Source of the DNA: Chitinophaga pinensis
GTDB lineage: Bacteria; Bacteroidota; Bacteroidia; UBA7662
DNA: 64,000 nt
Reading direction: 5' to 3'
Assembly: GCA_945874665.1 (NCBI GenBank)
Contig: CAMCHJ010000005.1
Coordinates: 1-64,000, forward strand
The notes below the pieces were generated by a model. That model saw nothing but the letters and a program-made list of their open reading frames with translations. It searched no databases and had not been told where the DNA came from. Every line of letters begins with the position of its first letter. The stretch's first letter is position 1. The translations under genes were made by a program, and so were the position numbers. This document shows positions 1 to 64,000 of this stretch, piece after piece.

Positions 1-1
1 A

Positions 2-1594
2 ACAGGTGGTGCAAGTTTAATTTTGAATACCTCTGGCAGCATCAGCGGCGGTGCAACATCCGATTTGATTTTTGCACGTGGAGGAACTTCAAGCTTAGGT
101 ACATTGCGCATGACCACTGGCGCGAACACGGTTCGTAGTCTTACTCTCAACCACAGCGGCAGCAGCAATACCGATTTAACCCTTGGAGATGCCATTAACG
201 TAACTGGAACAGTAACCCTTACTGCAGGCACCCTCATCTCAAATGGTAACCTTACCCTCAAATCAACTTCTGCAACGGCTACGGCTACCGTGGTAGGTGG
301 CACCAACGCCAGCATCACTGGCAATGTAACCGCCGAGCGTTTCCTTCCTTGGGCATCGGCCAACAACAGCGGCTTCCGTTTTGTGAGCCATCCTTTGGCT
401 AGCAATCCTGTTATCAGTACCGTTACCAATTTGCCAACCGCTACCAATACCTTGGTAGGTTACAACGAAGGTGCAAATGCCTACGAAGGCATCAGCAACC
501 GTGCTGGTACTTGGCCACAAGGCATTGGCTACGGTGTTTGGACCGATGCCGCCACTACCCTCAGCTTCACCGGTGCTTTGCAATTGAGCGATGTATCAGC
601 TGTAAGCATGGGCAATGCCACGCAGCGTTGGAACTTTGCTGGAAATCCTTTCCCTAGCACCCTCGATTGGCATGCCGTAACCCGCACAGACATGGAAGAT
701 GCCGTTTATGTATGGGTAAAAGACGATGTAGCCGTAGGTGGTGGTGCTTGGGCATCGTATGTAGTAACAGGAAGTGTAAGCGCTAATGGCGGTAGCCGCT
801 ACATTGCACCTATGCAAGGCTTTATGGTGCGCGCTTCGGCTACTGGCACACCGAGTTTGGCTTATCCTGCCGCAGCACGCATTAGCAACCAAACGCCGAG
901 CTACCAACGTACCCAAAGCGCAGGTGACATCTTCCGCGTAAAAGTGAGCAATGCCAACAACAGCTCGCTCGAAACGGTGATTCGTTTTCACGCCAATGCT
1001 ACCGAAATCCACGACCCAGCTTACGATGCGGGGTTTGTAACCGACTATTTCAACGGCACACCCGATTTATACACCACCGATGCGCTGGGCGTTAAATACA
1101 GCATCAATTCGTTGCCAGCGTTGGGTACAGCATCGGTAATGGTGCCTTTGCAGCTCGAAACCTTTGGCGCCGGAAGCTTCAACTTTAGCTTCGATGCCAG
1201 CGAAATGTTAACAGCTTGTAGGGTGCAGTTAGAAGACCGTAGATTGGGCACCTTTACCGAACTCACAAACGGCCAAGTAATAAACATCACCGCTGGTAGC
1301 AACGATGCGGTGAATCGTTTCCGCTTGCATTTCAACAGCACAGGCGCAACCACCTCAGTACTTGATGGCCAAAACGACCTCATTCAAATGTACACACACG
1401 AAGGTGCCTTGTACATCAGGGGCATCGAGCAAGCTGAAAGCCTCCGCATCCTCGACATCAGCGGTCGTACCGTGTTTATGCAAGAGCAGCTGAGCCTCGA
1501 TGGCAATGCCCTTCGTCCGAACCTAGCCAAAGGCACTTACGTGGTGCAATTGGTGAGTGCCACAGGCGTAAAAACAGTAAAAGTTATTTTCTAA
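2..1594 (+). CDS. T9SS type A sorting domain-containing protein (5'-truncated by window edge)
   Basis: Reading frame stays open upstream of the called start to the window edge; Bacteroidota surface-protein repeats (GNPFPSTLDW); C-terminal sorting domain (LRILDISGRTVFMQEQ...GTYVVQLVSATGVKTVKVIF). Confidence 0.85.
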   Translation, partial: TGGASLILNTSGSISGGATSDLIFARGGTSSLGTLRMTTGANTVRSLTLNHSGSSNTDLTLGDAINVTGTVTLTAGTLISNGNLTLKSTSATATATVVGGTNASITGNVTAERFLPWASANNSGFRFVSHPLASNPVISTVTNLPTATNTLVGYNEGANAYEGISNRAGTWPQGIGYGVWTDAATTLSFTGALQLSDVSAVSMGNATQRWNFAGNPFPSTLDWHAVTRTDMEDAVYVWVKDDVAVGGGAWASYVVTGSVSANGGSRYIAPMQGFMVRASATGTPSLAYPAAARISNQTPSYQRTQSAGDIFRVKVSNANNSSLETVIRFHANATEIHDPAYDAGFVTDYFNGTPDLYTTDALGVKYSINSLPALGTASVMVPLQLETFGAGSFNFSFDASEMLTACRVQLEDRRLGTFTELTNGQVINITAGSNDAVNRFRLHFNSTGATTSVLDGQNDLIQMYTHEGALYIRGIEQAESLRILDISGRTVFMQEQLSLDGNALRPNLAKGTYVVQLVSATGVKTVKVIF

Positions 1595-1615
1595 GCAAAA
1601 AATATAATTACAGAT

Positions 1616-1825
1616 ATGAAAAAGTTCCTTCACATCAGCTTGGCAATTGTAGCCTTGGTTGTTATGAGCCAAGTGGCCCTGGCGCAACCTCCTCCTCCTT
1701 CAAGTCCTGCCGCAGTACCCATCGATGGCGGCTTGAGCTTGCTGCTCGCAGCAGGTGCCGGCTTGGGCGCGAAAAAAGCCTGGGATGCCCGCAAAGCAGC
1801 TAAAGAGTCCGAACCAGAGGCCTAA
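1616..1825 (+). CDS. Small PID-CTERM-like sorting-domain protein
   Basis: 69 aa: signal peptide, PPPP linker, then PIDGGLSLLLAAGAGLGAKKAWDARK (PID motif + hydrophobic helix + basic tail). Confidence 0.75.
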   Translation: MKKFLHISLAIVALVVMSQVALAQPPPPSSPAAVPIDGGLSLLLAAGAGLGAKKAWDARKAAKESEPEA

Positions 1826-1842
1826 TCAGCCTGTTTAAATTG

Positions 1843-1873
1843 AAAATCCTGCTCGTAATGGGCGGGATTTTTT
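1843..1873 (+). terminator. Rho-independent terminator
   Basis: AAAATCCTGC...GCGGGATTTT stem (one G-U) followed by T run, just after the 1616-1825 CDS. Confidence 0.7.
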
Positions 1874-1899
1874 GTTTAAACACGGAGCGCACGGAGGGG

Positions 1900-2050
1900 G
1901 TTGCCGAGTTCATCGAAGCATCGAAGGCGGTCCCTGAGCCTGTCGAAGGTGGTCCCTGAGCGCGCAGCAGCGGTTGCTGAGTTCATCGAAGCATCGAAGG
2001 TGGTCCCTGAGCCTGTCGAAGGTGGTCCCTGAGCGCGCAGCAGTCGAAGG
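1900..2050. repeat. Nested direct repeat, 73-bp unit x2 containing TCGAAGGyGGTCCCTGAGC subunits
   Basis: Copies at 1900 and 1973 differ at two visible positions; TCGAAGG recurs at 1921, 1943, 1994, 2016 and 2044. Confidence 0.85.
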
Positions 2051-2058
2051 GGGGCGGT

Positions 2059-4851
2059 CTACTTCCGAAAATGACGAATATTATACGTAAACGTCAGCAT
2101 CATAAACTGCTGCAACACCACCGTCTGCAAATCTTCCACATAGGTTTCGGTAACGTTACGGGCAATGCTGTTGTTTTGATTGAGCAGGTCAAAAACCGAC
2201 AAACGCAATTCGGCACGGCGGTCTTTCATAAAGCGATAGCCCACTCCCGCATTCAACAAGGTGAACTGCTGGTTAAAGCCATCCTCCAAACCCGTAAAGG
2301 CATTGTACATCACATCGGTGCTCAATACCAACATCGGTACAGGAATCCAATTGAAGCGCACACCTCCTGTGTGTATAAAATAGTCGTTGTTGAGCTGCGG
2401 CTGGATGCTGTTGAATACCGTATTGTAATTCAAGGTATAATTTACAGTGAAATCGAGTTGCTTGCTGATGTTGCTGCCAAGCGTAAAGCCGGTATTGAGG
2501 TTGTGGGTGAGGGCATTGTTTACCTTTCCATTGATTAAACTAGGCAAATTGTTGATGGTATAACCGGCGCTGAGGTTCATATTGCTCTTGAGCAGCTTCA
2601 CCGGAAAACCCCAGCTCATAAAGGATCTAAAATTATAAGCGCCGTCAACGTTCACAGGCCGAATCAACTGCGCACCCCGCACCAAGGCCAGTCCAGCCGG
2701 CAAAGTAGTATCGCGCGCCGCAATGAGGGTGCTGTTGGATATTTCGTTGTTGATGAGCGCGAGAGAGCCGAATACAAAAAAGGACGTGCCTTTTCCTGGC
2801 TTCGCTTCTCTAAAGCGACCGCCAATGCGGTGGGTGTACGACTGCCCAAGCTCGGGATTACCCGCCCGCAGCTGTAGGGTGTTGGTGTTGTCGACCACGT
2901 TTTGCAACTGACTCAAACTCGGCAACTGGATGTTGGTGCGGTAAAACAAACGTATGTTGGCGGTTTTCGATAAATTGTAGCGCAACATGGCCGTGGGCAA
3001 CCAGTTGTAAAAGTCAATGTCGGCATCTAAACTAAGTGGAAAAAGCTGCTCACTCAGCATATTCGTGATCTGGTAAGATGTGCCCACCATCCAATCGTAT
3101 TTTTCGGTGGAGAAGCGATAGCGGGTGCCAAAGGCTTGCGATAAAATGTAGTTATCGAAGCGGTTCGAAATGCTGCTGTCTAACAAATTATAAGCCCCGT
3201 CAACACTGTTGAAATTATTGGCAAGCTGGTCGCTTTCGCTGAACTGCCACTGAGGCGCGTAACTAAATTCAAGCATGCCTTTTTCGCCTACAGGTTCGGT
3301 ATATACCAAATCGGCCCGGTAGCGCTGCGCATAGGAGAAGGTTTCGATTTCCTGGTCAATAAGCAGCGAGTCGGGATTGAGTAAAAACTGCTGGTTCAAA
3401 GCCAATAAATCGCGCAGACCATCCTGAGCGTTTAAGTCTGCATTGATGTTGAGGGACATGGTTCTGCCCTTCTGTGCAAATTTATGCCGGAATTGCAGGT
3501 CTCCATTTACATTCCAAGAGCGATTGTCGGTTAGCTGTCGGTTAGCCGTGCTGTTGATGGGCAGGCCGTCGCGAGTGGTAGTGAAACCGTCAAAATCGCT
3601 GAGCTGATCGCGCCCTTGCCAGCTCACCCGAGGGGTAAAAATGATAGAATTACTGGTGTCGAGGTTGTATTCGATGCGCGTGGTAAGCCTGTTGTTTAAA
3701 TTAACGGTCTCGCCGCGGTTCTGCTCGTTGTACAGCTGCCCAATGCCATCCGCCAAAAAAAACTGCCTGGCAATGCTGCTTTCTTGGGTATTGTCGGAGC
3801 GATTTAAAAAATAACTGGCGCTCATCTTGCCTTTCTTGCCCCAATTATCGCTGTAATTAATGCCCAAGGCTTGGGTGGCGCTGATGCCGCCTTGTTGCCC
3901 TGTTAAAAAGTTAGCTGTTTCGCCACCACCCCCCGGCCTTCCACCCCCCGGCCTTCCTCCGCCTACAGGTCTACCAACGCTACTGCTGAGTCCTCCTAAA
4001 TCCTGACTACTGAAATTTTGCTGGTTGATGTTGTTGGCCATGCCAATGAGCGTGATGCGCTTGCTGCCCTTAAAAAAATTCACATTTCCGCCGGACATGT
4101 AGCGGTTATTGGTACCATAGCCAGCATATACTTTGCCAAAGCGCGAATTGTCTAAACCCGTTTTAGTGATGATATTGAGTGTTTTTTCGGTATTGCCATC
4201 GTTAAAACCTGTGAATTGCGCCTGGTCACTTAAGCGATCGATGAGCTGAATCTTGTCAACCACTTCTGCCGGCAAATTTTTCAAGGCCATGGTGGCATCG
4301 TCGCCAAAAAACTCTTGCCCATCCAACAAAACCCGTCGTACCTGTTCGCCTTGCGCTTGCACTTGTCCGTTTTCAACGGTAATACCCGGCATTTTGCGCA
4401 CCAGTTGCTCGGCATCGGCATCGGGGTTCACCTTAAAGGCATCGGCCCTGATCTCGGTTGTATCGCCGCGCTGCTCCACCCGCTGCTCCACCCCTTCGAT
4501 GCGCACCTCTCCTAGCGTTTTTACATCATCTTGTAATAAAAAGGGCGCTAACTGCACTGGTCCGCCTTCGCGCGGCACCCGTACCCTTTCCACCCCGGTT
4601 ACATATCCTACAAAACTGAGGCGTAATACGTACGGACCAGGACGGTTTAACTTCAATTCGAATTCACCTTTGGCATTGGTGGTGGTGCCGGTGATTTGGG
4701 TGCTGTCGAAAACCGGACTCGCCACTACATTCACCCCTGGTAAACCGAGCTTGGCAGCCGCATCTTGCACACTTCCTTTCACCACAAACTGCGCTTGGGC
4801 AGCTTCACTCACAATCAATAATACAAACAGCAGGGAATAAATTCGATACAT
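2059..4851 (-). CDS. TonB-dependent receptor-like outer membrane beta-barrel protein with carboxypeptidase-regulatory-like N-terminal domain
   Basis: Signal peptide; VVKGSVQDAAAKLGLPGVNVV CarboxypepD_reg-like domain; plug-like region; long beta-barrel; aromatic C-terminal region. Confidence 0.88.
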   Translation of the reverse strand: MYRIYSLLFVLLIVSEAAQAQFVVKGSVQDAAAKLGLPGVNVVASPVFDSTQITGTTTNAKGEFELKLNRPGPYVLRLSFVGYVTGVERVRVPREGGPVQLAPFLLQDDVKTLGEVRIEGVEQRVEQRGDTTEIRADAFKVNPDADAEQLVRKMPGITVENGQVQAQGEQVRRVLLDGQEFFGDDATMALKNLPAEVVDKIQLIDRLSDQAQFTGFNDGNTEKTLNIITKTGLDNSRFGKVYAGYGTNNRYMSGGNVNFFKGSKRITLIGMANNINQQNFSSQDLGGLSSSVGRPVGGGRPGGGRPGGGGETANFLTGQQGGISATQALGINYSDNWGKKGKMSASYFLNRSDNTQESSIARQFFLADGIGQLYNEQNRGETVNLNNRLTTRIEYNLDTSNSIIFTPRVSWQGRDQLSDFDGFTTTRDGLPINSTANRQLTDNRSWNVNGDLQFRHKFAQKGRTMSLNINADLNAQDGLRDLLALNQQFLLNPDSLLIDQEIETFSYAQRYRADLVYTEPVGEKGMLEFSYAPQWQFSESDQLANNFNSVDGAYNLLDSSISNRFDNYILSQAFGTRYRFSTEKYDWMVGTSYQITNMLSEQLFPLSLDADIDFYNWLPTAMLRYNLSKTANIRLFYRTNIQLPSLSQLQNVVDNTNTLQLRAGNPELGQSYTHRIGGRFREAKPGKGTSFFVFGSLALINNEISNSTLIAARDTTLPAGLALVRGAQLIRPVNVDGAYNFRSFMSWGFPVKLLKSNMNLSAGYTINNLPSLINGKVNNALTHNLNTGFTLGSNISKQLDFTVNYTLNYNTVFNSIQPQLNNDYFIHTGGVRFNWIPVPMLVLSTDVMYNAFTGLEDGFNQQFTLLNAGVGYRFMKDRRAELRLSVFDLLNQNNSIARNVTETYVEDLQTVVLQQFMMLTFTYNIRHFRK

Positions 4852-5254
4852 ATAAAAACTTCAACCTTACTACGACAGCAAGAATTCAAATAGGTTTAAA
4901 AGTCAAAGATAGCTTTTTGAAATTGCTGTTGCTAAGAACTTGGGGGGCGGCGTTTTTGAATTATAAAAATGTTAGGGGAGCTTGCTCCGTTATGATAAGA
5001 AAATCAAATTATCTATACACATAGAAGCTAATGTGTATAATATCAGTCAAAAAACGAACAGGTGAAGGTTAAATCAAAAACGGCTAGTAGGGGTGGTTAC
5101 TATTTGGGTTAAGTGAAGGTGGCGATCAGGAGCACCAAACTTGACTACCAATAAATTCCGCCCATTTATTGCGAATAAAGCTTAAAATCCGAAACTTATA
5201 GGCCCCATGCATCGTTTCTTTACCGAACTTTGCACCGCAATTAAAAAGCTACTC

Positions 5255-5683
5255 ATGAAGCGTACGCACATCATACTCATTGTGATCATTGCCATTGCCA
5301 TCGGCGTGATCATCAGCACCGTTGGCGACAGCAGCTCCTATGAAAATTTTGGCACCGCGGCAGCTAATCCCGAACGGGAATACCACGTGGTAGGCACTTT
5401 GGCGCGGGTAGATGAAATGCATTACGATCCAGAACAAAACGCCAATTTGTTTAAGTTTTACTTGCAAGACAATAATGGAGAAGTAAGCGAAGTGGTGTTT
5501 TACGGCACCAAACCGCAAGATTTTGAGCGCTCCGAGCAGGTAGTAATTGTGGGTCAGATGACAGGACAGCACTTTACGGCGCAAAAAATATTAACCAAAT
5601 GTCCTTCGAAATATACCGAAGACGAAATTCCAATAGAAGCAGAATACGAAGCCACAGGCACGGCACCAACAACGGAGGGTTAA
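5255..5683 (+). CDS. ccmE: Cytochrome c maturation protein CcmE family
   Basis: N-terminal TM anchor, OB-fold-like region (VVGTLARVDEMHYDPEQNANLFKFYLQDNNGEVSEVVFYGTKPQDFERSEQVVIVGQM); immediately before a CcmF/CcsA gene. Internal ATG at 5255 preferred over 5207. Confidence 0.8.
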   Translation: MKRTHIILIVIIAIAIGVIISTVGDSSSYENFGTAAANPEREYHVVGTLARVDEMHYDPEQNANLFKFYLQDNNGEVSEVVFYGTKPQDFERSEQVVIVGQMTGQHFTAQKILTKCPSKYTEDEIPIEAEYEATGTAPTTEG

Positions 5684-5684
5684 G

Positions 5685-8117
5685 ATGATAGAATACCTTG
5701 GAGAAAATTTGTGGGCGGGACGCCTTGGCCATGCTGCCGTTATTTTATCGTTCATCGCTTCAGTACTGGCTTTTATCAGCTATGCCGCAAGCACTTTTAA
5801 CAAGCCAGAAGGAGCCGTAAGCTGGAAAAAAATAGGTCGTACCTCCTTTTGGCTGCACAGCGTTGGTGTTTTGAGCATCATCGTGGTGCTGTTTTACATC
5901 ATCTACAACCATTTATACGAGTACAACTACGCTTGGTCGCACGCCTCGCGTGCCTTGCCAGCCAAATACATCATTTCGGCTTTTTGGGAAGGACAAGAGG
6001 GCAGCTTTTTGCTTTGGACTTTCTGGCACATGGTGATTGGCTGGGTGTTGATGTACAGCACCCGTCACTGGGAATCGCCCGTGATGGCTGTGGTATCGCT
6101 GGCGCAAGTAGCCCTCAGCTCCATGCTCCTCGGTGTGTATGTGCTGGGCTATAAAGTGGGCAGCAGTCCTTTCATCCTCCTGCGCGAGGCCATGGAAGCA
6201 CCCATTTTTGCCAATCCCGACTACCTCAGCTTCATAACAGACGGCAACGGACTCAATCCCTTACTCCAAAACCCTTGGATGGTGATTCACCCGCCGGTAC
6301 TTTTCCTCGGTTTTGCCAGCACCATTGTGCCTTTCGCCTTTGCCATTGCGGGTTTATTGAAGAAAGAATACAGCAGCTGGCTTACCCCTGCCCTGCCTTG
6401 GACCTTGTTTGGGGTGATGATTTTGGGCACGGGCATCATCATGGGTGCCGCTTGGGCCTATGAATCGCTGAACTTTGGTGGCTATTGGGCCTGGGACCCG
6501 GTTGAAAACGCCTCGCTCATTCCTTGGCTAACCATGATTGGGGCGGTGCACGTGATGCATGCGTACAAAAAAACAGGTAATTCGCTCCCAACCACCTTTA
6601 TTTTGGTGATTGCCACCTTCCTACTCATCCTCTACGCTACCTTCCTCACACGTTCGGGTATTTTGGGAGAAAGTTCAGTGCATGCCTTTACCGATTTGGG
6701 CATGTCGGGACAACTACTCGTGTTTTTGTTCGCCTTTTTGCTTTTGGGCGCAGGCTTGCTGATAACACGTTGGAAAGGCTTGCCACGTTCGCCAAAAGAC
6801 GAAGGCACTTACACCCGCGAGTTCTGGCTCTTTATGGGCACACTCATTTTGAGTTTGAGTGCTTTTCAAATCCTGATCAGCACTTCCATCCCGGTTTTCA
6901 ACAAAATTTTAGGCACCAACTTGGCCCCTCCGGCCGATCCCATTGCCCATTACAACCGCTGGCAGCTACCCATGGCCGTCTTGATCATGTCGCTGACCAC
7001 CATCGGGCATTTTCTCAAGTACCGTAAAACAGATGTAAAGGCTTTTTACCGCTCCTTAATCATGCCTACGGTATTGGCTGGGGCACTCACCATTGCCACC
7101 ATGATTCCGCTTAAAATTTACGCCTGGCCTTATGTACTGCTCATTTTTGCCAGCTGGTTTTCGCTGGCAGGCAACGGCAGCGTGCTGGTCAAACAATTCG
7201 GCAAGATCAAAAATGCAGGCGCCTCCGTGGCACACATTGGCTTTGCTTTGATGATGATTGGCGTGCTCATTTCATCGGCCAACAAAGAAGTAGTATCCAT
7301 CAACGAGTCAGGCGTAAGCTATGGTGAAGCCTTTGATGCCAAGGCCAATTTCGAAAACGTTTTGTTGTGGAAGAATGAAGGCTTAGAGATGAATAACTAC
7401 CGAGTAACCTATATAGGCGATTCGGTGGCGCCACCTAACCACTACTACAAAGTTTTCTATGAAAAGTTAAATGCCAAGGGCGAGGTCGAATACAACTTTA
7501 TGTTGTACCCCAATGCGCAAATCAATCCTAAAATGGGCTTGATTGCAAACCCCGATACCAAGCACTTTTTGCTGCACGATTTGTACACCCACGTAACACA
7601 GGTGATCGACAAAGACGCCTATAAAGACCGTCCGAAGTGGCAAGAACCCAAAACCGTGCAGTTCAAAGGCAAAGGCGATACGTTGATGTTGGCCGAGAAC
7701 CTCATCATCATGGAAGGCATGAGCTTGCAAATGCCTGCTGACATGGCTGATAAAGTGGCGGGGGCAGAAGTGGCCGTAGCAGCTAAAATCCGGGTAAAGA
7801 CGCTCAAAGGCGATATCCAATTAGAGCCTGTGTACGCCATCCAAAACGGCACCGAATTTCGTTATGATGCCACTTCTGAAGAAGCTGGCCTCAAAATAAC
7901 CCTCAACAAAATCGACCCGCAAGCCGAAACCGTTGAATTCAACATTGCCGAAGCCAATCCTGGCCCCAAAGAATACATCATCATGAAAGCCATCAAATTC
8001 CCTTTCATCAATGTATTGTGGATTGGCACCATCATTTTAGTAATTGGCTTTACCATGGCGATCATGCAACGCTATTTTGAAGCTTTGCGGATAGAAGCCC
8101 GTGAAAAGCAAGCCTAA
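5685..8117 (+). CDS. Cytochrome c biogenesis protein CcmF/CcsA family (heme lyase)
   Basis: Multi-TM with WAWDPVENASLIPWLT tryptophan-rich heme-handling motif; 810 aa. Confidence 0.92.
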   Translation: MIEYLGENLWAGRLGHAAVILSFIASVLAFISYAASTFNKPEGAVSWKKIGRTSFWLHSVGVLSIIVVLFYIIYNHLYEYNYAWSHASRALPAKYIISAFWEGQEGSFLLWTFWHMVIGWVLMYSTRHWESPVMAVVSLAQVALSSMLLGVYVLGYKVGSSPFILLREAMEAPIFANPDYLSFITDGNGLNPLLQNPWMVIHPPVLFLGFASTIVPFAFAIAGLLKKEYSSWLTPALPWTLFGVMILGTGIIMGAAWAYESLNFGGYWAWDPVENASLIPWLTMIGAVHVMHAYKKTGNSLPTTFILVIATFLLILYATFLTRSGILGESSVHAFTDLGMSGQLLVFLFAFLLLGAGLLITRWKGLPRSPKDEGTYTREFWLFMGTLILSLSAFQILISTSIPVFNKILGTNLAPPADPIAHYNRWQLPMAVLIMSLTTIGHFLKYRKTDVKAFYRSLIMPTVLAGALTIATMIPLKIYAWPYVLLIFASWFSLAGNGSVLVKQFGKIKNAGASVAHIGFALMMIGVLISSANKEVVSINESGVSYGEAFDAKANFENVLLWKNEGLEMNNYRVTYIGDSVAPPNHYYKVFYEKLNAKGEVEYNFMLYPNAQINPKMGLIANPDTKHFLLHDLYTHVTQVIDKDAYKDRPKWQEPKTVQFKGKGDTLMLAENLIIMEGMSLQMPADMADKVAGAEVAVAAKIRVKTLKGDIQLEPVYAIQNGTEFRYDATSEEAGLKITLNKIDPQAETVEFNIAEANPGPKEYIIMKAIKFPFINVLWIGTIILVIGFTMAIMQRYFEALRIEAREKQA

Positions 8118-8874
8118 CATAGCCCTTTGCGGCACTGGCCATGTGGCCTGGAAGCTCGGTGAAGCACTCCACCAAGCTGGTTATACCATCAGCTTTGTGT
8201 GGGGTCGCAACCGCTCCGATCGAGAGGCGCTAGCACGCTTGTTGGACGCACAAGCGGTAGCTGAGCTGCGAGCGCTGCCCCTCACGGATGTCTGCATCAT
8301 GGCCTTGCCCGATGCCGTTATTTTAGAAGTAGCCCAGCAAATAGTCCCCGATACGCATCGCTTACTCCTGCATTGTGCGGGCGCTGGCAGCTTGGATCTG
8401 CTGGCCAACCACCCCCGACAGGGCATCTTGTGGCCATTGCAGAGCATTCGCAAGGAACTGAGCTACGACTGGCGGAAAATACCCTTGCTTTGTGATGCCA
8501 ACTCAGAGGCAGATTTGAATCTTTTGCTGGAAATAGGTGCGCACTTATCGGATCTTTGTATTGCCGCCGACCAAAAAAGTCGCGAAACCTACCACCTCGC
8601 CGCCGTAACCACCGCCAATTTTGGTAATTTTTTACTGGAACAAGGCTTCGACCTGCTGAAAAAACAACAACTCGATCACCGTTTGCTGCTGCCCATTTTG
8701 CGCTTCCAACTCGAAGCCTTCGAAAGTGAACAGTCGCCCTGGGAACGACAAACCGGTCCCGCCCGCCGCGGCGACCTCCCCACGCTTGAAAAACAGCTCC
8801 AGCAAATTGCAGAAAGGCCCGAACATTCGGCTTTGTACCGCCTTTTTTCAGCACTCATCCAAAACAAACCTTAA
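8101..8874 (+). CDS. Rossmann-like and DUF2520 domain-containing protein
   Basis: GTG start overlapping ccmF end; N-terminal NIALCGTGHVAWKLGEAL; LLHCAGAGSLDLL and DUF2520-type C-terminal half. Confidence 0.8.
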   Translation: MKSKPNIALCGTGHVAWKLGEALHQAGYTISFVWGRNRSDREALARLLDAQAVAELRALPLTDVCIMALPDAVILEVAQQIVPDTHRLLLHCAGAGSLDLLANHPRQGILWPLQSIRKELSYDWRKIPLLCDANSEADLNLLLEIGAHLSDLCIAADQKSRETYHLAAVTTANFGNFLLEQGFDLLKKQQLDHRLLLPILRFQLEAFESEQSPWERQTGPARRGDLPTLEKQLQQIAERPEHSALYRLFSALIQNKP

Positions 8875-8915
8875 ACGCTGGCGTCATTCAGGCAGGAAAA
8901 TGTCATTGTGGGGAA

Positions 8916-8930
8916 TGGCATCGTTCTTGA
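8916..8930 (+). promoter_or_regulatory. Candidate sigma54-like -24/-12 element upstream of lon
   Basis: TGGCATCGTTCTTGA (GG-N10-GA), preceded by AAAATGTCA; near-identical layout upstream of htpG. Confidence 0.4.
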
Positions 8931-8989
8931 CCTTTAAGACCATTGGCTTTGACTGCCATACTGACACCTTGCTTATTTTGTAAACCATT

Positions 8990-11476
8990 ATGAACGATAA
9001 TTATCCTTCTGACAACATATTTGGACTCCAGGGCTACGATGACGACGCCGAATTCATACCCATCATGACCGTTGGTGATGAGGGTGAAGACGATAAAGGC
9101 GACAATTTCCCTGAAGAACTGCCAATATTACCGCTTCGCAACACCGTGCTTTTTCCAGGCGTGGTTATTCCCATCACCGTAGGCCGCGATAAATCCATTA
9201 AACTCATCCGCGACGCCAACAGCTCAAGCAAAACCATTGGCGTGGTATCCCAAAAAGACGTATCGGTAGAAGATCCAGGCTTTGAAGACCTGCACGCCAT
9301 TGGCACCGTGGCCCGCATCCTCAAAATGCTGCGCATGCCCGACGGCAATACCACGGTGATTATTCAAGGTCGCCAACGCATGCGTTTGGTAGAGCTTACC
9401 GCCACCGAGCCCTATTTAAAAGCCAAAATTTCGCATAGCAAAGACATCAAATCGCGTAAAAACGACAAAGAATTTGAGGCTTTGATTGGCTCGATGAAAG
9501 ATTTGGCACAGCAGATCATACAGATGTCGCCCAACATTCCGAGTGAAGCCGCCATCGCCCTCAAAAACATTGATACCCCTGCTTTCCTCATCAACTTCAT
9601 TGCCAGCAACCTCAACATAGAAGTAGCCGAAAAGCAACGTTTGCTCGAAATCGAAAACCTCAAAGAACGCGCCACCGAGGTGCTCACCTACCTCACCAAA
9701 GAGTTTCAGATGTTGGAGCTCAAAAACCAGATCCAGAGCAAGGTGAAGGTCGATTTAGACAAGCAACAACGCGAATACTTTTTACACCAGCAGCTCAAAA
9801 CCATCCAAGAGGAACTGGGTGGCGCAACGCCAGACCTTGAGGTACAAAACCTCCGCGAGCGCGGCAAAAAGAAAAAATGGAACAAAGCCGTTCAAGATCA
9901 CTTTAACAAAGAGCTCGACAAGCTGCAGCGCATGAATCCTGCCGCTGCCGACTACAGTGTAGTGCTCAATTACGTTGAATTGCTGCTTGAATTACCGTGG
10001 GAACAATACAGCAAAGACCGTTTTGATCTAAAAAGAGCCAAAAAAATACTTGATACCGACCATTATGGCTTAGAGAAAGTAAAAGACCGCATCCTCGAAT
10101 ACCTCGCGGTGCTCAAGCTCAAGGCCAATATGAAAGCGCCTATCTTATTGTTGGTGGGTCCTCCCGGCGTGGGCAAAACCTCGCTCGGTAAGAGTATTGC
10201 ACGGGCAGTAGGTCGCGAATACGTGCGCATGAGTTTAGGCGGCGTGCACGACGAAGCCACCATTCGTGGTCACCGCAAAACCTACATCGGCGCCATGCCC
10301 GGTCGCATCATCCAAAGCATCAAAAAAGCGGGAAGCAGCAATCCTGTGATGGCCCTGGATGAAATCGACAAAGTGGGTAGCGATTACCGCGGCGACGTAT
10401 CTTCGGCTTTGCTCGAAGTACTTGATCCCGAGCAAAACAGCACCTTCTTCGACCACTACCTCGAGCTCGATTACGACTTGAGCAAGGTGTTGTTCATTGC
10501 CACGGCCAACAGTCTACAAACCATACAGCCCGCCCTCCTCGACCGCATGGAGGTAATCGAAATCAACGGTTACACCATCGAAGAGAAAATCGAAATAGCC
10601 AAAAAATACCTCATCCCTAAGCAGCTGGAAGCGCATGGTTTAGAGAAAAAGGACTTGAAACTTTCTACCCAAATCATTCGCCATGCCATTGAAGGCTATA
10701 CCCGGGAGTCGGGTGTGCGCACCCTCGACAAACGTATTGCCTCGCTGGTGCGGGGTTACGCCAAATTGAAAGCCTTAGAAGAAGCGTATGAGGAAGATGT
10801 GAATGAAGCAGCTGTTCGTAAAATTTTGGGGCCGCGTATTTTTGAACAAGACCAGCACGAAGGCAATGATACCGCTGGTGTGGTAACTGGACTGGCTTGG
10901 ACCTCGGTGGGTGGCGACATCCTCTTCATAGAAAGCAGCTTGAGCAGAGGCAAAGGCCGCATCAACATCACAGGCAACCTCGGCGAGGTGATGAAAGAAT
11001 CGGCAAGCATTGCGTTGGCCTATGTAAAAAGTCACGCTGAAGACCTCGGCATCGACTACCGTATTTTTGATTGTACCGATTTGCACATCCACGTGCCTGA
11101 GGGCGCCACGCCTAAGGACGGTCCGTCGGCCGGCGTAACCATGCTCACCAGCATCATTTCGGCCTATACTCAGCGGAGAGTGCGCAACAAACTGGCCATG
11201 ACCGGCGAGGCTACCTTACGCGGCAAAGTTTTACCCGTAGGCGGCATCAAAGAAAAGATTTTGGCAGCCAAGCGTGCTGGCATCACCAACATCATCATGA
11301 GCTCTCAAAACCGCAAAGATGTGGAGGACATAAAGCCTGTGTACATAAGCGACCTCACCTTTCACTATGTGGAGCGCATGCAAGAGGTAGTAGATTTGGC
11401 ACTTTTGAAGGAAAAAATCAAAAATGCACGGGATTTTAGTCAGTACATCGTTGCCGAAAGCAAAAAAACCGAGTAA
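8990..11476 (+). CDS. lon: Endopeptidase La (Lon protease)
   Basis: LON N-domain, Walker [14 protein letters not shown], catalytic [11 protein letters not shown] motif and downstream Lys. Confidence 0.98.
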
Positions 11477-11484
11477 TTAGCATT

Positions 11485-12402
11485 GTGCAAGGGTTAGTAA
11501 TTAAGTCAACAGGCAGCTGGTACACCGTAAAAGGTGCCGACGGGGTTTTATATGACTGTCGCATGCGTGGTAAAATGCGCTTACAAGGCAGCAAAGCCAC
11601 CAATCCTGTTGCCGTTGGCGACCAAGTGCTTTTTGACCACGACAAGCGCGACGGTTCGGTGATTACCGAGCTGCTGCCCCGGCGCAACTACATCATCCGT
11701 AAGGCCACCAACCTGAGTAAACAAACGCATGTGTTGGCGGCCAATATGGATCAAGCCTTATTGCTAGTAACGCTCTTTCAGCCACGCATTTCGCTCGGTT
11801 TTATCGATCGTTTTTTGCTTACGGCGGAGGCATATGGCATTCCTTGCAAGGTTATTTTCAACAAAACCGACCTTTGGGGACCTGATGCGTACGAAGTTTA
11901 CGAGGAAATGACCAAAATCTACAAACCGGCTGGCTACCCGCTCGACCATTGTTCGACCCAAAACGGGGAAGGATTAGACCGCATCCGCACCTGGCTAGAC
12001 AGCAAAACCACGCTCATCAGTGGGTTTTCAGGCGTTGGAAAAAGCAGTCTGCTCAATGCCCTCTACCCAGAGCTCCAGCTCCGTACTGGTGATATCAGCG
12101 ACTATTCACAAAAAGGCAAGCACACCACCACCTTTGCCGAGTTATTCGAAGCCACCGAGCACACCCAAATCATCGATACGCCTGGCATCAAGGAGCTCGG
12201 CATCATCGACATCAACGGCTACGAGCTCAGTCACCATTTCCCCGAAATGCGTGCCTTCCTCAAAAACTGCAAGTTTAATACCTGTACCCACACCCACGAG
12301 CCGCAATGCGCCGTGCTCGCTGCTGTTGCAGCTGGCGAAATTGCCCCAGAACGCTATCGCAGCTATTTGAGCATCCTAACCAACGAAGACCAATTTAATT
12401 AA
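11485..12402 (+). CDS. rsgA: Ribosome small subunit-dependent GTPase A
   Basis: Circularly permuted GTPase: NKTD, GFSGVGKSSLLN, DTPGIKE; C-terminal Cys/His zinc motif. GTG start. Confidence 0.95.
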   Translation: MQGLVIKSTGSWYTVKGADGVLYDCRMRGKMRLQGSKATNPVAVGDQVLFDHDKRDGSVITELLPRRNYIIRKATNLSKQTHVLAANMDQALLLVTLFQPRISLGFIDRFLLTAEAYGIPCKVIFNKTDLWGPDAYEVYEEMTKIYKPAGYPLDHCSTQNGEGLDRIRTWLDSKTTLISGFSGVGKSSLLNALYPELQLRTGDISDYSQKGKHTTTFAELFEATEHTQIIDTPGIKELGIIDINGYELSHHFPEMRAFLKNCKFNTCTHTHEPQCAVLAAVAAGEIAPERYRSYLSILTNEDQFN

Positions 12403-12428
12403 GCCACCCAGATATGCCATTACGATAT

Positions 12429-13226
12429 ATGAAAATACCAATTATACTCGTTTTCGCGAGCTTTTTGTTACTCAGCGCTTGTGGCGACGAGCCTGAAGCT
12501 GAAACTTTTGATACCGAAATTCCTGAAACTGATTCGATTGAAGAATTGCTCGAAGTGGTAGATGAGCTCCGCGATACCCTTACGGGGCATTGGGTAAACA
12601 GCGCGTTTATTAGTAGCATTCAAGCTAAGAAAAGCGCCTTTTACAGCCAGCAGAAAATGATACCCATTGCCGAAATGGTTATCAACGAAGATGATAGCAC
12701 CATGCAACTGGTATTTGGCTACAACGAAGCTTGTACAGGCACCTACACCCGGACCATCGACAAGCTGAGTTTAAAGAGCTGCGACGGCAATACAGACTTC
12801 CAATTCGAATTCGAATACGACCCCTTTAAAAAAGAGTTGCTGTTGATGGCCGACGATGTAACCTATCGGTTCACCCGCCTTACCAAAAACATGGAAGCGG
12901 CAGGCACGGCAGTGGAACGGCAAATTGTGGCTGGTTTGTTGAGCGGCAGTTGGCAGTCGGCACGCGCCGTGCGCCCCTTCGGCGGCAAGTTACAATTCGA
13001 CCAAAAAGGCTTTGTACGCGGCATTAGCAGCTACAACAAATATCGCTTTATAATTGGTTACGACAGCTATCCTGCCTTTATGGACGTAATTTGGCTGTTT
13101 CGTGGCGCTAACCAACACGACGCCTACTACTGGCAGCTCGACGGTGATAGCCTTCGCTTCCACAGCTTCGTCGACGAAGCGCCCGATATGTTCGAAGAGA
13201 AAGCTGTGTACTACCGCCTGCCATGA
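12429..13226 (+). CDS. Hypothetical lipoprotein
   Basis: MKIPIILVFASFLLLSACGDE lipobox; ATG at 12429 preferred. Confidence 0.7.
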   Translation: MKIPIILVFASFLLLSACGDEPEAETFDTEIPETDSIEELLEVVDELRDTLTGHWVNSAFISSIQAKKSAFYSQQKMIPIAEMVINEDDSTMQLVFGYNEACTGTYTRTIDKLSLKSCDGNTDFQFEFEYDPFKKELLLMADDVTYRFTRLTKNMEAAGTAVERQIVAGLLSGSWQSARAVRPFGGKLQFDQKGFVRGISSYNKYRFIIGYDSYPAFMDVIWLFRGANQHDAYYWQLDGDSLRFHSFVDEAPDMFEEKAVYYRLP

Positions 13227-13675
13227 AAGTAGTGGCGCAACGGGTGCGCGAAGCCTCAGTAAGTATTGGGGACACTGTAGTTGGTCAAATTGGCGCAGGG
13301 CTCCTGCTTTTGGTAGGGTTTGAAGCTGCAGATTCGGAAGAAGACATTGACTGGATGGCAGCTAAAATGGTACAAATGCGCATTTTTAGCGACGAAAATG
13401 GCTTAATGAACAAATCAGTACAAGATATTGATGGTGAGATGCTGGTGGTGAGCCAATTTACCCTGCATGCTTCCACCAAAAAAGGCAACCGTCCCAGCTT
13501 TATCCAAGCCGCCCGACCAGAGCAAGCCATTCCCCTCTATGAAGCTTTTAAGAAGCAACTTGCCAATTTGCTAAACAAACCAGTGGCATGTGGCCAATTT
13601 GGAGCAGATATGCAAGTACAACTCCTTAACGATGGGCCAGTTACCATCATAATCGACTCTAAAAACAAGGCTTAA
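13223..13675 (+). CDS. dtd: D-aminoacyl-tRNA deacylase
   Basis: MKVVAQRVREASVSIGDTVVGQIGAGLLLLVGF...MLVVSQFTL; ATGA overlap with upstream gene. Confidence 0.96.
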   Translation: MKVVAQRVREASVSIGDTVVGQIGAGLLLLVGFEAADSEEDIDWMAAKMVQMRIFSDENGLMNKSVQDIDGEMLVVSQFTLHASTKKGNRPSFIQAARPEQAIPLYEAFKKQLANLLNKPVACGQFGADMQVQLLNDGPVTIIIDSKNKA

Positions 13676-13770
13676 ACTCCGTATATTGGGCCAAAGAAAG
13701 CACCAAAGCAGCGGTTCTAAGCGCGCTAACCATTGCCAAACCTCTGCTCTGAAAAGTCCAAACCAAACAA

Positions 13771-14334
13771 ATGATGAAAGCGCTGTGGATTTTGCTGTTG
13801 TTTAGTGGCTCGGCTTGGTCGCAAACCAAAGTCCTGCCTTTACCCACCTACAAAGGCCAAACCTTATCTATTTCTATAGAAGACAACGACTTTTTGTGTG
13901 ATAGTACCGACACCATAAAGACAACCATTTATTGTTGGACTTACACCCAAAACCGCTGGTTTGCTCGCACTTCGGTGTATTATGACCATGAATTCAAATA
14001 CTTACAAGCCAAATATTTGGCGCATATGGCCATTGGTCCCGATCAAAACCTCCTCGCCATTTATACGGGCAACTATTACGATTACCGCCGCAACGGCAGG
14101 CTTGAGTCTGTAATTTTTTATGAAGAAGGCGAACGGCATGGTCCGGCCACCTTTTACAGCCGCTTTGGCCTGCTGAAACAAGAAGGCACCTACAGCCATG
14201 ATCTGCGGGCAGGTATTTGGCGGTTTTACGATAAAAAAGGGGTTTTCAAATACGAAATGGACTATAAAACACCTCCAGCGCCCATCAAATTAGAAGATTT
14301 CGAGTCCCCACAACCACCTCAGCGACATGAATAA
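13771..14334 (+). CDS. MORN-variant repeat-like exported protein
   Basis: Signal peptide; RNGRLESVIFYEEGERHGPATFYSRFGLLKQEGTYSHDLRAGIWRFYDKKG repeats. Confidence 0.65.
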   Translation: MMKALWILLLFSGSAWSQTKVLPLPTYKGQTLSISIEDNDFLCDSTDTIKTTIYCWTYTQNRWFARTSVYYDHEFKYLQAKYLAHMAIGPDQNLLAIYTGNYYDYRRNGRLESVIFYEEGERHGPATFYSRFGLLKQEGTYSHDLRAGIWRFYDKKGVFKYEMDYKTPPAPIKLEDFESPQPPQRHE

Positions 14335-14770
14335 CTTATTTCAACGACTACCTCTCCTGCGCAGCCTTCCAGCTGAACGCAAACCCAATTGGGGCATACT
14401 TACACCACATCACATGATCGAACATTTGTCGGGCAGCATCCGCATGTCGAACGGCAAAGTGTACCTCCCACAGCTTATTGCCGATGAAAAAATACCTGCG
14501 CGCCTCGAATTTTTGTACAGCGAAAATGCCTTTCCCAAGGACCTGAAATTCACAGATGAACCCGCCGTTTTAAAGCCGCTCAAAACCGCCAGCCTGGCCG
14601 AAGCCATCGATCTTCTGGAGCAGATGTTGTATCTTTTTGACGCTCATTACGTCGCTCATCCCACTGACAAACCCATTCACCCTTTCTTCGGTCCTTTGAA
14701 CGAGGCACAGTGGTTGCAGTTTCATAACCGTCATTGGAACCATCATTTTGAACAATTTAGCCTTATTTAG
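14327..14770 (+). CDS. DUF1569/DinB-like protein
   Basis: NWGILTPHHMIEHLSGSIRMSNGK...HPFFGPLNEAQWLQFHNRHWNHHFEQF. Confidence 0.6.
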   Translation: MNNLFQRLPLLRSLPAERKPNWGILTPHHMIEHLSGSIRMSNGKVYLPQLIADEKIPARLEFLYSENAFPKDLKFTDEPAVLKPLKTASLAEAIDLLEQMLYLFDAHYVAHPTDKPIHPFFGPLNEAQWLQFHNRHWNHHFEQFSLI

Positions 14771-14773
14771 CAG

Positions 14774-15118
14774 ATGGAAAATACCACAGAAATCAGCCTT
14801 AGAGAAGCACAGCAACTCGTAGATCAATGGATCAAAACCGTAGGTGTACGTTACTTCAACGAACTAACGAATACCGCCATTTTAATGGAGGAAGTCGGTG
14901 AATTGGCGCGGCTCATGTCGCGCACTTATGGCGAACAATCATTTAAAGAAAGCGACAAAAACCGAGATTTAGGAGATGAAATGGCCGATATCTTCTGGGT
15001 ATTGATTTGTTTAGCCAACCAAACTAACGTTGACCTCACTGCCGCTTTCGCTAAAAATATGGCCAAAAAAACGGAACGTGACCATACGCGTCACCAGCAA
15101 AACGAAAAGCTAAAATAG
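14774..15118 (+). CDS. MazG nucleotide pyrophosphohydrolase domain protein
   Basis: ILMEEVGELARLMSR...LGDEMADIFWVLICLANQTNVDL (EExxE / ExxD metal-binding pattern). Confidence 0.88.
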   Translation: MENTTEISLREAQQLVDQWIKTVGVRYFNELTNTAILMEEVGELARLMSRTYGEQSFKESDKNRDLGDEMADIFWVLICLANQTNVDLTAAFAKNMAKKTERDHTRHQQNEKLK

Positions 15119-15120
15119 GC

Positions 15121-16023
15121 TCAAATATCAAGTTCAGCCCGGCTGCGCGACCACAACACCATAAAGGTAGCCGTAACAAACATCATCAAGCTGTAAATCG
15201 CCGCAGGGATGGCCATTTCGGTATTGTTTAACATGGCAGGACTCAAGGCAATGCCAATGGCCAGTGTGCCATTTTGAATTCCCGTTTCAATCGAAATAGC
15301 CACCCTTTGCTTGAAATTAAGCACAAAGGCCAGTCCTGTTACATACCCCAACAACAACGCCAACACATTGAGCACCAAAGCTGGTACTCCCGCCTGCACA
15401 AAATAAGGCACAATATTGGTCCGCTCTTTTAAGATGGCCATGAGCAAAATAAGGACAAAAAACACGGCTGAAACAATGTTAACGGCCTTCAAACTCTTTT
15501 CCGTGAAGCGCGGCAACCGTTGTTTGATCATCATCCCAATTGAAACAGGCAGAATGGTTACCACAAAAATCTGCAAAATGGTTTTGCCAATGGGCAGTTG
15601 AACGGCCTCATCACCGCCCATAAAATGAAAAAGGGCGAGATTCAAAAATATGGGGATTGTAAAATTTGTAATGGTGGAGCTGATGGCGGTAAGTGAAATA
15701 GACAAAGCCAAGTCGGCCTTCGCCAGATGCGAAATGACGTTAGAAGTTGCCCCACCTGGACAAAGGGCCAAGAGCATCATACCAACCGCCAATTCAGGTT
15801 TTAAATCAAACCCTACGGCTAACAAAAAGCCAATTAAAGGCAACAAAAGCAATTGATTCCCTAATCCAAGCAATACTGCTTTGGGATATATAAACACCCT
15901 TCTAAAATCAGCAATGGTGAGGGTCATGCCCATTCCTAGCATGATAATGCCTAGGGCAAGCGGTAAAAACAAGGCAGTTACATTACTTTGTTCCATGGTT
16001 ACAGGATTTAGGTTGAAGGACAA
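15121..16023 (-). CDS. Bile acid:sodium symporter family (SBF) protein
   Basis: Multi-TM; LCPGGATSNVISHLAKADLALSISLTAISS and ETGIQNGTLAIGIA motifs. Confidence 0.9.
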   Translation of the reverse strand: MSFNLNPVTMEQSNVTALFLPLALGIIMLGMGMTLTIADFRRVFIYPKAVLLGLGNQLLLLPLIGFLLAVGFDLKPELAVGMMLLALCPGGATSNVISHLAKADLALSISLTAISSTITNFTIPIFLNLALFHFMGGDEAVQLPIGKTILQIFVVTILPVSIGMMIKQRLPRFTEKSLKAVNIVSAVFFVLILLMAILKERTNIVPYFVQAGVPALVLNVLALLLGYVTGLAFVLNFKQRVAISIETGIQNGTLAIGIALSPAMLNNTEMAIPAAIYSLMMFVTATFMVLWSRSRAELDI

Positions 16024-16074
16024 GATAGCAAGTCGATTCCACTTGCCAAAATCGATAAGTCAGTTACTGCGCCT

Positions 16075-16779
16075 CTAAAGCACAATTTCGCCAGCGCGCA
16101 GCATTGGCACCACTGAAAATACATCGCGCTGCATGCAAAAACGGATGTCCTCTTCGATGCCCATTTTGGCCAGGCGCTGGTAGTGGGACGATTGTTGAAT
16201 GGCGCCAAACAAATCACCCTTGAGCTGCTCATAAAGTAAGGCCGTAGCCACACCTGCATCACAATTACTAACTTCGGGGCCACGCAAACCAGCCACTATA
16301 GCACCAGCAAACAAACTATCTTCCAAGTTAAAATTATCTTTCCAGCCGGAACAGAGCACTAAAACATCCTCATTTCTATGTGCTAGGAAATTTAAAATGG
16401 CGCCTAAATTCACAAAAGCGCCAATCAATACCAAAGGCGCAGCTGCAACCAAGGCAATGGCACGCGTTCCATTAGTGGTGGTAAGTGCAATTTTTTGTCC
16501 GTTCACCTCCGGCTTCATAAAGGCATATGGCGAATTGCCAAAATCGAAACCAGCAACCACTTGACCTTCCCGCTCTGCTGCCGCCAGATAACCCTGCGCA
16601 CGTAGTTCGGCGCTGGCTTCAACGGTTTCAACAGGCCTTATGGCCGTTACTCCGTTCGCCAAACCTGCCACCATGGCCGAGGTAGCCCGCAACACATCAG
16701 TTACCACTACAATGCGGTTGCTGATGTCAAAGCGGTCAACGAGCCGTGGACTCAAGCAAACTTCTACTTTCCTACTCAT
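16075..16779 (-). CDS. comB: 2-phosphosulfolactate phosphatase family protein
   Basis: VVTDVLRATSAMVAGLANG, LTTTNGTRA, VLCSGWKDNFNLEDSLFAGAIV match the ComB family. Confidence 0.88.
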   Translation of the reverse strand: MSRKVEVCLSPRLVDRFDISNRIVVVTDVLRATSAMVAGLANGVTAIRPVETVEASAELRAQGYLAAAEREGQVVAGFDFGNSPYAFMKPEVNGQKIALTTTNGTRAIALVAAAPLVLIGAFVNLGAILNFLAHRNEDVLVLCSGWKDNFNLEDSLFAGAIVAGLRGPEVSNCDAGVATALLYEQLKGDLFGAIQQSSHYQRLAKMGIEEDIRFCMQRDVFSVVPMLRAGEIVL

Positions 16780-17861
16780 GCAGGCTTGTAAAAAGGCATT
16801 TTGACCACTTGCGCGGGAATTAATTTGCCTCTGATTTCAATAAAAATAGGGCTGTCTACCTTAGACGAAGCCGTTTCAACGTAACCCATGCCGATTAACT
16901 TGCCGGTTGATGGTGATTCTGTACCAGAAGTTACCTCGCCAATAGTACGACCATTAGCGTCACAAATCGGGTAATGTTGGCGGGCAATACCGCGCTCCAT
17001 CATCTCAAAACCTACCAATTTTCGCTGTAAACCGGTTTCTTTCAGCTTCAGCATTTTATCACTGTCCACAAAATCCTTGGTAAACTTGGTGATCCAGCCT
17101 AAGCCAGCCTCCAAAGGCGATGTTGTATCGTCGATATCGTTGCCATACAAGCAGAATCCCATTTCTAAACGCAGTGTATCTCTGCAACCCAAGCCGCAGG
17201 GCATGATACCAAAGGCCTCGCCGGCTTCCATCACTGCCTGCCAAACTTTTGCCGCACTAGCATTGGATATATACAACTCAAAGCCACCAGCACCTGTGTA
17301 ACCTGTAGCCGAAATAATCACGTCGTCTACGCCGGCAAAAGTGCCTGTAACAAAGCTGTAGTAGCTGATATCGGCTAAATTTACATCAGTAAGGGATTGT
17401 AAAGCTGCCACTGCTTTGGGGCCTTGCACGGCGAGTAGCGACATATTATCACTTAAATCCTGCATGTCAACATGCCAACGGTTATGGCGCTTGATCCAAT
17501 TCCAGTCTTTTTCCATGTTCGAAGCATTCACCACCAATAAATACTTGTTCTCCGACATGCGATACACCAATAAATCATCTACAATACCACCCTCACCATT
17601 CGGCATACAAGAATATTGCACTTTGCCGTCCTCGAGCTTCGAAGCGTCATTGGTTGTGATGAGTTGAATTAAGTCGAGGGCATTTGGGCCAGAAATCAGA
17701 AATTCTCCCATGTGCGAAACATCAAACATACCCAAGGCCTCGCGCACCCGCTGGTGCTCTTGTTTGATGCCTGCGTAACTTACCGGCATGTTGTAGCCAG
17801 CAAAGGGTACCATTTTGGCGCCTAGGTCGATATGGGTCTGATAAAGGGCTGTATTTTTCAT
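16776..17861 (-). CDS. gcvT: Glycine cleavage system aminomethyltransferase GcvT
   Basis: MKNTALYQTHIDLGAKMVPFAGYNMPVSY...; start placed at 17861 (ORF begins at 17903). Confidence 0.96.
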   Translation of the reverse strand: MKNTALYQTHIDLGAKMVPFAGYNMPVSYAGIKQEHQRVREALGMFDVSHMGEFLISGPNALDLIQLITTNDASKLEDGKVQYSCMPNGEGGIVDDLLVYRMSENKYLLVVNASNMEKDWNWIKRHNRWHVDMQDLSDNMSLLAVQGPKAVAALQSLTDVNLADISYYSFVTGTFAGVDDVIISATGYTGAGGFELYISNASAAKVWQAVMEAGEAFGIMPCGLGCRDTLRLEMGFCLYGNDIDDTTSPLEAGLGWITKFTKDFVDSDKMLKLKETGLQRKLVGFEMMERGIARQHYPICDANGRTIGEVTSGTESPSTGKLIGMGYVETASSKVDSPIFIEIRGKLIPAQVVKMPFYKPA

Positions 17862-17937
17862 AAAATAAAACAAAAGTGCGTGGCAAAAGTACGACAAATT
17901 CATTGTTCCTTATCTTCGCATTCAAACTTCGATTAAG

Positions 17938-18903
17938 ATGAAATTAAGCCAACCGATAACCCTCGCCCAGGCCGCTGAATTTTTGAATTGTAAATTTATC
18001 GGCAATCCTGAAATGCCTATTTCCGGATTAAATGAGATACATAAAGTCACCCCAGGCGACCTCACCTTTGTAGATTATCACAAATATTATGAAAAGGCAA
18101 TGCAGTCGGAGGCTACCATCATTTTGATCAATGCCGAAATTGATTTCCCACCACACAAAGGCATTTTGATCAGCGAGGATCCATTTCGGGATTACAACAA
18201 GCTGGTAAATCGCTATTACGAAACGCAGCCGATAATGGGGCACGACTACCATACAGGCAAAAACGTGACCATTGGTGAAGATTCGTTTTTGATGCACAAC
18301 GTATTTGTTGGCGACCGTGTTAAAATTGGCAAAAACTGTCGCATTTACCCCAATGTAGTGCTATACAGCGATACCATTCTTGGTGACAACGTGATTATTC
18401 ATGCCAATACCGTTATCGGTGCAGATGCTTTTTACTTCAAAAAACGCCCTGATGGCTATGATAAACTGTACTCTTGTGGCCGCGTGGTGATTGGTAATAA
18501 CGTAGAAATAGGTGCGGCTTGCACCATCGACAAAGGGGTTAGTGGGGATACAATTATTGGAGACGGTACCAAAATCGACAATCAAGTGCACCTGGGGCAC
18601 GGCGTAGTGGTTGGCAAACACTGCTTACTGGCCGCTCAAGTAGGTGTTGGCGGCAAAACGATTATTCAGGATGAGGTATCGTTATGGGGTCAAGTAGGCG
18701 TGCAAAAAGATATTTTGATTGAAAAGGGCGCAGTAGTACTGGGTCAATCAGGCGTTACTAAGTCATTGAAAGGCAACAAAGTATATTTCGGAACGCCGGC
18801 TGCTGAGGCCAAGTCGCGCTACCGCGAACTTACCTACTTGCGTCGCTTGCCAGAGTTTATGGACCAACAAATGGGACGCACGGAAGCACCTGATCTAGAA
18901 TAA
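17938..18903 (+). CDS. UDP-3-O-(3-hydroxymyristoyl)glucosamine N-acyltransferase-like (LpxD family)
   Basis: N-terminal LpxD-like domain and left-handed beta-helix hexapeptide repeats. Confidence 0.82.
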   Translation: MKLSQPITLAQAAEFLNCKFIGNPEMPISGLNEIHKVTPGDLTFVDYHKYYEKAMQSEATIILINAEIDFPPHKGILISEDPFRDYNKLVNRYYETQPIMGHDYHTGKNVTIGEDSFLMHNVFVGDRVKIGKNCRIYPNVVLYSDTILGDNVIIHANTVIGADAFYFKKRPDGYDKLYSCGRVVIGNNVEIGAACTIDKGVSGDTIIGDGTKIDNQVHLGHGVVVGKHCLLAAQVGVGGKTIIQDEVSLWGQVGVQKDILIEKGAVVLGQSGVTKSLKGNKVYFGTPAAEAKSRYRELTYLRRLPEFMDQQMGRTEAPDLE

Positions 18904-19491
18904 TTTAAGCTGTCGGGCTTTGAGGTGAAAAGTTTTGCGATGTAGGGGTGTATCCCCATGTTCCTCGAGGGCTAAACGGTGGTCGTTGGTGGGATACCCT
19001 TTGTTGCGATCCCAGCCATACGCTGGATACTGTAAATGGTACTGTAACATCATCTCGTCGCGATACGTCTTGGCCAAAATACTCGCCGCTGCTATCGAGG
19101 CATAGGTAGCGTCGCCTTTTACGATGCATTTGTGCGGAATATCAGCATAAGGTTTAAACCGATTGCCGTCTATCAACAATAAATCAGGTGAAACATCGAG
19201 CAAATCTAAAGCCTTGTGCATTGCCTCAAACGAAGCATTCAGGATGTTGATGTTATCAATTACTTCATTGCATGTGCTCGAAACGCCCCAAGCCAAAGCA
19301 TGCTTTTCTATGTAAATGCGCAACCGATTTCGTTTGTCGGCGCTCAAAACCTTAGAATCGCGCAAAGCACGGGTATCAAATTCGGGAGAAAGAATCACGG
19401 CAGCCGCTACTACTGGTCCTGCCAAACAGCCACGGCCAGCTTCATCGCAACCGGCTTCAACTAAATTTGCTTGGAAATAAGGATGTAACAT
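18895..19491 (-). CDS. rnhB: Ribonuclease HII
   Basis: EAGCDEAGRGCLAGPVVAAAVIL...DSKVLS...IDGNRF. Confidence 0.96.
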   Translation of the reverse strand: MLHPYFQANLVEAGCDEAGRGCLAGPVVAAAVILSPEFDTRALRDSKVLSADKRNRLRIYIEKHALAWGVSSTCNEVIDNINILNASFEAMHKALDLLDVSPDLLLIDGNRFKPYADIPHKCIVKGDATYASIAAASILAKTYRDEMMLQYHLQYPAYGWDRNKGYPTNDHRLALEEHGDTPLHRKTFHLKARQLKLF

Positions 19492-19561
19492 GTGTACAGT
19501 AGTTGCATGAATGTACTAAACACATTCCCATCTACCAAAAAAAATGAACTGCAGCTCCAAT

Positions 19562-20278
19562 TTAGTCAATGTCGCCAGCCAAAGGTCGCATTAATATCTC
19601 TTCTACTACCGCCGAAGCACTGAGCTGATAACATGCCCAAAGCATGTCGGCTACATCCTTGGCTTGCATAAACCTACTTTCAGCCAAGCCGCTTCCCTCC
19701 CAACTAGCGGTGTAGGTCGCGCCAGGCAGCAGTGCCGTAACTTTGATGTCGTACGCCTTCATCTCCTCGCGCAACACCTTTGACATGCCTAACAAGGCAA
19801 ATTTCGTGATACCATACGAGCCTCCATTCACATAGGCTTCGATGGAAGCGGTGGAACAAAGGTTAAAAATATGTCCTGACCTGTGCGGAATCATCAACGG
19901 CAAACAAGCCCGTGTGAGGTGGTAAGCACTGTATAGATTGGTCTCGGTGAGCAGTTCCAGCGTACCTTCCGCCTCGGTATGCACCCCGCCAGGCAAAAAC
20001 ACCCCAGCATTATTAAGCAGTAAATCAATTCGCTTGAAGGTATTTTGGATGGTTTCACCCAGCATGAGCCGTTCTCTGGCCTTGGAAACATCAGCCACAA
20101 TGCCATAAAACGACTGTTGCGGATAGGCCTGCTGCAATTCCAGCTGCATGGCTGCTACTTCTTGGGCATTGCGGGCACAAAACAAAACAGACATGCCTTC
20201 TTTTGCTAATCGATTCACCACCGCGCGACCAATACCTTTGGTGGCACCCGTTACAACTGCATTCTTAAGCTCTTTCAT
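19562..20278 (-). CDS. SDR family oxidoreductase
   Basis: VVTGATKGIGRAV, NNAG, YGITK motifs. Confidence 0.93.
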   Translation of the reverse strand: MKELKNAVVTGATKGIGRAVVNRLAKEGMSVLFCARNAQEVAAMQLELQQAYPQQSFYGIVADVSKARERLMLGETIQNTFKRIDLLLNNAGVFLPGGVHTEAEGTLELLTETNLYSAYHLTRACLPLMIPHRSGHIFNLCSTASIEAYVNGGSYGITKFALLGMSKVLREEMKAYDIKVTALLPGATYTASWEGSGLAESRFMQAKDVADMLWACYQLSASAVVEEILMRPLAGDID

Positions 20279-20333
20279 AATTCTTCCAATTCAGCAGTAA
20301 AAAAATGTATTTTTGACGAGCTTATTTCAACTG

Positions 20334-21071
20334 ATGCGCTTTTTTTTCCATTTCGGCCGCTACCTGCTCTTACTCAAGCAGTTGTTCAAACGCCCTGAAA
20401 ACTACCGAATGTACTGGGATGAATTATTCCGGCAAATGGTGGCCATTGGGGTAAGTTCGTTGGGTATTGTAATTATTATTTCGGTATTCATGGGTGCGGT
20501 AACTACGGTGCAAACCGCCTACCAGCTTATTTCGGGCTTGGTAGCCAAAACAGTTATTGGCGCTATCGTTAGTGATTCAAGCATTTTGGAACTCGGTCCT
20601 ACCATCACGTCCTTGGTTTTGGCCGGAAAAATCGGCTCGAGCATCGCCTCCGAAATTGGTACCATGCGGGTAACTGAACAAATCGATGCCCTTGAAATCA
20701 TGGGCGTAAATGCCCCAGGCTATCTCATTAGCCCAAAAATCTTAGCCGCAGTAATTACCATTCCCATGCTCATCGTGCTTTCGATTACGCTGAGCATCAG
20801 TGGTGGTATTTTTGTGGGCGACCTCACCGGTATTTTGTCTGCACAACAGTTTATTGAAGGCGCACGTTCGTCTTTCCTGCCCTACAACATCTTCTTCTCG
20901 CTCACCAAGGCCTTTACCTTTGCCTTTATCATTTCATCTGTGTCGGCCTATCAAGGTTATTATACCTCGGGGGGATCGCTTGAGGTAGGACAATCGAGCA
21001 CCAAAGCCGTAGTTTACAGCTGTATTTTGATTCTTTTGTCAGATTATTTACTCGCTCAATTGATGCTCTGA
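20334..21071 (+). CDS. MlaE-family ABC transporter permease
   Basis: MlaE/TGD1 fold: LGPTITSLVLAGKIGSSIASEIGTMRVTEQIDALEIMGVN. ATG at 20334 preferred over TTG at 20313. Confidence 0.92.
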   Translation: MRFFFHFGRYLLLLKQLFKRPENYRMYWDELFRQMVAIGVSSLGIVIIISVFMGAVTTVQTAYQLISGLVAKTVIGAIVSDSSILELGPTITSLVLAGKIGSSIASEIGTMRVTEQIDALEIMGVNAPGYLISPKILAAVITIPMLIVLSITLSISGGIFVGDLTGILSAQQFIEGARSSFLPYNIFFSLTKAFTFAFIISSVSAYQGYYTSGGSLEVGQSSTKAVVYSCILILLSDYLLAQLML

Positions 21072-21826
21072 TGATAGCATTGAAAAACATAAGCAAGTCG
21101 TTCGGGGATAAAAAAATCTTAGAAAACATCTCCCTGCACTTCCAACCTGGCAAGGTTAACATGATTATTGGTGCCAGCGGTAGCGGCAAATCGGTATTGA
21201 TGAAGTTGATGGTAGGCCTACACCTCCCCGATACTGGAAGCATTGAGTATGACGGACAAGATTATGTGAGTCTCGATCGCAACGAACGCTCCGAAGTGCG
21301 AAAACAAATCGGCATGCTTTTTCAAAACTCGGCGCTATTTGATTCGCTAACGGTAGAACAAAATGTGCTGTTTCCACTGAGTATGTTTAGTCCAGGTAGC
21401 CACGCCGACAACATCAAAAGGGTGAATTTTTGTTTAGATCGCGTCGGTCTCGCCAACACCAACAAACTTTATCCCGCCGAATTGAGCGGTGGCATGAAAA
21501 AAAGAGTAGGCATTGCGCGCGCCATTGTACTCAATCCCAAATATCTATTTTGCGATGAGCCGAACTCAGGCTTAGACCCACTTACGTCCATCGTCATCGA
21601 CGAATTGATCAGAGAAATCACTCAAGAATACAACATCACCACCATCATCAACAGCCACGATATGAACTCGGTAATGGAAATTGGTGACCAAATTGCATAC
21701 ATCTACAAGGGCCGCAAAGAATGGGAAGGCGATAAAGCAACCATCCTCACCACAGACAATCAATTACTAAATGAATTTGTATTTGCTACCAATTTCTTGC
21801 GGCAATTCCGTGATAAAAGCAGATAA
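21071..21826 (+). CDS. MlaF-family ABC transporter ATP-binding protein
   Basis: Walker A GASGSGKS, signature LSGGMKKRVGIARA, Walker B YLFCDEP; TGATG coupling with MlaE. Confidence 0.94.
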   Translation: MIALKNISKSFGDKKILENISLHFQPGKVNMIIGASGSGKSVLMKLMVGLHLPDTGSIEYDGQDYVSLDRNERSEVRKQIGMLFQNSALFDSLTVEQNVLFPLSMFSPGSHADNIKRVNFCLDRVGLANTNKLYPAELSGGMKKRVGIARAIVLNPKYLFCDEPNSGLDPLTSIVIDELIREITQEYNITTIINSHDMNSVMEIGDQIAYIYKGRKEWEGDKATILTTDNQLLNEFVFATNFLRQFRDKSR

Positions 21827-21913
21827 GAAGTGAAAAATAGGCTCGAAAATCCGTAAATCGGCCTTATCTTGTGGCCGCTCTCAAAACAGCTAAAACTATC
21901 TATTCAACCTACC

Positions 21914-22786
21914 ATGAGTGTATTAGTCGACAAAAACTCACGCATCATTGTTCAAGGATTTACCGGTAACGAAGGGACTTTCCACGCCACGCAAATGATT
22001 GAATACGGCACCAATGTAGTTGGTGGCGTAACCCCTGGCAAAGGTGGCGGATCACACCTCGATCGCCCTATTTTTAATACGGTAGTGGATGCTGTAAAGC
22101 AAACCCAAGCCAACGTATCCATCATTTTTGTGCCGCCTGCTTTCGCCGCCGACGCCATCATGGAAGCTGCTGAAGCGGGCATCAAAGTAATTGTTTGCAT
22201 TACGGAAGGCATTCCTACGCAAGACATGATCCAAGCAAAAGAGTATCTCAAAGGCAAAGACTGCCGCTTGATTGGTCCAAACTGTCCAGGTGTAATAACA
22301 CCTGAAGGCGCCAAAGTAGGAATCATGCCAGGCTTCGTTTTCAAAAAAGGCCGTGTAGGTATCGTTTCAAAATCGGGCACCCTTACCTATGAAGCTGCCG
22401 ATCAAATTGTAAAAGCAGGATTAGGCGTATCTACAGCTATTGGCATCGGTGGTGACCCCATCATCGGCACCTCTACCCGCGAAGCAGTAGAATTGTTTAT
22501 GAACGACCCCGATACCGACGCCATCGTTATGATTGGTGAGATTGGTGGCGGCATGGAAGCCGAGGCTGCTCGTTGGATCAGAGACAACGGTAACAAAAAG
22601 CCAGTAGTTGGCTTCATCGCAGGCCAAACAGCACCGGCAGGCCGCCGCATGGGCCACGCAGGTGCCATTGTAGGTGGCGCCGATGATACCGCTGCTGCTA
22701 AAATGCAAATCATGACTGACTGCGGCATTCACGTGGTTGCATCGCCAGCTGAAATTGGCGTAACTATGAAAAGTGTGCTGAAGTAA
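21914..22786 (+). CDS. sucD: Succinate--CoA ligase subunit alpha
   Basis: [45 protein letters not shown]; active-site GHAGAIVGG; start refined from 21869. Confidence 0.97.
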
Positions 22787-22806
22787 GTTTCACAGAATAC
22801 TTCACA

Positions 22807-22838
22807 AGACCAGGCGAAATCGTCTGGTCTTTTTTTTT
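22807..22838 (+). terminator. Rho-independent terminator of sucD
   Basis: AGACCAGGCGA-aa-TCGTCTGGTCT stem + T run. Confidence 0.88.
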
Positions 22839-23031
22839 GCTTTTCCAGATAGCCATTTTTTAGCAATTGGTCACTTATGTAAAAGACCACTTCAGGCAGC
22901 TGTAAAATAAAACAGAAAGGCTTTAGAAGGTGCCTTTAACCATGAAACAAGGGCTTGACTTTCGTTGCAGAGGCGCCCTATACTGATGAAGTGCGTATTT
23001 ATACCGGTGGCATGCAAGCCACATCAAAACC

Positions 23032-24324
23032 TCATTCTATCAACATGCCTGCGATGGCTCCATTCAACAACGAAGCGGCGGTACCACCAATTAACGCTTT
23101 CACGCCAAGTTGCGACAGCAGGGTTTTTCGACCAGGCGACAAAGCACCAATACCACCAATTTGAATGCCAATGGAAGCAAAATTTGCAAAACCACACAAG
23201 GCATAGGTTGCAATGATCACCGAACGCGGATTGCTGAGGGTACCAGCTGTCTTAAAATCCGCCAGACTGGTAAAGGCAATAAACTCATTTAATACAGTCT
23301 TTTCTCCTAATAACTGCCCAATCAACACCACATCTTCTCCTCTTACGCCGATAAGCCATGCCACAGGAGCAAACATATAACCAAGCAAATACTGAAGCGT
23401 TAACCCGTCGAATTTACCTCCGGTGGCTTCTATAATGATGTTGTTGAGACCGATAGGACCGCCAATCCAATTTTTAAACATATAATTAAGCATGGCCATG
23501 ATGGCAGTAAAAACCAACAACATGCCGCCTACATTCAATGCCAAACGCAAACCATCGCTCGTACCGTTTGAAATGGCTTCTAACACATTGTCACCAATAG
23601 AATCTTTGCTAATAGTAAGCTCTTTTTCGAAGTTCTCTGTTTCAGGCACCAATAATTTAGCGGCCAACAAACTCCCAGGCGCTGCCATGATAGAAGCAGA
23701 GAGTAAATGAGTAGCGAAAATTTGCTGCTGTACTGGGTCATTACCCCCTAAAAAGCCGATATAAGCTGCCAAAACGCTGCCCGCAATGGTGGCCATGCCT
23801 CCCGTCATGAGCGCCATGATTTCAGATCGCGTCATTTTATCGAGGTATGGCTTGATGAGCAAAGGTGCTTCGGTTTGTCCTAAAAACACATTGGCAGAAG
23901 CTGCTAGACTTTCCGCACCCGACAACCGCATCAAGCGATTCATGATCCACGCGAATACAAAAACAATGCGCTGCAAAATCCCGAAGTAGTACAGCATGGC
24001 GGTGAGTGCTGCAAAAAAGACAATGGTTGGCAGCACCTGAAACACGAAAATAAAGCCGAATGAATCGATCTGCGTTACCAGAGAGCCGAACAAAAAAGAA
24101 GAACCGGCTTGCGTGAAACTTAACAGCGTTACAAAAAAACCGCTCACATGTTCAAAGCCAGATCTTACCCACTGAATTTTAATCACCAAAAAAGCAAAAC
24201 TCAGCTGTAGCAACAAGGCCATACCAATGGTACGCCAGTTGATTTTTTTGCGGTTTTCAGAAAGTAAATAAAGAATGACGATTAAAGCAAAAACGCCAAT
24301 AAATCCATTTAAAACTTGTTGCAT
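23032..24324 (-). CDS. Concentrative nucleoside transporter (NupC/CNT family)
   Basis: FLGQTEAPLLIKPYL, MTGGMATIAGSVLAAYI, YALCGFANFASIGIQIGG. Confidence 0.94.
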   Translation of the reverse strand: MQQVLNGFIGVFALIVILYLLSENRKKINWRTIGMALLLQLSFAFLVIKIQWVRSGFEHVSGFFVTLLSFTQAGSSFLFGSLVTQIDSFGFIFVFQVLPTIVFFAALTAMLYYFGILQRIVFVFAWIMNRLMRLSGAESLAASANVFLGQTEAPLLIKPYLDKMTRSEIMALMTGGMATIAGSVLAAYIGFLGGNDPVQQQIFATHLLSASIMAAPGSLLAAKLLVPETENFEKELTISKDSIGDNVLEAISNGTSDGLRLALNVGGMLLVFTAIMAMLNYMFKNWIGGPIGLNNIIIEATGGKFDGLTLQYLLGYMFAPVAWLIGVRGEDVVLIGQLLGEKTVLNEFIAFTSLADFKTAGTLSNPRSVIIATYALCGFANFASIGIQIGGIGALSPGRKTLLSQLGVKALIGGTAASLLNGAIAGMLIE

Positions 24325-24385
24325 GTACTGTATTGGCCTTTAGTCTCGTAGGTTGAAAACACCAAATTAAGCTAATTTAATTAAT

Positions 24386-24970
24386 TCAAAGCGAATTTCT
24401 GCGTTCTAATTCATCCCGCAACTTAGCCGCCTTCTCATAATTTTCGTTGAGCAAGGCTTCATCCATGAGTTTTTTCAGCTCTGCATCACTTTTATCATCA
24501 AAACCACCAGCACGCTTAGGGTCATTCACCAAATTTTCAGACTTCTTTTCCTCCTGCTCCGCATCAAAAACAATTCCACCTGTATCTAAAATAGGCTCAT
24601 AAGTAAAAATCGGACAGTTAAATCTAACAGCCAACGCCAAGGCGTCGCTGGTACGGGCATCAATGTCGTGGTACTCGCTGCCGTTGCGGCAATGCAATCG
24701 ACTGTAAAAAATACCTTCTTTTAAGTCTGAAATCACCACTTCCTCCAAACGCAATTGAAAGGCATCGGCAAAGTTTTTGAAGAGGTCGTGGGTCAAAGGC
24801 CGTGCAGGCTTCATTTTTTCGAGCTCAATAGCAATGGCTTGGGCTTCAAAGGCGCCGATAATAACGGGCAGCCTCCGGTTGCCTCCCTTTTCACCCAACA
24901 CCACAGCATAACTGTTGGTAGATGAATTGCCGTCGGACAAGGCAATGATTTCAAGCTCAATCTTTTTCAT
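24386..24970 (-). CDS. Bifunctional nuclease (BFN/DUF151) domain protein with C-terminal UVR motif
   Basis: LPVIIGAFEAQAIAIELE...DARTSDALALAVRFNCPIF; C-term LKKLMDEALLNENYEKAAKLRDELERR. Confidence 0.92.
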   Translation of the reverse strand: MKKIELEIIALSDGNSSTNSYAVVLGEKGGNRRLPVIIGAFEAQAIAIELEKMKPARPLTHDLFKNFADAFQLRLEEVVISDLKEGIFYSRLHCRNGSEYHDIDARTSDALALAVRFNCPIFTYEPILDTGGIVFDAEQEEKKSENLVNDPKRAGGFDDKSDAELKKLMDEALLNENYEKAAKLRDELERRNSL

Positions 24971-25003
24971 GCAGGGTTTTGGTTATTCAAAAAACAAAGC
25001 CGC

Positions 25004-25978
25004 TTAATTAGCGGCCTTGAATTTTGAAAGTGCCTCGTTCAGTTTTGGGAGCACCTCAAAGGCGTCACCAACAATACCGTAATCGGCTATTTTGAAAAAA
25101 GGTGCTTCTTTATCTGTATTAATGGCCACAATGACCTTGCTACCACTTACACCAGCCAAATGCTGAATGGCACCCGAGATGCCAATGGCGATGTACAAAT
25201 TGGGCTTGATGGTAATGCCCGTTTGTCCAACGTGCTCATCGTGCGTGCGCCAATGCATATCACTTACCGGCTTCGAACAAGCTGTAGCAGCACCCAAAAT
25301 GGTGGCCATCTCCTCGATCATGTGCCAGTTTTCTGGTCCTTTCATGCCCCTACCAGCTGAAACAACCAATTCCGCCTCGGTTAATGGAATTTTACCAGTT
25401 ACTGTTTTTACTTCTACACTGGTAGACTTAAAATCCACTGCTGAGATGCCCAAGCTGCGGTTTTCTACTGGAGCAGCACTGCCTTCTGCTACCACTTTGT
25501 AGCTGTTGGGGGTGAGACTCACAATTTTAACATCGGTATCTAATTGGATATTAGCAAAACCCTTGTTCGAGAATACACTTCTCAAGACCGTGAAACTGCC
25601 GTTGATCTCTGGCAAAGCCACCGCACCACTTGCAAGGGCTGCTGATAATTTTACCGACAAACGTGGGGCCAGTGCTTTTCCTGCGTAGGTATTGGCTAAT
25701 ACCACCACTTTGGCACCTTCCGACTTGGCTACTTCGGCCAGGGCCTTAGCGTGCGCATGCGATTCAAAAGTATCCAAGCTGGCATCGGCTGCCTTAACCA
25801 CCTTTGCGGCACCATAAGTACCCAACTCCGAGGCTACCGCATCTTCCATGCTACCTAACACCACCGCCGTTACGCTTGTACCCATCATTCTAGCGATGGC
25901 TGCGGCATAACTAACTATTTCGAAAGAAGCCTTCTTGAAGCTTCCTGCATTGTTTTCTGCGAATACTACAACTGCCAT
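25004..25978 (-). CDS. etfA: Electron transfer flavoprotein subunit alpha
   Basis: VVSAGRGMKGPENW...GQTGITIKPNLYIAIGISGAIQHLAGV. Confidence 0.96.
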   Translation of the reverse strand: MAVVVFAENNAGSFKKASFEIVSYAAAIARMMGTSVTAVVLGSMEDAVASELGTYGAAKVVKAADASLDTFESHAHAKALAEVAKSEGAKVVVLANTYAGKALAPRLSVKLSAALASGAVALPEINGSFTVLRSVFSNKGFANIQLDTDVKIVSLTPNSYKVVAEGSAAPVENRSLGISAVDFKSTSVEVKTVTGKIPLTEAELVVSAGRGMKGPENWHMIEEMATILGAATACSKPVSDMHWRTHDEHVGQTGITIKPNLYIAIGISGAIQHLAGVSGSKVIVAINTDKEAPFFKIADYGIVGDAFEVLPKLNEALSKFKAAN

Positions 25979-25979
25979 C

Positions 25980-26720
25980 TTAAATCACTTTTGCTTCTGT
26001 GTGTAACAACTGAACTAATTCTTCAACTTGACTGGGCTCTAAAAACTTGCAACCCGCTTTTGGAGCTGGTGCTGCGTAAGTGGCCACTTGGGTATGGGCG
26101 GTATTGGTAGCAGCAGGTAATACCAACAAAGGCTTGCTGCGCGCCATCATGATACCACGCATATTGGGAATACGAGGCTCGGTGAGTTCTTTTTGACAAC
26201 TGCCCACAAATGGCAATTTGGCCTTAAGTACTTCACGACCTCCGTCTATGTCGCGCTCCAAGTGCGCTTCACCTCCACTGGTAGTGATTGAAGTGATGAC
26301 ATTTACACTAGGCCAGTCCAGTAGCTCGCCCAACATGCCTGCTACCATGCCACCGTTGTAGTCGATCGACTCGCGACCGCAAAGAATCAAGTCAAACCCT
26401 TTGTCTTTCGCAAAATGTGCAATTTCGCTTGCCACAAAAAAACCATCCACAGGTGCGGTATCAATACGAACGGCATCATCGGCACCTACCGCCAAAGCTT
26501 TGCGCAAATTAGGCTCAGCATCAACCTGTCCCACATGAATGGCCGTTACCGTACCACCACCTGCTGCTTCGTTTAACTCAAGGGCCTTTGTTAAGGCCAA
26601 CTCATCATAAGGATTAATAATGTACTGCACCCCAGCTTTGTTAAACTCCTTGTTGTCGGAGCTAAAGCTGATTTTGGTAGTAGTGTCGGGAACATTACTG
26701 ATACAAACCAGAATCTTCAT
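25980..26720 (-). CDS. etfB: Electron transfer flavoprotein subunit beta
   Basis: MKILVCISNVPDTTTKI...INPYDELALTKALELNE; DLILCGRESIDYNGGMVAGMLGELLDWP. Confidence 0.96.
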   Translation of the reverse strand: MKILVCISNVPDTTTKISFSSDNKEFNKAGVQYIINPYDELALTKALELNEAAGGGTVTAIHVGQVDAEPNLRKALAVGADDAVRIDTAPVDGFFVASEIAHFAKDKGFDLILCGRESIDYNGGMVAGMLGELLDWPSVNVITSITTSGGEAHLERDIDGGREVLKAKLPFVGSCQKELTEPRIPNMRGIMMARSKPLLVLPAATNTAHTQVATYAAPAPKAGCKFLEPSQVEELVQLLHTEAKVI

Positions 26721-26782
26721 ATATGGACTAAAAAGTTAATTTTGTAGCCTTGCGGCCTTGCTGCAAAATTACAATAATTGAA

Positions 26783-27118
26783 ATGAACAACGAAATAAAT
26801 AACAGCCGCTTAACACAATTGTTCACGCTTTTGTCGGAGCAACCAGAAGAGCTTTTTCTGCATTATGCCATCGCAACTGAATACAAAAAAGCGCAAAACT
26901 GGAAAGAGGCTACCACTTGGTTCTTAAAAACCTTATCGCTAAACCCAAGCTATATTGCTGCTTACTACCAATTAGCCGAGGTTTACGAAGCAAATGGGCA
27001 ACGCAGCGAGGCAAAAGCGGCCTATGAAACCGGCATTGTGTATGCACAAGCAGCCAAGGACCTCAAGAGCATCTCAGAATTCAAAAATGCCCTTATGAAT
27101 CTCGAAATAGAGGATTAG
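26783..27118 (+). CDS. Tetratricopeptide repeat protein
   Basis: Two TPR-like helical repeats (WKEATTWFLKTLSLNPSYIAAYYQLAEVYEANGQRSEAKAAYETGI); ATG at 26783 preferred. Confidence 0.8.
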   Translation: MNNEINNSRLTQLFTLLSEQPEELFLHYAIATEYKKAQNWKEATTWFLKTLSLNPSYIAAYYQLAEVYEANGQRSEAKAAYETGIVYAQAAKDLKSISEFKNALMNLEIED

Positions 27119-28611
27119 TCGAGTCGGAAGCCCATCGAAAACTGAACTAACGTGCGCGTATTTGAAAAAAGCACCCCGTCTTCAGGCAGAGATTCTACGA
27201 CATATGGCGAACGGTAAGATTTCCAATAGGCCCGCACAAACGATAAGTCTAGGGAAAAGTTATCGAAGCGTGTACCCAGCCCTAGGGAAAAGTCGCGCTG
27301 TGACAAATCGCCACCGCCTGTATTCACATCAGCGCGGTACGGACTGCCCCAGAATGCATATCCTGCCCTCACGGCGAGTGGCCCGATTACATATTCACCC
27401 CCAAAACGGATATTATTCGAGGTGCGAAACAGCACCGCCACTCTGTCATTTAGATTTCGGGCCCATGGTTCTGACCCTTGATCGTTGCGCAGGGCAGTAA
27501 CGCGCAGTTCATCATAAGGCACATAGTCGTAATCTACACTGATCAGTCCTTTCCCACCAAATAAGTAAGCGGCACTGGCAGTGGTGCGGCCAGTGGTGCG
27601 GTAATTATATACAAATGGACGAAACAAGGGCGAACTTGCAGTTGCAAAAGTGGGTGTCAGATCGTAATTCGCGTCTAAATCAGCCCTGTAGTCCTCCGAA
27701 ACCGTGTAACGCGTAGGAGATTCATAGCTTAAACCCACTCTAAACGCAGGGATAGGATGGAATATGGCGCCTAATCGTATGATAAATCCATCCATTTCAA
27801 CACCAAGCGTCCTTTGATAAGTAAAATCTTTGAAATCGGAAATAGTATCCATTTGATCAAACTCCGAATAGATCTCGGTGCTATTAAAACTACTCGACAT
27901 CAAACTAATGCCCCCGCCCACATGTAATTTATTTTCGTAGTTACCTGCCACTGAAAAGTTGTAATCTGAGGTACTACCTAAACTTCTTATTTGTTCGGAT
28001 TGCCTAACTGCTGCTCCAGCGGGTACAATTCCCTTAAAATCAGAGGCGTTGTTGCCAGGAATAGAAGAGTAAATCAAACCTACCTGCTGCGCCAAGCCGG
28101 CGGAAAAAGGATAGTCCTCTGGAAAAAACTCGTTACCTTGATTGGCCTCGCTAACAAAAAAATCAACCATGCTCGAGTTCGTATTCACGCCTTCATAGCG
28201 TTGTGCATTGACGTAATTATTGGCTCGGTTCAGGGTAAAACCATAATTAACCTGGAGCCATTTAGACCCTTTAGCAGCTGGCCGTTTAGCAAAAACAAAG
28301 CCAACACTGTTCATCGTCAAACGACTCCGGCTGTCGGAGTTGGTATTACCCAAATAGTCGCCTGTACTGCTTTGGGACACCAAGCCTGGCGTTAAACTGA
28401 TGGTTGATTTGCGGAAGGTTGCTAATCCTGCGGGATTCAGCGAGATACCTCCAATGTCCCCACCTAAAGCCCCAAAAGCCCCACCTAAACCTGCTACACG
28501 CGCACTTGGCGACTGCCGCAGGCTGCTGTACCTAAACAAATCTACTTCCGATTGCGCATGCAACATTCCCGACCATGTACTTAACACAGCTATTAAAATG
28601 AGTTTCTTCAT
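27115..28611 (-). CDS. Outer membrane protein transport (OmpP1/FadL-like) beta-barrel protein
   Basis: Signal peptide; SARVAGLGGAFGALGGDIGGISLNPAGLATFRKS; barrel strands to C-terminus. Confidence 0.8.
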   Translation of the reverse strand: MKKLILIAVLSTWSGMLHAQSEVDLFRYSSLRQSPSARVAGLGGAFGALGGDIGGISLNPAGLATFRKSTISLTPGLVSQSSTGDYLGNTNSDSRSRLTMNSVGFVFAKRPAAKGSKWLQVNYGFTLNRANNYVNAQRYEGVNTNSSMVDFFVSEANQGNEFFPEDYPFSAGLAQQVGLIYSSIPGNNASDFKGIVPAGAAVRQSEQIRSLGSTSDYNFSVAGNYENKLHVGGGISLMSSSFNSTEIYSEFDQMDTISDFKDFTYQRTLGVEMDGFIIRLGAIFHPIPAFRVGLSYESPTRYTVSEDYRADLDANYDLTPTFATASSPLFRPFVYNYRTTGRTTASAAYLFGGKGLISVDYDYVPYDELRVTALRNDQGSEPWARNLNDRVAVLFRTSNNIRFGGEYVIGPLAVRAGYAFWGSPYRADVNTGGGDLSQRDFSLGLGTRFDNFSLDLSFVRAYWKSYRSPYVVESLPEDGVLFSNTRTLVQFSMGFRLD

Positions 28612-28620
28612 GGCTAATGA

Positions 28621-29805
28621 TTAACGTGGACGACCAGATGAAGTACCTCCGCTCGGGCGCGATCCCCCACTTCTACTAGGTGAGGCACTGCCACCGCCCG
28701 AATCACCGCTCCTGCTTGGCGTGGCACTGCTACCACCTCGGTTGTAGGAACTACCGCGACTTGGAGTGGCGCTGCTACCGCCACTTGGCCTTGGTGTAGG
28801 CGTTACCCGTGCTGGTGTACGATTATTAGGTGCCGTTGGCGAAGAGCCCCCATCCCATGTATTACGTGAAGGGGTACGTGTAGGCCTGCTTTCTTCAATT
28901 ATCCTGCTATTTCTATCGCCAGTTTGCCTGCCTGGGGCTGCAGTTGTGCCTCTAGAGGGGTTTGTGGTTGTTTCTCGTGTAGGCGTTGCTGTAGAACGAC
29001 CAACACCGTTATTGATGCGATTGGAAGCACTACCACCTGCAGTATTTCTGCCAGGGTTTGGGTTAAATAACGAAGATTGTCGCGGCGTGCCGCCACCAAT
29101 GCCCCCGCCCCGAGGAGGTGCTACTGGAGGTCTGCTGCCGCTATTCAAATCGCCACCACCCGTCCAGCCGCCACCTGTGTTCCACGGATTCATGTGATAT
29201 GGATTGCCCCAGCCCATGTAAGGATTGCCCCAACCCATGTAAGGATTGCCCCAGCCCATATACGGATTGTACATCCCCATTCCACCCATCATGAAGGGAT
29301 CATAAAAAGGACTGTACATACCACCAAAACCACCCCCGAAGCCGCCGCCGAAACCATAAGGACTCATACCTCCCATACTGTTCCATGAAAGCGAAAGGCC
29401 GGGTTGCATTGACCAAAAAGGAGGAAAATAAGGATTGTAAAGCATATAACCACGCATGCCGTGGAAGCCCCCCATGCCCATTCCAAAAGAAGGATTTGCC
29501 CACATAGGGTCAGCATGGCGTTCCATGGTACGGTCGTAAGAACGCTCGTTGTAACCATAAGGACTCACACCCGAATTGTTACCACGGCGGGCATTCAAAT
29601 ATTCAGCATAAGGATCATCAAGCTTGCCATCCGCTCCACCAGGCTCCTTTCCCGTAGCTTCCACATACATATCAGAGCGACCGCTAGACACAAAATAGAT
29701 GTCATCATCATATTCCTGATTCATAAATCGTGCAGTTTGTGAAGGGGAGCACGAAAGCATACTTCCCGTCCCGATGATTGCAATGATTCTAATCAAATAT
29801 TTCAT
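28621..29805 (-). CDS. Low-complexity Gly/Pro/Asn/Met/Tyr- then Ser/Arg-rich lipoprotein
   Basis: Lipobox MLSC; (GNPYMGW) repeats; long SRGGP-rich C-terminal tail. Confidence 0.75.
   Translation of the reverse strand: MKYLIRIIAIIGTGSMLSCSPSQTARFMNQEYDDDIYFVSSGRSDMYVEATGKEPGGADGKLDDPYAEYLNARRGNNSGVSPYGYNERSYDRTMERHADPMWANPSFGMGMGGFHGMRGYMLYNPYFPPFWSMQPGLSLSWNSMGGMSPYGFGGGFGGGFGGMYSPFYDPFMMGGMGMYNPYMGWGNPYMGWGNPYMGWGNPYHMNPWNTGGGWTGGGDLNSGSRPPVAPPRGGGIGGGTPRQSSLFNPNPGRNTAGGSASNRINNGVGRSTATPTRETTTNPSRGTTAAPGRQTGDRNSRIIEESRPTRTPSRNTWDGGSSPTAPNNRTPARVTPTPRPSGGSSATPSRGSSYNRGGSSATPSRSGDSGGGSASPSRSGGSRPSGGTSSGRPR
29201..29263. repeat. 21-bp in-frame tandem repeat x3 (encodes GNPYMGW)
   Basis: ggattgccccarcccatgtaa-like units at 29201, 29222 and 29243. 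Confidence 0.85.
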
Positions 29806-29915
29806 GAGGTATATCCTTTCCGTTTATTCGCTGTAGTAGTAACAATATGAATGGCTATCTTTGTTCACTTATTCGATAAATATACGTCAATTTTCGTTCC
29901 AAATATAGCAAACAC

Positions 29916-31388
29916 ATGGCAAAAGAAATAACGCCCAGAGATAAAGATTATTCGCAGTGGTACAATGATTTGGTAATCAAAGCCGGCTTGGCCGATTACT
30001 CTGCCGTAAGAGGCTGTATGGTAATTAAGCCGTATGGCTTTGCCATTTGGGAGCGGATGCGTGATGCACTCGATGCGAAATTTAAAGAAACGGGTCACAG
30101 CAATGCTTATTTCCCACTTTTTATCCCAAAGTCGTTTTTCAGTAAAGAGGCCAGTCATGTGGAAGGTTTCGCCAAAGAATGTGCTGTTGTAACGCACTAC
30201 CGTTTGAAAAACGGAGAAAATGGGGAAATCATTGTGGACCCAGAAGCAAAGTTGGAAGAAGAATTGATTGTACGTCCTACCTCAGAAACCATCATCTGGA
30301 ACACTTACCGCGATTGGATTCAGAGCTACCGCGATTTGCCATTGTTGATTAACCAGTGGGCCAATGTAGTGCGCTGGGAAATGCGTACGCGCTTGTTTTT
30401 GCGCACCACCGAATTTTTATGGCAAGAAGGCCACACCGCCCACGCTACTGCTGAAGAGGCGGTAGAAGAAACCCTCAAAATGTTGCACGTTTACGCAGAT
30501 TTTGCAGAAAATTGGATGTCGGTTCCCGTAATCAAAGGCGTAAAAACCGCCAACGAGCGTTTTGCTGGCGCCATCGACACCTATTGCATTGAAGCATTGA
30601 TGCAAGACGGCAAGGCCTTGCAAGCCGGCACTTCTCACTTCTTGGGCCAAAACTTCGCCAAAGCTTTTGATGTGCAGTTTGCTACAGCTGAAGGCACCCG
30701 GGAGTTTGTTTGGGCTACTTCTTGGGGTGTTTCAACCCGCTTGATGGGGGCTTTGGTGATGGCGCACAGCGATGACGACGGCTTGGTGCTGCCTCCAAAA
30801 CTGGCACCAATCGAAGTGGTGATTGTACCTATTTACAAAGGCGAAGAAAGCATTGGAGTCCTGAAAGAAGCCGGCAACAACATCAAAAAATCGCTCGAAA
30901 GCCTCAATATCCGCGTAAAATTTGATGACGATGAGAAATCGCGCCCCGGCTACAAATTCGCAGACTCAGAGCTCAAAGGCATTCCCGTTCGCATTGCGTT
31001 AGGCATGCGCGACCTCGAAAACGGCACAGTGGAAGTGGCGCGTCGCGATACCAAGGAAAAAGAAGTGCTTCAAATCACTGATTTGGAAATTAAAATAAAG
31101 CACCTTTTGGAGCAGATTCAAACCAACATCTACCAAAAAGCACTTGATTTTAGAACAGACATGACGCACAAGGCAGATAGCTGGGAGGAGTTTGTGGACT
31201 TGCTCGAAAACAAAGGCGGCTTTATTGCGGCACATTGGGACGGCACGCCAGAAACCGAACAGGCTATCAAAGACAAAACCAAAGCCACCATTCGTTGTAT
31301 CCCGATTGACAATGTGTTGGAAGCTGGCAAATGCATTTTAACTGGACAGCCAAGCACCCAACGCGTGCTTTTTGCCAGGGCTTACTAA
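29916..31388 (+). CDS. proS: Prolyl-tRNA synthetase (short, archaeal/eukaryote-like type)
   Basis: [46 protein letters not shown]; class-II motifs [21 protein letters not shown]. Confidence 0.97.
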
Positions 31389-31401
31389 AGCATCATCACG
31401 C

Positions 31402-31438
31402 AAAAAAGCGGTCCTCTACTCGAGTGACCGCTTTTTTT
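31402..31438. terminator. Likely bidirectional terminator between proS and folA
   Basis: AAAAAAGCGGTC...GACCGCTTTTTTT symmetric stem with A/T flanks between convergent genes. Confidence 0.85.
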
Positions 31439-31464
31439 GTGCCTGTGCGAAACAAGCAATCTGC

Positions 31465-31941
31465 TTATCTTCTGAACAAATCGATGAACTGGTACTCGAG
31501 ACCTTCGTCGGTTTGGAAGCGTGGACTGATGTTGTGCATGAGCCACTCATCTCCTATTTCTGGGAAAAAAGCATCCCCCTCAAAATCGGCATACACACGC
31601 GTGAGGTATATTTTTTTAACCTGTGGCAGCGACTGGGCGTAAATTTCGCCGCCCCCAATGATAAAAGTTTCCTCATCGGGCACGCTGTGGCGCACGGCGG
31701 CCTCGAGACTTGGCACCACTACACAACCAGGCACTTGGTAATTGGGCTGGCGCGAAATGATTACGAAGTTACGACCAGGCAGAGGCCTGCCGATGCTTTC
31801 GTAGGTTTTGCGGCCCATGATGCAGGTTTTGCCCATAGTAAGGGCTTTAAAGCGTTTGAGATCGTCGGAAATGCGCCACAACAGTTCGTTGTTTTTGCCG
31901 ATGGCGTTGTTTTGGGAGGCGGCTACGATGATAGAGAGCAA
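31465..31941 (-). CDS. folA: Dihydrofolate reductase
   Basis: MLSIIVAASQNNAIGKNNELLWRISDDLKRFKALTMGKTCIMGRKTYESIGRPLPGR. Confidence 0.97.
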   Translation of the reverse strand: MLSIIVAASQNNAIGKNNELLWRISDDLKRFKALTMGKTCIMGRKTYESIGRPLPGRNFVIISRQPNYQVPGCVVVPSLEAAVRHSVPDEETFIIGGGEIYAQSLPQVKKIYLTRVYADFEGDAFFPEIGDEWLMHNISPRFQTDEGLEYQFIDLFRR

Positions 31942-31967
31942 GTGCTAATTTTAAAGACTAGTTATGA

Positions 31968-32762
31968 TCAAATGGCCACTGGCGCTTTGATGTGCGGATG
32001 TGGATGGTAATCAAGCAACTCGAAATCCTCCATTTTAAAATCGAATATATTCCTAACGGCGGGGTTGATTTTCATTTTGGGTAATGGACGTGATTCGCGA
32101 CTCAACTGCAACTCGGTTTGTTCGAGGTGATTGAGGTACAGGTGTGCATCTCCGAAAGTGTGTACAAAATCGCCTGGCTCGAGGCCACATACTTGCGCTA
32201 CCATCATGGTCAATAGCGCGTAAGAAGCAATGTTAAAAGGAACACCTAAAAAAATATCGGCGGAGCGTTGGTAAAGCTGACAGCTGAGTTTGCCATCAGC
32301 CACATAAAACTGAAAAAAGGCGTGGCAAGGCGGCAGGGCCATGTGTTCAATTTCGCCTACGTTCCAAGCCGAAACGATGATGCGGCGCGAATCTGGATTT
32401 TTTTTAAGGGTTTCGATTACCTGACTGATTTGATCAATGTGTCGGCCGTCGGCGGTAGGCCAACTGCGCCACTGGTAGCCATAAATGGGGCCCAGCTCAC
32501 CATCTTCGCGTGCCCATTCATCCCAAATGCTTACCCCATTTTCTTTGAGGTAGGCCACATTGGTTTCGCCCTTCAAAAACCACAATAATTCGTGTATAAT
32601 TGATCTTAAATGCAGCTTTTTGGTCGTAACCAACGGAAAGCCATCTTGCAAATTAAAGCGCATTTGATAACCGAAAACACTGATGGTACCCGTCCCGGTA
32701 CGGTCCTCTTTGCGTGCACCATTGTCGCGCACGTGCTGCATCAAATCGTGGTATTGCTTCAT
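31968..32762 (-). CDS. thyA: Thymidylate synthase
   Basis: [38 protein letters not shown]...[13 protein letters not shown]. Confidence 0.98.
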
Positions 32763-32837
32763 CCTTATCCTGAATTACAACTCAAAAAAACGGCATTCTA
32801 GCCAAAGTATTTGCACAACTTATCCGCTTTCTGATGG

Positions 32838-34142
32838 CTACTGCTTGATAACTTTTTGTCGGTGATAAATACCGCTGGTTTTGGTCTCTAAAAAGTACAA
32901 ACCCGGTGCTATTTGAGATGTATGCAGTGGTAGGGTCATGCTTTGCACATGAATCCGTCCAGCTAGATCGTAAAGCGTATAAACGGCGTTGGGCAGCGCT
33001 TCAGTAAGTGATAAGGTGCTGCTAAAAGGGTTGGGATAAACTTGAGGCTGCACCTGTAGCCGCTTTTCAGCCACCGAAATGGGAGTGCAAATAACCGCTT
33101 GTAGGTATTGCCAAAGGGTATCGGCATAAAAAGTGGGTACCAAACCGGTATTGGGATTGTCACCAACCCGTACCACCACCAAGTTTTGTGAAGGTGAAAC
33201 CATGATGAGCTGACCGTCCCTGCCCATGGCTGAATAGGTGTCCATGGGGGCATTGGGCAGCAAAGGACCAGGAAAAGTGAATTGTGTTTGCGGCAATTTG
33301 TAACTGCTTTTGCCATTGAGCCACCAAAGGTACCCGTAAGCTGGATTTAGCGCCTGCGAACTGTTAACCATTTGCCGAAAATAAGCGGTGTCGTTTAAAA
33401 CAGTGGTGGTGTTCCATTTACCTTGGTTAAGCATGAGCAATCCAAAGCGTGCCATCATGCGGGGGGTGCTAAAAAACACTTGGTTATAACCGATGGGCAG
33501 AAAAAGTCCGTTAAAACCCGTGCTTGGCCTCAACTTCTGCTGCACATACATATTGTTGCTCACACCAGTAGCCGACCGAATCACCTCGTCGAGCAAGGTG
33601 TAGGGGGCATTGTGGTAAGCCCAGCGTGTGCCGGCATCTTGGAGATAAAGTAAGCAGCTGTCGTCTGTGCAATCGGCGTTGCCAGTGGCATCGTTTAGTC
33701 CTGAAGTCATACTGAGCTGGTGCACTACCTTTATCAAACCTTCTTTGTTCGCCGGTGCACTGGTCCAGCCATTGCCCAAATACTTACTGCTGCTGTCCTG
33801 CAAGCTGAGCAAACCTTCCGCCTTGGCTATCCCAATCAAAAAAGCGGTAAGCGATTTTCCAGCGGAAGCCCAGTACCAAACGCTGTCTGCCGTAAAGCCG
33901 TCGAAATATTGTTCAAGCACAATTTTGCCATCTTTCAAAACGATAAAACCTTTGCTATTGGTTTGGTTGAGATAGCTGTTAAGCGCTGGAATTTCGGAAG
34001 TGCACCATTGCAGGGCAGCGGGCGACTGTGTATCCCATGCGCTCTCTACAGTTGGTGGAAAATAAAGCGATTGGGCAGCGCCTGGCGCAGAAACGCCCAT
34101 AAATGCCGCTAAAAGCAATACAGAGGTCCAAAAAACCTTCAC
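32838..34142 (-). CDS. Serine hydrolase (class C beta-lactamase-like) with T9SS C-terminal sorting domain
   Basis: ASAGKSLTAF (SxxK), YHN motif; C-terminal VYPNPFSSTLSLTEALPNAVYTLYDLAGR. GTG start at 34142 gives a good signal peptide. Confidence 0.85.
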   Translation of the reverse strand: MKVFWTSVLLLAAFMGVSAPGAAQSLYFPPTVESAWDTQSPAALQWCTSEIPALNSYLNQTNSKGFIVLKDGKIVLEQYFDGFTADSVWYWASAGKSLTAFLIGIAKAEGLLSLQDSSSKYLGNGWTSAPANKEGLIKVVHQLSMTSGLNDATGNADCTDDSCLLYLQDAGTRWAYHNAPYTLLDEVIRSATGVSNNMYVQQKLRPSTGFNGLFLPIGYNQVFFSTPRMMARFGLLMLNQGKWNTTTVLNDTAYFRQMVNSSQALNPAYGYLWWLNGKSSYKLPQTQFTFPGPLLPNAPMDTYSAMGRDGQLIMVSPSQNLVVVRVGDNPNTGLVPTFYADTLWQYLQAVICTPISVAEKRLQVQPQVYPNPFSSTLSLTEALPNAVYTLYDLAGRIHVQSMTLPLHTSQIAPGLYFLETKTSGIYHRQKVIKQ

Positions 34143-34143
34143 A

Positions 34144-35187
34144 CTACCGGGCAACCACTGCCTTTTCGGTGTACACACCATACTGACCATATACCCTCAG
34201 GGTGTATATACCACTTTGTAAATCACGAACATCGATGCCAGCTTGGGGTTTGCCTTGGAAGGCCTTGACGAGCTTGCCATATTCATCAAACATCTGCACA
34301 GCTTCGATGCGGTCAATACTATTCACGGCCAAATACAAGACATCGCTGACAGGGTTTGGGTACAATAAAACTTTGCCTGCTTCGACTTGAACCTTGGCTG
34401 GCGGCACCAAAACGGGTGCATTATAGCGGTATTGAATCGAATTGGGAGTGAATTGACCGAAAAAGCTGGTCCCTGTAGCTTTGAGGATGGGAGCTTTTTC
34501 GTTTTTGGCAAGCCAATAATATTGAACTTCCGTGCGTATGGGAATGCCAATCGTAAACCCATTAAAAGTGATAGAATCGAGGGTGCGAACGGTGCTTTTT
34601 ACCCGCAAACAGTCGAAAGTACCTTGTGGTGTTTTGATGGTCCCCCAGCCATCCACTTCCGTTTTACGGCCGCCGCGGCTGAGGTACTCCCCTACGGTAG
34701 GAATGCTAAGACTAAATGCAAAAGTGCTCGTGTCGCTGCGCAGGTACGTTAAAGGCAGAAAAAAAACTTCATCAGGATCTGTAAAAAACGCAGGCAAGGG
34801 CAATCCTGTTACCGTAAAGCCTTTGCCCGTTACTGCAAAACGGTTGTTGTTGAGGTTGTAGAAATCATAGAGCTGTTCCAATTCAACAACAAACAAACTG
34901 AGACTTTCTTGCACCTGCCTTCCATATGCCGTTAAAAAGAAAAAATAAGGGGTTTGAATACCTAATCGGTAGCTCCAGAGCTCATCGGTGGTAGGCTGCA
35001 AATCAGAAAAATCCCAGTTTTTATTAGGCCCAGTGGCTGCCAAACGGGAACCAAAATTTGGAGGAATCGTTGCATTCATTACCCGTATTGTATCCCCACT
35101 TTGGGGCATTTCGGCTCGATTGATGCTGATCTGAGCTTCGGCAGACAAGCAAAAAATAGCCCAAAAAGCGAATAATGCTATTTTCAT
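34144..35187 (-). CDS. T9SS type A sorting domain-containing protein
   Basis: MKIALFAFWAIFCLSAEAQ signal peptide; C-terminal LLYPNPVSDVLYLAV...GIYTLRVYGQYGVYTEKAVVAR. Confidence 0.85.
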   Translation of the reverse strand: MKIALFAFWAIFCLSAEAQISINRAEMPQSGDTIRVMNATIPPNFGSRLAATGPNKNWDFSDLQPTTDELWSYRLGIQTPYFFFLTAYGRQVQESLSLFVVELEQLYDFYNLNNNRFAVTGKGFTVTGLPLPAFFTDPDEVFFLPLTYLRSDTSTFAFSLSIPTVGEYLSRGGRKTEVDGWGTIKTPQGTFDCLRVKSTVRTLDSITFNGFTIGIPIRTEVQYYWLAKNEKAPILKATGTSFFGQFTPNSIQYRYNAPVLVPPAKVQVEAGKVLLYPNPVSDVLYLAVNSIDRIEAVQMFDEYGKLVKAFQGKPQAGIDVRDLQSGIYTLRVYGQYGVYTEKAVVAR

Positions 35188-35288
35188 ACAACAGGTTTTG
35201 ATAAAGTTAAAGTTAAGAGAAATATTGATATGTTCGGAGCCTTCTAAAATGGCCAAAACAAGCTTAACTTCGTTCAGAAATTAACCGT

Positions 35289-36524
35289 ATGCGCGCAGAA
35301 ATCATTACCATTGGAGACGAAATACTGATTGGGCAAATTATAGACACCAATTCGGCTTGGCTCGGGCAACAGCTGAGCAGCATTGGCATTCAAGTGGTGC
35401 AAATTAGCTCCGTAAGTGACCAAGCCGCAGTGATCGTTGAGGCTTTGGAAGAGGCGCAGCGGCGCGCAGAGCTGGTTTTGATTACAGGTGGTTTGGGGCC
35501 TACTAAAGATGATGTAACGAAACATACTTTGGTAGATTATTTTGGCGCGAAGCTCGTTACCAATGAGTCGGTACTGCTGCAACTGCGTGCCTGGTTTGAG
35601 CAGCGCGGCCGTAAAATGAGTGAAATGAACGAGCGCCAGGCCGATTTGCCCGACAACTGTGAGCTTTTGCAAAACAGTTTGGGCACCGCACAAGGCATGC
35701 TCTGGCGGAAAAATGGCAAACTCATTTTGAGCATGCCCGGTGTACCCTACGAGATGAAACACATTGTAAGCGAGCGGTTGTTGCCCTTGCTTCGAAAAGA
35801 ATTTGAGTTGCCGATTATTGTGCACCGCACCATAATGACTTGTGGCATGGTGGAGTCGCGGATAGCAGAATTGGTAGCAGATGTTGAAGCTGACCTCCCA
35901 CCACACATCAAATTGGCTTTTTTACCGAGGCCCGGCATTGTACGGCTGCGTTTAAGTGCCTTAGGGAACCAGCGAGAGCCACTGGAAAAAGAAGTAGCTA
36001 CGTATGAACAGCGTTTTGTGCAGCTACTCGGTCACCATGTTTTTGGCTACGATGATGTACGTCTAGAAGCAGCCATCGGTGAAGCTTTACTAAAACGCCA
36101 AGGCAAGATAGCCACCGCAGAAAGTTGCACTGGAGGCACCATTGCCAGCATGATCAGTAGTGTTGCTGGCGCAAGTGCTTATTTTATGGGTTCTGTTGTG
36201 AGCTACAGCAATGAAGCCAAAATAGATTTACTGGGCGTACAACCCGATACCATCGCAAATCATGGTGCGGTAAGCGAACAAACGGTGGCTGAAATGGCGC
36301 AGGCAGTGAAGCAAAAGTTTGGTACAGACTACAGCATAGCTGTGAGCGGAATTGCTGGTCCCGCCGGCGGCACACCAGAAAAACCCGTTGGCACTGTGTG
36401 CTTTGCGGTAAGCGGCCCTACCGAAAATTGGCTGCGCACTTACAACTTTGGCACTGAGCGACAGCTCAATATTGAGCGGGCCTCTATGATGGCTTTGTAC
36501 CTGCTGTGGAAAATGATGCATTAA
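35289..36524 (+). CDS. cinA: Competence/damage-inducible protein CinA
   Basis: MoCF-like N-terminus (EIITIGDEILIGQIIDTNSAWLG) and CinA C-terminal domain (TAESCTGGTIASMISSVAGASAYFMGSVVSYSNEAK). Confidence 0.96.
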   Translation: MRAEIITIGDEILIGQIIDTNSAWLGQQLSSIGIQVVQISSVSDQAAVIVEALEEAQRRAELVLITGGLGPTKDDVTKHTLVDYFGAKLVTNESVLLQLRAWFEQRGRKMSEMNERQADLPDNCELLQNSLGTAQGMLWRKNGKLILSMPGVPYEMKHIVSERLLPLLRKEFELPIIVHRTIMTCGMVESRIAELVADVEADLPPHIKLAFLPRPGIVRLRLSALGNQREPLEKEVATYEQRFVQLLGHHVFGYDDVRLEAAIGEALLKRQGKIATAESCTGGTIASMISSVAGASAYFMGSVVSYSNEAKIDLLGVQPDTIANHGAVSEQTVAEMAQAVKQKFGTDYSIAVSGIAGPAGGTPEKPVGTVCFAVSGPTENWLRTYNFGTERQLNIERASMMALYLLWKMMH

Positions 36525-36525
36525 A

Positions 36526-36556
36526 TTGACCTTTCCAAGGCAAAAGCGTACCTTTG
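36526..36556 (+). promoter_or_regulatory. Bacteroidota-type promoter for E2 gene
   Basis: TTG-N20-TAccTTTG match to the Bacteroidota -33/-7 promoter. Confidence 0.65.
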
Positions 36557-36590
36557 CAAATCTTTATAATTCGACAATAAATAGCTAAGT

Positions 36591-37931
36591 ATGGCAAAGG
36601 TTGAGTTGCTGATGCCCAAAATGGGCGAAAGCATTATGGAGGCCACCATCCTCAAGTGGCTCAAAAAACCAGGCGACACCATCGCATTAGATGAAGCAGT
36701 GCTTGAAATTGCTACCGATAAGGTAGATTCCGAGGTGCCTTCGCCAGTAGCAGGCGTATTGGCCGCGTTAATGTTTGAAGAAGGTGCTGTTGTACCCGTA
36801 GGTGGTATTTTAGCCGTCATCGAAACCGAAGCAGGCGCTACAGTGAGTCCATCTCCGGCAGTTGCTGCCCCTGCTCCACAAGCTGCTAGTGCTCCAGTTG
36901 CTGCCGCTATGCCGGCCGAAACTGCCAATTTGAGCGCAGCCATCACCACAAAAATTGAAAGTCCGGCCGCTGGTCGTTTTTATTCCCCACTCGTGCTTAA
37001 CATCGCCAACCAAGAAGGCGTGTCGATGCAAGAACTGGAAAATCTGCCTGGCACCGGTAATGAAGGTCGCGTTACTAAAAAAGATATTCTACAATACGTT
37101 GCCGATAAAAAAGCAGGTAAAACTACGGCCAATGCTGCACCAGCAGCTGCCACAGCTACTGCTCCTGTGAGTAGTGGAGCTGCACCTGCCGCCAATGTTA
37201 CCCCAGCACCAAGCGTAGGCGGTAATATGGAAATCATTGAAATGGACCGCATGCGCCGCATGATTGCCGATAATATGATAGCATCGAAGCGCACTTCAGC
37301 ACACGTAACTTCCTTTGTGGAGGCCGACATGACCAATGTGGTGATGTGGCGCGACAAAGTGAAGAAGGAGTTTGAACAGCGTTATGGCGAAAAACTCACC
37401 TTCACCCCTATTTTTATTGAGGCAGCCGTTAAAGCCATTCAAGATTTCCCGATGATCAATGTATCGGTAGATGGCACCAACCTCATCGTTAAAAAAGACA
37501 TCAACATTGGCATGGCTGCGGCTTTGCCGAGTGGAAATTTGATTGTGCCTGTTATTCATAATGCAGATCAATACAATTTAGCGGGCTTGGCTAAACGTGT
37601 AAACGACTTAGCCAACCGTGCTCGGACCAATAAGCTCAAACCCGATGAAATTCAGGGCGGCACCTACACCATTTCAAACGTGGGTAGTTTTGGCAATGTA
37701 ATGGGCACACCTATTATTCCACAACCGCAAGTGGCCATCATGGCCGTTGGCGCTATTCGCAAGAAGCCAGCGGTAATCGAAACCGAGTCAGGTGATCTCA
37801 TCGGCATCCGCAGCATGATGTTCTTATCGCACTCCTACGACCACCGTGTGGTGGACGGTGCGTTGGGTGGCATGTTCGTACGCCGCATGGCTGATTATTT
37901 AGAGCAGTGGGACATGAATCGCCCCATCTAA
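36591..37931 (+). CDS. 2-oxo acid dehydrogenase E2 (dihydrolipoamide acyltransferase family)
   Basis: Lipoyl domain (EIATDKVDSEVPSPVAG), E3-binding domain, catalytic LSHSYDHRVVDGALGG. Confidence 0.95.
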   Translation: MAKVELLMPKMGESIMEATILKWLKKPGDTIALDEAVLEIATDKVDSEVPSPVAGVLAALMFEEGAVVPVGGILAVIETEAGATVSPSPAVAAPAPQAASAPVAAAMPAETANLSAAITTKIESPAAGRFYSPLVLNIANQEGVSMQELENLPGTGNEGRVTKKDILQYVADKKAGKTTANAAPAAATATAPVSSGAAPAANVTPAPSVGGNMEIIEMDRMRRMIADNMIASKRTSAHVTSFVEADMTNVVMWRDKVKKEFEQRYGEKLTFTPIFIEAAVKAIQDFPMINVSVDGTNLIVKKDINIGMAAALPSGNLIVPVIHNADQYNLAGLAKRVNDLANRARTNKLKPDEIQGGTYTISNVGSFGNVMGTPIIPQPQVAIMAVGAIRKKPAVIETESGDLIGIRSMMFLSHSYDHRVVDGALGGMFVRRMADYLEQWDMNRPI

Positions 37932-37944
37932 AGCCCGCTACATA

Positions 37945-37979
37945 CAAAAACCGCTGCCTTGAAGCAGCGGTTTTTTTGT
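37945..37979. terminator. Likely bidirectional terminator
   Basis: CAAAAACCGCTGC-cttgaa-GCAGCGGTTTTTTTG between convergent genes. Confidence 0.9.
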
Positions 37980-38006
37980 GCCCAAACAGACCAGCATTCC
38001 CTCTGT

Positions 38007-40688
38007 TTACTGCAAGCGCTGAAAGTCGTACCAAGCCCTGCGACGCGTAAGCTTGAGCTCCTGCAACATTCTTGCCTTGGCATTTAAGGTAAAAGTATAG
38101 GACCGAACAGAACCAAAAGGCACCAAATTAAAGCTCATCTCCCAACAATGTAAATCGCGATACAGATTGAGTGTTGTGATGGTCACTCTTTTATTTGTGA
38201 AGTCATAACCAGTGTTGTAACCGATTTTCCAGTTGGGAGTAACACTTACATCACCAGATAAAGTAATGGCCTGCGTGATGTTGTTTTGACCCAAAAAATA
38301 GTTCTTAGCAAAATTAAGCGTATAGTTAAAGCTGAGGTTATAGGGTACCGTCCAGTCAATAAAATGATCCCAATACTGCTGCCTTAAAAACGCCTGTTCC
38401 CTGGCTTCCCCTTCATCGAGCGGTGCAGGCATTGGGGTATTAGCAAGCGGATTGCCGGGTACACGCTGCTTGTTGCCACTGCGGCTATTCGGCCGTATAG
38501 ACCCGCTAAACGTGAGGTTGGCATTTGATAAATCGGCAAGTTTAAAGTCATTGTTACCTGCGTACAATCGGTTAACGCGCCGACCATCAGCAGCCCGCTC
38601 ATAGGGGTCTAAAGTTCCTCCAAAAAGCAAGCTGAAATTATTGGTAAAGGTTGTTCGTCCTGTAAAATTTATGAAAGAAAGCTGAAAACTATCAGCCGCA
38701 AAATTGTACACCCCACCAAAATTAAAGGAATCGAAGATCTTAACTTTCTTCATAACTACTCCAGAATCGGTTTGCTGGCGGATTTTGGCTTCCAAATTAT
38801 TATCTACATTTAAGGAAATAGCGCCAGATCGACCCGCACTTGGCCCATTATAACCAAAGCCTTGCGCCCGGTTATATTGCCGAACCGTACCTAGGCTGTC
38901 GGTAACCACTGAGCCGTAAAATCCAAAGCGCTCATCTGCAAAATCAGGCGTAATGTTATAGCCCATCCTCGGATTTACCACATGACGGATGGCTGCCAAT
39001 TTACCCTTTTTAAACTGTTTCAGTCCGTAAATACGGGTGTTCAAGCTTAAATTGAAGCTGTAATCGTAATTTCTAAAAAAGCCATCCTCTATTTCAGTAA
39101 CAATACTGTCACCTGCTGGATCATAAAATTGCTGCTGCTGTTTAAAATTCCAGCGTTCGTTATAATTTAAACTGGGCGTTAGTTGAAAATACTTGGCAAT
39201 CACAAATGCCGATGTGCTGATGGGAATGCTGTGCTGAAATCCTGCATCCATCTTGTCTAAAATACTCCCAACAAACAGCGAGCTATCGAAATCATTGATG
39301 GTGTTCTTAAAATTAGTTTGATATGTAAAGCCGATTTTCTCATACCACCGCACTTCACCTACTTGCGTTTTGCGCTTAAATGGCTCTAATCGATTTACAC
39401 TGAAAGAGCCTTCTGGCAACGACAGATTTAACGCCCTTGTTTGTGTATTTTGACTGTGCCTAGCTGCCAAGCTCAACCGAAAGGGCTTGCTAGGAAACGA
39501 ACGGTTATAGCTGATGGAGGAGGCCAATTGGTTGTCTAAAAACTGCGTATTGGCCTGTGCCGTATTCCTCAAGAAGCTGCTGGTACCAGCTCGCACAGAG
39601 GCCGTGAACCTGCCATAGGGATTGGCTTTGGGGTCTTGCTGGTGCTGCCAATTCACAAAAAAGTCCCTATTTCTTGCGAAATCATCTGCCAAACGGTCCC
39701 CACGCTGTTGATTGCTGTAATTCACACTCAACCTGCCACTGTATTTGTACTTTTTGATATAGCTCGATTCAGGATTTATGCGAAAACTTCCCCACGAAAA
39801 AATATCTCCCTTCAACGCTAAATCTACGTAATCGTTGATGGCAAAATAATACCCTCCATTTCTCAAAAAGAAACCCAACTCCGGTGATCGGCCATACTCC
39901 GGTGGCAAAATACCTGATCGCTGTCCACGTTGGTTGGGAATGATGGCAAACGGGAGCCCGATGGGTACTGGTATACCTTCAACCACCATGTTGGCAGGAC
40001 CACTAACCACGCTTTTGCCGGGAATGATTTTGGCCTTGTACAGATTGAGATAAAAATGGGGATGATCGGTATTGTTGCAGGTAGTGAATTGGGTGTTTTT
40101 GATAAAAATTGTTTGATCTTGATTGAGCTTTACCTCTTTGCCAATGAGATACGATTCACCTTCATTGGTTACCATTTGAGAAATACGGGCTTTTTTGGTT
40201 CTGAAATTGTAAACCATTCGATTGCTTTCAAACACTTGGTCGCCGTCTTTGAAATTGGGCTTACCCATCTTGTTGCCCACACTGTCAAGTCCCGGCAAAG
40301 CAGTCACCTCGTTGGTTACCCAATTTTGATCAATAAAATGGGCTTTTAGGTTGATGGTTTCGTAATCTACCATGGCATCACCGTACAGTTTGGCGCCTTT
40401 GGTTCGTAAATTAAATACGATGCTATCGTTGGCTTGATATTTTACCTCAGATGTCAGGTCGTTGGCACGGCGCGGTTTGGCAGCGGCTATACTGTCTTGC
40501 GTATTCAACAAACTATCTCCTAACAAGAGGGAATCGCCACTTTGTGTGGCAAGACTATCCACCACATTGGTAGCAACGGCAGATTTAAGCACCCGACTGC
40601 TGTCTGGTACGCTTTTTGACAAATTTTGTCCGTACGACTGACCACTATAGTGGATAATAAACAGAACAATGAGGATAATCCGCCGCAC
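38007..40688 (-). CDS. LptD-like LPS assembly / OstA family outer membrane protein
   Basis: OstA-like N-terminal part (GAKLYGDAMVDYETINLKAHFIDQNWVTNEVTALPG...), GIPVPIGLPFAIIPNQRGQRSGILPPEYG; long barrel. GTG at 40688 gives a signal peptide and avoids overlap with the divergent amidase. Confidence 0.87.
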   Translation of the reverse strand: MRRIILIVLFIIHYSGQSYGQNLSKSVPDSSRVLKSAVATNVVDSLATQSGDSLLLGDSLLNTQDSIAAAKPRRANDLTSEVKYQANDSIVFNLRTKGAKLYGDAMVDYETINLKAHFIDQNWVTNEVTALPGLDSVGNKMGKPNFKDGDQVFESNRMVYNFRTKKARISQMVTNEGESYLIGKEVKLNQDQTIFIKNTQFTTCNNTDHPHFYLNLYKAKIIPGKSVVSGPANMVVEGIPVPIGLPFAIIPNQRGQRSGILPPEYGRSPELGFFLRNGGYYFAINDYVDLALKGDIFSWGSFRINPESSYIKKYKYSGRLSVNYSNQQRGDRLADDFARNRDFFVNWQHQQDPKANPYGRFTASVRAGTSSFLRNTAQANTQFLDNQLASSISYNRSFPSKPFRLSLAARHSQNTQTRALNLSLPEGSFSVNRLEPFKRKTQVGEVRWYEKIGFTYQTNFKNTINDFDSSLFVGSILDKMDAGFQHSIPISTSAFVIAKYFQLTPSLNYNERWNFKQQQQFYDPAGDSIVTEIEDGFFRNYDYSFNLSLNTRIYGLKQFKKGKLAAIRHVVNPRMGYNITPDFADERFGFYGSVVTDSLGTVRQYNRAQGFGYNGPSAGRSGAISLNVDNNLEAKIRQQTDSGVVMKKVKIFDSFNFGGVYNFAADSFQLSFINFTGRTTFTNNFSLLFGGTLDPYERAADGRRVNRLYAGNNDFKLADLSNANLTFSGSIRPNSRSGNKQRVPGNPLANTPMPAPLDEGEAREQAFLRQQYWDHFIDWTVPYNLSFNYTLNFAKNYFLGQNNITQAITLSGDVSVTPNWKIGYNTGYDFTNKRVTITTLNLYRDLHCWEMSFNLVPFGSVRSYTFTLNAKARMLQELKLTRRRAWYDFQRLQ

Positions 40689-40766
40689 GATAGATAAAAA
40701 AACCCGTAATACTGAGCTAACTTTGTTGTGAAATAAATTGGTCAAAAGTACGCAAACGATATCAAA

Positions 40767-41552
40767 GTGAAGAAGATCAAATACAGCATCCTGATAGGAT
40801 TGGTTATTTTGTTGGTGAGTGTAAATCCACTCGGCCTCAAAGCCTACAAAATCCGTACCGTTGTGGTCGATGCTGGTCATGGCGGTGACGATTCAGGCTG
40901 TTTAGGTGCTGCGGCCAAAGAAAAAGATGTGGCCTTAAAAATCGCACTCACCTTTGGTAAAATGATTGAGGCCAACCACAAGGACGTAAAAGTGGTTTAT
41001 ACCCGCAAAGACGACCGCTTTTTGGAACTGCACCAACGCGCGTCGGTGGCTAATAAAAATAATGCCGATTTATTTATCTCCTTCCACTTAAACAGTGCTA
41101 GTGCACAAGCCCATGGCACTGAAACTTTTACGCAAGGGCTACACGTAACCGGTGCAAATTTGGAGGTTTCGAAGCGTGAGAATGCTTCCGTATTACTCGA
41201 AAGCGATTATACAGAGAATTACGACGGCTTTGACCCTAAAGACCCAACAACACATATAATTTTTGAGCTTTTTCAATCGGCTTATCGCAATCAAAGCATT
41301 CGTTTTGCTGAAAAAATTGAGAATAATTTCGAAAAACGTGCTGGCAGATTCAGTAGAGGGGTTAAACAGGCGGGTTTTTTAGTGCTTTACCGCACCACTA
41401 TGCCAGCAGTTTTAATTGAATCGGGTTTCTTGACCAACCGAAACGAAGAAAAATTCCTAACTTCGCCCGAAGGCCAACAGAAAATGGCGGAATCGGTTTA
41501 TCAGGCGTTTGTTGCCTACAAAGCCGAAATCGACAAAGACGGCAAACCCTAA
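40767..41552 (+). CDS. N-acetylmuramoyl-L-alanine amidase
   Basis: Amidase_3: VVVDAGHGGDDSGCLG...DLFISFHLNSASA...PAVLIESGFLTNRNEEKFL. Confidence 0.95.
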   Translation: MKKIKYSILIGLVILLVSVNPLGLKAYKIRTVVVDAGHGGDDSGCLGAAAKEKDVALKIALTFGKMIEANHKDVKVVYTRKDDRFLELHQRASVANKNNADLFISFHLNSASAQAHGTETFTQGLHVTGANLEVSKRENASVLLESDYTENYDGFDPKDPTTHIIFELFQSAYRNQSIRFAEKIENNFEKRAGRFSRGVKQAGFLVLYRTTMPAVLIESGFLTNRNEEKFLTSPEGQQKMAESVYQAFVAYKAEIDKDGKP

Positions 41553-41570
41553 CCTCCAATTTTTTTTGCT

Positions 41571-42500
41571 TTGAGCAAGTTTAATGTAAGAAACGAAACC
41601 CTGGTTGGCGCTTTGGCTGCCGTAAGCATCACGCTCCTCTTGCTAGGTTTCAATTTTTTGAAGGGGGAAGATTTGTTCACGAGTAATTCTAATTACTACG
41701 TTACTTACGAAAACGCCATGAATCTCCAGAGCTCATCTGGTATCATTTACCGAGGCATAAAAGTAGGCTCAGTAGATAAAATAACGTTTCGTGCCGACGG
41801 TAAAGGAGTGATTGTTTCGTTTTATGTAAGCAATAAGGTTAAAATCCCCAAAGGCAGTGAAGCAAAACTCATTACTACCGATTTATTTAATACCCGCGCT
41901 ATTGAGTTGATTTTGTCTGAAAAGGCCGAATTACATGCTGAAGATGATACTTTGATGGGCAGCATCGCCCCTGGCTTGATTGATCAGCTTGGCGAAGAAC
42001 TGAGTCCATTATTGGCTGAGGTTCAAAAAACCGTAGAAAACATCAACCGCATTTCGGCCAGCATTGACGGGCAAACCTTGCAGAACACCATGAGCAATAT
42101 TGAAGCTACCACGGCTTCTTTGAGTCAAATGACCAGCGATAAAAATAGCAAGTTCAATCGCATATTAGCGGATGTCGCTTCTATCACCAACAACATCCAA
42201 GAAAATAATGAGCTTATTAGCGCGGCATTGGCAAATGTGCATGCCATAACAGATAGTTTGGCAAAGGCGGAGCTTACCAACACCATTGCGCAGGCCAGAG
42301 CCGCTTTGGCCCAGACCACTGCTGTGATGGAAAAAATAAACAAAGGAGAAGGCAGCATTGGCTTGATGGTGAACGACAAAGCGCTGTACGATAATCTTTC
42401 GAAAAGCTCGGATGATTTAGACAAGCTGCTGATCGACATGAAGGCAAACCCAAAACGGTACGTTCACTTCAGTCTATTTGGACGAAAGCCAAAAGATTAA
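41571..42500 (+). CDS. MlaD family (MCE domain) protein
   Basis: N-terminal TM; GIIYRGIKVGSVDKITFRADGKGVIVSFYV MCE domain; coiled C-terminus. Probable TTG start. Confidence 0.92.
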   Translation: MSKFNVRNETLVGALAAVSITLLLLGFNFLKGEDLFTSNSNYYVTYENAMNLQSSSGIIYRGIKVGSVDKITFRADGKGVIVSFYVSNKVKIPKGSEAKLITTDLFNTRAIELILSEKAELHAEDDTLMGSIAPGLIDQLGEELSPLLAEVQKTVENINRISASIDGQTLQNTMSNIEATTASLSQMTSDKNSKFNRILADVASITNNIQENNELISAALANVHAITDSLAKAELTNTIAQARAALAQTTAVMEKINKGEGSIGLMVNDKALYDNLSKSSDDLDKLLIDMKANPKRYVHFSLFGRKPKD

Positions 42501-42540
42501 GACATAAAAAAACCTGCTCGAAAGCAGGTTTTTTTATGTC
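42501..42540. terminator. Perfect 40-nt bidirectional terminator palindrome
   Basis: GACATAAAAAAACCTGCT-CGAA-AGCAGGTTTTTTTATGTC: 18-bp perfect stem, 4-nt loop, between convergent genes. Confidence 0.95.
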
Positions 42541-42549
42541 CTTATGGTT

Positions 42550-44526
42550 TTAACGTACCACCAATCGTTCCATTTTAGAGGCATTGCCGTTAAGGTCAAA
42601 TAATTGCACCAAATATATACCTGGTTGTAAAGAAGCGGTTGGTAAGGTCATTTTGCCTGCTTCACTTTGCAAACGCTGCAGCTCGCGACCTTGAATATCC
42701 ATCAGGCGGAGTTCAAATTGCTCGAGTGTCGTTTCAACTACTGCAAAATCGGCAGCCGGATTTGGATAAAGTTTGAAGCTGAGTAATTCTAAATCTGCCA
42801 CACTTAAACCTAAATTCGTATTTCTGCTGATACTAGAGGTGGTGCCTTTTAAAATGATATTTGAAGGATCCAGCTGTGCAGCGGTTACGTTGCCTGATAC
42901 TTGAAAACGGTTTACACCTTGGGTCGGGTCTACGCGCAAAGTCCGAGTAGTGCCACCAATAACGAGGCGCACCGGTACTTTGTTTCGGAACAACGGGGTA
43001 ACTGGACTGCTCGTTGTTTGGTTTACTTCCACAAATACGGTGCTGTCGATTTGATTCCAGCGCACATTGTATGTAGGAAATCCTTCACCATACACCCAGT
43101 CTTCAAAAAATGGCTGCAAGGTGAGTCCGCTCGAGGTTTCTAAAATTTGACGCAACTCATCAGTAGTGCTCACATCGTTGGCTTTGGCTACCAAATAGTC
43201 GTTGATACCCTTGAAAAACAAGGAATCATTTTCCATTTCCCAGCGGAGCATGTGCAATACGGAGCCCCCTTTTTTATAGGTAAGATTTCCGCTAAAAATA
43301 CGATTCACACTTGAACCAGCAGGCACATACACAGAACCTGTAGGTTGTCGGGCTGAGTTGTGTGCCGAGGTCATCCACGAATCAGCACTGGATTGGCTCA
43401 CACCAAATTGCCTGTACAGATACTCTCCGTACGACGCAAAGCCTTCATTTAGCCAAATATCACTCCAAGTGGCGCAAGTAATGTAGTCACCAAACCACTG
43501 ATGAAGGAGCTCATGTGCTGTTAAATCCTGTCCAAAGCCCCCCATGGTACTCATGGTTTGGTGCTCCATGCCACCCCCCATGGCAGACTGCATATGGCCG
43601 TATTTTTCTTCCCAAAAAGGATATAAACCAAACAAATCACTGAATACATCCATCATATCGTTGGTAGCATCGAGCTGATTTTTGTAAAAATTAACCGCCG
43701 ATACATTGCTGCTATTGGTGGCATTGTACACCCAATGCTGAATCAAAATTGAATCGCCTGCCAAAGCTGCTGGCTTGGCGTAACTGATGTACTCGGCATA
43801 ATTGGTTACTGCAAAGGCAATGAGGTAAAATGCTGTAGGATAGCGGGTTTTCCACTCGAAGCGGGTTTTGTTACCAGCCATCGGCACTATGCTAGTAAGC
43901 AATCCTAACGAGCCTACTTTATTGGGATTAGTAGCGATGCCATTGAAGTTGATGGAATCGATTTTATCCCATAAATCCTGCTTACACGGCAACCAATCAG
44001 GCGCGCTGAAGGGCTCTGAGAGCGTCCAGCTCACATTTACCCCCCAGGTATTCGAAAAGCCCGTGCTTAAACCACTGAAAAAACCTGCTTGTTGGGCCAC
44101 GCCGCCATACCAAATGCGGGTATTAACGGTTTCTTGCTGTGGAATGGTGGCCGGAAGAGGCACTAAAACCACGTTGTTTTGCCGGATGATGGTGTTGCGC
44201 TTGATGCCGTTTACATATACCGAATCGATGGTGAGGTTGTCTTTGAGCTCAAACCAAAAGGTATCCATGCCCGCAGAAATCACCGTGCCTTCGATAAATA
44301 CGTTTCCATTAACACTGGTAGCAGTATTGCTCACTTCGAGGGTGATGTCGTAAAAATGGATGTCGTATTGGTCGCCACCGCGAGCTGCACTGATGCGCTG
44401 ATTGGCGTTCATACGACTTTCAGCAAATTGCGATTTAGTGTACGCGCAATCGTGCTCGTGCTCGGTTTGAGCAGCAACCGAAAGAACACCCAAAACGAGT
44501 AAAAAAGAACTTATTATGAATTTCAT
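42550..44526 (-). CDS. M1 family metallopeptidase with T9SS C-terminal domain
   Basis: GGMEHQTM (GxMEN-like), HELLHQWFGDYITCATWSDIWLNEGFASY zinc site; C-terminal LYPNPAADFAVVET sorting domain. Confidence 0.95.
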   Translation of the reverse strand: MKFIISSFLLVLGVLSVAAQTEHEHDCAYTKSQFAESRMNANQRISAARGGDQYDIHFYDITLEVSNTATSVNGNVFIEGTVISAGMDTFWFELKDNLTIDSVYVNGIKRNTIIRQNNVVLVPLPATIPQQETVNTRIWYGGVAQQAGFFSGLSTGFSNTWGVNVSWTLSEPFSAPDWLPCKQDLWDKIDSINFNGIATNPNKVGSLGLLTSIVPMAGNKTRFEWKTRYPTAFYLIAFAVTNYAEYISYAKPAALAGDSILIQHWVYNATNSSNVSAVNFYKNQLDATNDMMDVFSDLFGLYPFWEEKYGHMQSAMGGGMEHQTMSTMGGFGQDLTAHELLHQWFGDYITCATWSDIWLNEGFASYGEYLYRQFGVSQSSADSWMTSAHNSARQPTGSVYVPAGSSVNRIFSGNLTYKKGGSVLHMLRWEMENDSLFFKGINDYLVAKANDVSTTDELRQILETSSGLTLQPFFEDWVYGEGFPTYNVRWNQIDSTVFVEVNQTTSSPVTPLFRNKVPVRLVIGGTTRTLRVDPTQGVNRFQVSGNVTAAQLDPSNIILKGTTSSISRNTNLGLSVADLELLSFKLYPNPAADFAVVETTLEQFELRLMDIQGRELQRLQSEAGKMTLPTASLQPGIYLVQLFDLNGNASKMERLVVR

Positions 44527-44579
44527 GAATGTATGTTAAACATCCAAGGTCGTGATTTTTTGATAGAATAAAAACAATT

Positions 44580-46346
44580 TTAGGCCGAACGCAAGGCAGT
44601 AGTTTCAAATTGCATTTGATACAGCTTGCGGTAAGCCCCATTTTTTCGCAGCAAGGCCTTGTGTGCACCGCGTTCTACAATTTCACCATCATCGATTACC
44701 AAAATCTCATCGGCATCTGTGATGGTTGAAAGCCGGTGCGCAATGATGATCGCCGTGCGATTTTCGAGCATTTTTTTCATGGCCATTTGCAGCAATTCTT
44801 CGGTTTCTGAATCTATCGAGGCGGTGGCTTCGTCGAGCACCAAAACGGCAGGATTGTAAACCATCACCCGCAAAAACGCCAGCAACTGTCGTTGTCCTGT
44901 GGATAAGGCCGCGCCCCGTTCCATCACGCTATATTGGTAGCCACCCGGCAGTTTTTCGATGAAACGATTGATACCGGTTTTTACTGCCATGGCCTGTATT
45001 TGCTCGAGGGTAATGGCAGGATTTTTCATGCTGATGTTTTCGGCAATGGTGCCCGAAAAAAGAAAAACATCCTGCAAAATAATGCCCACATGCTTTTGCA
45101 CCTCCTTGAGTTCGAAATCGCGGATGGGAATGCCATCCAGCAAAACCTCTCCCTTTTGAAACTCATAAAAACGGCCTAACACATTAATGATAGAACTTTT
45201 GCCAGCACCAGTTGGTCCTACCAAAGCCAGCTTTTTACCCGGCGCAAGCTCAAAACTGATGTCTTTCAGCACAAATTTCTCATCATCATACGAAAACCAC
45301 ACGTTTTGAAATACCACTTCACCTTTAGCATGTACCAAACTCTTGGTGCCTTTATCTTCGATTACTGCATCGGTATCGAGCAAGCGGAAAACACGCTCTG
45401 AGGCCACCACCCCCATTTGCAAACTGTTGAATTTGTCGGCGAGCAAACGAATGGGACGAAAAAACTGGTTGACGTATAAAATGAAGGCGATGATCGTGCC
45501 CACGGTCACTTCTCCCCGCAAGGCGCCATTGGCACCCCACCAAACCAGCAGGCCCAAAGAAGCTGCCGTAATGATTTCGACCACTGGGAAAAACACCGAA
45601 TAGTACATCACACTTTTGAGGTGGGCCTGGTTAAGGGCGCCATTCACCTCTATAAAGCGCTTATGCTCTTCTTTCTCACGGTTAAAAATCTGTATAATGT
45701 TCATTCCCGTGATATGTTCTTGCAAAAAAGCGTTAAGTCGGGCTACGTGGGTGCGTACCTCTTGAAACGACAACCGGACTTTTTCTTTAAAAACGTACAC
45801 GCTGTAGAGGAGCAGTGGCAGCACCGACAAACTCACGAGGGTGAGCCGCCAGTCGGTATACAACATCACGGCCAGAACGGCAATGAGTTGCAACACATCC
45901 CCAACAATAGTGAGCAGGCCTTGCGTGAATACCTCCGAAATGGTTTCCACATCGTTTACGGTACGGGTGGTGAGCGTTCCTATGGGTGTGCGATCGAAAA
46001 ACCGCAGTCGCAATTTACTGATGTGGTTAAAGATGCGCTGTCGCAGATCGCGGATGGCAGCTTGTCCGAGCCACGCACTAAAATAACTAAACAAGTACCT
46101 AAACAGCGATTCCAAAATGAGCACGCCAAGCATGAGCAGGGTAAAATGAAGCAAGCCTGAAAAATCGCCCTTGGCGATGGGCCCATCGACCGTATATTGG
46201 ATGAGCCATGGGCGCAAAGGCGAGAGTATGGCCAACAAAATCACCATGCTGGTGGTGAGCCAGAAGATGCTTTTGTAAGGCTTTACCAAGGCAATGACCC
46301 TGAGCAGCACTTTCCAGGTGGTGTACGAATCAGTGGGTTGGCTCAT
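44580..46346 (-). CDS. ABC transporter ATP-binding protein/permease (MsbA/lipid-multidrug exporter type)
   Basis: 6-TM domain + NBD: VGPTGAGKSSIINVLGRFYE, LSTGQRQLLAFLRVM, VLVLDEATASIDSETE. Confidence 0.95.
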   Translation of the reverse strand: MSQPTDSYTTWKVLLRVIALVKPYKSIFWLTTSMVILLAILSPLRPWLIQYTVDGPIAKGDFSGLLHFTLLMLGVLILESLFRYLFSYFSAWLGQAAIRDLRQRIFNHISKLRLRFFDRTPIGTLTTRTVNDVETISEVFTQGLLTIVGDVLQLIAVLAVMLYTDWRLTLVSLSVLPLLLYSVYVFKEKVRLSFQEVRTHVARLNAFLQEHITGMNIIQIFNREKEEHKRFIEVNGALNQAHLKSVMYYSVFFPVVEIITAASLGLLVWWGANGALRGEVTVGTIIAFILYVNQFFRPIRLLADKFNSLQMGVVASERVFRLLDTDAVIEDKGTKSLVHAKGEVVFQNVWFSYDDEKFVLKDISFELAPGKKLALVGPTGAGKSSIINVLGRFYEFQKGEVLLDGIPIRDFELKEVQKHVGIILQDVFLFSGTIAENISMKNPAITLEQIQAMAVKTGINRFIEKLPGGYQYSVMERGAALSTGQRQLLAFLRVMVYNPAVLVLDEATASIDSETEELLQMAMKKMLENRTAIIIAHRLSTITDADEILVIDDGEIVERGAHKALLRKNGAYRKLYQMQFETTALRSA

Positions 46347-47097
46347 TAAAATAGATGCTATCGGGATAAGTAATGTCGATGAGATACAGGCCGCAAGCGG
46401 GAACGGAACTGCCGGCGTCGGATCGTTGGCCGTGCTCCAAAAGTTCTTGCATCCAGGAAACAGGTTGGCGGCCGTAGCCTATTTCGAGTAGCGAGCCCAC
46501 TACTGCCCGCACCATATTGCGCAGAAACCTATTGGCACGAATGTAAAAAACAGCCTGGTGGCCCTTTTGATCCCAGTAGGCTTCGGTAACCGTACAAATG
46601 GTTGTTTGTTGTCCGCCCCCACTTCTCGCAAAACAACCAAAATCGTGATGCTGCAGTAGCAAGGCGGCGGCTTGGTTCATGGCCTCAAAATCGAGGGGCT
46701 TGTACAAACGCATCGACCATTGGTGAGCAAAGGGGTCTTTGCGGGTATGGATGTGGTAGGCATATTTGCGAGAAGTAGCGCTAAAGCGGGCATGGGCTTT
46801 GGCATCTACCTTAAAAACTTTGATGATGGTAAGGTCGTCTGGTAAATAACCGTTGAGCCGCACCACCAGATTTTCGGGTAGTGGCGCAAGAAAATCGAAG
46901 TGTGCAAAAAACTGGGTGGCATGCACCCCTGTATCGGTACGCCCTTGTCCGTGCAGCACAATACGCTCGCCAAGCACCACCGTCATTGCCTCTTCGAGCA
47001 GCTGCTGCACGCTCATGGCATTCGGTTGTCGCTGCCAGCCGTGGTAAGCGGTGCCGTTATAGGCGAGTTCCAGAAAGTAACGCTGCGCTATCGGCAT
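46330..47097 (-). CDS. truA: tRNA pseudouridine(38-40) synthase TruA
   Basis: GQGRTDTGVHATQFFAHFD; FLRNMVRAVVG; start refined to ATG at 47097. Confidence 0.96.
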   Translation of the reverse strand: MPIAQRYFLELAYNGTAYHGWQRQPNAMSVQQLLEEAMTVVLGERIVLHGQGRTDTGVHATQFFAHFDFLAPLPENLVVRLNGYLPDDLTIIKVFKVDAKAHARFSATSRKYAYHIHTRKDPFAHQWSMRLYKPLDFEAMNQAAALLLQHHDFGCFARSGGGQQTTICTVTEAYWDQKGHQAVFYIRANRFLRNMVRAVVGSLLEIGYGRQPVSWMQELLEHGQRSDAGSSVPACGLYLIDITYPDSIYFNEPTH

Positions 47098-48296
47098 TAG
47101 CACTTTTCGTAGATAACGGCGGCGCCTTGTCCAACCCCAATACACATGGTTGCCAAGCCATATTGAACGGCTGGTTGCTTCTGCATTTCATACAGCAAGG
47201 TAGCTGAAATACGCGCGCCAGAGCAGCCCAAAGGGTGACCGAGGGCAATCGAACCACCATTTACATTCACAATGGCAGGGTCGAGTTGCAAATCGCGCAT
47301 GCTGGCAATGGACTGACTGGCAAAAGCCTCGTTGAGCTCCACCAAACCCAGGTCTTTGGCAGTAATACCAGCGCGTTGCATGGCTTTTTGACTGGCGGGA
47401 ATAGGTCCAGCGCCCATGAACGCCGGGTCTAAACCAGCCACAGCCATGGAGGCTACGCGTGCCAAAGGCTTTAAACCCTGTTTTTTAACGTAAGCTTCTG
47501 ATGCCAACATCAAACAGGCAGCCCCATCGTTGATGCCTGAAGCATTGCCGGCGGTAACAGTACCGTCTTTTTTGAAGGCCGGCTTGAGTTTGGCCAATTG
47601 TTCCAGGCTAGAAAGACGCGGGTGCTCGTCTCTTTCAAAAAGTAAAGCATCGCCTTTTGGCTGGTGAATCGTAACAGGGACTATTTCTTCGTTAAACTTA
47701 CCTGCCGCAGCAGCTTGTTGATATTTGGTTTGAGACTGAAAAGCAAACGCATCCTGCTCCTCGCGCGTGATGCCCCATCGTTCAGCTACATTTTCGGCTG
47801 TTTCACCCATGCTGTAGGGATAGTAAAGGTCAGATAAACGACTGTTCACAAACCTCCACCCCATGGTGGTATCGTAGATTTCGACTTTACGGGCAAAGGA
47901 TTGGTCAGATTTGGCCATCACAAAAGGAGCGCGGGTCATGCTTTCAACGCCGCCAGCTAAATACAGTTCGCCATCGCCGTTGTTAATGGCGCGACTGGCA
48001 TCCATGATCGCTTGTAGTCCACTGGCGCAAAGTCGGTTAACGGTTACACCTCCAATGCTTGTAGGTAAACCTGCGAGCAACAAAGCCATGCGCGCCACAT
48101 TGCGGTTGTCTTCGCCAGCCTGATTCGCAGCACCAAAAACTACATCTTCTATATCGGCAGGATCGATGGCTGGATGACGGGCTACAAGGGCTCGAATAAC
48201 CAAACCAGCAAGGTCATCAGGCCGGTAATCGCGTAGGCTTCCACCATATTTTCCAATGGGCGTTCTCAGGGCATCAATTACGTATACTGCTTTCAT
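47097..48296 (-). CDS. Acetyl-CoA C-acyltransferase (thiolase; 3-oxoadipyl-CoA thiolase-like)
   Basis: [59 protein letters not shown]. Confidence 0.95.
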
Positions 48297-48358
48297 GTGT
48301 TGCTTTTGGGTATGCAAAAATAGCAAAGCCTGAGGGCAATCGGGTTAAAATATTAGCT

Positions 48359-48826
48359 TTGTGCATGAATCTAATCAAAACTTCCCTTTTGCCTATTTTG
48401 GCAGTTGTGTTGCTCCTCCTTACTGGCTTTTTCCCATTTATAAGCTGGGAAATGGTTGGGAGTAGTTCAGGAAAGCTGATTTTTGGCTTGTATCGATTAG
48501 ATTGGTACACAGCCGGTAGCGAGGTTGTTACCAGTTCGCAAGAAAATAAGGCCCTCGCTTACCTCACTTACGGCATCGCAGGCTTACTGATTGGCCTGCT
48601 GCTCAGCGGAAATAATATAGATTTGAAACAGAAGTTAAAACGGGTGAGTTTGTTGCTCAGCGGCGCGCAGCTGTTTGCCATTACCACAACCGCCTTCAGG
48701 GCTACGCAAGGTTTGACTGGCGAAATCAACAGCTGGGCAATCGGCTTAGGTTATTACTTGAGTGCTGCAGCTTTTCTTTTATTATTGACGAATTATCTAA
48801 ATAAATCGCCTCAATCAGGAGAGTAA
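48359..48826 (+). CDS. Hypothetical membrane protein
   Basis: 155 aa with several predicted TM segments, ATG start close behind TAGCTTTG -7-like element. Confidence 0.6.
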   Translation: MCMNLIKTSLLPILAVVLLLLTGFFPFISWEMVGSSSGKLIFGLYRLDWYTAGSEVVTSSQENKALAYLTYGIAGLLIGLLLSGNNIDLKQKLKRVSLLLSGAQLFAITTTAFRATQGLTGEINSWAIGLGYYLSAAAFLLLLTNYLNKSPQSGE

Positions 48827-49279
48827 TTTCTGGCGCAGGAGGAACTCCAATTGCTCGTTGGCGCGCAAAAGACTTTTAACAAGCTCTTTATTTTCGCCCC
48901 GCAAAGTGTATACTTCCAGTGACTTTTTGATAATGTTCCGCAATTGCTCTTCATCCCAGGGCTTGGTGATGTAATGATAAACTTGCCCTTTATTGATAGC
49001 ATCAATCACCGCTTGAATATCGCTGTAACCCGTCAATAAAATGCGAATAGGATCAGGGTAAATCGGAATGATTTGCTCTAAAAACTCCACACCCGACATT
49101 TCTGGCATACGCTGGTCGGTAATAATTATTTGGATAGGCACCTCATTCAAAATCATCATGCCTTCTTTGGCTGATGCTGCCGTATAAATCAAGAAATCGC
49201 GTCGAAAAGCAGCCTTAAACGATTGAAGGTTATTGATTTCGTCGTCGACATACAAAACACTAAGTTTATTTTCTGTCAT
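48815..49279 (-). CDS. Stand-alone response regulator (REC domain plus short helical tail)
   Basis: VLYVDDEINNLQSF, IIITDQRMPEMSGVEFL, ILLTGYSDIQAVIDAIN, YHYITKPWDEEQL; no output domain. Confidence 0.93.
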   Translation of the reverse strand: MTENKLSVLYVDDEINNLQSFKAAFRRDFLIYTAASAKEGMMILNEVPIQIIITDQRMPEMSGVEFLEQIIPIYPDPIRILLTGYSDIQAVIDAINKGQVYHYITKPWDEEQLRNIIKKSLEVYTLRGENKELVKSLLRANEQLEFLLRQKLLS

Positions 49280-49394
49280 GATCAGGCTATTTGGTTCAAA
49301 AATAAACTTTATCCTGATATGCATGGCAGGATTTATAAATCAATCTCTATATTGCTAATGATTTCTGTTCGCCGCCCCTCATCACTACAATTGC

Positions 49395-50498
49395 ATGGAC
49401 TACTTTGATTACAGAAGTGGGGCTGAAACAAGCAGCTTCTCCCCTATCTTCTTTCAGATAAAAAAAGAAGCAGATGCAGAGGCATTTAACTTGGCAGTGA
49501 GTGACCCAGACCTGCAAATAAACGACACCATTCAAAGGCAGTTGAAGGAGTTAATCCTTACTAGAAATCCTGCTACTACCTATACCGATGACCAATTAGC
49601 CTCGGCCATAACCGAACACTTAGGCAGATTGGGGATTCATGAATACGGAATTTGGGTGCTTTACCCTTGGAGCAAGCGCATGGTACACATACTCGACGAA
49701 CAAGAGTTTACAGAGCTCCGCACCTCCCGTAACAAATACAAAATTACCGCCGCCGAGCAGCACACTTTAAATCAAAAACGGGTTGGCATTGTAGGTTTAT
49801 CTGTTGGCAGTGCTATTGCCATCACCATGGCTATGGAGCGGAGCTTTGGCAGCTTGGTATTAGCTGATTTCGACACCATAGATTTAAGCAATCTTAATCG
49901 TTTGAGGGCTAAGATAAGCGATATTGGCATGAACAAGGCGGTTTTGGTTGCCCGAGAAATCGCCGAAATTGATCCATATTTAAAGGTAGAAGTGGTTGAA
50001 GAAGGCATTACAGATGAGAATTTAGAACGCTTTTTATCCCAAAACGGCGGATTAGATCTTTTAATTGATGAATGCGACAGTCTTGAATACAAGCTCAAAC
50101 TCCGTTTAGCAGCCAAGCGCCTACAAATGGCCGTGGTGATGGAAACCAGCGACCGCGGGATGTTAGACATTGAGCGCTACGACCTAGAGCCTGATTTACC
50201 GCTTTTTCATGGCCGCATTGCCAGCTTTGACCTTTCAAATCCGAGTGAAATCAGTCCAGAAATGCGTATGCAGCTCTTGATGGCAATCGTGGGCTTTGGT
50301 GAGGTTTCTGAGCGGCTGCGCCAATCTTATACGGAAATCGGAAAATCACTCAAAACTTGGCCGCAACTCGCCTCAGCGGTCATGATGGGCGGTGGCACCA
50401 CAGCCGAAATTGCCAGAAGAATTTTATTGGGCGAACAAGTTTCATCAGGTAGGTTTTATGTTGACATGAATGCCCTTGTTCCAAACCTGCATACTTAA
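49395..50498 (+). CDS. ThiF/E1-like adenylyltransferase (Rv1355c-like without an evident nitroreductase domain)
   Basis: KRVGIVGLSVGSAIAITMAMERSFGSLVLADFDTIDLSNLNRLRAKISDIGMNKA nucleotide-binding/adenylation motifs. Confidence 0.88.
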   Translation: MDYFDYRSGAETSSFSPIFFQIKKEADAEAFNLAVSDPDLQINDTIQRQLKELILTRNPATTYTDDQLASAITEHLGRLGIHEYGIWVLYPWSKRMVHILDEQEFTELRTSRNKYKITAAEQHTLNQKRVGIVGLSVGSAIAITMAMERSFGSLVLADFDTIDLSNLNRLRAKISDIGMNKAVLVAREIAEIDPYLKVEVVEEGITDENLERFLSQNGGLDLLIDECDSLEYKLKLRLAAKRLQMAVVMETSDRGMLDIERYDLEPDLPLFHGRIASFDLSNPSEISPEMRMQLLMAIVGFGEVSERLRQSYTEIGKSLKTWPQLASAVMMGGGTTAEIARRILLGEQVSSGRFYVDMNALVPNLHT

Positions 50499-51232
50499 TG
50501 GCCTTAAACAGTATCAAAATAAGAGCCTTTAGGGCCACCGATGACCCTACCTCTTGCGAGCGCTTTATAGAGGGGCATGCACACGTACTAGAGGTTGCAG
50601 GCGTGAAGAAGGTTACCTCTGCCAATCACGATTGGATGTACAACCCTGCAAGTTTTGTGATCATTGTTGAAAACGAAGAAGGCAGCAAGGTATTGGGGGG
50701 TGCTCGCTTGCAATGCAGCGGTGGCAACCAGCCATTACCTGTTGAACAAGCTGCGGGTGAATTTGACGCCAGAATTTACGATGTGGTGCGAGAAAAAAGT
50801 GTTTATGGCACTTCAGAACTGTGTGGTCTTTGGAATTCCCGAGAGATTTCCGGGTTGGGGATTGGTGCCTTTTTTTCAACCAGGGTTGGGGTCGTCCTTG
50901 CAGAGCAGGTAGGTGTAGAAAGCATTTTTGCACTTTGCGCCCCCTATACCGTAAAATTTGCAGAAAAAGTGGGTTGTAGGGTGTTGAAAAGCATTGGGAA
51001 TAACGGCACCTTTTATTATCCCAAAATAGATCTTTTGGCCACCATTGTACTTTTGGAAGATGCACAAACGGTTGAGAAGGCAGACGAAAAAGAGCAAGTA
51101 CGTATTTTTGATTTAAGAAAAAACTTGAACCAGCTATACACTGAAATCTCTCCAATCAAACAAATGGAAGTTGATATACAATATGATTTGCAGCTAAAAA
51201 ATGTGAACCCATCTGAATTCAAAATTCCATAA
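50498..51232 (+). CDS. GNAT-fold / FeeM-autoinducer-synthase-like acyltransferase
   Basis: SELCGLWNSREISGLGIGAFFSTRVGVVLAEQVGVESIFALCAPYTVKFAEKVGCRVL; TAATG coupling to ThiF-like gene. Confidence 0.6.
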   Translation: MALNSIKIRAFRATDDPTSCERFIEGHAHVLEVAGVKKVTSANHDWMYNPASFVIIVENEEGSKVLGGARLQCSGGNQPLPVEQAAGEFDARIYDVVREKSVYGTSELCGLWNSREISGLGIGAFFSTRVGVVLAEQVGVESIFALCAPYTVKFAEKVGCRVLKSIGNNGTFYYPKIDLLATIVLLEDAQTVEKADEKEQVRIFDLRKNLNQLYTEISPIKQMEVDIQYDLQLKNVNPSEFKIP

Positions 51233-51234
51233 CA

Positions 51235-53370
51235 ATGAAAACTGCTTTCATCATTGTACTCCAATTGCTGTTTTTAAGCAGTTCATATGCCCAAAAGGTA
51301 GTTATTCAGGAAGGGCAATCCTCATTTGTTATTGGCAAGCAGGTGGCATTTTTGGAAGATCCTTCTAAAAAAATGGACCTCAACGAGGTTATTTCTAAGG
51401 CCGCTTTATTTCAGAAAAGCAGTATTCAAGTACCTAATTTTCAATACACCAAATCGGCTTATTGGATCAGGTTTGATTTGCTAAATAAAACCAACACTGA
51501 GGATTTGGCAATTGAAATAAGCAATACGCAACTTGATAGGATTGACCTGTACATGCCTGAGGGCTTCAGTTACACCCATGCTCAAATGGGCGATCTGTTG
51601 CCCTTCGCTCAAAGAGCGGTGAACCACCAACATTTCATTTTCCCAATAGTGCTGCAACCCAATCAAAGCGCCACCGTATACATGCGTTTCGAGTCTGTTG
51701 AACAGCTCAGCATTCCCATTACCCTGGGTAAACGCGAAATTGTGCTCACCAATAATTATCGAACCGACATATTTGCAGGCACCTATTTCGGCATCATGTT
51801 CGTGATGTTTTTTTTCAACTTGTTTATTTATTTAAGCGTACGCGACAAAAGCTACCTGTTTTACGTACTGTATATCGTTAGTATTGCCTTGGCACAAGCC
51901 ACACTGTTAGGCTATACTTACAAGTATTTTTGGCCCGAAAACAGCTATTTGAATCACTTAGCAGTCTTGATTTTCAGTGCCTTGGCCGGTTATGGCGCCA
52001 TTCAATTCACACGGATTTTTCTACAATTAGAAACGAACGAGCCTCTAATCAACAAAAGATTAACCTTTTTTGAAGTACTCTATGGAGCTGCTTTACTTAT
52101 TTATCTCTTTGGATTTAGGCGCATTAGCTACAACATATTAGATTTTGCGGCGCTTTTTCTTTCCTTATATGCCTTATATTTTTCCATTAAACTAAGTCTT
52201 AAAGGCCAGCGCACAGCAAAATTCTTTCTCTTCGCTTGGTCATTTTTTTTGGTTGGAATGGTCGTTTACGTGGCTCGCAACATGGGCTGGTTGCCGTATA
52301 ACTTCTTAACCAAAAACGTGTTATTGATGGGTTCAGGCTTAGAATCCGTCTTACTTAGCGTCGCCTTGGCCGACCGCATCAATATCCTAAAAAGAGAAAA
52401 AGAGACTTCTCAAGCCGAGGCCCTACGCATCGCAGAAGAAAATGCACTGCTGGTAACCCAGCAAAACATATTGTTGGAAGCACAAGTCAAAAAGCGCACC
52501 CAAACCCTTGAAACAACCAACAAGGAGCTTGAATCAACGCTATCAAACCTCAAAAACGCTCAAACGCAATTGGTAAATGCTGAAAAAATGGCCTCATTGG
52601 GTCAGCTAACCGCAGGCATCGCTCATGAAATCAACAATCCCATCAATTTTGTAACCTCCAATGTGGCACCACTCAAGCGCGACCTCGATGATGTTTTTGA
52701 GTTGATTAGTTTATACGATTCACTGCAAGAAGAGCTTACGCACGACAATCAGCTTTTCGAAAAAATAGCGCTTTTCAAGAAAAATATCGATTTTGATTAT
52801 CTGAAAGAAGAGATAAAAATGCTCTTAAATGGCATCGGTGAAGGTGCCAACCGAACTGCAGAAATTGTGCAAGGTCTGCGTATTTTTTCGAGGTTAGATG
52901 AAAGCGACTTGAAAAAAGTAGACATCAACGAAGGCATCGACAGTACCTTGGTTTTGCTCAATAGCACCTTAGCAAACCGGGTTCAAGTCGTTAAAAACTA
53001 TGATCCGGATGCCTATTTAGAATGTTATCCAGGAAAGCTGAACCAGGTAATCATGAACATCGCCAACAATGCCATCCATGCCATGCTGGCCGATACAGAG
53101 AAAAAAACGGGCACCCTCACCATTACTACCAAAGCGCTTGCCGATACCATTAACATCACCATTTCCGACACAGGCATAGGCATGAGTGAAAAAGTGCGTT
53201 CCAAAATTTTTGACCCGTTTTTCACCACCAAAAGTGTTGGCCAAGGCACGGGTCTTGGATTATCTATTGTGTACAGCATTATAGAACTTCATAAAGGCAG
53301 TATTTCTGTTGCTTCTGCCTTGAGCATAGGTACTACTTTTTCAATAGATTTACCAAAATATCAAAGGTAA
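51235..53370 (+). CDS. 7TMR-DISM sensor histidine kinase
   Basis: Signal peptide, DISMED2-like ectodomain, 7 TM segments, coiled coil, H-box MASLGQLTAGIAHEINNPINF, N/G boxes and GTGLGLSIVYSI. Confidence 0.92.
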   Translation: MKTAFIIVLQLLFLSSSYAQKVVIQEGQSSFVIGKQVAFLEDPSKKMDLNEVISKAALFQKSSIQVPNFQYTKSAYWIRFDLLNKTNTEDLAIEISNTQLDRIDLYMPEGFSYTHAQMGDLLPFAQRAVNHQHFIFPIVLQPNQSATVYMRFESVEQLSIPITLGKREIVLTNNYRTDIFAGTYFGIMFVMFFFNLFIYLSVRDKSYLFYVLYIVSIALAQATLLGYTYKYFWPENSYLNHLAVLIFSALAGYGAIQFTRIFLQLETNEPLINKRLTFFEVLYGAALLIYLFGFRRISYNILDFAALFLSLYALYFSIKLSLKGQRTAKFFLFAWSFFLVGMVVYVARNMGWLPYNFLTKNVLLMGSGLESVLLSVALADRINILKREKETSQAEALRIAEENALLVTQQNILLEAQVKKRTQTLETTNKELESTLSNLKNAQTQLVNAEKMASLGQLTAGIAHEINNPINFVTSNVAPLKRDLDDVFELISLYDSLQEELTHDNQLFEKIALFKKNIDFDYLKEEIKMLLNGIGEGANRTAEIVQGLRIFSRLDESDLKKVDINEGIDSTLVLLNSTLANRVQVVKNYDPDAYLECYPGKLNQVIMNIANNAIHAMLADTEKKTGTLTITTKALADTINITISDTGIGMSEKVRSKIFDPFFTTKSVGQGTGLGLSIVYSIIELHKGSISVASALSIGTTFSIDLPKYQR

Positions 53371-54452
53371 TGCAAGGTAAAATAGCAGTGTTATACATCG
53401 ACGATGAAAGACATAATTTGTATGCCTTCAGAGCCACCTTTAGGATAGATTATGAGGTTTACATCGCAGAAAGCACTGATGAAGCCCGGCAAATACTTGC
53501 GAATCATGCTATCTCCATTGTAGTTGCCGACCAACGCATGCCAAAAGAAACAGGCATCGAGTTTTTTGAGTCAATCATGCGCACACACCCCCATGTAATG
53601 CGCATTTTGCTAACGGGCTACACAGATATTCAAGCTGTAATCAATGCGGTAAACCTGGGCAATGTATTTCGTTATCTTCAAAAACCTTGGAAAGAAGAAG
53701 AAATCAGAACAGCGATCAGTCAGGCTTATGAAATTCACCACGCGCGTGAGCAGGTCATCATAAAAAACAAAGACCTAGAGTTGGCTTATTCTGAACTCGA
53801 CAAATTTGTATACAGTGCCTCGCACGACATGCGTTCGCCACTGATGAGCATATTGGGCGTTATAAAAATAGCTAGGCTAGAAGGCAACCAATCCAATACC
53901 AAGGCTTACTTCGATATGATTGAAGAGAGCGTTGACCGCTTGGATGGATTCATCAAAAACATCATTGACTATTACCAGAACAAACGAATTAATTTGCATT
54001 ATTCTGAAATAGACTTCCAGGACATGGTGGATTTTTGCATCCAGAATCAACTCCAAAACGCGCCATCTGAAATCAATTTTAATGTGGAAATAGCACAAAC
54101 ACTGCCATTTACTTCCGATAAATTAAAGTTGGGTATTGCCATAAGCAATTTGATTAGCAATGGAATTAAATATCAAGACCATAGCAAGACTAAAAAAGAG
54201 CTCTCGGTTAAAGTAACGGTAGATGCTACACGGGCAACCATTCGCATTGAAGACAACGGAATTGGTATTCAGGAGGGAGAAACCGAAAATATTTTTAAGA
54301 TATTTTACCGTGCTACCAATAGGAATCCAGGCTCGGGCATTGGGCTTTATGTTGTAAAAGACGCCATAGATCAACTCAATGGCACTATTGAGGTGCAGTC
54401 GACTTACGGCCAAGGCAGCATTTTTGAATTGAAGATACCCAATCAAGCATAG
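53370..54452 (+). CDS. REC-histidine kinase hybrid
   Basis: REC (LYIDDE, VVADQRMP, LLTGYTD, QKPW) then H-box SASHDMRSPLMS and EDNGIGI / GSGIGLYVVKDAI; TAATG coupling upstream. Confidence 0.93.
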   Translation: MQGKIAVLYIDDERHNLYAFRATFRIDYEVYIAESTDEARQILANHAISIVVADQRMPKETGIEFFESIMRTHPHVMRILLTGYTDIQAVINAVNLGNVFRYLQKPWKEEEIRTAISQAYEIHHAREQVIIKNKDLELAYSELDKFVYSASHDMRSPLMSILGVIKIARLEGNQSNTKAYFDMIEESVDRLDGFIKNIIDYYQNKRINLHYSEIDFQDMVDFCIQNQLQNAPSEINFNVEIAQTLPFTSDKLKLGIAISNLISNGIKYQDHSKTKKELSVKVTVDATRATIRIEDNGIGIQEGETENIFKIFYRATNRNPGSGIGLYVVKDAIDQLNGTIEVQSTYGQGSIFELKIPNQA

Positions 54453-54552
54453 CTTCAAAGGCTACTCCCTACCTAGCGCACAAAGTGCTTTTCAAGCTAC
54501 CTACACTACCTATTATGACAGACACTTTGCCAAAATGACAGCAAACACGCTG

Positions 54553-54567
54553 TGGCATTAGCTTTGA
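54553..54567 (+). promoter_or_regulatory. Candidate sigma54-like element upstream of htpG
   Basis: TGGCATTAGCTTTGA (GG-N10-GA) preceded by GCCAAAATGACA, parallel to lon upstream region. Confidence 0.4.
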
Positions 54568-54590
54568 TGTAGCACTTGAAATTTAGAACT

Positions 54591-56411
54591 ATGGAACAAA
54601 GCAGAAAAGGAACCATCTCGGTCAATACAGAAAACATCTTCCCCATCATTAAAAAGTCGCTTTACTCCAATCATGAAATATTTTTACGTGAGTTGGTAAG
54701 TAATGCAGTAGATGCATCCCAAAAAATTAAAACGCTGGCTTCTTTAGGTGAATTTAAAGGAGAATTAGGTGATATTAAAGTTACGGTAAGCATCGACAAA
54801 GAGGCCAAAACCATTACAGTAAGCGACCGTGGCATTGGTTTAACCGCCGATGAAATTGAAAAATACATCAACCAGGTAGCCTTTTCGGGCGCAACTGAGT
54901 TTGTAGAGAAGTACAAAGACAAAGCCGAACTCAATAGCATGATTGGCAATTTTGGCTTGGGCTTTTACTCGGCCTTTATGGTAGCCAAAAATGTTGAAAT
55001 TCAATCCCTTGCGCATTACTCCGATGCCACTGCGGTGCATTGGATTTGTGACGGTAGCACCAGTTTTGAAATCAGTGCTGGTACACGCGTAGAACGCGGC
55101 TCGGATGTGATTTTACACATTGCTGAAGACTCCGAAGAGTTTTTAGACAGCTATCGCCTAAAAAATATCCTCACCAAATACTGCAAGTTTTTGCCGGTTG
55201 AAATTGAGTTTGAAGGTGCGGTAGTGAATCAAACGCAGCCTTTGTGGACCAAAAAGCCAGCTGAGCTCACGGATGAGGACTACCAGAAATTTTACGAAGA
55301 CCTCTACCCCATGGCTGAAAAGCCGTTGTTTTGGATTCACTTAAATGTAGACTATCCGTTCAACCTGACAGGCGTTTTGTACTTTCCAAAATTGAAAGTC
55401 GACTTCGAACCCAACAAAAATAAAATACACCTCTACAGTCGACAGGTGTTTATTACCGACGCCGTAGAAGACATTGTGCCCGACTACTTACGCTTGTTGC
55501 ATGGTGTAATTGACTCTCCTGACATTCCTTTAAACGTATCGCGCTCCTTTTTACAAACCGACGGCAATGTCAAAAAAATCAACAGCCACATCAGCAAAAA
55601 AGTAGCTGACAAACTCAATGAGCTTTTCAAAAACGACCGTCCCGGATTTGAAGAAAAGTGGGAAAGTCTCGATTTATTCGTGAAATACGGCATGCTCAGC
55701 GACGAAAAGTTCTATGATCGCGCCAAGGGTTTTTGCTTGTATAAGAATGTTGATGGTCAGTTGAACGACTGGGAAGCCTATCAGCAAAAAATTGAGGCCA
55801 CCCAAAAAGACAAAAACGGCAACCTCATTGTGCTTTACACCAGTGATGCTGAGGCGCAGCACGGCTTCATTGCCGCCGCCCAAAAACGCAGTTACGACAT
55901 TATGGTACTTGGCAGCGTTATCGACAGCCACTTTTTGAGTTTCATTGAAAGCAAACTCGAAAAAACCCAGTTTAAACGTGTGGATGCAGAAACCATCGAC
56001 AAACTCATCGAAAAAGAAGAAACCTATGCCTCTCTCCTAAGCGATGAACAAACCCAAGAAGCAGTCAAACTTTTCGAAACCCTCATTGCCAACGACAACT
56101 ACCAAGTGAGCTCGGCAGCGCTTTCGCCCGACGACCAGCCTGTGGTGGTAACGCGTTCCGAATTCATCCGCAGGATGAACGAAATGGCGGCAACCGGTGG
56201 TGGTGGGATGTTTGGAGGACAAATGAAAGAACCCATGCAAGTGGTTCTAAACACGGCACACCCCTATCTTCAAAAGTTGAGCAGCAGCACCGAGGCTGAT
56301 CAGCGTGATAAGTTGGCGCGCCAGGCCTATGACTTAGCTTTACTTTCCCAAGGTTTACTCAAAGGTGAAGCACTCACGGCATTCATTGAACGCAGTATTG
56401 ATTTGTCTTAA
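54591..56411 (+). CDS. htpG: Molecular chaperone HtpG (Hsp90)
   Basis: GTISVNTENIFPIIKKSLYSNHEIFLRELVSNAVDAS; GFYSAFMVA; start refined to 54591. Confidence 0.97.
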   Translation: MEQSRKGTISVNTENIFPIIKKSLYSNHEIFLRELVSNAVDASQKIKTLASLGEFKGELGDIKVTVSIDKEAKTITVSDRGIGLTADEIEKYINQVAFSGATEFVEKYKDKAELNSMIGNFGLGFYSAFMVAKNVEIQSLAHYSDATAVHWICDGSTSFEISAGTRVERGSDVILHIAEDSEEFLDSYRLKNILTKYCKFLPVEIEFEGAVVNQTQPLWTKKPAELTDEDYQKFYEDLYPMAEKPLFWIHLNVDYPFNLTGVLYFPKLKVDFEPNKNKIHLYSRQVFITDAVEDIVPDYLRLLHGVIDSPDIPLNVSRSFLQTDGNVKKINSHISKKVADKLNELFKNDRPGFEEKWESLDLFVKYGMLSDEKFYDRAKGFCLYKNVDGQLNDWEAYQQKIEATQKDKNGNLIVLYTSDAEAQHGFIAAAQKRSYDIMVLGSVIDSHFLSFIESKLEKTQFKRVDAETIDKLIEKEETYASLLSDEQTQEAVKLFETLIANDNYQVSSAALSPDDQPVVVTRSEFIRRMNEMAATGGGGMFGGQMKEPMQVVLNTAHPYLQKLSSSTEADQRDKLARQAYDLALLSQGLLKGEALTAFIERSIDLS

Positions 56412-56499
56412 GTACTGCCTATCATATTCTTATAACATCTTAATTAATCAATCAGATTAAGATTAGGCTTCACCGCCTGCTCCTACGTCAAACGCATTT

Positions 56500-56539
56500 A
56501 ACGCATGCACCGCATACCTGTGGTGCATGCGTTTTTTTT
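56500..56539 (+). terminator. Rho-independent terminator downstream of htpG
   Basis: AACGCATGCACC-N10-GGTGCATGCGTT perfect 12-bp stem followed by T run. Confidence 0.88.
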
Positions 56540-56830
56540 ACCCAATCACACTTTTTCAATAAATATCTTGAAGCAAATCAGCAGCCATGTGCCCTTTGGT
56601 ATCAGCTGCCCTAGCCCACGTTGTTTAGCTGAAAATACGGTCGGTTATTGTAAGGTTCCGAGCTATGCTCGACCTTCAGCTGCGATTGAAAAGGCCAGTA
56701 AAGAGGACGCCAAGGTTATCCACATCTAAGTGAGCAAAAAAATGTGCTCCTTTCCTGTTTCAAAATATAAACTACCCATCCTTTTTGGGCTTATTTATTT
56801 ACTTTTGTGACTTCATTCATCACAATCTTC

Positions 56831-58351
56831 ATGACCCTAATACCCATCAAATCCGCCTTAATCTCAGTCTATTACAAAGATGGCCTTGAATCACTTGTTA
56901 AAGAGCTTCATGCACAGCAGGTTGAGATTTACTCGACTGGTGGTACGCAAGCCTTTATCGAAAACTTAGGCATTCCTGTTCATACTGTGGAAGGGCTCAC
57001 GGGCTATGCATCTATATTGGGCGGTCGCGTTAAAACCCTACATCCGAAAGTCTTTGGTGGTATTTTGGCCCGTCGCGAAGAAATGAACGACATCAATGAT
57101 TTGGCGGCTTACGACATTCCCACCCTGGATCTGGTAATTGTTGACCTCTACCCTTTTGAAGAAACAGTGGCTTCAGGCGCTGGGCATCAGGAGGTGATTG
57201 AGAAAATAGATATAGGTGGCATTTCCCTCATCCGTGCGGGTGCCAAAAACTACAAAGAAGTAGTGATTTTATCATCGAAAGACCAATATGCACGCCTACT
57301 CGGGCAGTTGCAAGCACAAGGCGGCACTACCGTTGATGAACGAAAGCAATATGCCGCCGAGGCATTTGCAGTAAGCAGTTATTACGACAGTCAAATTTTC
57401 AATTATTTCAATATTGAAGCTGGGATTCCTGCCTTGCGTTTGGTGAACAACAAGGCGCAAGCGCTGCGTTATGGAGAAAATCCACACCAAAAAGGTACTT
57501 TTTTCGGCGATTTAGACGAGGTTTTCGATATCTTGAATGGCAAACAACTTAGTTACAACAACCTGCTGGATGTTGATGCTGCTGTAAATTTGTTGGCCGA
57601 TTTCGACGAACCCACCTTTGCCATCATCAAGCACAACAACGCCTGTGGTTTGGCATCTCGTCCTACCATTTTTCAAGCCTGGCAAGATGCTTTGGCAGGT
57701 GATCCCATTTCGGCCTTTGGTGGTGTACTCATGAGCAATGAAACCATTGATTTAACGACAGCACAAGAAATTGATAAGATTTTTTACGAAGTTTTGATTG
57801 CCCCCGCTTACAGTGCCGAGGCTGTTGAGCTGCTTTGCAAAAAGAAAAATCGCATTTTGGTTCGCATGAAAAAACCAGTCCATAATCCTATGCACGTGCG
57901 CAGTATTTTGAATGGCGTTTTGCATCAGGACAAGAATACTTTTGTAGACAGCAGTGCTAACCTAAAAACAGTAACAGCCATTACACCCAATCAGCAAGAG
58001 ATTGAGGACATGATTTTTGCGGCCAAATTGGTTAAACACACCAAAAGCAATGCCATTGTTTTAGCTAAAAACAAGCAGTTAATCGGCAGTGGCACAGGCC
58101 AAACTTCGCGCATCGACGCCATGAAGCAGGCCGTTCACAAGGCCAGAAGTTTTAATTTTGACGTACATGGCGCCGTGCTTGCAAGCGATGCTTTTTTTCC
58201 CTTTGCGGATAGCGTAGAGGTGGCTTACAACGAGGGAATTCGCGCAGTAATTCAACCTGGCGGAAGCATTAAGGACCAAGACAGCATAGATTTTTGCAAT
58301 TCTCACGGAATGTCGATGGTCTTTACTGGGATACGTCATTTTAAACACTAA
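56831..58351 (+). CDS. purH: Bifunctional AICAR transformylase/IMP cyclohydrolase
   Basis: ALISVYYKDGLESLVKEL...GGRVKTLHPKVFGGILARR; C-terminal KSNAIVLAKNKQLIGSGTGQTSRIDA; start refined. Confidence 0.97.
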   Translation: MTLIPIKSALISVYYKDGLESLVKELHAQQVEIYSTGGTQAFIENLGIPVHTVEGLTGYASILGGRVKTLHPKVFGGILARREEMNDINDLAAYDIPTLDLVIVDLYPFEETVASGAGHQEVIEKIDIGGISLIRAGAKNYKEVVILSSKDQYARLLGQLQAQGGTTVDERKQYAAEAFAVSSYYDSQIFNYFNIEAGIPALRLVNNKAQALRYGENPHQKGTFFGDLDEVFDILNGKQLSYNNLLDVDAAVNLLADFDEPTFAIIKHNNACGLASRPTIFQAWQDALAGDPISAFGGVLMSNETIDLTTAQEIDKIFYEVLIAPAYSAEAVELLCKKKNRILVRMKKPVHNPMHVRSILNGVLHQDKNTFVDSSANLKTVTAITPNQQEIEDMIFAAKLVKHTKSNAIVLAKNKQLIGSGTGQTSRIDAMKQAVHKARSFNFDVHGAVLASDAFFPFADSVEVAYNEGIRAVIQPGGSIKDQDSIDFCNSHGMSMVFTGIRHFKH

Positions 58352-58376
58352 ATTTGTCAGCTTAGTAAATTTACAA

Positions 58377-59399
58377 ATGGGATTATTCGATTTTTTCACC
58401 CAAGAGATTGCGATTGACTTGGGAACAGCCAATACGTTAATCATATTCAACGACAAAGTAGTGGTAGATGAGCCATCGATTGTGGCCATCGACCGCACGA
58501 CCAATAAAGTTTTGGCCATTGGCAAGCAAGCACAACAGATGCATGGCAAGACGCATGAAAACATCAAAACGATTCGTCCCCTCAAAGACGGCGTTATTGC
58601 AGATTTTCATGCGGCTGAAAACATGATCCGCGGCATGATTGACATGATCAATCCAAAAAAACGCTTTTTTGCTCCGTCCTTGCGCATGGTAATTTGTATT
58701 CCTTCAGGCATCACTGAAGTAGAAAAACGTGCCGTTCGCGACAGTGCCGAGCATGCTGGTGCCAAGGAAGTGTATTTGATTCACGAGCCGATGGCTGCTG
58801 CTATTGGTATTGGCATTGATGTGGAAGAGCCCAAGGGCAATATGATCATCGACATAGGCGGTGGCACATCGGAAATTGCGGTGATTGCCCTGGCGGGTAT
58901 TGTTTGCGACCAGTCGATTCGTGTAGCCGGTGACCAATTCACTGCCGATGTATTAGAGTACATCCGTCGCCAGCACAACATGCTTATCGGAGATCGTACT
59001 GCAGAAATGATCAAAATCCAAGTAGGATCGGCCTTGCCTGAGCTCGAAGATCCACCTGCAGACATTACGGTAAGTGGTCGCGACCTCATGACCGGTATTC
59101 CTAAACAAATCACAGTGAGCTACACAGAAATAGCCCACGCACTCGACAAATCTATCAGTAAGGTGGAGGGCGCGATTTTGAAAGCGCTCGAAATCACCCC
59201 ACCCGAATTGGCTTCTGACATCCATGAAACAGGCATTTACCTCACTGGTGGTGGGGCGTTAATCCGTGGTTTGGATAAGCGCATAAGCCATAAAACGAAG
59301 TTGAAGGTGCACATTGCCGAAGACCCATTGCGTGCGGTAGTACGTGGCACAGGCATTGCACTAAAAAACATCGACCGTTTCAACTTCTTGATGACCTGA
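58377..59399 (+). CDS. mreB: Rod shape-determining protein MreB
   Basis: QEIAIDLGTANTLIIFNDKVVVDEPSIVA; actin-like phosphate loops; GGGALIRGLD. Confidence 0.98.
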   Translation: MGLFDFFTQEIAIDLGTANTLIIFNDKVVVDEPSIVAIDRTTNKVLAIGKQAQQMHGKTHENIKTIRPLKDGVIADFHAAENMIRGMIDMINPKKRFFAPSLRMVICIPSGITEVEKRAVRDSAEHAGAKEVYLIHEPMAAAIGIGIDVEEPKGNMIIDIGGGTSEIAVIALAGIVCDQSIRVAGDQFTADVLEYIRRQHNMLIGDRTAEMIKIQVGSALPELEDPPADITVSGRDLMTGIPKQITVSYTEIAHALDKSISKVEGAILKALEITPPELASDIHETGIYLTGGGALIRGLDKRISHKTKLKVHIAEDPLRAVVRGTGIALKNIDRFNFLMT

Positions 59400-59408
59400 T
59401 AAACTGTC

Positions 59409-60242
59409 ATGCGGGCGATACTTCGGTTTTTGTTCGGCTTACGCCTTATTTTCCTGTTTATAGCCTTACAGTCTATAGCGGTGGTGCTAATCATTCGTCA
59501 AAATGCTTTTCATAGGGCTAGCTATTTCAACAGCAGCAATGCCGTTGCAGGAAAACTGTATAACAATGTAGCCAATGCCAGGTATTTTTTCTCTTTGAAT
59601 ACCATTAACGACAGTCTCGCCACAGAAAACAGCCGGCTCAGAGCACAATTATCCACTAAATACGTCGGACAAACATCGAATTGGCTTGTGCGTGACAGTA
59701 GCGTGTTGCGCGTTCCTAGATACACCTACACTTCAGCTAAGGTAGTCAACAGCACCATTGGTTATCGCAGCAACTACCTCACCCTCGACAAGGGCAGCGA
59801 TGCAGGCATTGCGCCCCGGATGGCTGTAGTAAGTGCCAACGGAATTGTTGGCATCGTAAAGGATGTGTCTGCCAATTTTTCGACGGTCATTTCAGTGCTC
59901 AACAAAAACGCACGCATCAGCGCCAAACTGAAGAAAAGCGGCACTACGGGTACTATCGTTTGGGAGGGCGTTAATTATCGCGTGGCTAGCTTAATTGAAA
60001 TACCAATTCATGTGGATGTGGCGGTAGGCGACACTGTGAGCACCAGTCAGTACTCCAACATTTTTCCAGAGAATATTTACATCGGAAAGGTCAAGTCTAT
60101 TCAAAAAACCGAAGGCTCCAGCACCTATCAAATCAAAATAAAGTTGGGCACAGATTATCAGCGATTGAATTTTGTCGATGTCATTGGTGACAAAATTCAA
60201 GCCGAGCGCGACTCATTGGAAGGAGGATTGTTGTATGATTGA
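59409..60242 (+). CDS. mreC: Rod shape-determining protein MreC
   Basis: N-term TM, coiled coil, YLTLDKGSDAGIAPRMAVVSANGIVGIVKDVS; follows mreB. Confidence 0.95.
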   Translation: MRAILRFLFGLRLIFLFIALQSIAVVLIIRQNAFHRASYFNSSNAVAGKLYNNVANARYFFSLNTINDSLATENSRLRAQLSTKYVGQTSNWLVRDSSVLRVPRYTYTSAKVVNSTIGYRSNYLTLDKGSDAGIAPRMAVVSANGIVGIVKDVSANFSTVISVLNKNARISAKLKKSGTTGTIVWEGVNYRVASLIEIPIHVDVAVGDTVSTSQYSNIFPENIYIGKVKSIQKTEGSSTYQIKIKLGTDYQRLNFVDVIGDKIQAERDSLEGGLLYD

Positions 60243-60750
60243 CGTTCTTAAACACATCTCCCGATGGTTTCTTTTGGTGTTGCTTCAAATCATCGTATTC
60301 AATCGCATCGGGTTTTACAGTCTTTTCAACCCCTTTATCTATATCTTTTTTATATTGATGCTTCCATTGGCGACGCCTCGTTCGTTGCTACTGATTTTGG
60401 CATTTATAACAGGCTTAACGGTTGATGTTTTCTCAAACACAGGGGGATTACATGCCTTTGCATCTACCCTCATAGCGTTTGTACGTCCGTTTTGGATTCA
60501 AATTGCCATTCCAAGAAGCAATTATGACGATTTGAGCAATATCAAACTCAAAGAAGTAGAATTTGGTCAATTTATAGCCTACAGCAGTGTAATCCTCTTG
60601 CTGCATCACTTTGTGTTGTACCTGACTGAATCATTGGCATGGGGCGATTTACTGTTGATAATAGGAAAAGCCATTATCAATACACTCATTTCTTTGCTTG
60701 CCATTATTGCTTTCCGGTATTTTGACTTGAGTTCAAGCAAAAAAGCATGA
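60235..60750 (+). CDS. mreD: Rod shape-determining protein MreD-like
   Basis: Multi-TM ~170 aa protein between mreC and mrdA; start refined to ATG at 60235. Confidence 0.85.
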   Translation: MIDVLKHISRWFLLVLLQIIVFNRIGFYSLFNPFIYIFFILMLPLATPRSLLLILAFITGLTVDVFSNTGGLHAFASTLIAFVRPFWIQIAIPRSNYDDLSNIKLKEVEFGQFIAYSSVILLLHHFVLYLTESLAWGDLLLIIGKAIINTLISLLAIIAFRYFDLSSSKKA

Positions 60751-62558
60751 ATCAAAACGGCCGCATTCAGCTCGTAATTGGCATTATACTCGGGATTTTT
60801 GTCATTTTTTTAGGCCGTTTATTTTACATCCAAGTAATTACAGACAGCTACAGTTTATGGGCGGCACAAAATGCCATCCGAAAAGTAACCATTTACCCTG
60901 CCCGGGGTGTCATTTACGACCGCAATGGCGAGCGTGTGGTGGTAAACCGCCCAATTTACGACCTGATGCTGATTCCTTTAAAGATGACAGAAAAGATGGA
61001 TACAGCCTCTTTTTGTGATTTGTTAGAAATTGACAAAACCGTATTTATTGAACGCGTTGAAAAAGCACGTAAGTTCTCTCGATTTAAACCCTCTTTATTC
61101 GAAGCACAAATCAGTGTGGAGGAATTTGCAGCCATCCAGGAGCGGCTACACGAATTTCCTGGTTTCTATGCCGAATCACGAACGGTTCGTTATTACCCAA
61201 TGGGTGGCGCAGCCCACGTTTTAGGTTACATCGGAGAAGTAAACGATGCTAAAATCAAGGCTTCAGAGGGCTATTATCAAATGGGTGATTACATAGGTAT
61301 CGCGGGCATTGAGCTTTCCTATGAAACTGCCTTACGTGGCCAACGCGGAGTGCGCTATCAATACGTAGACGTTCACAACCGGATTGTGGGCAGTTACAAA
61401 GACGGAGCTTTTGATAGCGCTGCGGTTTCGGGAGAACAGCTAGAGCTGTCGATTGACATCCAACTGCAACAATACGTAGAGCAGCTATTTGCTGGAAAAA
61501 AAGGCAGTGCTGTGGCCATTGAGCCCTCCACCGGAGAGATTTTGGCATTTGTAAGTGCGCCCAACTACGACCCCAATCTGCTAGTTGGAAGTGTTCGCGG
61601 CAAAAATTATCGTGCTTTGGCCAACGATTCGCTTAAGCCCCTTTTTAATCGCCCTTTACAAGCACAATATCCACCTGGGTCTATTTTCAAACCCATCCAA
61701 GCCCTGATAGGTCAAGAATTAGGCTTACTAAACTCAAATACTCGTTTCCCCTGCGGAGGCGGCTACAGAATGGGTAGTCACACCGTAAAATGCACCCACG
61801 TGCATGCCGCACTCAACCTCGAAGAATCGATCCAATTCTCCTGCAACCCATACTACTGCTGGGCTTTCAAAACCATGATCGATAACAACGGCACCCTAAA
61901 CCCTTCAGAGGGCTATCAAATCTGGAGAACATTCATGAATCGCTTTACAGTAGGAACCCGAACGGGCATCGATATTCCTAATGAGGTAAAAGGCATCCTA
62001 CCGAGCGTTGATTACTACAATAAGGTGCATGGCAGCAACCGTTGGCGGGCTAATAGCATTATTTCATTGTCGATTGGACAAGGCGAAGTGGCCATGACGC
62101 CCCTTCAAATGGCTAACACCATGGCGATTATTGCCAATAAAGGATGGTACTACCCACCTCACCTCGTAAAAAGTGTGGGCGATGGAAAAAAAGTACCAGA
62201 GGGCTACGACGGAAAAATTGATATGGGTATTCAAGAGATCTATTTTGATGTGGTCATGGAAGCGATGCAAAAAGTAGTAGACGAGGGTACAGCCCGCGCT
62301 TATGGCAAACTTGACAGTATAGCCATTTGTGGCAAAACGGGAACCGCGCAAAACCCACATGGTAAAGACCATGCCGTATTTGTGTGTTTTGCCCCTCGTG
62401 AGAACCCTAAAATTGCCATTGCCGTAATGGTAGAAAACGCAGGCTTTGGAGGTGTTTGGGCTGCGCCCATTGCCAGCTTGATGATTGAAAAATACTTACT
62501 CGGCGGGACTAAAAGACCTGATTTGGAAAAAAGAATACTGGAGGCTAAGATTCAATGA
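60747..62558 (+). CDS. mrdA: Penicillin-binding protein 2
   Basis: IYPARGVIYDRNGERVVVNRP; QYPPGSIFKPIQ (SxxK); SCNPY; CGKTGTAQNP. Confidence 0.97.
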   Translation: MNQNGRIQLVIGIILGIFVIFLGRLFYIQVITDSYSLWAAQNAIRKVTIYPARGVIYDRNGERVVVNRPIYDLMLIPLKMTEKMDTASFCDLLEIDKTVFIERVEKARKFSRFKPSLFEAQISVEEFAAIQERLHEFPGFYAESRTVRYYPMGGAAHVLGYIGEVNDAKIKASEGYYQMGDYIGIAGIELSYETALRGQRGVRYQYVDVHNRIVGSYKDGAFDSAAVSGEQLELSIDIQLQQYVEQLFAGKKGSAVAIEPSTGEILAFVSAPNYDPNLLVGSVRGKNYRALANDSLKPLFNRPLQAQYPPGSIFKPIQALIGQELGLLNSNTRFPCGGGYRMGSHTVKCTHVHAALNLEESIQFSCNPYYCWAFKTMIDNNGTLNPSEGYQIWRTFMNRFTVGTRTGIDIPNEVKGILPSVDYYNKVHGSNRWRANSIISLSIGQGEVAMTPLQMANTMAIIANKGWYYPPHLVKSVGDGKKVPEGYDGKIDMGIQEIYFDVVMEAMQKVVDEGTARAYGKLDSIAICGKTGTAQNPHGKDHAVFVCFAPRENPKIAIAVMVENAGFGGVWAAPIASLMIEKYLLGGTKRPDLEKRILEAKIQ

Positions 62559-63829
62559 AAACCACATCCAGATCAGAAAATACAATTTTTCAGTACATCG
62601 ATAAGCCGCTAGTTGGCTTGTATATACTGCTCACCCTCATTGGCTGGGTGGCTGTGTACTCGGCTGTTTACAACGAAGACCACCAGAGCATGTTCGACCT
62701 CAGTCAAAACTATGGTAAACAAATGCTGTGGATTGGCACCAGCTATTTGATTATGGCCATTCTCTTGGCCCTCGATTTTCGAATTTTTGAAGGCATATCT
62801 CCCTTTGTTTATATCGGCACATTGGCCTTAGGCATAGGTGTGGCTTTTTTAGGTAGGGAAGTAAACGGGGCGCGTTCCTGGTTTGAAATTGGCAGCTTCC
62901 GATTCCAACCAGCAGAATTTATGAAATTCGCCACTTGCCTCATGGTGGCTTACTACTTCAGCAATACCGACGTTAACATCCAGAAAAACAAAACCAAACT
63001 GGCCATTGCAGCCATTATTTTATTACCGATTGCCATCATCATATTACAAAAAGACACAGGCAGCGCCTTGGTTTATTTCTCATTTATATTCGTGCTGTAT
63101 CGCGAAGGCCTCCCTATAGCCTATTTGCTTTATTCAGGCTTAGCAATTCTAGTTGTTGTAATGACCTTGCTGCTCAACGAATGGGCAGTTGCAGTGGGCA
63201 TTGTGAGCGTCGCTACGATTTACATGCTTTTGTCGCGCAAAATCAAACCAGCCATCCTAAGAGCTTTCCTTATTGCCATTCCTGCGCTCATTTTGGTATT
63301 TTCTGTCGACTATGCCTTCGATAATATCCTCCAAGAACACCAAAGGCAACGAATCAATGTGCTTTTGGGTAAGGTAGAAGACTTCAGAGGTGCAGGCTAC
63401 AATGTGCACCAATCGCTCATTGCCATTGGTTCAGGAGGTTTTTTTGGGAAGGGCTTTTTGCAAGGCACGCAAACTAAATTTGATTTTGTACCAGAGCAAA
63501 GCACCGACTTTATTTTTTGCACCATAGGCGAAGAGTACGGCTTTGTTGGGAGTTTGGTTCTACTGTTTTTATTCAGCGTCTTACTTATTCGAATTCTGAT
63601 GGTTGCTCAGCGCCAAAGCACTCGTTTTGCACGGGTGTACGGCTATGGCGTTGCCTCTATCCTCTTCTTTCACGTATTTATAAACATTGGCATGACCATT
63701 GGCTTGCTTCCCGTAATTGGCATTCCGCTGCCCTTCATCAGCTATGGCGGTTCCTCTTTATGGTCGTTTACAATTTTATTAGGAATTTTAATTCGGCTGG
63801 ATAGCGGCAGAAAAATTAGTCTTCGATAA
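62555..63829 (+). CDS. rodA: Rod shape-determining protein RodA (SEDS)
   Basis: Multi-TM SEDS family; GAGYNVHQSLIAIGSGGFFGKGFLQGTQTKFDFVPEQSTDFIFCTIGEEYGF; IPLPFISYGGSSL. Confidence 0.97.
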   Translation: MKTTSRSENTIFQYIDKPLVGLYILLTLIGWVAVYSAVYNEDHQSMFDLSQNYGKQMLWIGTSYLIMAILLALDFRIFEGISPFVYIGTLALGIGVAFLGREVNGARSWFEIGSFRFQPAEFMKFATCLMVAYYFSNTDVNIQKNKTKLAIAAIILLPIAIIILQKDTGSALVYFSFIFVLYREGLPIAYLLYSGLAILVVVMTLLLNEWAVAVGIVSVATIYMLLSRKIKPAILRAFLIAIPALILVFSVDYAFDNILQEHQRQRINVLLGKVEDFRGAGYNVHQSLIAIGSGGFFGKGFLQGTQTKFDFVPEQSTDFIFCTIGEEYGFVGSLVLLFLFSVLLIRILMVAQRQSTRFARVYGYGVASILFFHVFINIGMTIGLLPVIGIPLPFISYGGSSLWSFTILLGILIRLDSGRKISLR

Positions 63830-63860
63830 AACCGAGCACCGCCTTAATTGTTCTCCTACC

Positions 63861-64000
63861 ATGAAAAAAGTATTGCTTTATTTCGTTGAGGTGTTTAAAC
63901 CAAACGGACCGCATAAAACAGGCAATTTTAACCTCAAAGTCATGCACGGCATCAACCGCGTAAGTATTTTGATGTTTTTGTTCTGCTTGATCGTGATGCT
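63861..64000 (+). CDS. Small conserved membrane protein (DUF6728-like), truncated by window end
   Basis: MKKVLLYFVEVFKPNGPHKTGNFNLKVMHGINRVSILMFLFCLIVM; ATG at 63861, open to window edge. Confidence 0.6.
   Translation, partial: MKKVLLYFVEVFKPNGPHKTGNFNLKVMHGINRVSILMFLFCLIVM

Follow-up and report, generated by a model that had tools for sequence, protein, structure and literature searches.

Gene content and organization of the locus

The window, a 64,000-nucleotide stretch of Chitinophaga pinensis contig CAMCHJ010000005.1 (assembly GCA_945874665.1) that we analyzed computationally, carries a group of closely packed genes in which a putative biosynthetic pair adjoins a receptor kinase. The first gene of the pair (49395-50498, plus strand) encodes a 367-aa stand-alone ThiF protein, assigned to the TrzS/TyzB-type cyclases from NF005901, PF00899 and its active-site signature, that lacks the C-terminal flavin-dependent oxidase domain. 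A TAATG overlap joins its stop codon to the start of the second gene, an ORF of 244 codons with an ATG start that occupies exactly 50498-51232 (plus strand) and is predicted to encode an N-acyltransferase of the FeeM/AHL-synthase fold. Only 2 bases after this gene begins that of a 711-aa 7TMR-DISM receptor histidine kinase (51235-53370, plus strand; PF07696, PF07695, HisKA and HATPase_c). Its sensor portion comprises two Pfam-identified domains, a 7TMR-DISMED2 periplasmic domain at residues 34-164 (51334-51726), which belongs to the half exchanged along with the tailoring enzyme in relatives, and a 7TM membrane domain at residues 179-381 (51769-52377), directly after which the breakpoint of that exchange falls. 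The stop codon of the receptor kinase is in turn overlapped by the start codon of a 360-aa receiver-histidine kinase hybrid (REC-HisKA-HATPase; 53370-54452, plus strand).

On the other side, 70 bases upstream of the ThiF gene, a divergent gene (48815-49324, minus strand) encodes a single-domain response regulator of 169 aa that consists of REC only. In Pfam searches, neither this protein nor the REC-kinase has a DNA-binding domain, and no DNA-binding output is encoded at the locus, which means that the pathway must have its output at another place in the genome. No conserved small modifier protein was seen among the ORFs of 90 aa or more at the locus. An earlier sequence-only reading had placed the acyltransferase between an adenylating enzyme and a sensor kinase, and both neighbors are indeed present.

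Predicted fold and family of the acyltransferase

Searches of the acyltransferase sequence against Pfam, NCBIfam and the PDB returned chance matches only. The Pfam Acetyltransf family gave no match for the window protein and sub-threshold matches for single relatives, while the autoinducer-synthase models of Pfam and NCBIfam all failed to match either the window protein or the 12 members of its family tested, so that a LuxI-type enzyme is not indicated. The GNAT fold was confirmed by an AlphaFold2 model built from 12 homologues (mean pLDDT, 89.5; pTM, 0.88). When this model was compared with the PDB using Foldseek, ranks 1 to 11 were occupied by BjaI, FeeM, MesI, RpaI and EsaI, and the first ordinary GNAT appeared at rank 12; the E-value margin over ordinary GNATs is modest (2.8e-7 versus 8e-6), and the ordering is consistent. 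Superposition on FeeM gave a TM score of 0.77 on the FeeM length at approximately 14% sequence identity. The sequence-only reading had described the protein as a FeeM/autoinducer-synthase-like GNAT and had named a best match to RimI-type acetyltransferases as the result that would speak against this; the outcome was the opposite, with AHL synthases and FeeM ahead. A RimI-like acetyl-CoA GNAT was also rejected from the sequence, in which a glutamate (Glu116) stands at the R/Q position and no Pfam GNAT family is matched. The mycobacterial acyltransferase TyzA of M. tuberculosis is likewise reported to be closest in fold to FeeM and BjaI (PMC10404671).

About 30 residues are nearly invariant across the acyltransferase family. 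The most prominent block is the motif ELCGLWN (residues 107-113; 50816-50836, plus strand), which lies in strand beta-4 and in which, among 71 nr sequences, E107 and W112 are conserved at 100%, G110, L111 and N113 at 96-99%, and C109 at 94%. AHL synthases carry an E-x-S-R motif in strand beta-4, and by analogy ELCGLWN is presumed to be the equivalent catalytic and pantetheine region. It aligns with a V-E-M-K-S-A-W-V stretch of TrzA-like proteins. The sequence-only reading had seen a resemblance to the (R/Q)xxGxG/A pantetheine-binding segment in this part of the protein. The core it quoted is present (residues 107-163) and the two glycines are conserved (G119 at 99%, G121 at 100%), but the literal motif is absent, since Glu116 precedes xxGxG and a glutamate is found at that position in 89% of the family. 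Its description of the last 60 or so residues as an unusual extension does not hold either. The quoted tail exists (within residues 192-241), but it belongs to a C-terminal part (residues 188-244; 51059-51229, plus strand) that is kept throughout the family, with A195, R207, E216 and Y229 conserved, and that is modeled as a helix (197-208) followed by two strands (211-217 and 224-230), most of it at a block-mean pLDDT of more than 90.

A profile of 71 acyltransferase homologues was also aligned with three TrzA-like proteins from Rhodococcus and Nocardia plasmids, which lie beside Rv1355c-family TrzS proteins and are called TrzA by context only. The match is remote (hhalign E, 6.8e-5; probability, 63%; 169 colinear columns), and its score of 38.2 exceeds the maximum of 27.2 in 60 column-shuffled controls. 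A Mycolicibacterium plasmid protein that adjoins Rv1355c was considered as a further candidate and proved not to be a TrzA. Our prediction for the window protein is an enzyme that has the autoinducer-synthase fold and forms N-acyl amino acids.

A TrzS/TyzB-type cyclase without a detectable desaturase

The ThiF protein matches NF005901, the Rv1355c family, over positions 5-342 of 722 (E, 1.8e-134), and its total score of 449.6 falls under the full-length cut-off of 476 because the desaturase half is missing. It also matches PF00899 and carries an active-site signature (GLSVG, NxNR, K181, ECD, DRGxxDxERxD and HG) in common with plasmid-borne TrzS-type proteins. The central catalytic portion, E226-C227-D228 ... 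D253-R-G-x-x-D258-x-E260-R261-x-D263 ... H272-G273, is encoded at 50070-50213 (plus strand), and at least 95% conservation is found at most positions of the signature across 61 ThiF domains that include TrzS-type proteins of Mycolicibacterium and Rhodococcus as well as Streptomyces proteins. Judged by these sequence features, the upstream adenylating enzyme is a ThiF cyclase of the TrzS/TyzB type, the enzyme of acyl-oxazolone formation known from mycobacteria (PMC12856293, PMC10404671). Rv1355c itself is TrzS, a cyclase-desaturase fusion that converts N-acyl tryptophan to tryptazolone (PMC12856293), and TyzB/TyzC and OxzB carry out similar chemistry on N-acyl tyrosine (PMC12856293, PMC10404671). 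Exposure to acid or methanol opens the ring of these products (PMC12856293).

The flavin-dependent desaturase that accompanies these enzymes is absent from the ThiF ORF, and a desaturase profile found none in the window genome, which is 96% complete. The same profile found nothing in the other six ThiF-only genomes among the relatives (seven with the window genome) or in 11 further cyclase-only genomes, whereas it recovered the desaturase in 3/3 of the fusion-type genomes from which it was built, plus one split by contig ends, and in 3/3 independent fusion-type genomes. One methyltransferase-type genome gave a weak 48-residue match (E, 3e-4) that is most likely a generic nitroreductase. The sole nitroreductase elsewhere in the window genome is an ordinary protein of 224 aa and was rejected as the desaturase. 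We consider it likely that the window genome lacks the desaturase altogether. On the ThiF tree, cyclase-only and fusion forms interchange approximately 8 times. A Streptomyces plasmid (NZ_CP109451.1, locus L125, 4914-6712) carries a further and independent TrzS-type cyclase of the ThiF-only form, which shares 45% identity with that of the window. No desaturase gene lies beside it; its gene overlaps that of an ordinary PF13302 GNAT, which by profile is unrelated to the window acyltransferase.

Distribution of the operon and its variable tailoring gene

Homologues of the acyltransferase were found in about 12 of 60 relatives, in 13 of the 396 genomes of a phylum-wide draw, and in 463 stretches of the genome collection, and none was found in the viral contigs and plasmids searched. 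We assembled 102 related loci, a few of which represent the same place reached twice; 80 were the most similar of the 463 stretches, and the 13 phylum-draw genomes had been chosen without regard to similarity. All hosts are Bacteroidota where records name them, and the cultured ones include members of Sphingobacterium, Parapedobacter and Daejeonella. The operon is strongly conserved. A 7TMR-DISM kinase is co-oriented with the acyltransferase in 99/102 loci and present in 13/13 phylum-draw genomes, a relative of the REC-only protein occurs in 101/102 loci, and the REC-kinase in 93/102. Exactly one copy of the acyltransferase was present in each of 20 genomes checked (20/20).

Two loci (L051 and L065) keep the ThiF, acyltransferase and divergent REC genes with no adjoining 7TMR-DISM kinase, and their receptor may have been lost or may be encoded elsewhere. 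Four loci of one related group (L132, L133, L134 and L135, in genomes G248, G165, G130 and G327) have a REC-domain gene upstream; in L132 and L134, the two tested, it encodes a REC-PglZ protein like the type IX secretion regulator PorX, which could be an output of the pathway or a mere neighbor.

What varies among the 102 loci is the enzyme beside the acyltransferase. This slot is filled by a stand-alone ThiF in 43 loci, a class-I SAM methyltransferase in 32, a ThiF-desaturase fusion (ThiF-FDO) in 16, and an ICMT-type membrane methyltransferase in 7 (PF04140; E, 1e-19 to 5e-22); it is empty in 3 and cut by a contig end in 1. ThiF cyclases and ICMT act on carboxylates. The simplest common theme would be that each slot enzyme caps the carboxylate of an N-acyl amino acid, although a class-I methyltransferase could act elsewhere on the molecule. 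The three loci without a tailoring enzyme (L097, L101 and L136) retain the acyltransferase and the 7TMR-DISM kinase, and the sensors of L097 and L101 fall inside the clade of ICMT-type sensors, a position that would fit a recent loss of the cap.

The sensor half of the kinase changes with the tailoring enzyme

The slot enzyme present at a locus predicts the sensor half of its kinase. Among Sphingobacterium loci (16 cyclase-type and 23 methyltransferase-type), identity in same-class versus different-class pairs was 77% versus 72% for the kinase domain and 82% versus 72% for the acyltransferase, but 69% versus 34% for the 7TM domain and 54% versus 24% for DISMED2. Across relatives the drop in identity stops sharply near kinase residue 400, just past the 7TM domain. 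The mosaic is clear in Sphingobacterium faecale (L060) and S. paucimobilis (L079), one of which has a ThiF and the other a methyltransferase: identity is 91% in the REC protein, 87% in the acyltransferase, 91% in the kinase half and 92% in the REC-kinase, but 22% in DISMED2 and 31% in the 7TM domain.

Phylogenetic analysis was performed on the 93 distinct loci that have a kinase, with the tailoring class fixed from gene content before the trees were seen. Changes between methyltransferase and the remaining classes number 1 on the sensor tree, compared with 12 on the kinase tree and 9 each on the acyltransferase and REC-kinase trees. All 31 methyltransferase-type sensors form one clade that extends across several genera, and the kinase and acyltransferase trees split them; AU tests reject a single methyltransferase clade, with p values of 6e-67 for the kinase and 2e-4 for the acyltransferase. 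In 28 of 29 disjoint different-class pairs, 7TM identity was below that expected from kinase identity, and none of these pairs was a methyltransferase/cyclase pair that had kept its sensor. We relied on the trees, the AU tests and the disjoint pairs rather than on naive permutation p-values for class against sensor distance, which ignore relatedness.

There are exceptions. In two pairs that differ only in the desaturase (L100/L129 and L053/L066), the sensors are about as similar as expected. Loci of the ICMT type and those with a class-I methyltransferase could have one and the same methyl ester as their product, but they have no common sensor clade. These observations, like the lack of a DNA-binding output at the locus, weigh against the signaling model proposed below. 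The swaps themselves are seen in relatives; the close relatives of the window locus are all cyclase-type.

Proposed pathway and comparison with known systems

The co-change of the modifying enzyme and the sensing half suggests a cell-to-cell signaling system that makes and senses its own lipid signal. In our view the operon is probably a self-contained small-lipid signaling system, in which an N-acyl amino acid capped at its carboxyl group is sensed by the cognate 7TM kinase. The acyltransferase would acylate an amino acid on its amino group, with acyl-CoA or acyl-ACP as the donor, as FeeM, TyzA and TrzA do. The ThiF cyclase would then adenylate this N-acyl amino acid at its carboxylate, with ring closure to a 5(4H)-oxazolone. 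This neutral, lipid-like product would be released and recognized by the 7TMR-DISMED2/7TM sensor, and from the kinase the signal would pass by phosphotransfer to the REC-kinase and the divergent REC protein, and on to an output outside the locus. Elsewhere in Bacteroidota, the same acyltransferase and kinase would work with other carboxyl-capping enzymes, the cyclase and methyltransferase types each having its own type of sensor. The sequence-only reading had suggested signal synthesis from gene placement, and this role gains support from the operon and from the co-inheritance of enzyme type with the sensor half of the receptor.

The operon partly resembles several known systems. Like the TrzAS, TyzACB and OxzAB clusters of Mycobacterium, Rhodococcus and Pseudoalteromonas, it places an N-acyltransferase of FeeM-like fold beside a ThiF-type cyclase, but its acyltransferase forms a separate family with a putative remote homology to TrzA-like proteins, the flavin-dependent desaturase is neither in the operon nor detected in the genome, and it includes a 7TMR-DISM receptor kinase, a component not reported for the mycobacterial clusters. 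In M. tuberculosis, trzAS lies near genes of c-di-GMP turnover (PMC12856293), and the TrzA-like and TrzS-like genes on two Rhodococcus plasmids (L127, 1826-6028; L141, 1714-5962) similarly adjoin a GGDEF-domain gene. FeeM and other N-acyl amino acid synthases share the predicted fold, but the window protein differs from FeeM in its sequence, its lack of a Pfam or NCBIfam match, its greater length (244 aa), its folded C-terminal segment, and its operon with a cyclase and a receptor. The best Foldseek E-values were to the CoA-dependent AHL synthases BjaI, MesI and RpaI, of the LuxI kind; here, however, no autoinducer-synthase family is matched, the expected acceptor is an amino acid rather than S-adenosylmethionine, and the sensor is a membrane kinase rather than a LuxR protein.

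On the receptor side, Ralstonia PhcB/PhcS offers a similar logic, in which a histidine kinase detects a fatty-acid methyl ester as the signal (PMC11960443), and this parallels the methyltransferase-type loci. The likeness is one of logic; PhcB/PhcS uses a signal other than an N-acyl amino acid, and the window has a ThiF instead of a methyltransferase. NicD of Pseudomonas aeruginosa shares the DISMED2 and 7TM sensor architecture but is a diguanylate cyclase, whereas the window receptor has a histidine-kinase output and linked synthesis genes. The DISMED2 domain of NicD, one with a reported ligand, is said to bind carbohydrates (as cited in PMC8544897), which speaks against a lipid ligand.

Alternative explanations

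The weakest step of the proposed pathway is its product. Since the operon lacks the usual flavin desaturase and none was detected in the genome, the cyclase is predicted to yield a saturated 2-alkyl-oxazolone, and such rings are reactive. Saturated azlactones hydrolyze and racemize readily, which makes them awkward as diffusible signals. The main alternative within the signaling model, a minority possibility that we nevertheless take seriously, is that the acyl-adenylate or oxazolone made by ThiF is an intermediate through which a further nucleophile is attached to the N-acyl amino acid, so that the signal would be an amide or ester. Besides the reactivity of saturated oxazolones, the recurrence of ThiF-only pairs, including one with a GNAT on the Streptomyces plasmid, is in keeping with such coupling, as are clusters of Stieleria, Massilia and Thalassotalea that have a ThiF and in which no oxazolone was seen (PMC12479983). 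The operon, however, contains neither a gene for a further coupling enzyme nor a conserved one for making a nucleophile, and the saturated cyclized intermediate of TrzS can be detected in vitro (PMC12856293). A different reading of ThiF starts from the fold that it has in common with MoeB and E1 enzymes and from its PF00899 match: it could activate a small protein modifier while the GNAT acetylates a protein. We regard such a protein-modification system as very improbable, given that this ThiF falls in the Rv1355c/TrzS family, whose tested members cyclize N-acyl amino acids, that no conserved small modifier was seen among the ORFs of 90 aa or more, and that two unrelated types of methyltransferase replace ThiF elsewhere.

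Two further alternatives concern the receptor. N-acyl amino acids serve as membrane lipids and antibiotics, so the product could be an envelope lipid or an antimicrobial, with the kinase sensing envelope stress or the damage done by the compound rather than the compound itself. The ligands of 7TMR-DISM proteins are poorly known. Cell pellets hold most of the tyrazolone, and tryptazolones, too, are present in greater amounts within cells than outside (PMC10404671, PMC12856293). We still judge this explanation unlikely, in that a general stress sensor would have no need for new periplasmic and 7TM domains whenever the tailoring enzyme is replaced, and the single acyltransferase per genome is nearly always paired with its own kinase. 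It is also conceivable that homologous recombination between the conserved acyltransferase and kinase flanks simply moves the segment between them, with product and sensor functionally unlinked. In most swapped loci the tailoring gene adjoins the sensor-coding half, directly preceding it in the most striking Sphingobacterium pairs, so that a single recombination could carry both without functional coupling, and the C terminus of the acyltransferase likewise diverges near the junction. Yet 31/31 methyltransferase-type sensors fall in one clade that the kinase and acyltransferase trees break up, and the 29 different-class pairs include no methyltransferase/cyclase pair in which the sensor was retained. 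Furthermore, four loci in which the cyclase precedes the acyltransferase (L088, L094, L104 and L137) share a sensor clade with loci in which it lies downstream, which makes linkage alone a weaker account, and we find hitch-hiking of this kind less likely still than a stress sensor.

Implications

The locus is best read as a putative case of synthase-receptor quorum sensing built on FeeM/Trz-type chemistry. Relatives of each enzyme type are in the literature and the biosynthesis of N-acyl oxazolones is published; in the open-access literature, to which our search was confined, we found no description of a receptor-coupled Bacteroidota operon or of an exchange between tailoring enzyme and sensor half. 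The physiological role of acyl-oxazolones has been called a major unresolved question, with signaling only speculated upon (PMC12856293). At this locus, a biosynthetic pair of that kind is wired directly to a receptor kinase. The sensing half of such receptors follows the modifying enzyme from locus to locus, a pattern that points to a match between ligand and receptor, and a receptor-coupled locus makes the function of oxazolones directly testable. On balance we lean, somewhat less firmly than for the operon itself, toward a quorum-sensing family of Bacteroidota that combines a FeeM-fold acyltransferase, an exchangeable capping enzyme (giving an oxazolone, a dehydro-oxazolone or a methyl ester), and a 7TMR-DISM kinase with a co-exchanged, matching sensor half. 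If this is true, Bacteroidota would gain a lipid quorum-sensing system of their own and 7TMR-DISM kinases a class of ligand; acyl-oxazolones would have a receptor, and species and strains would carry signal/receptor types comparable to pherotypes.
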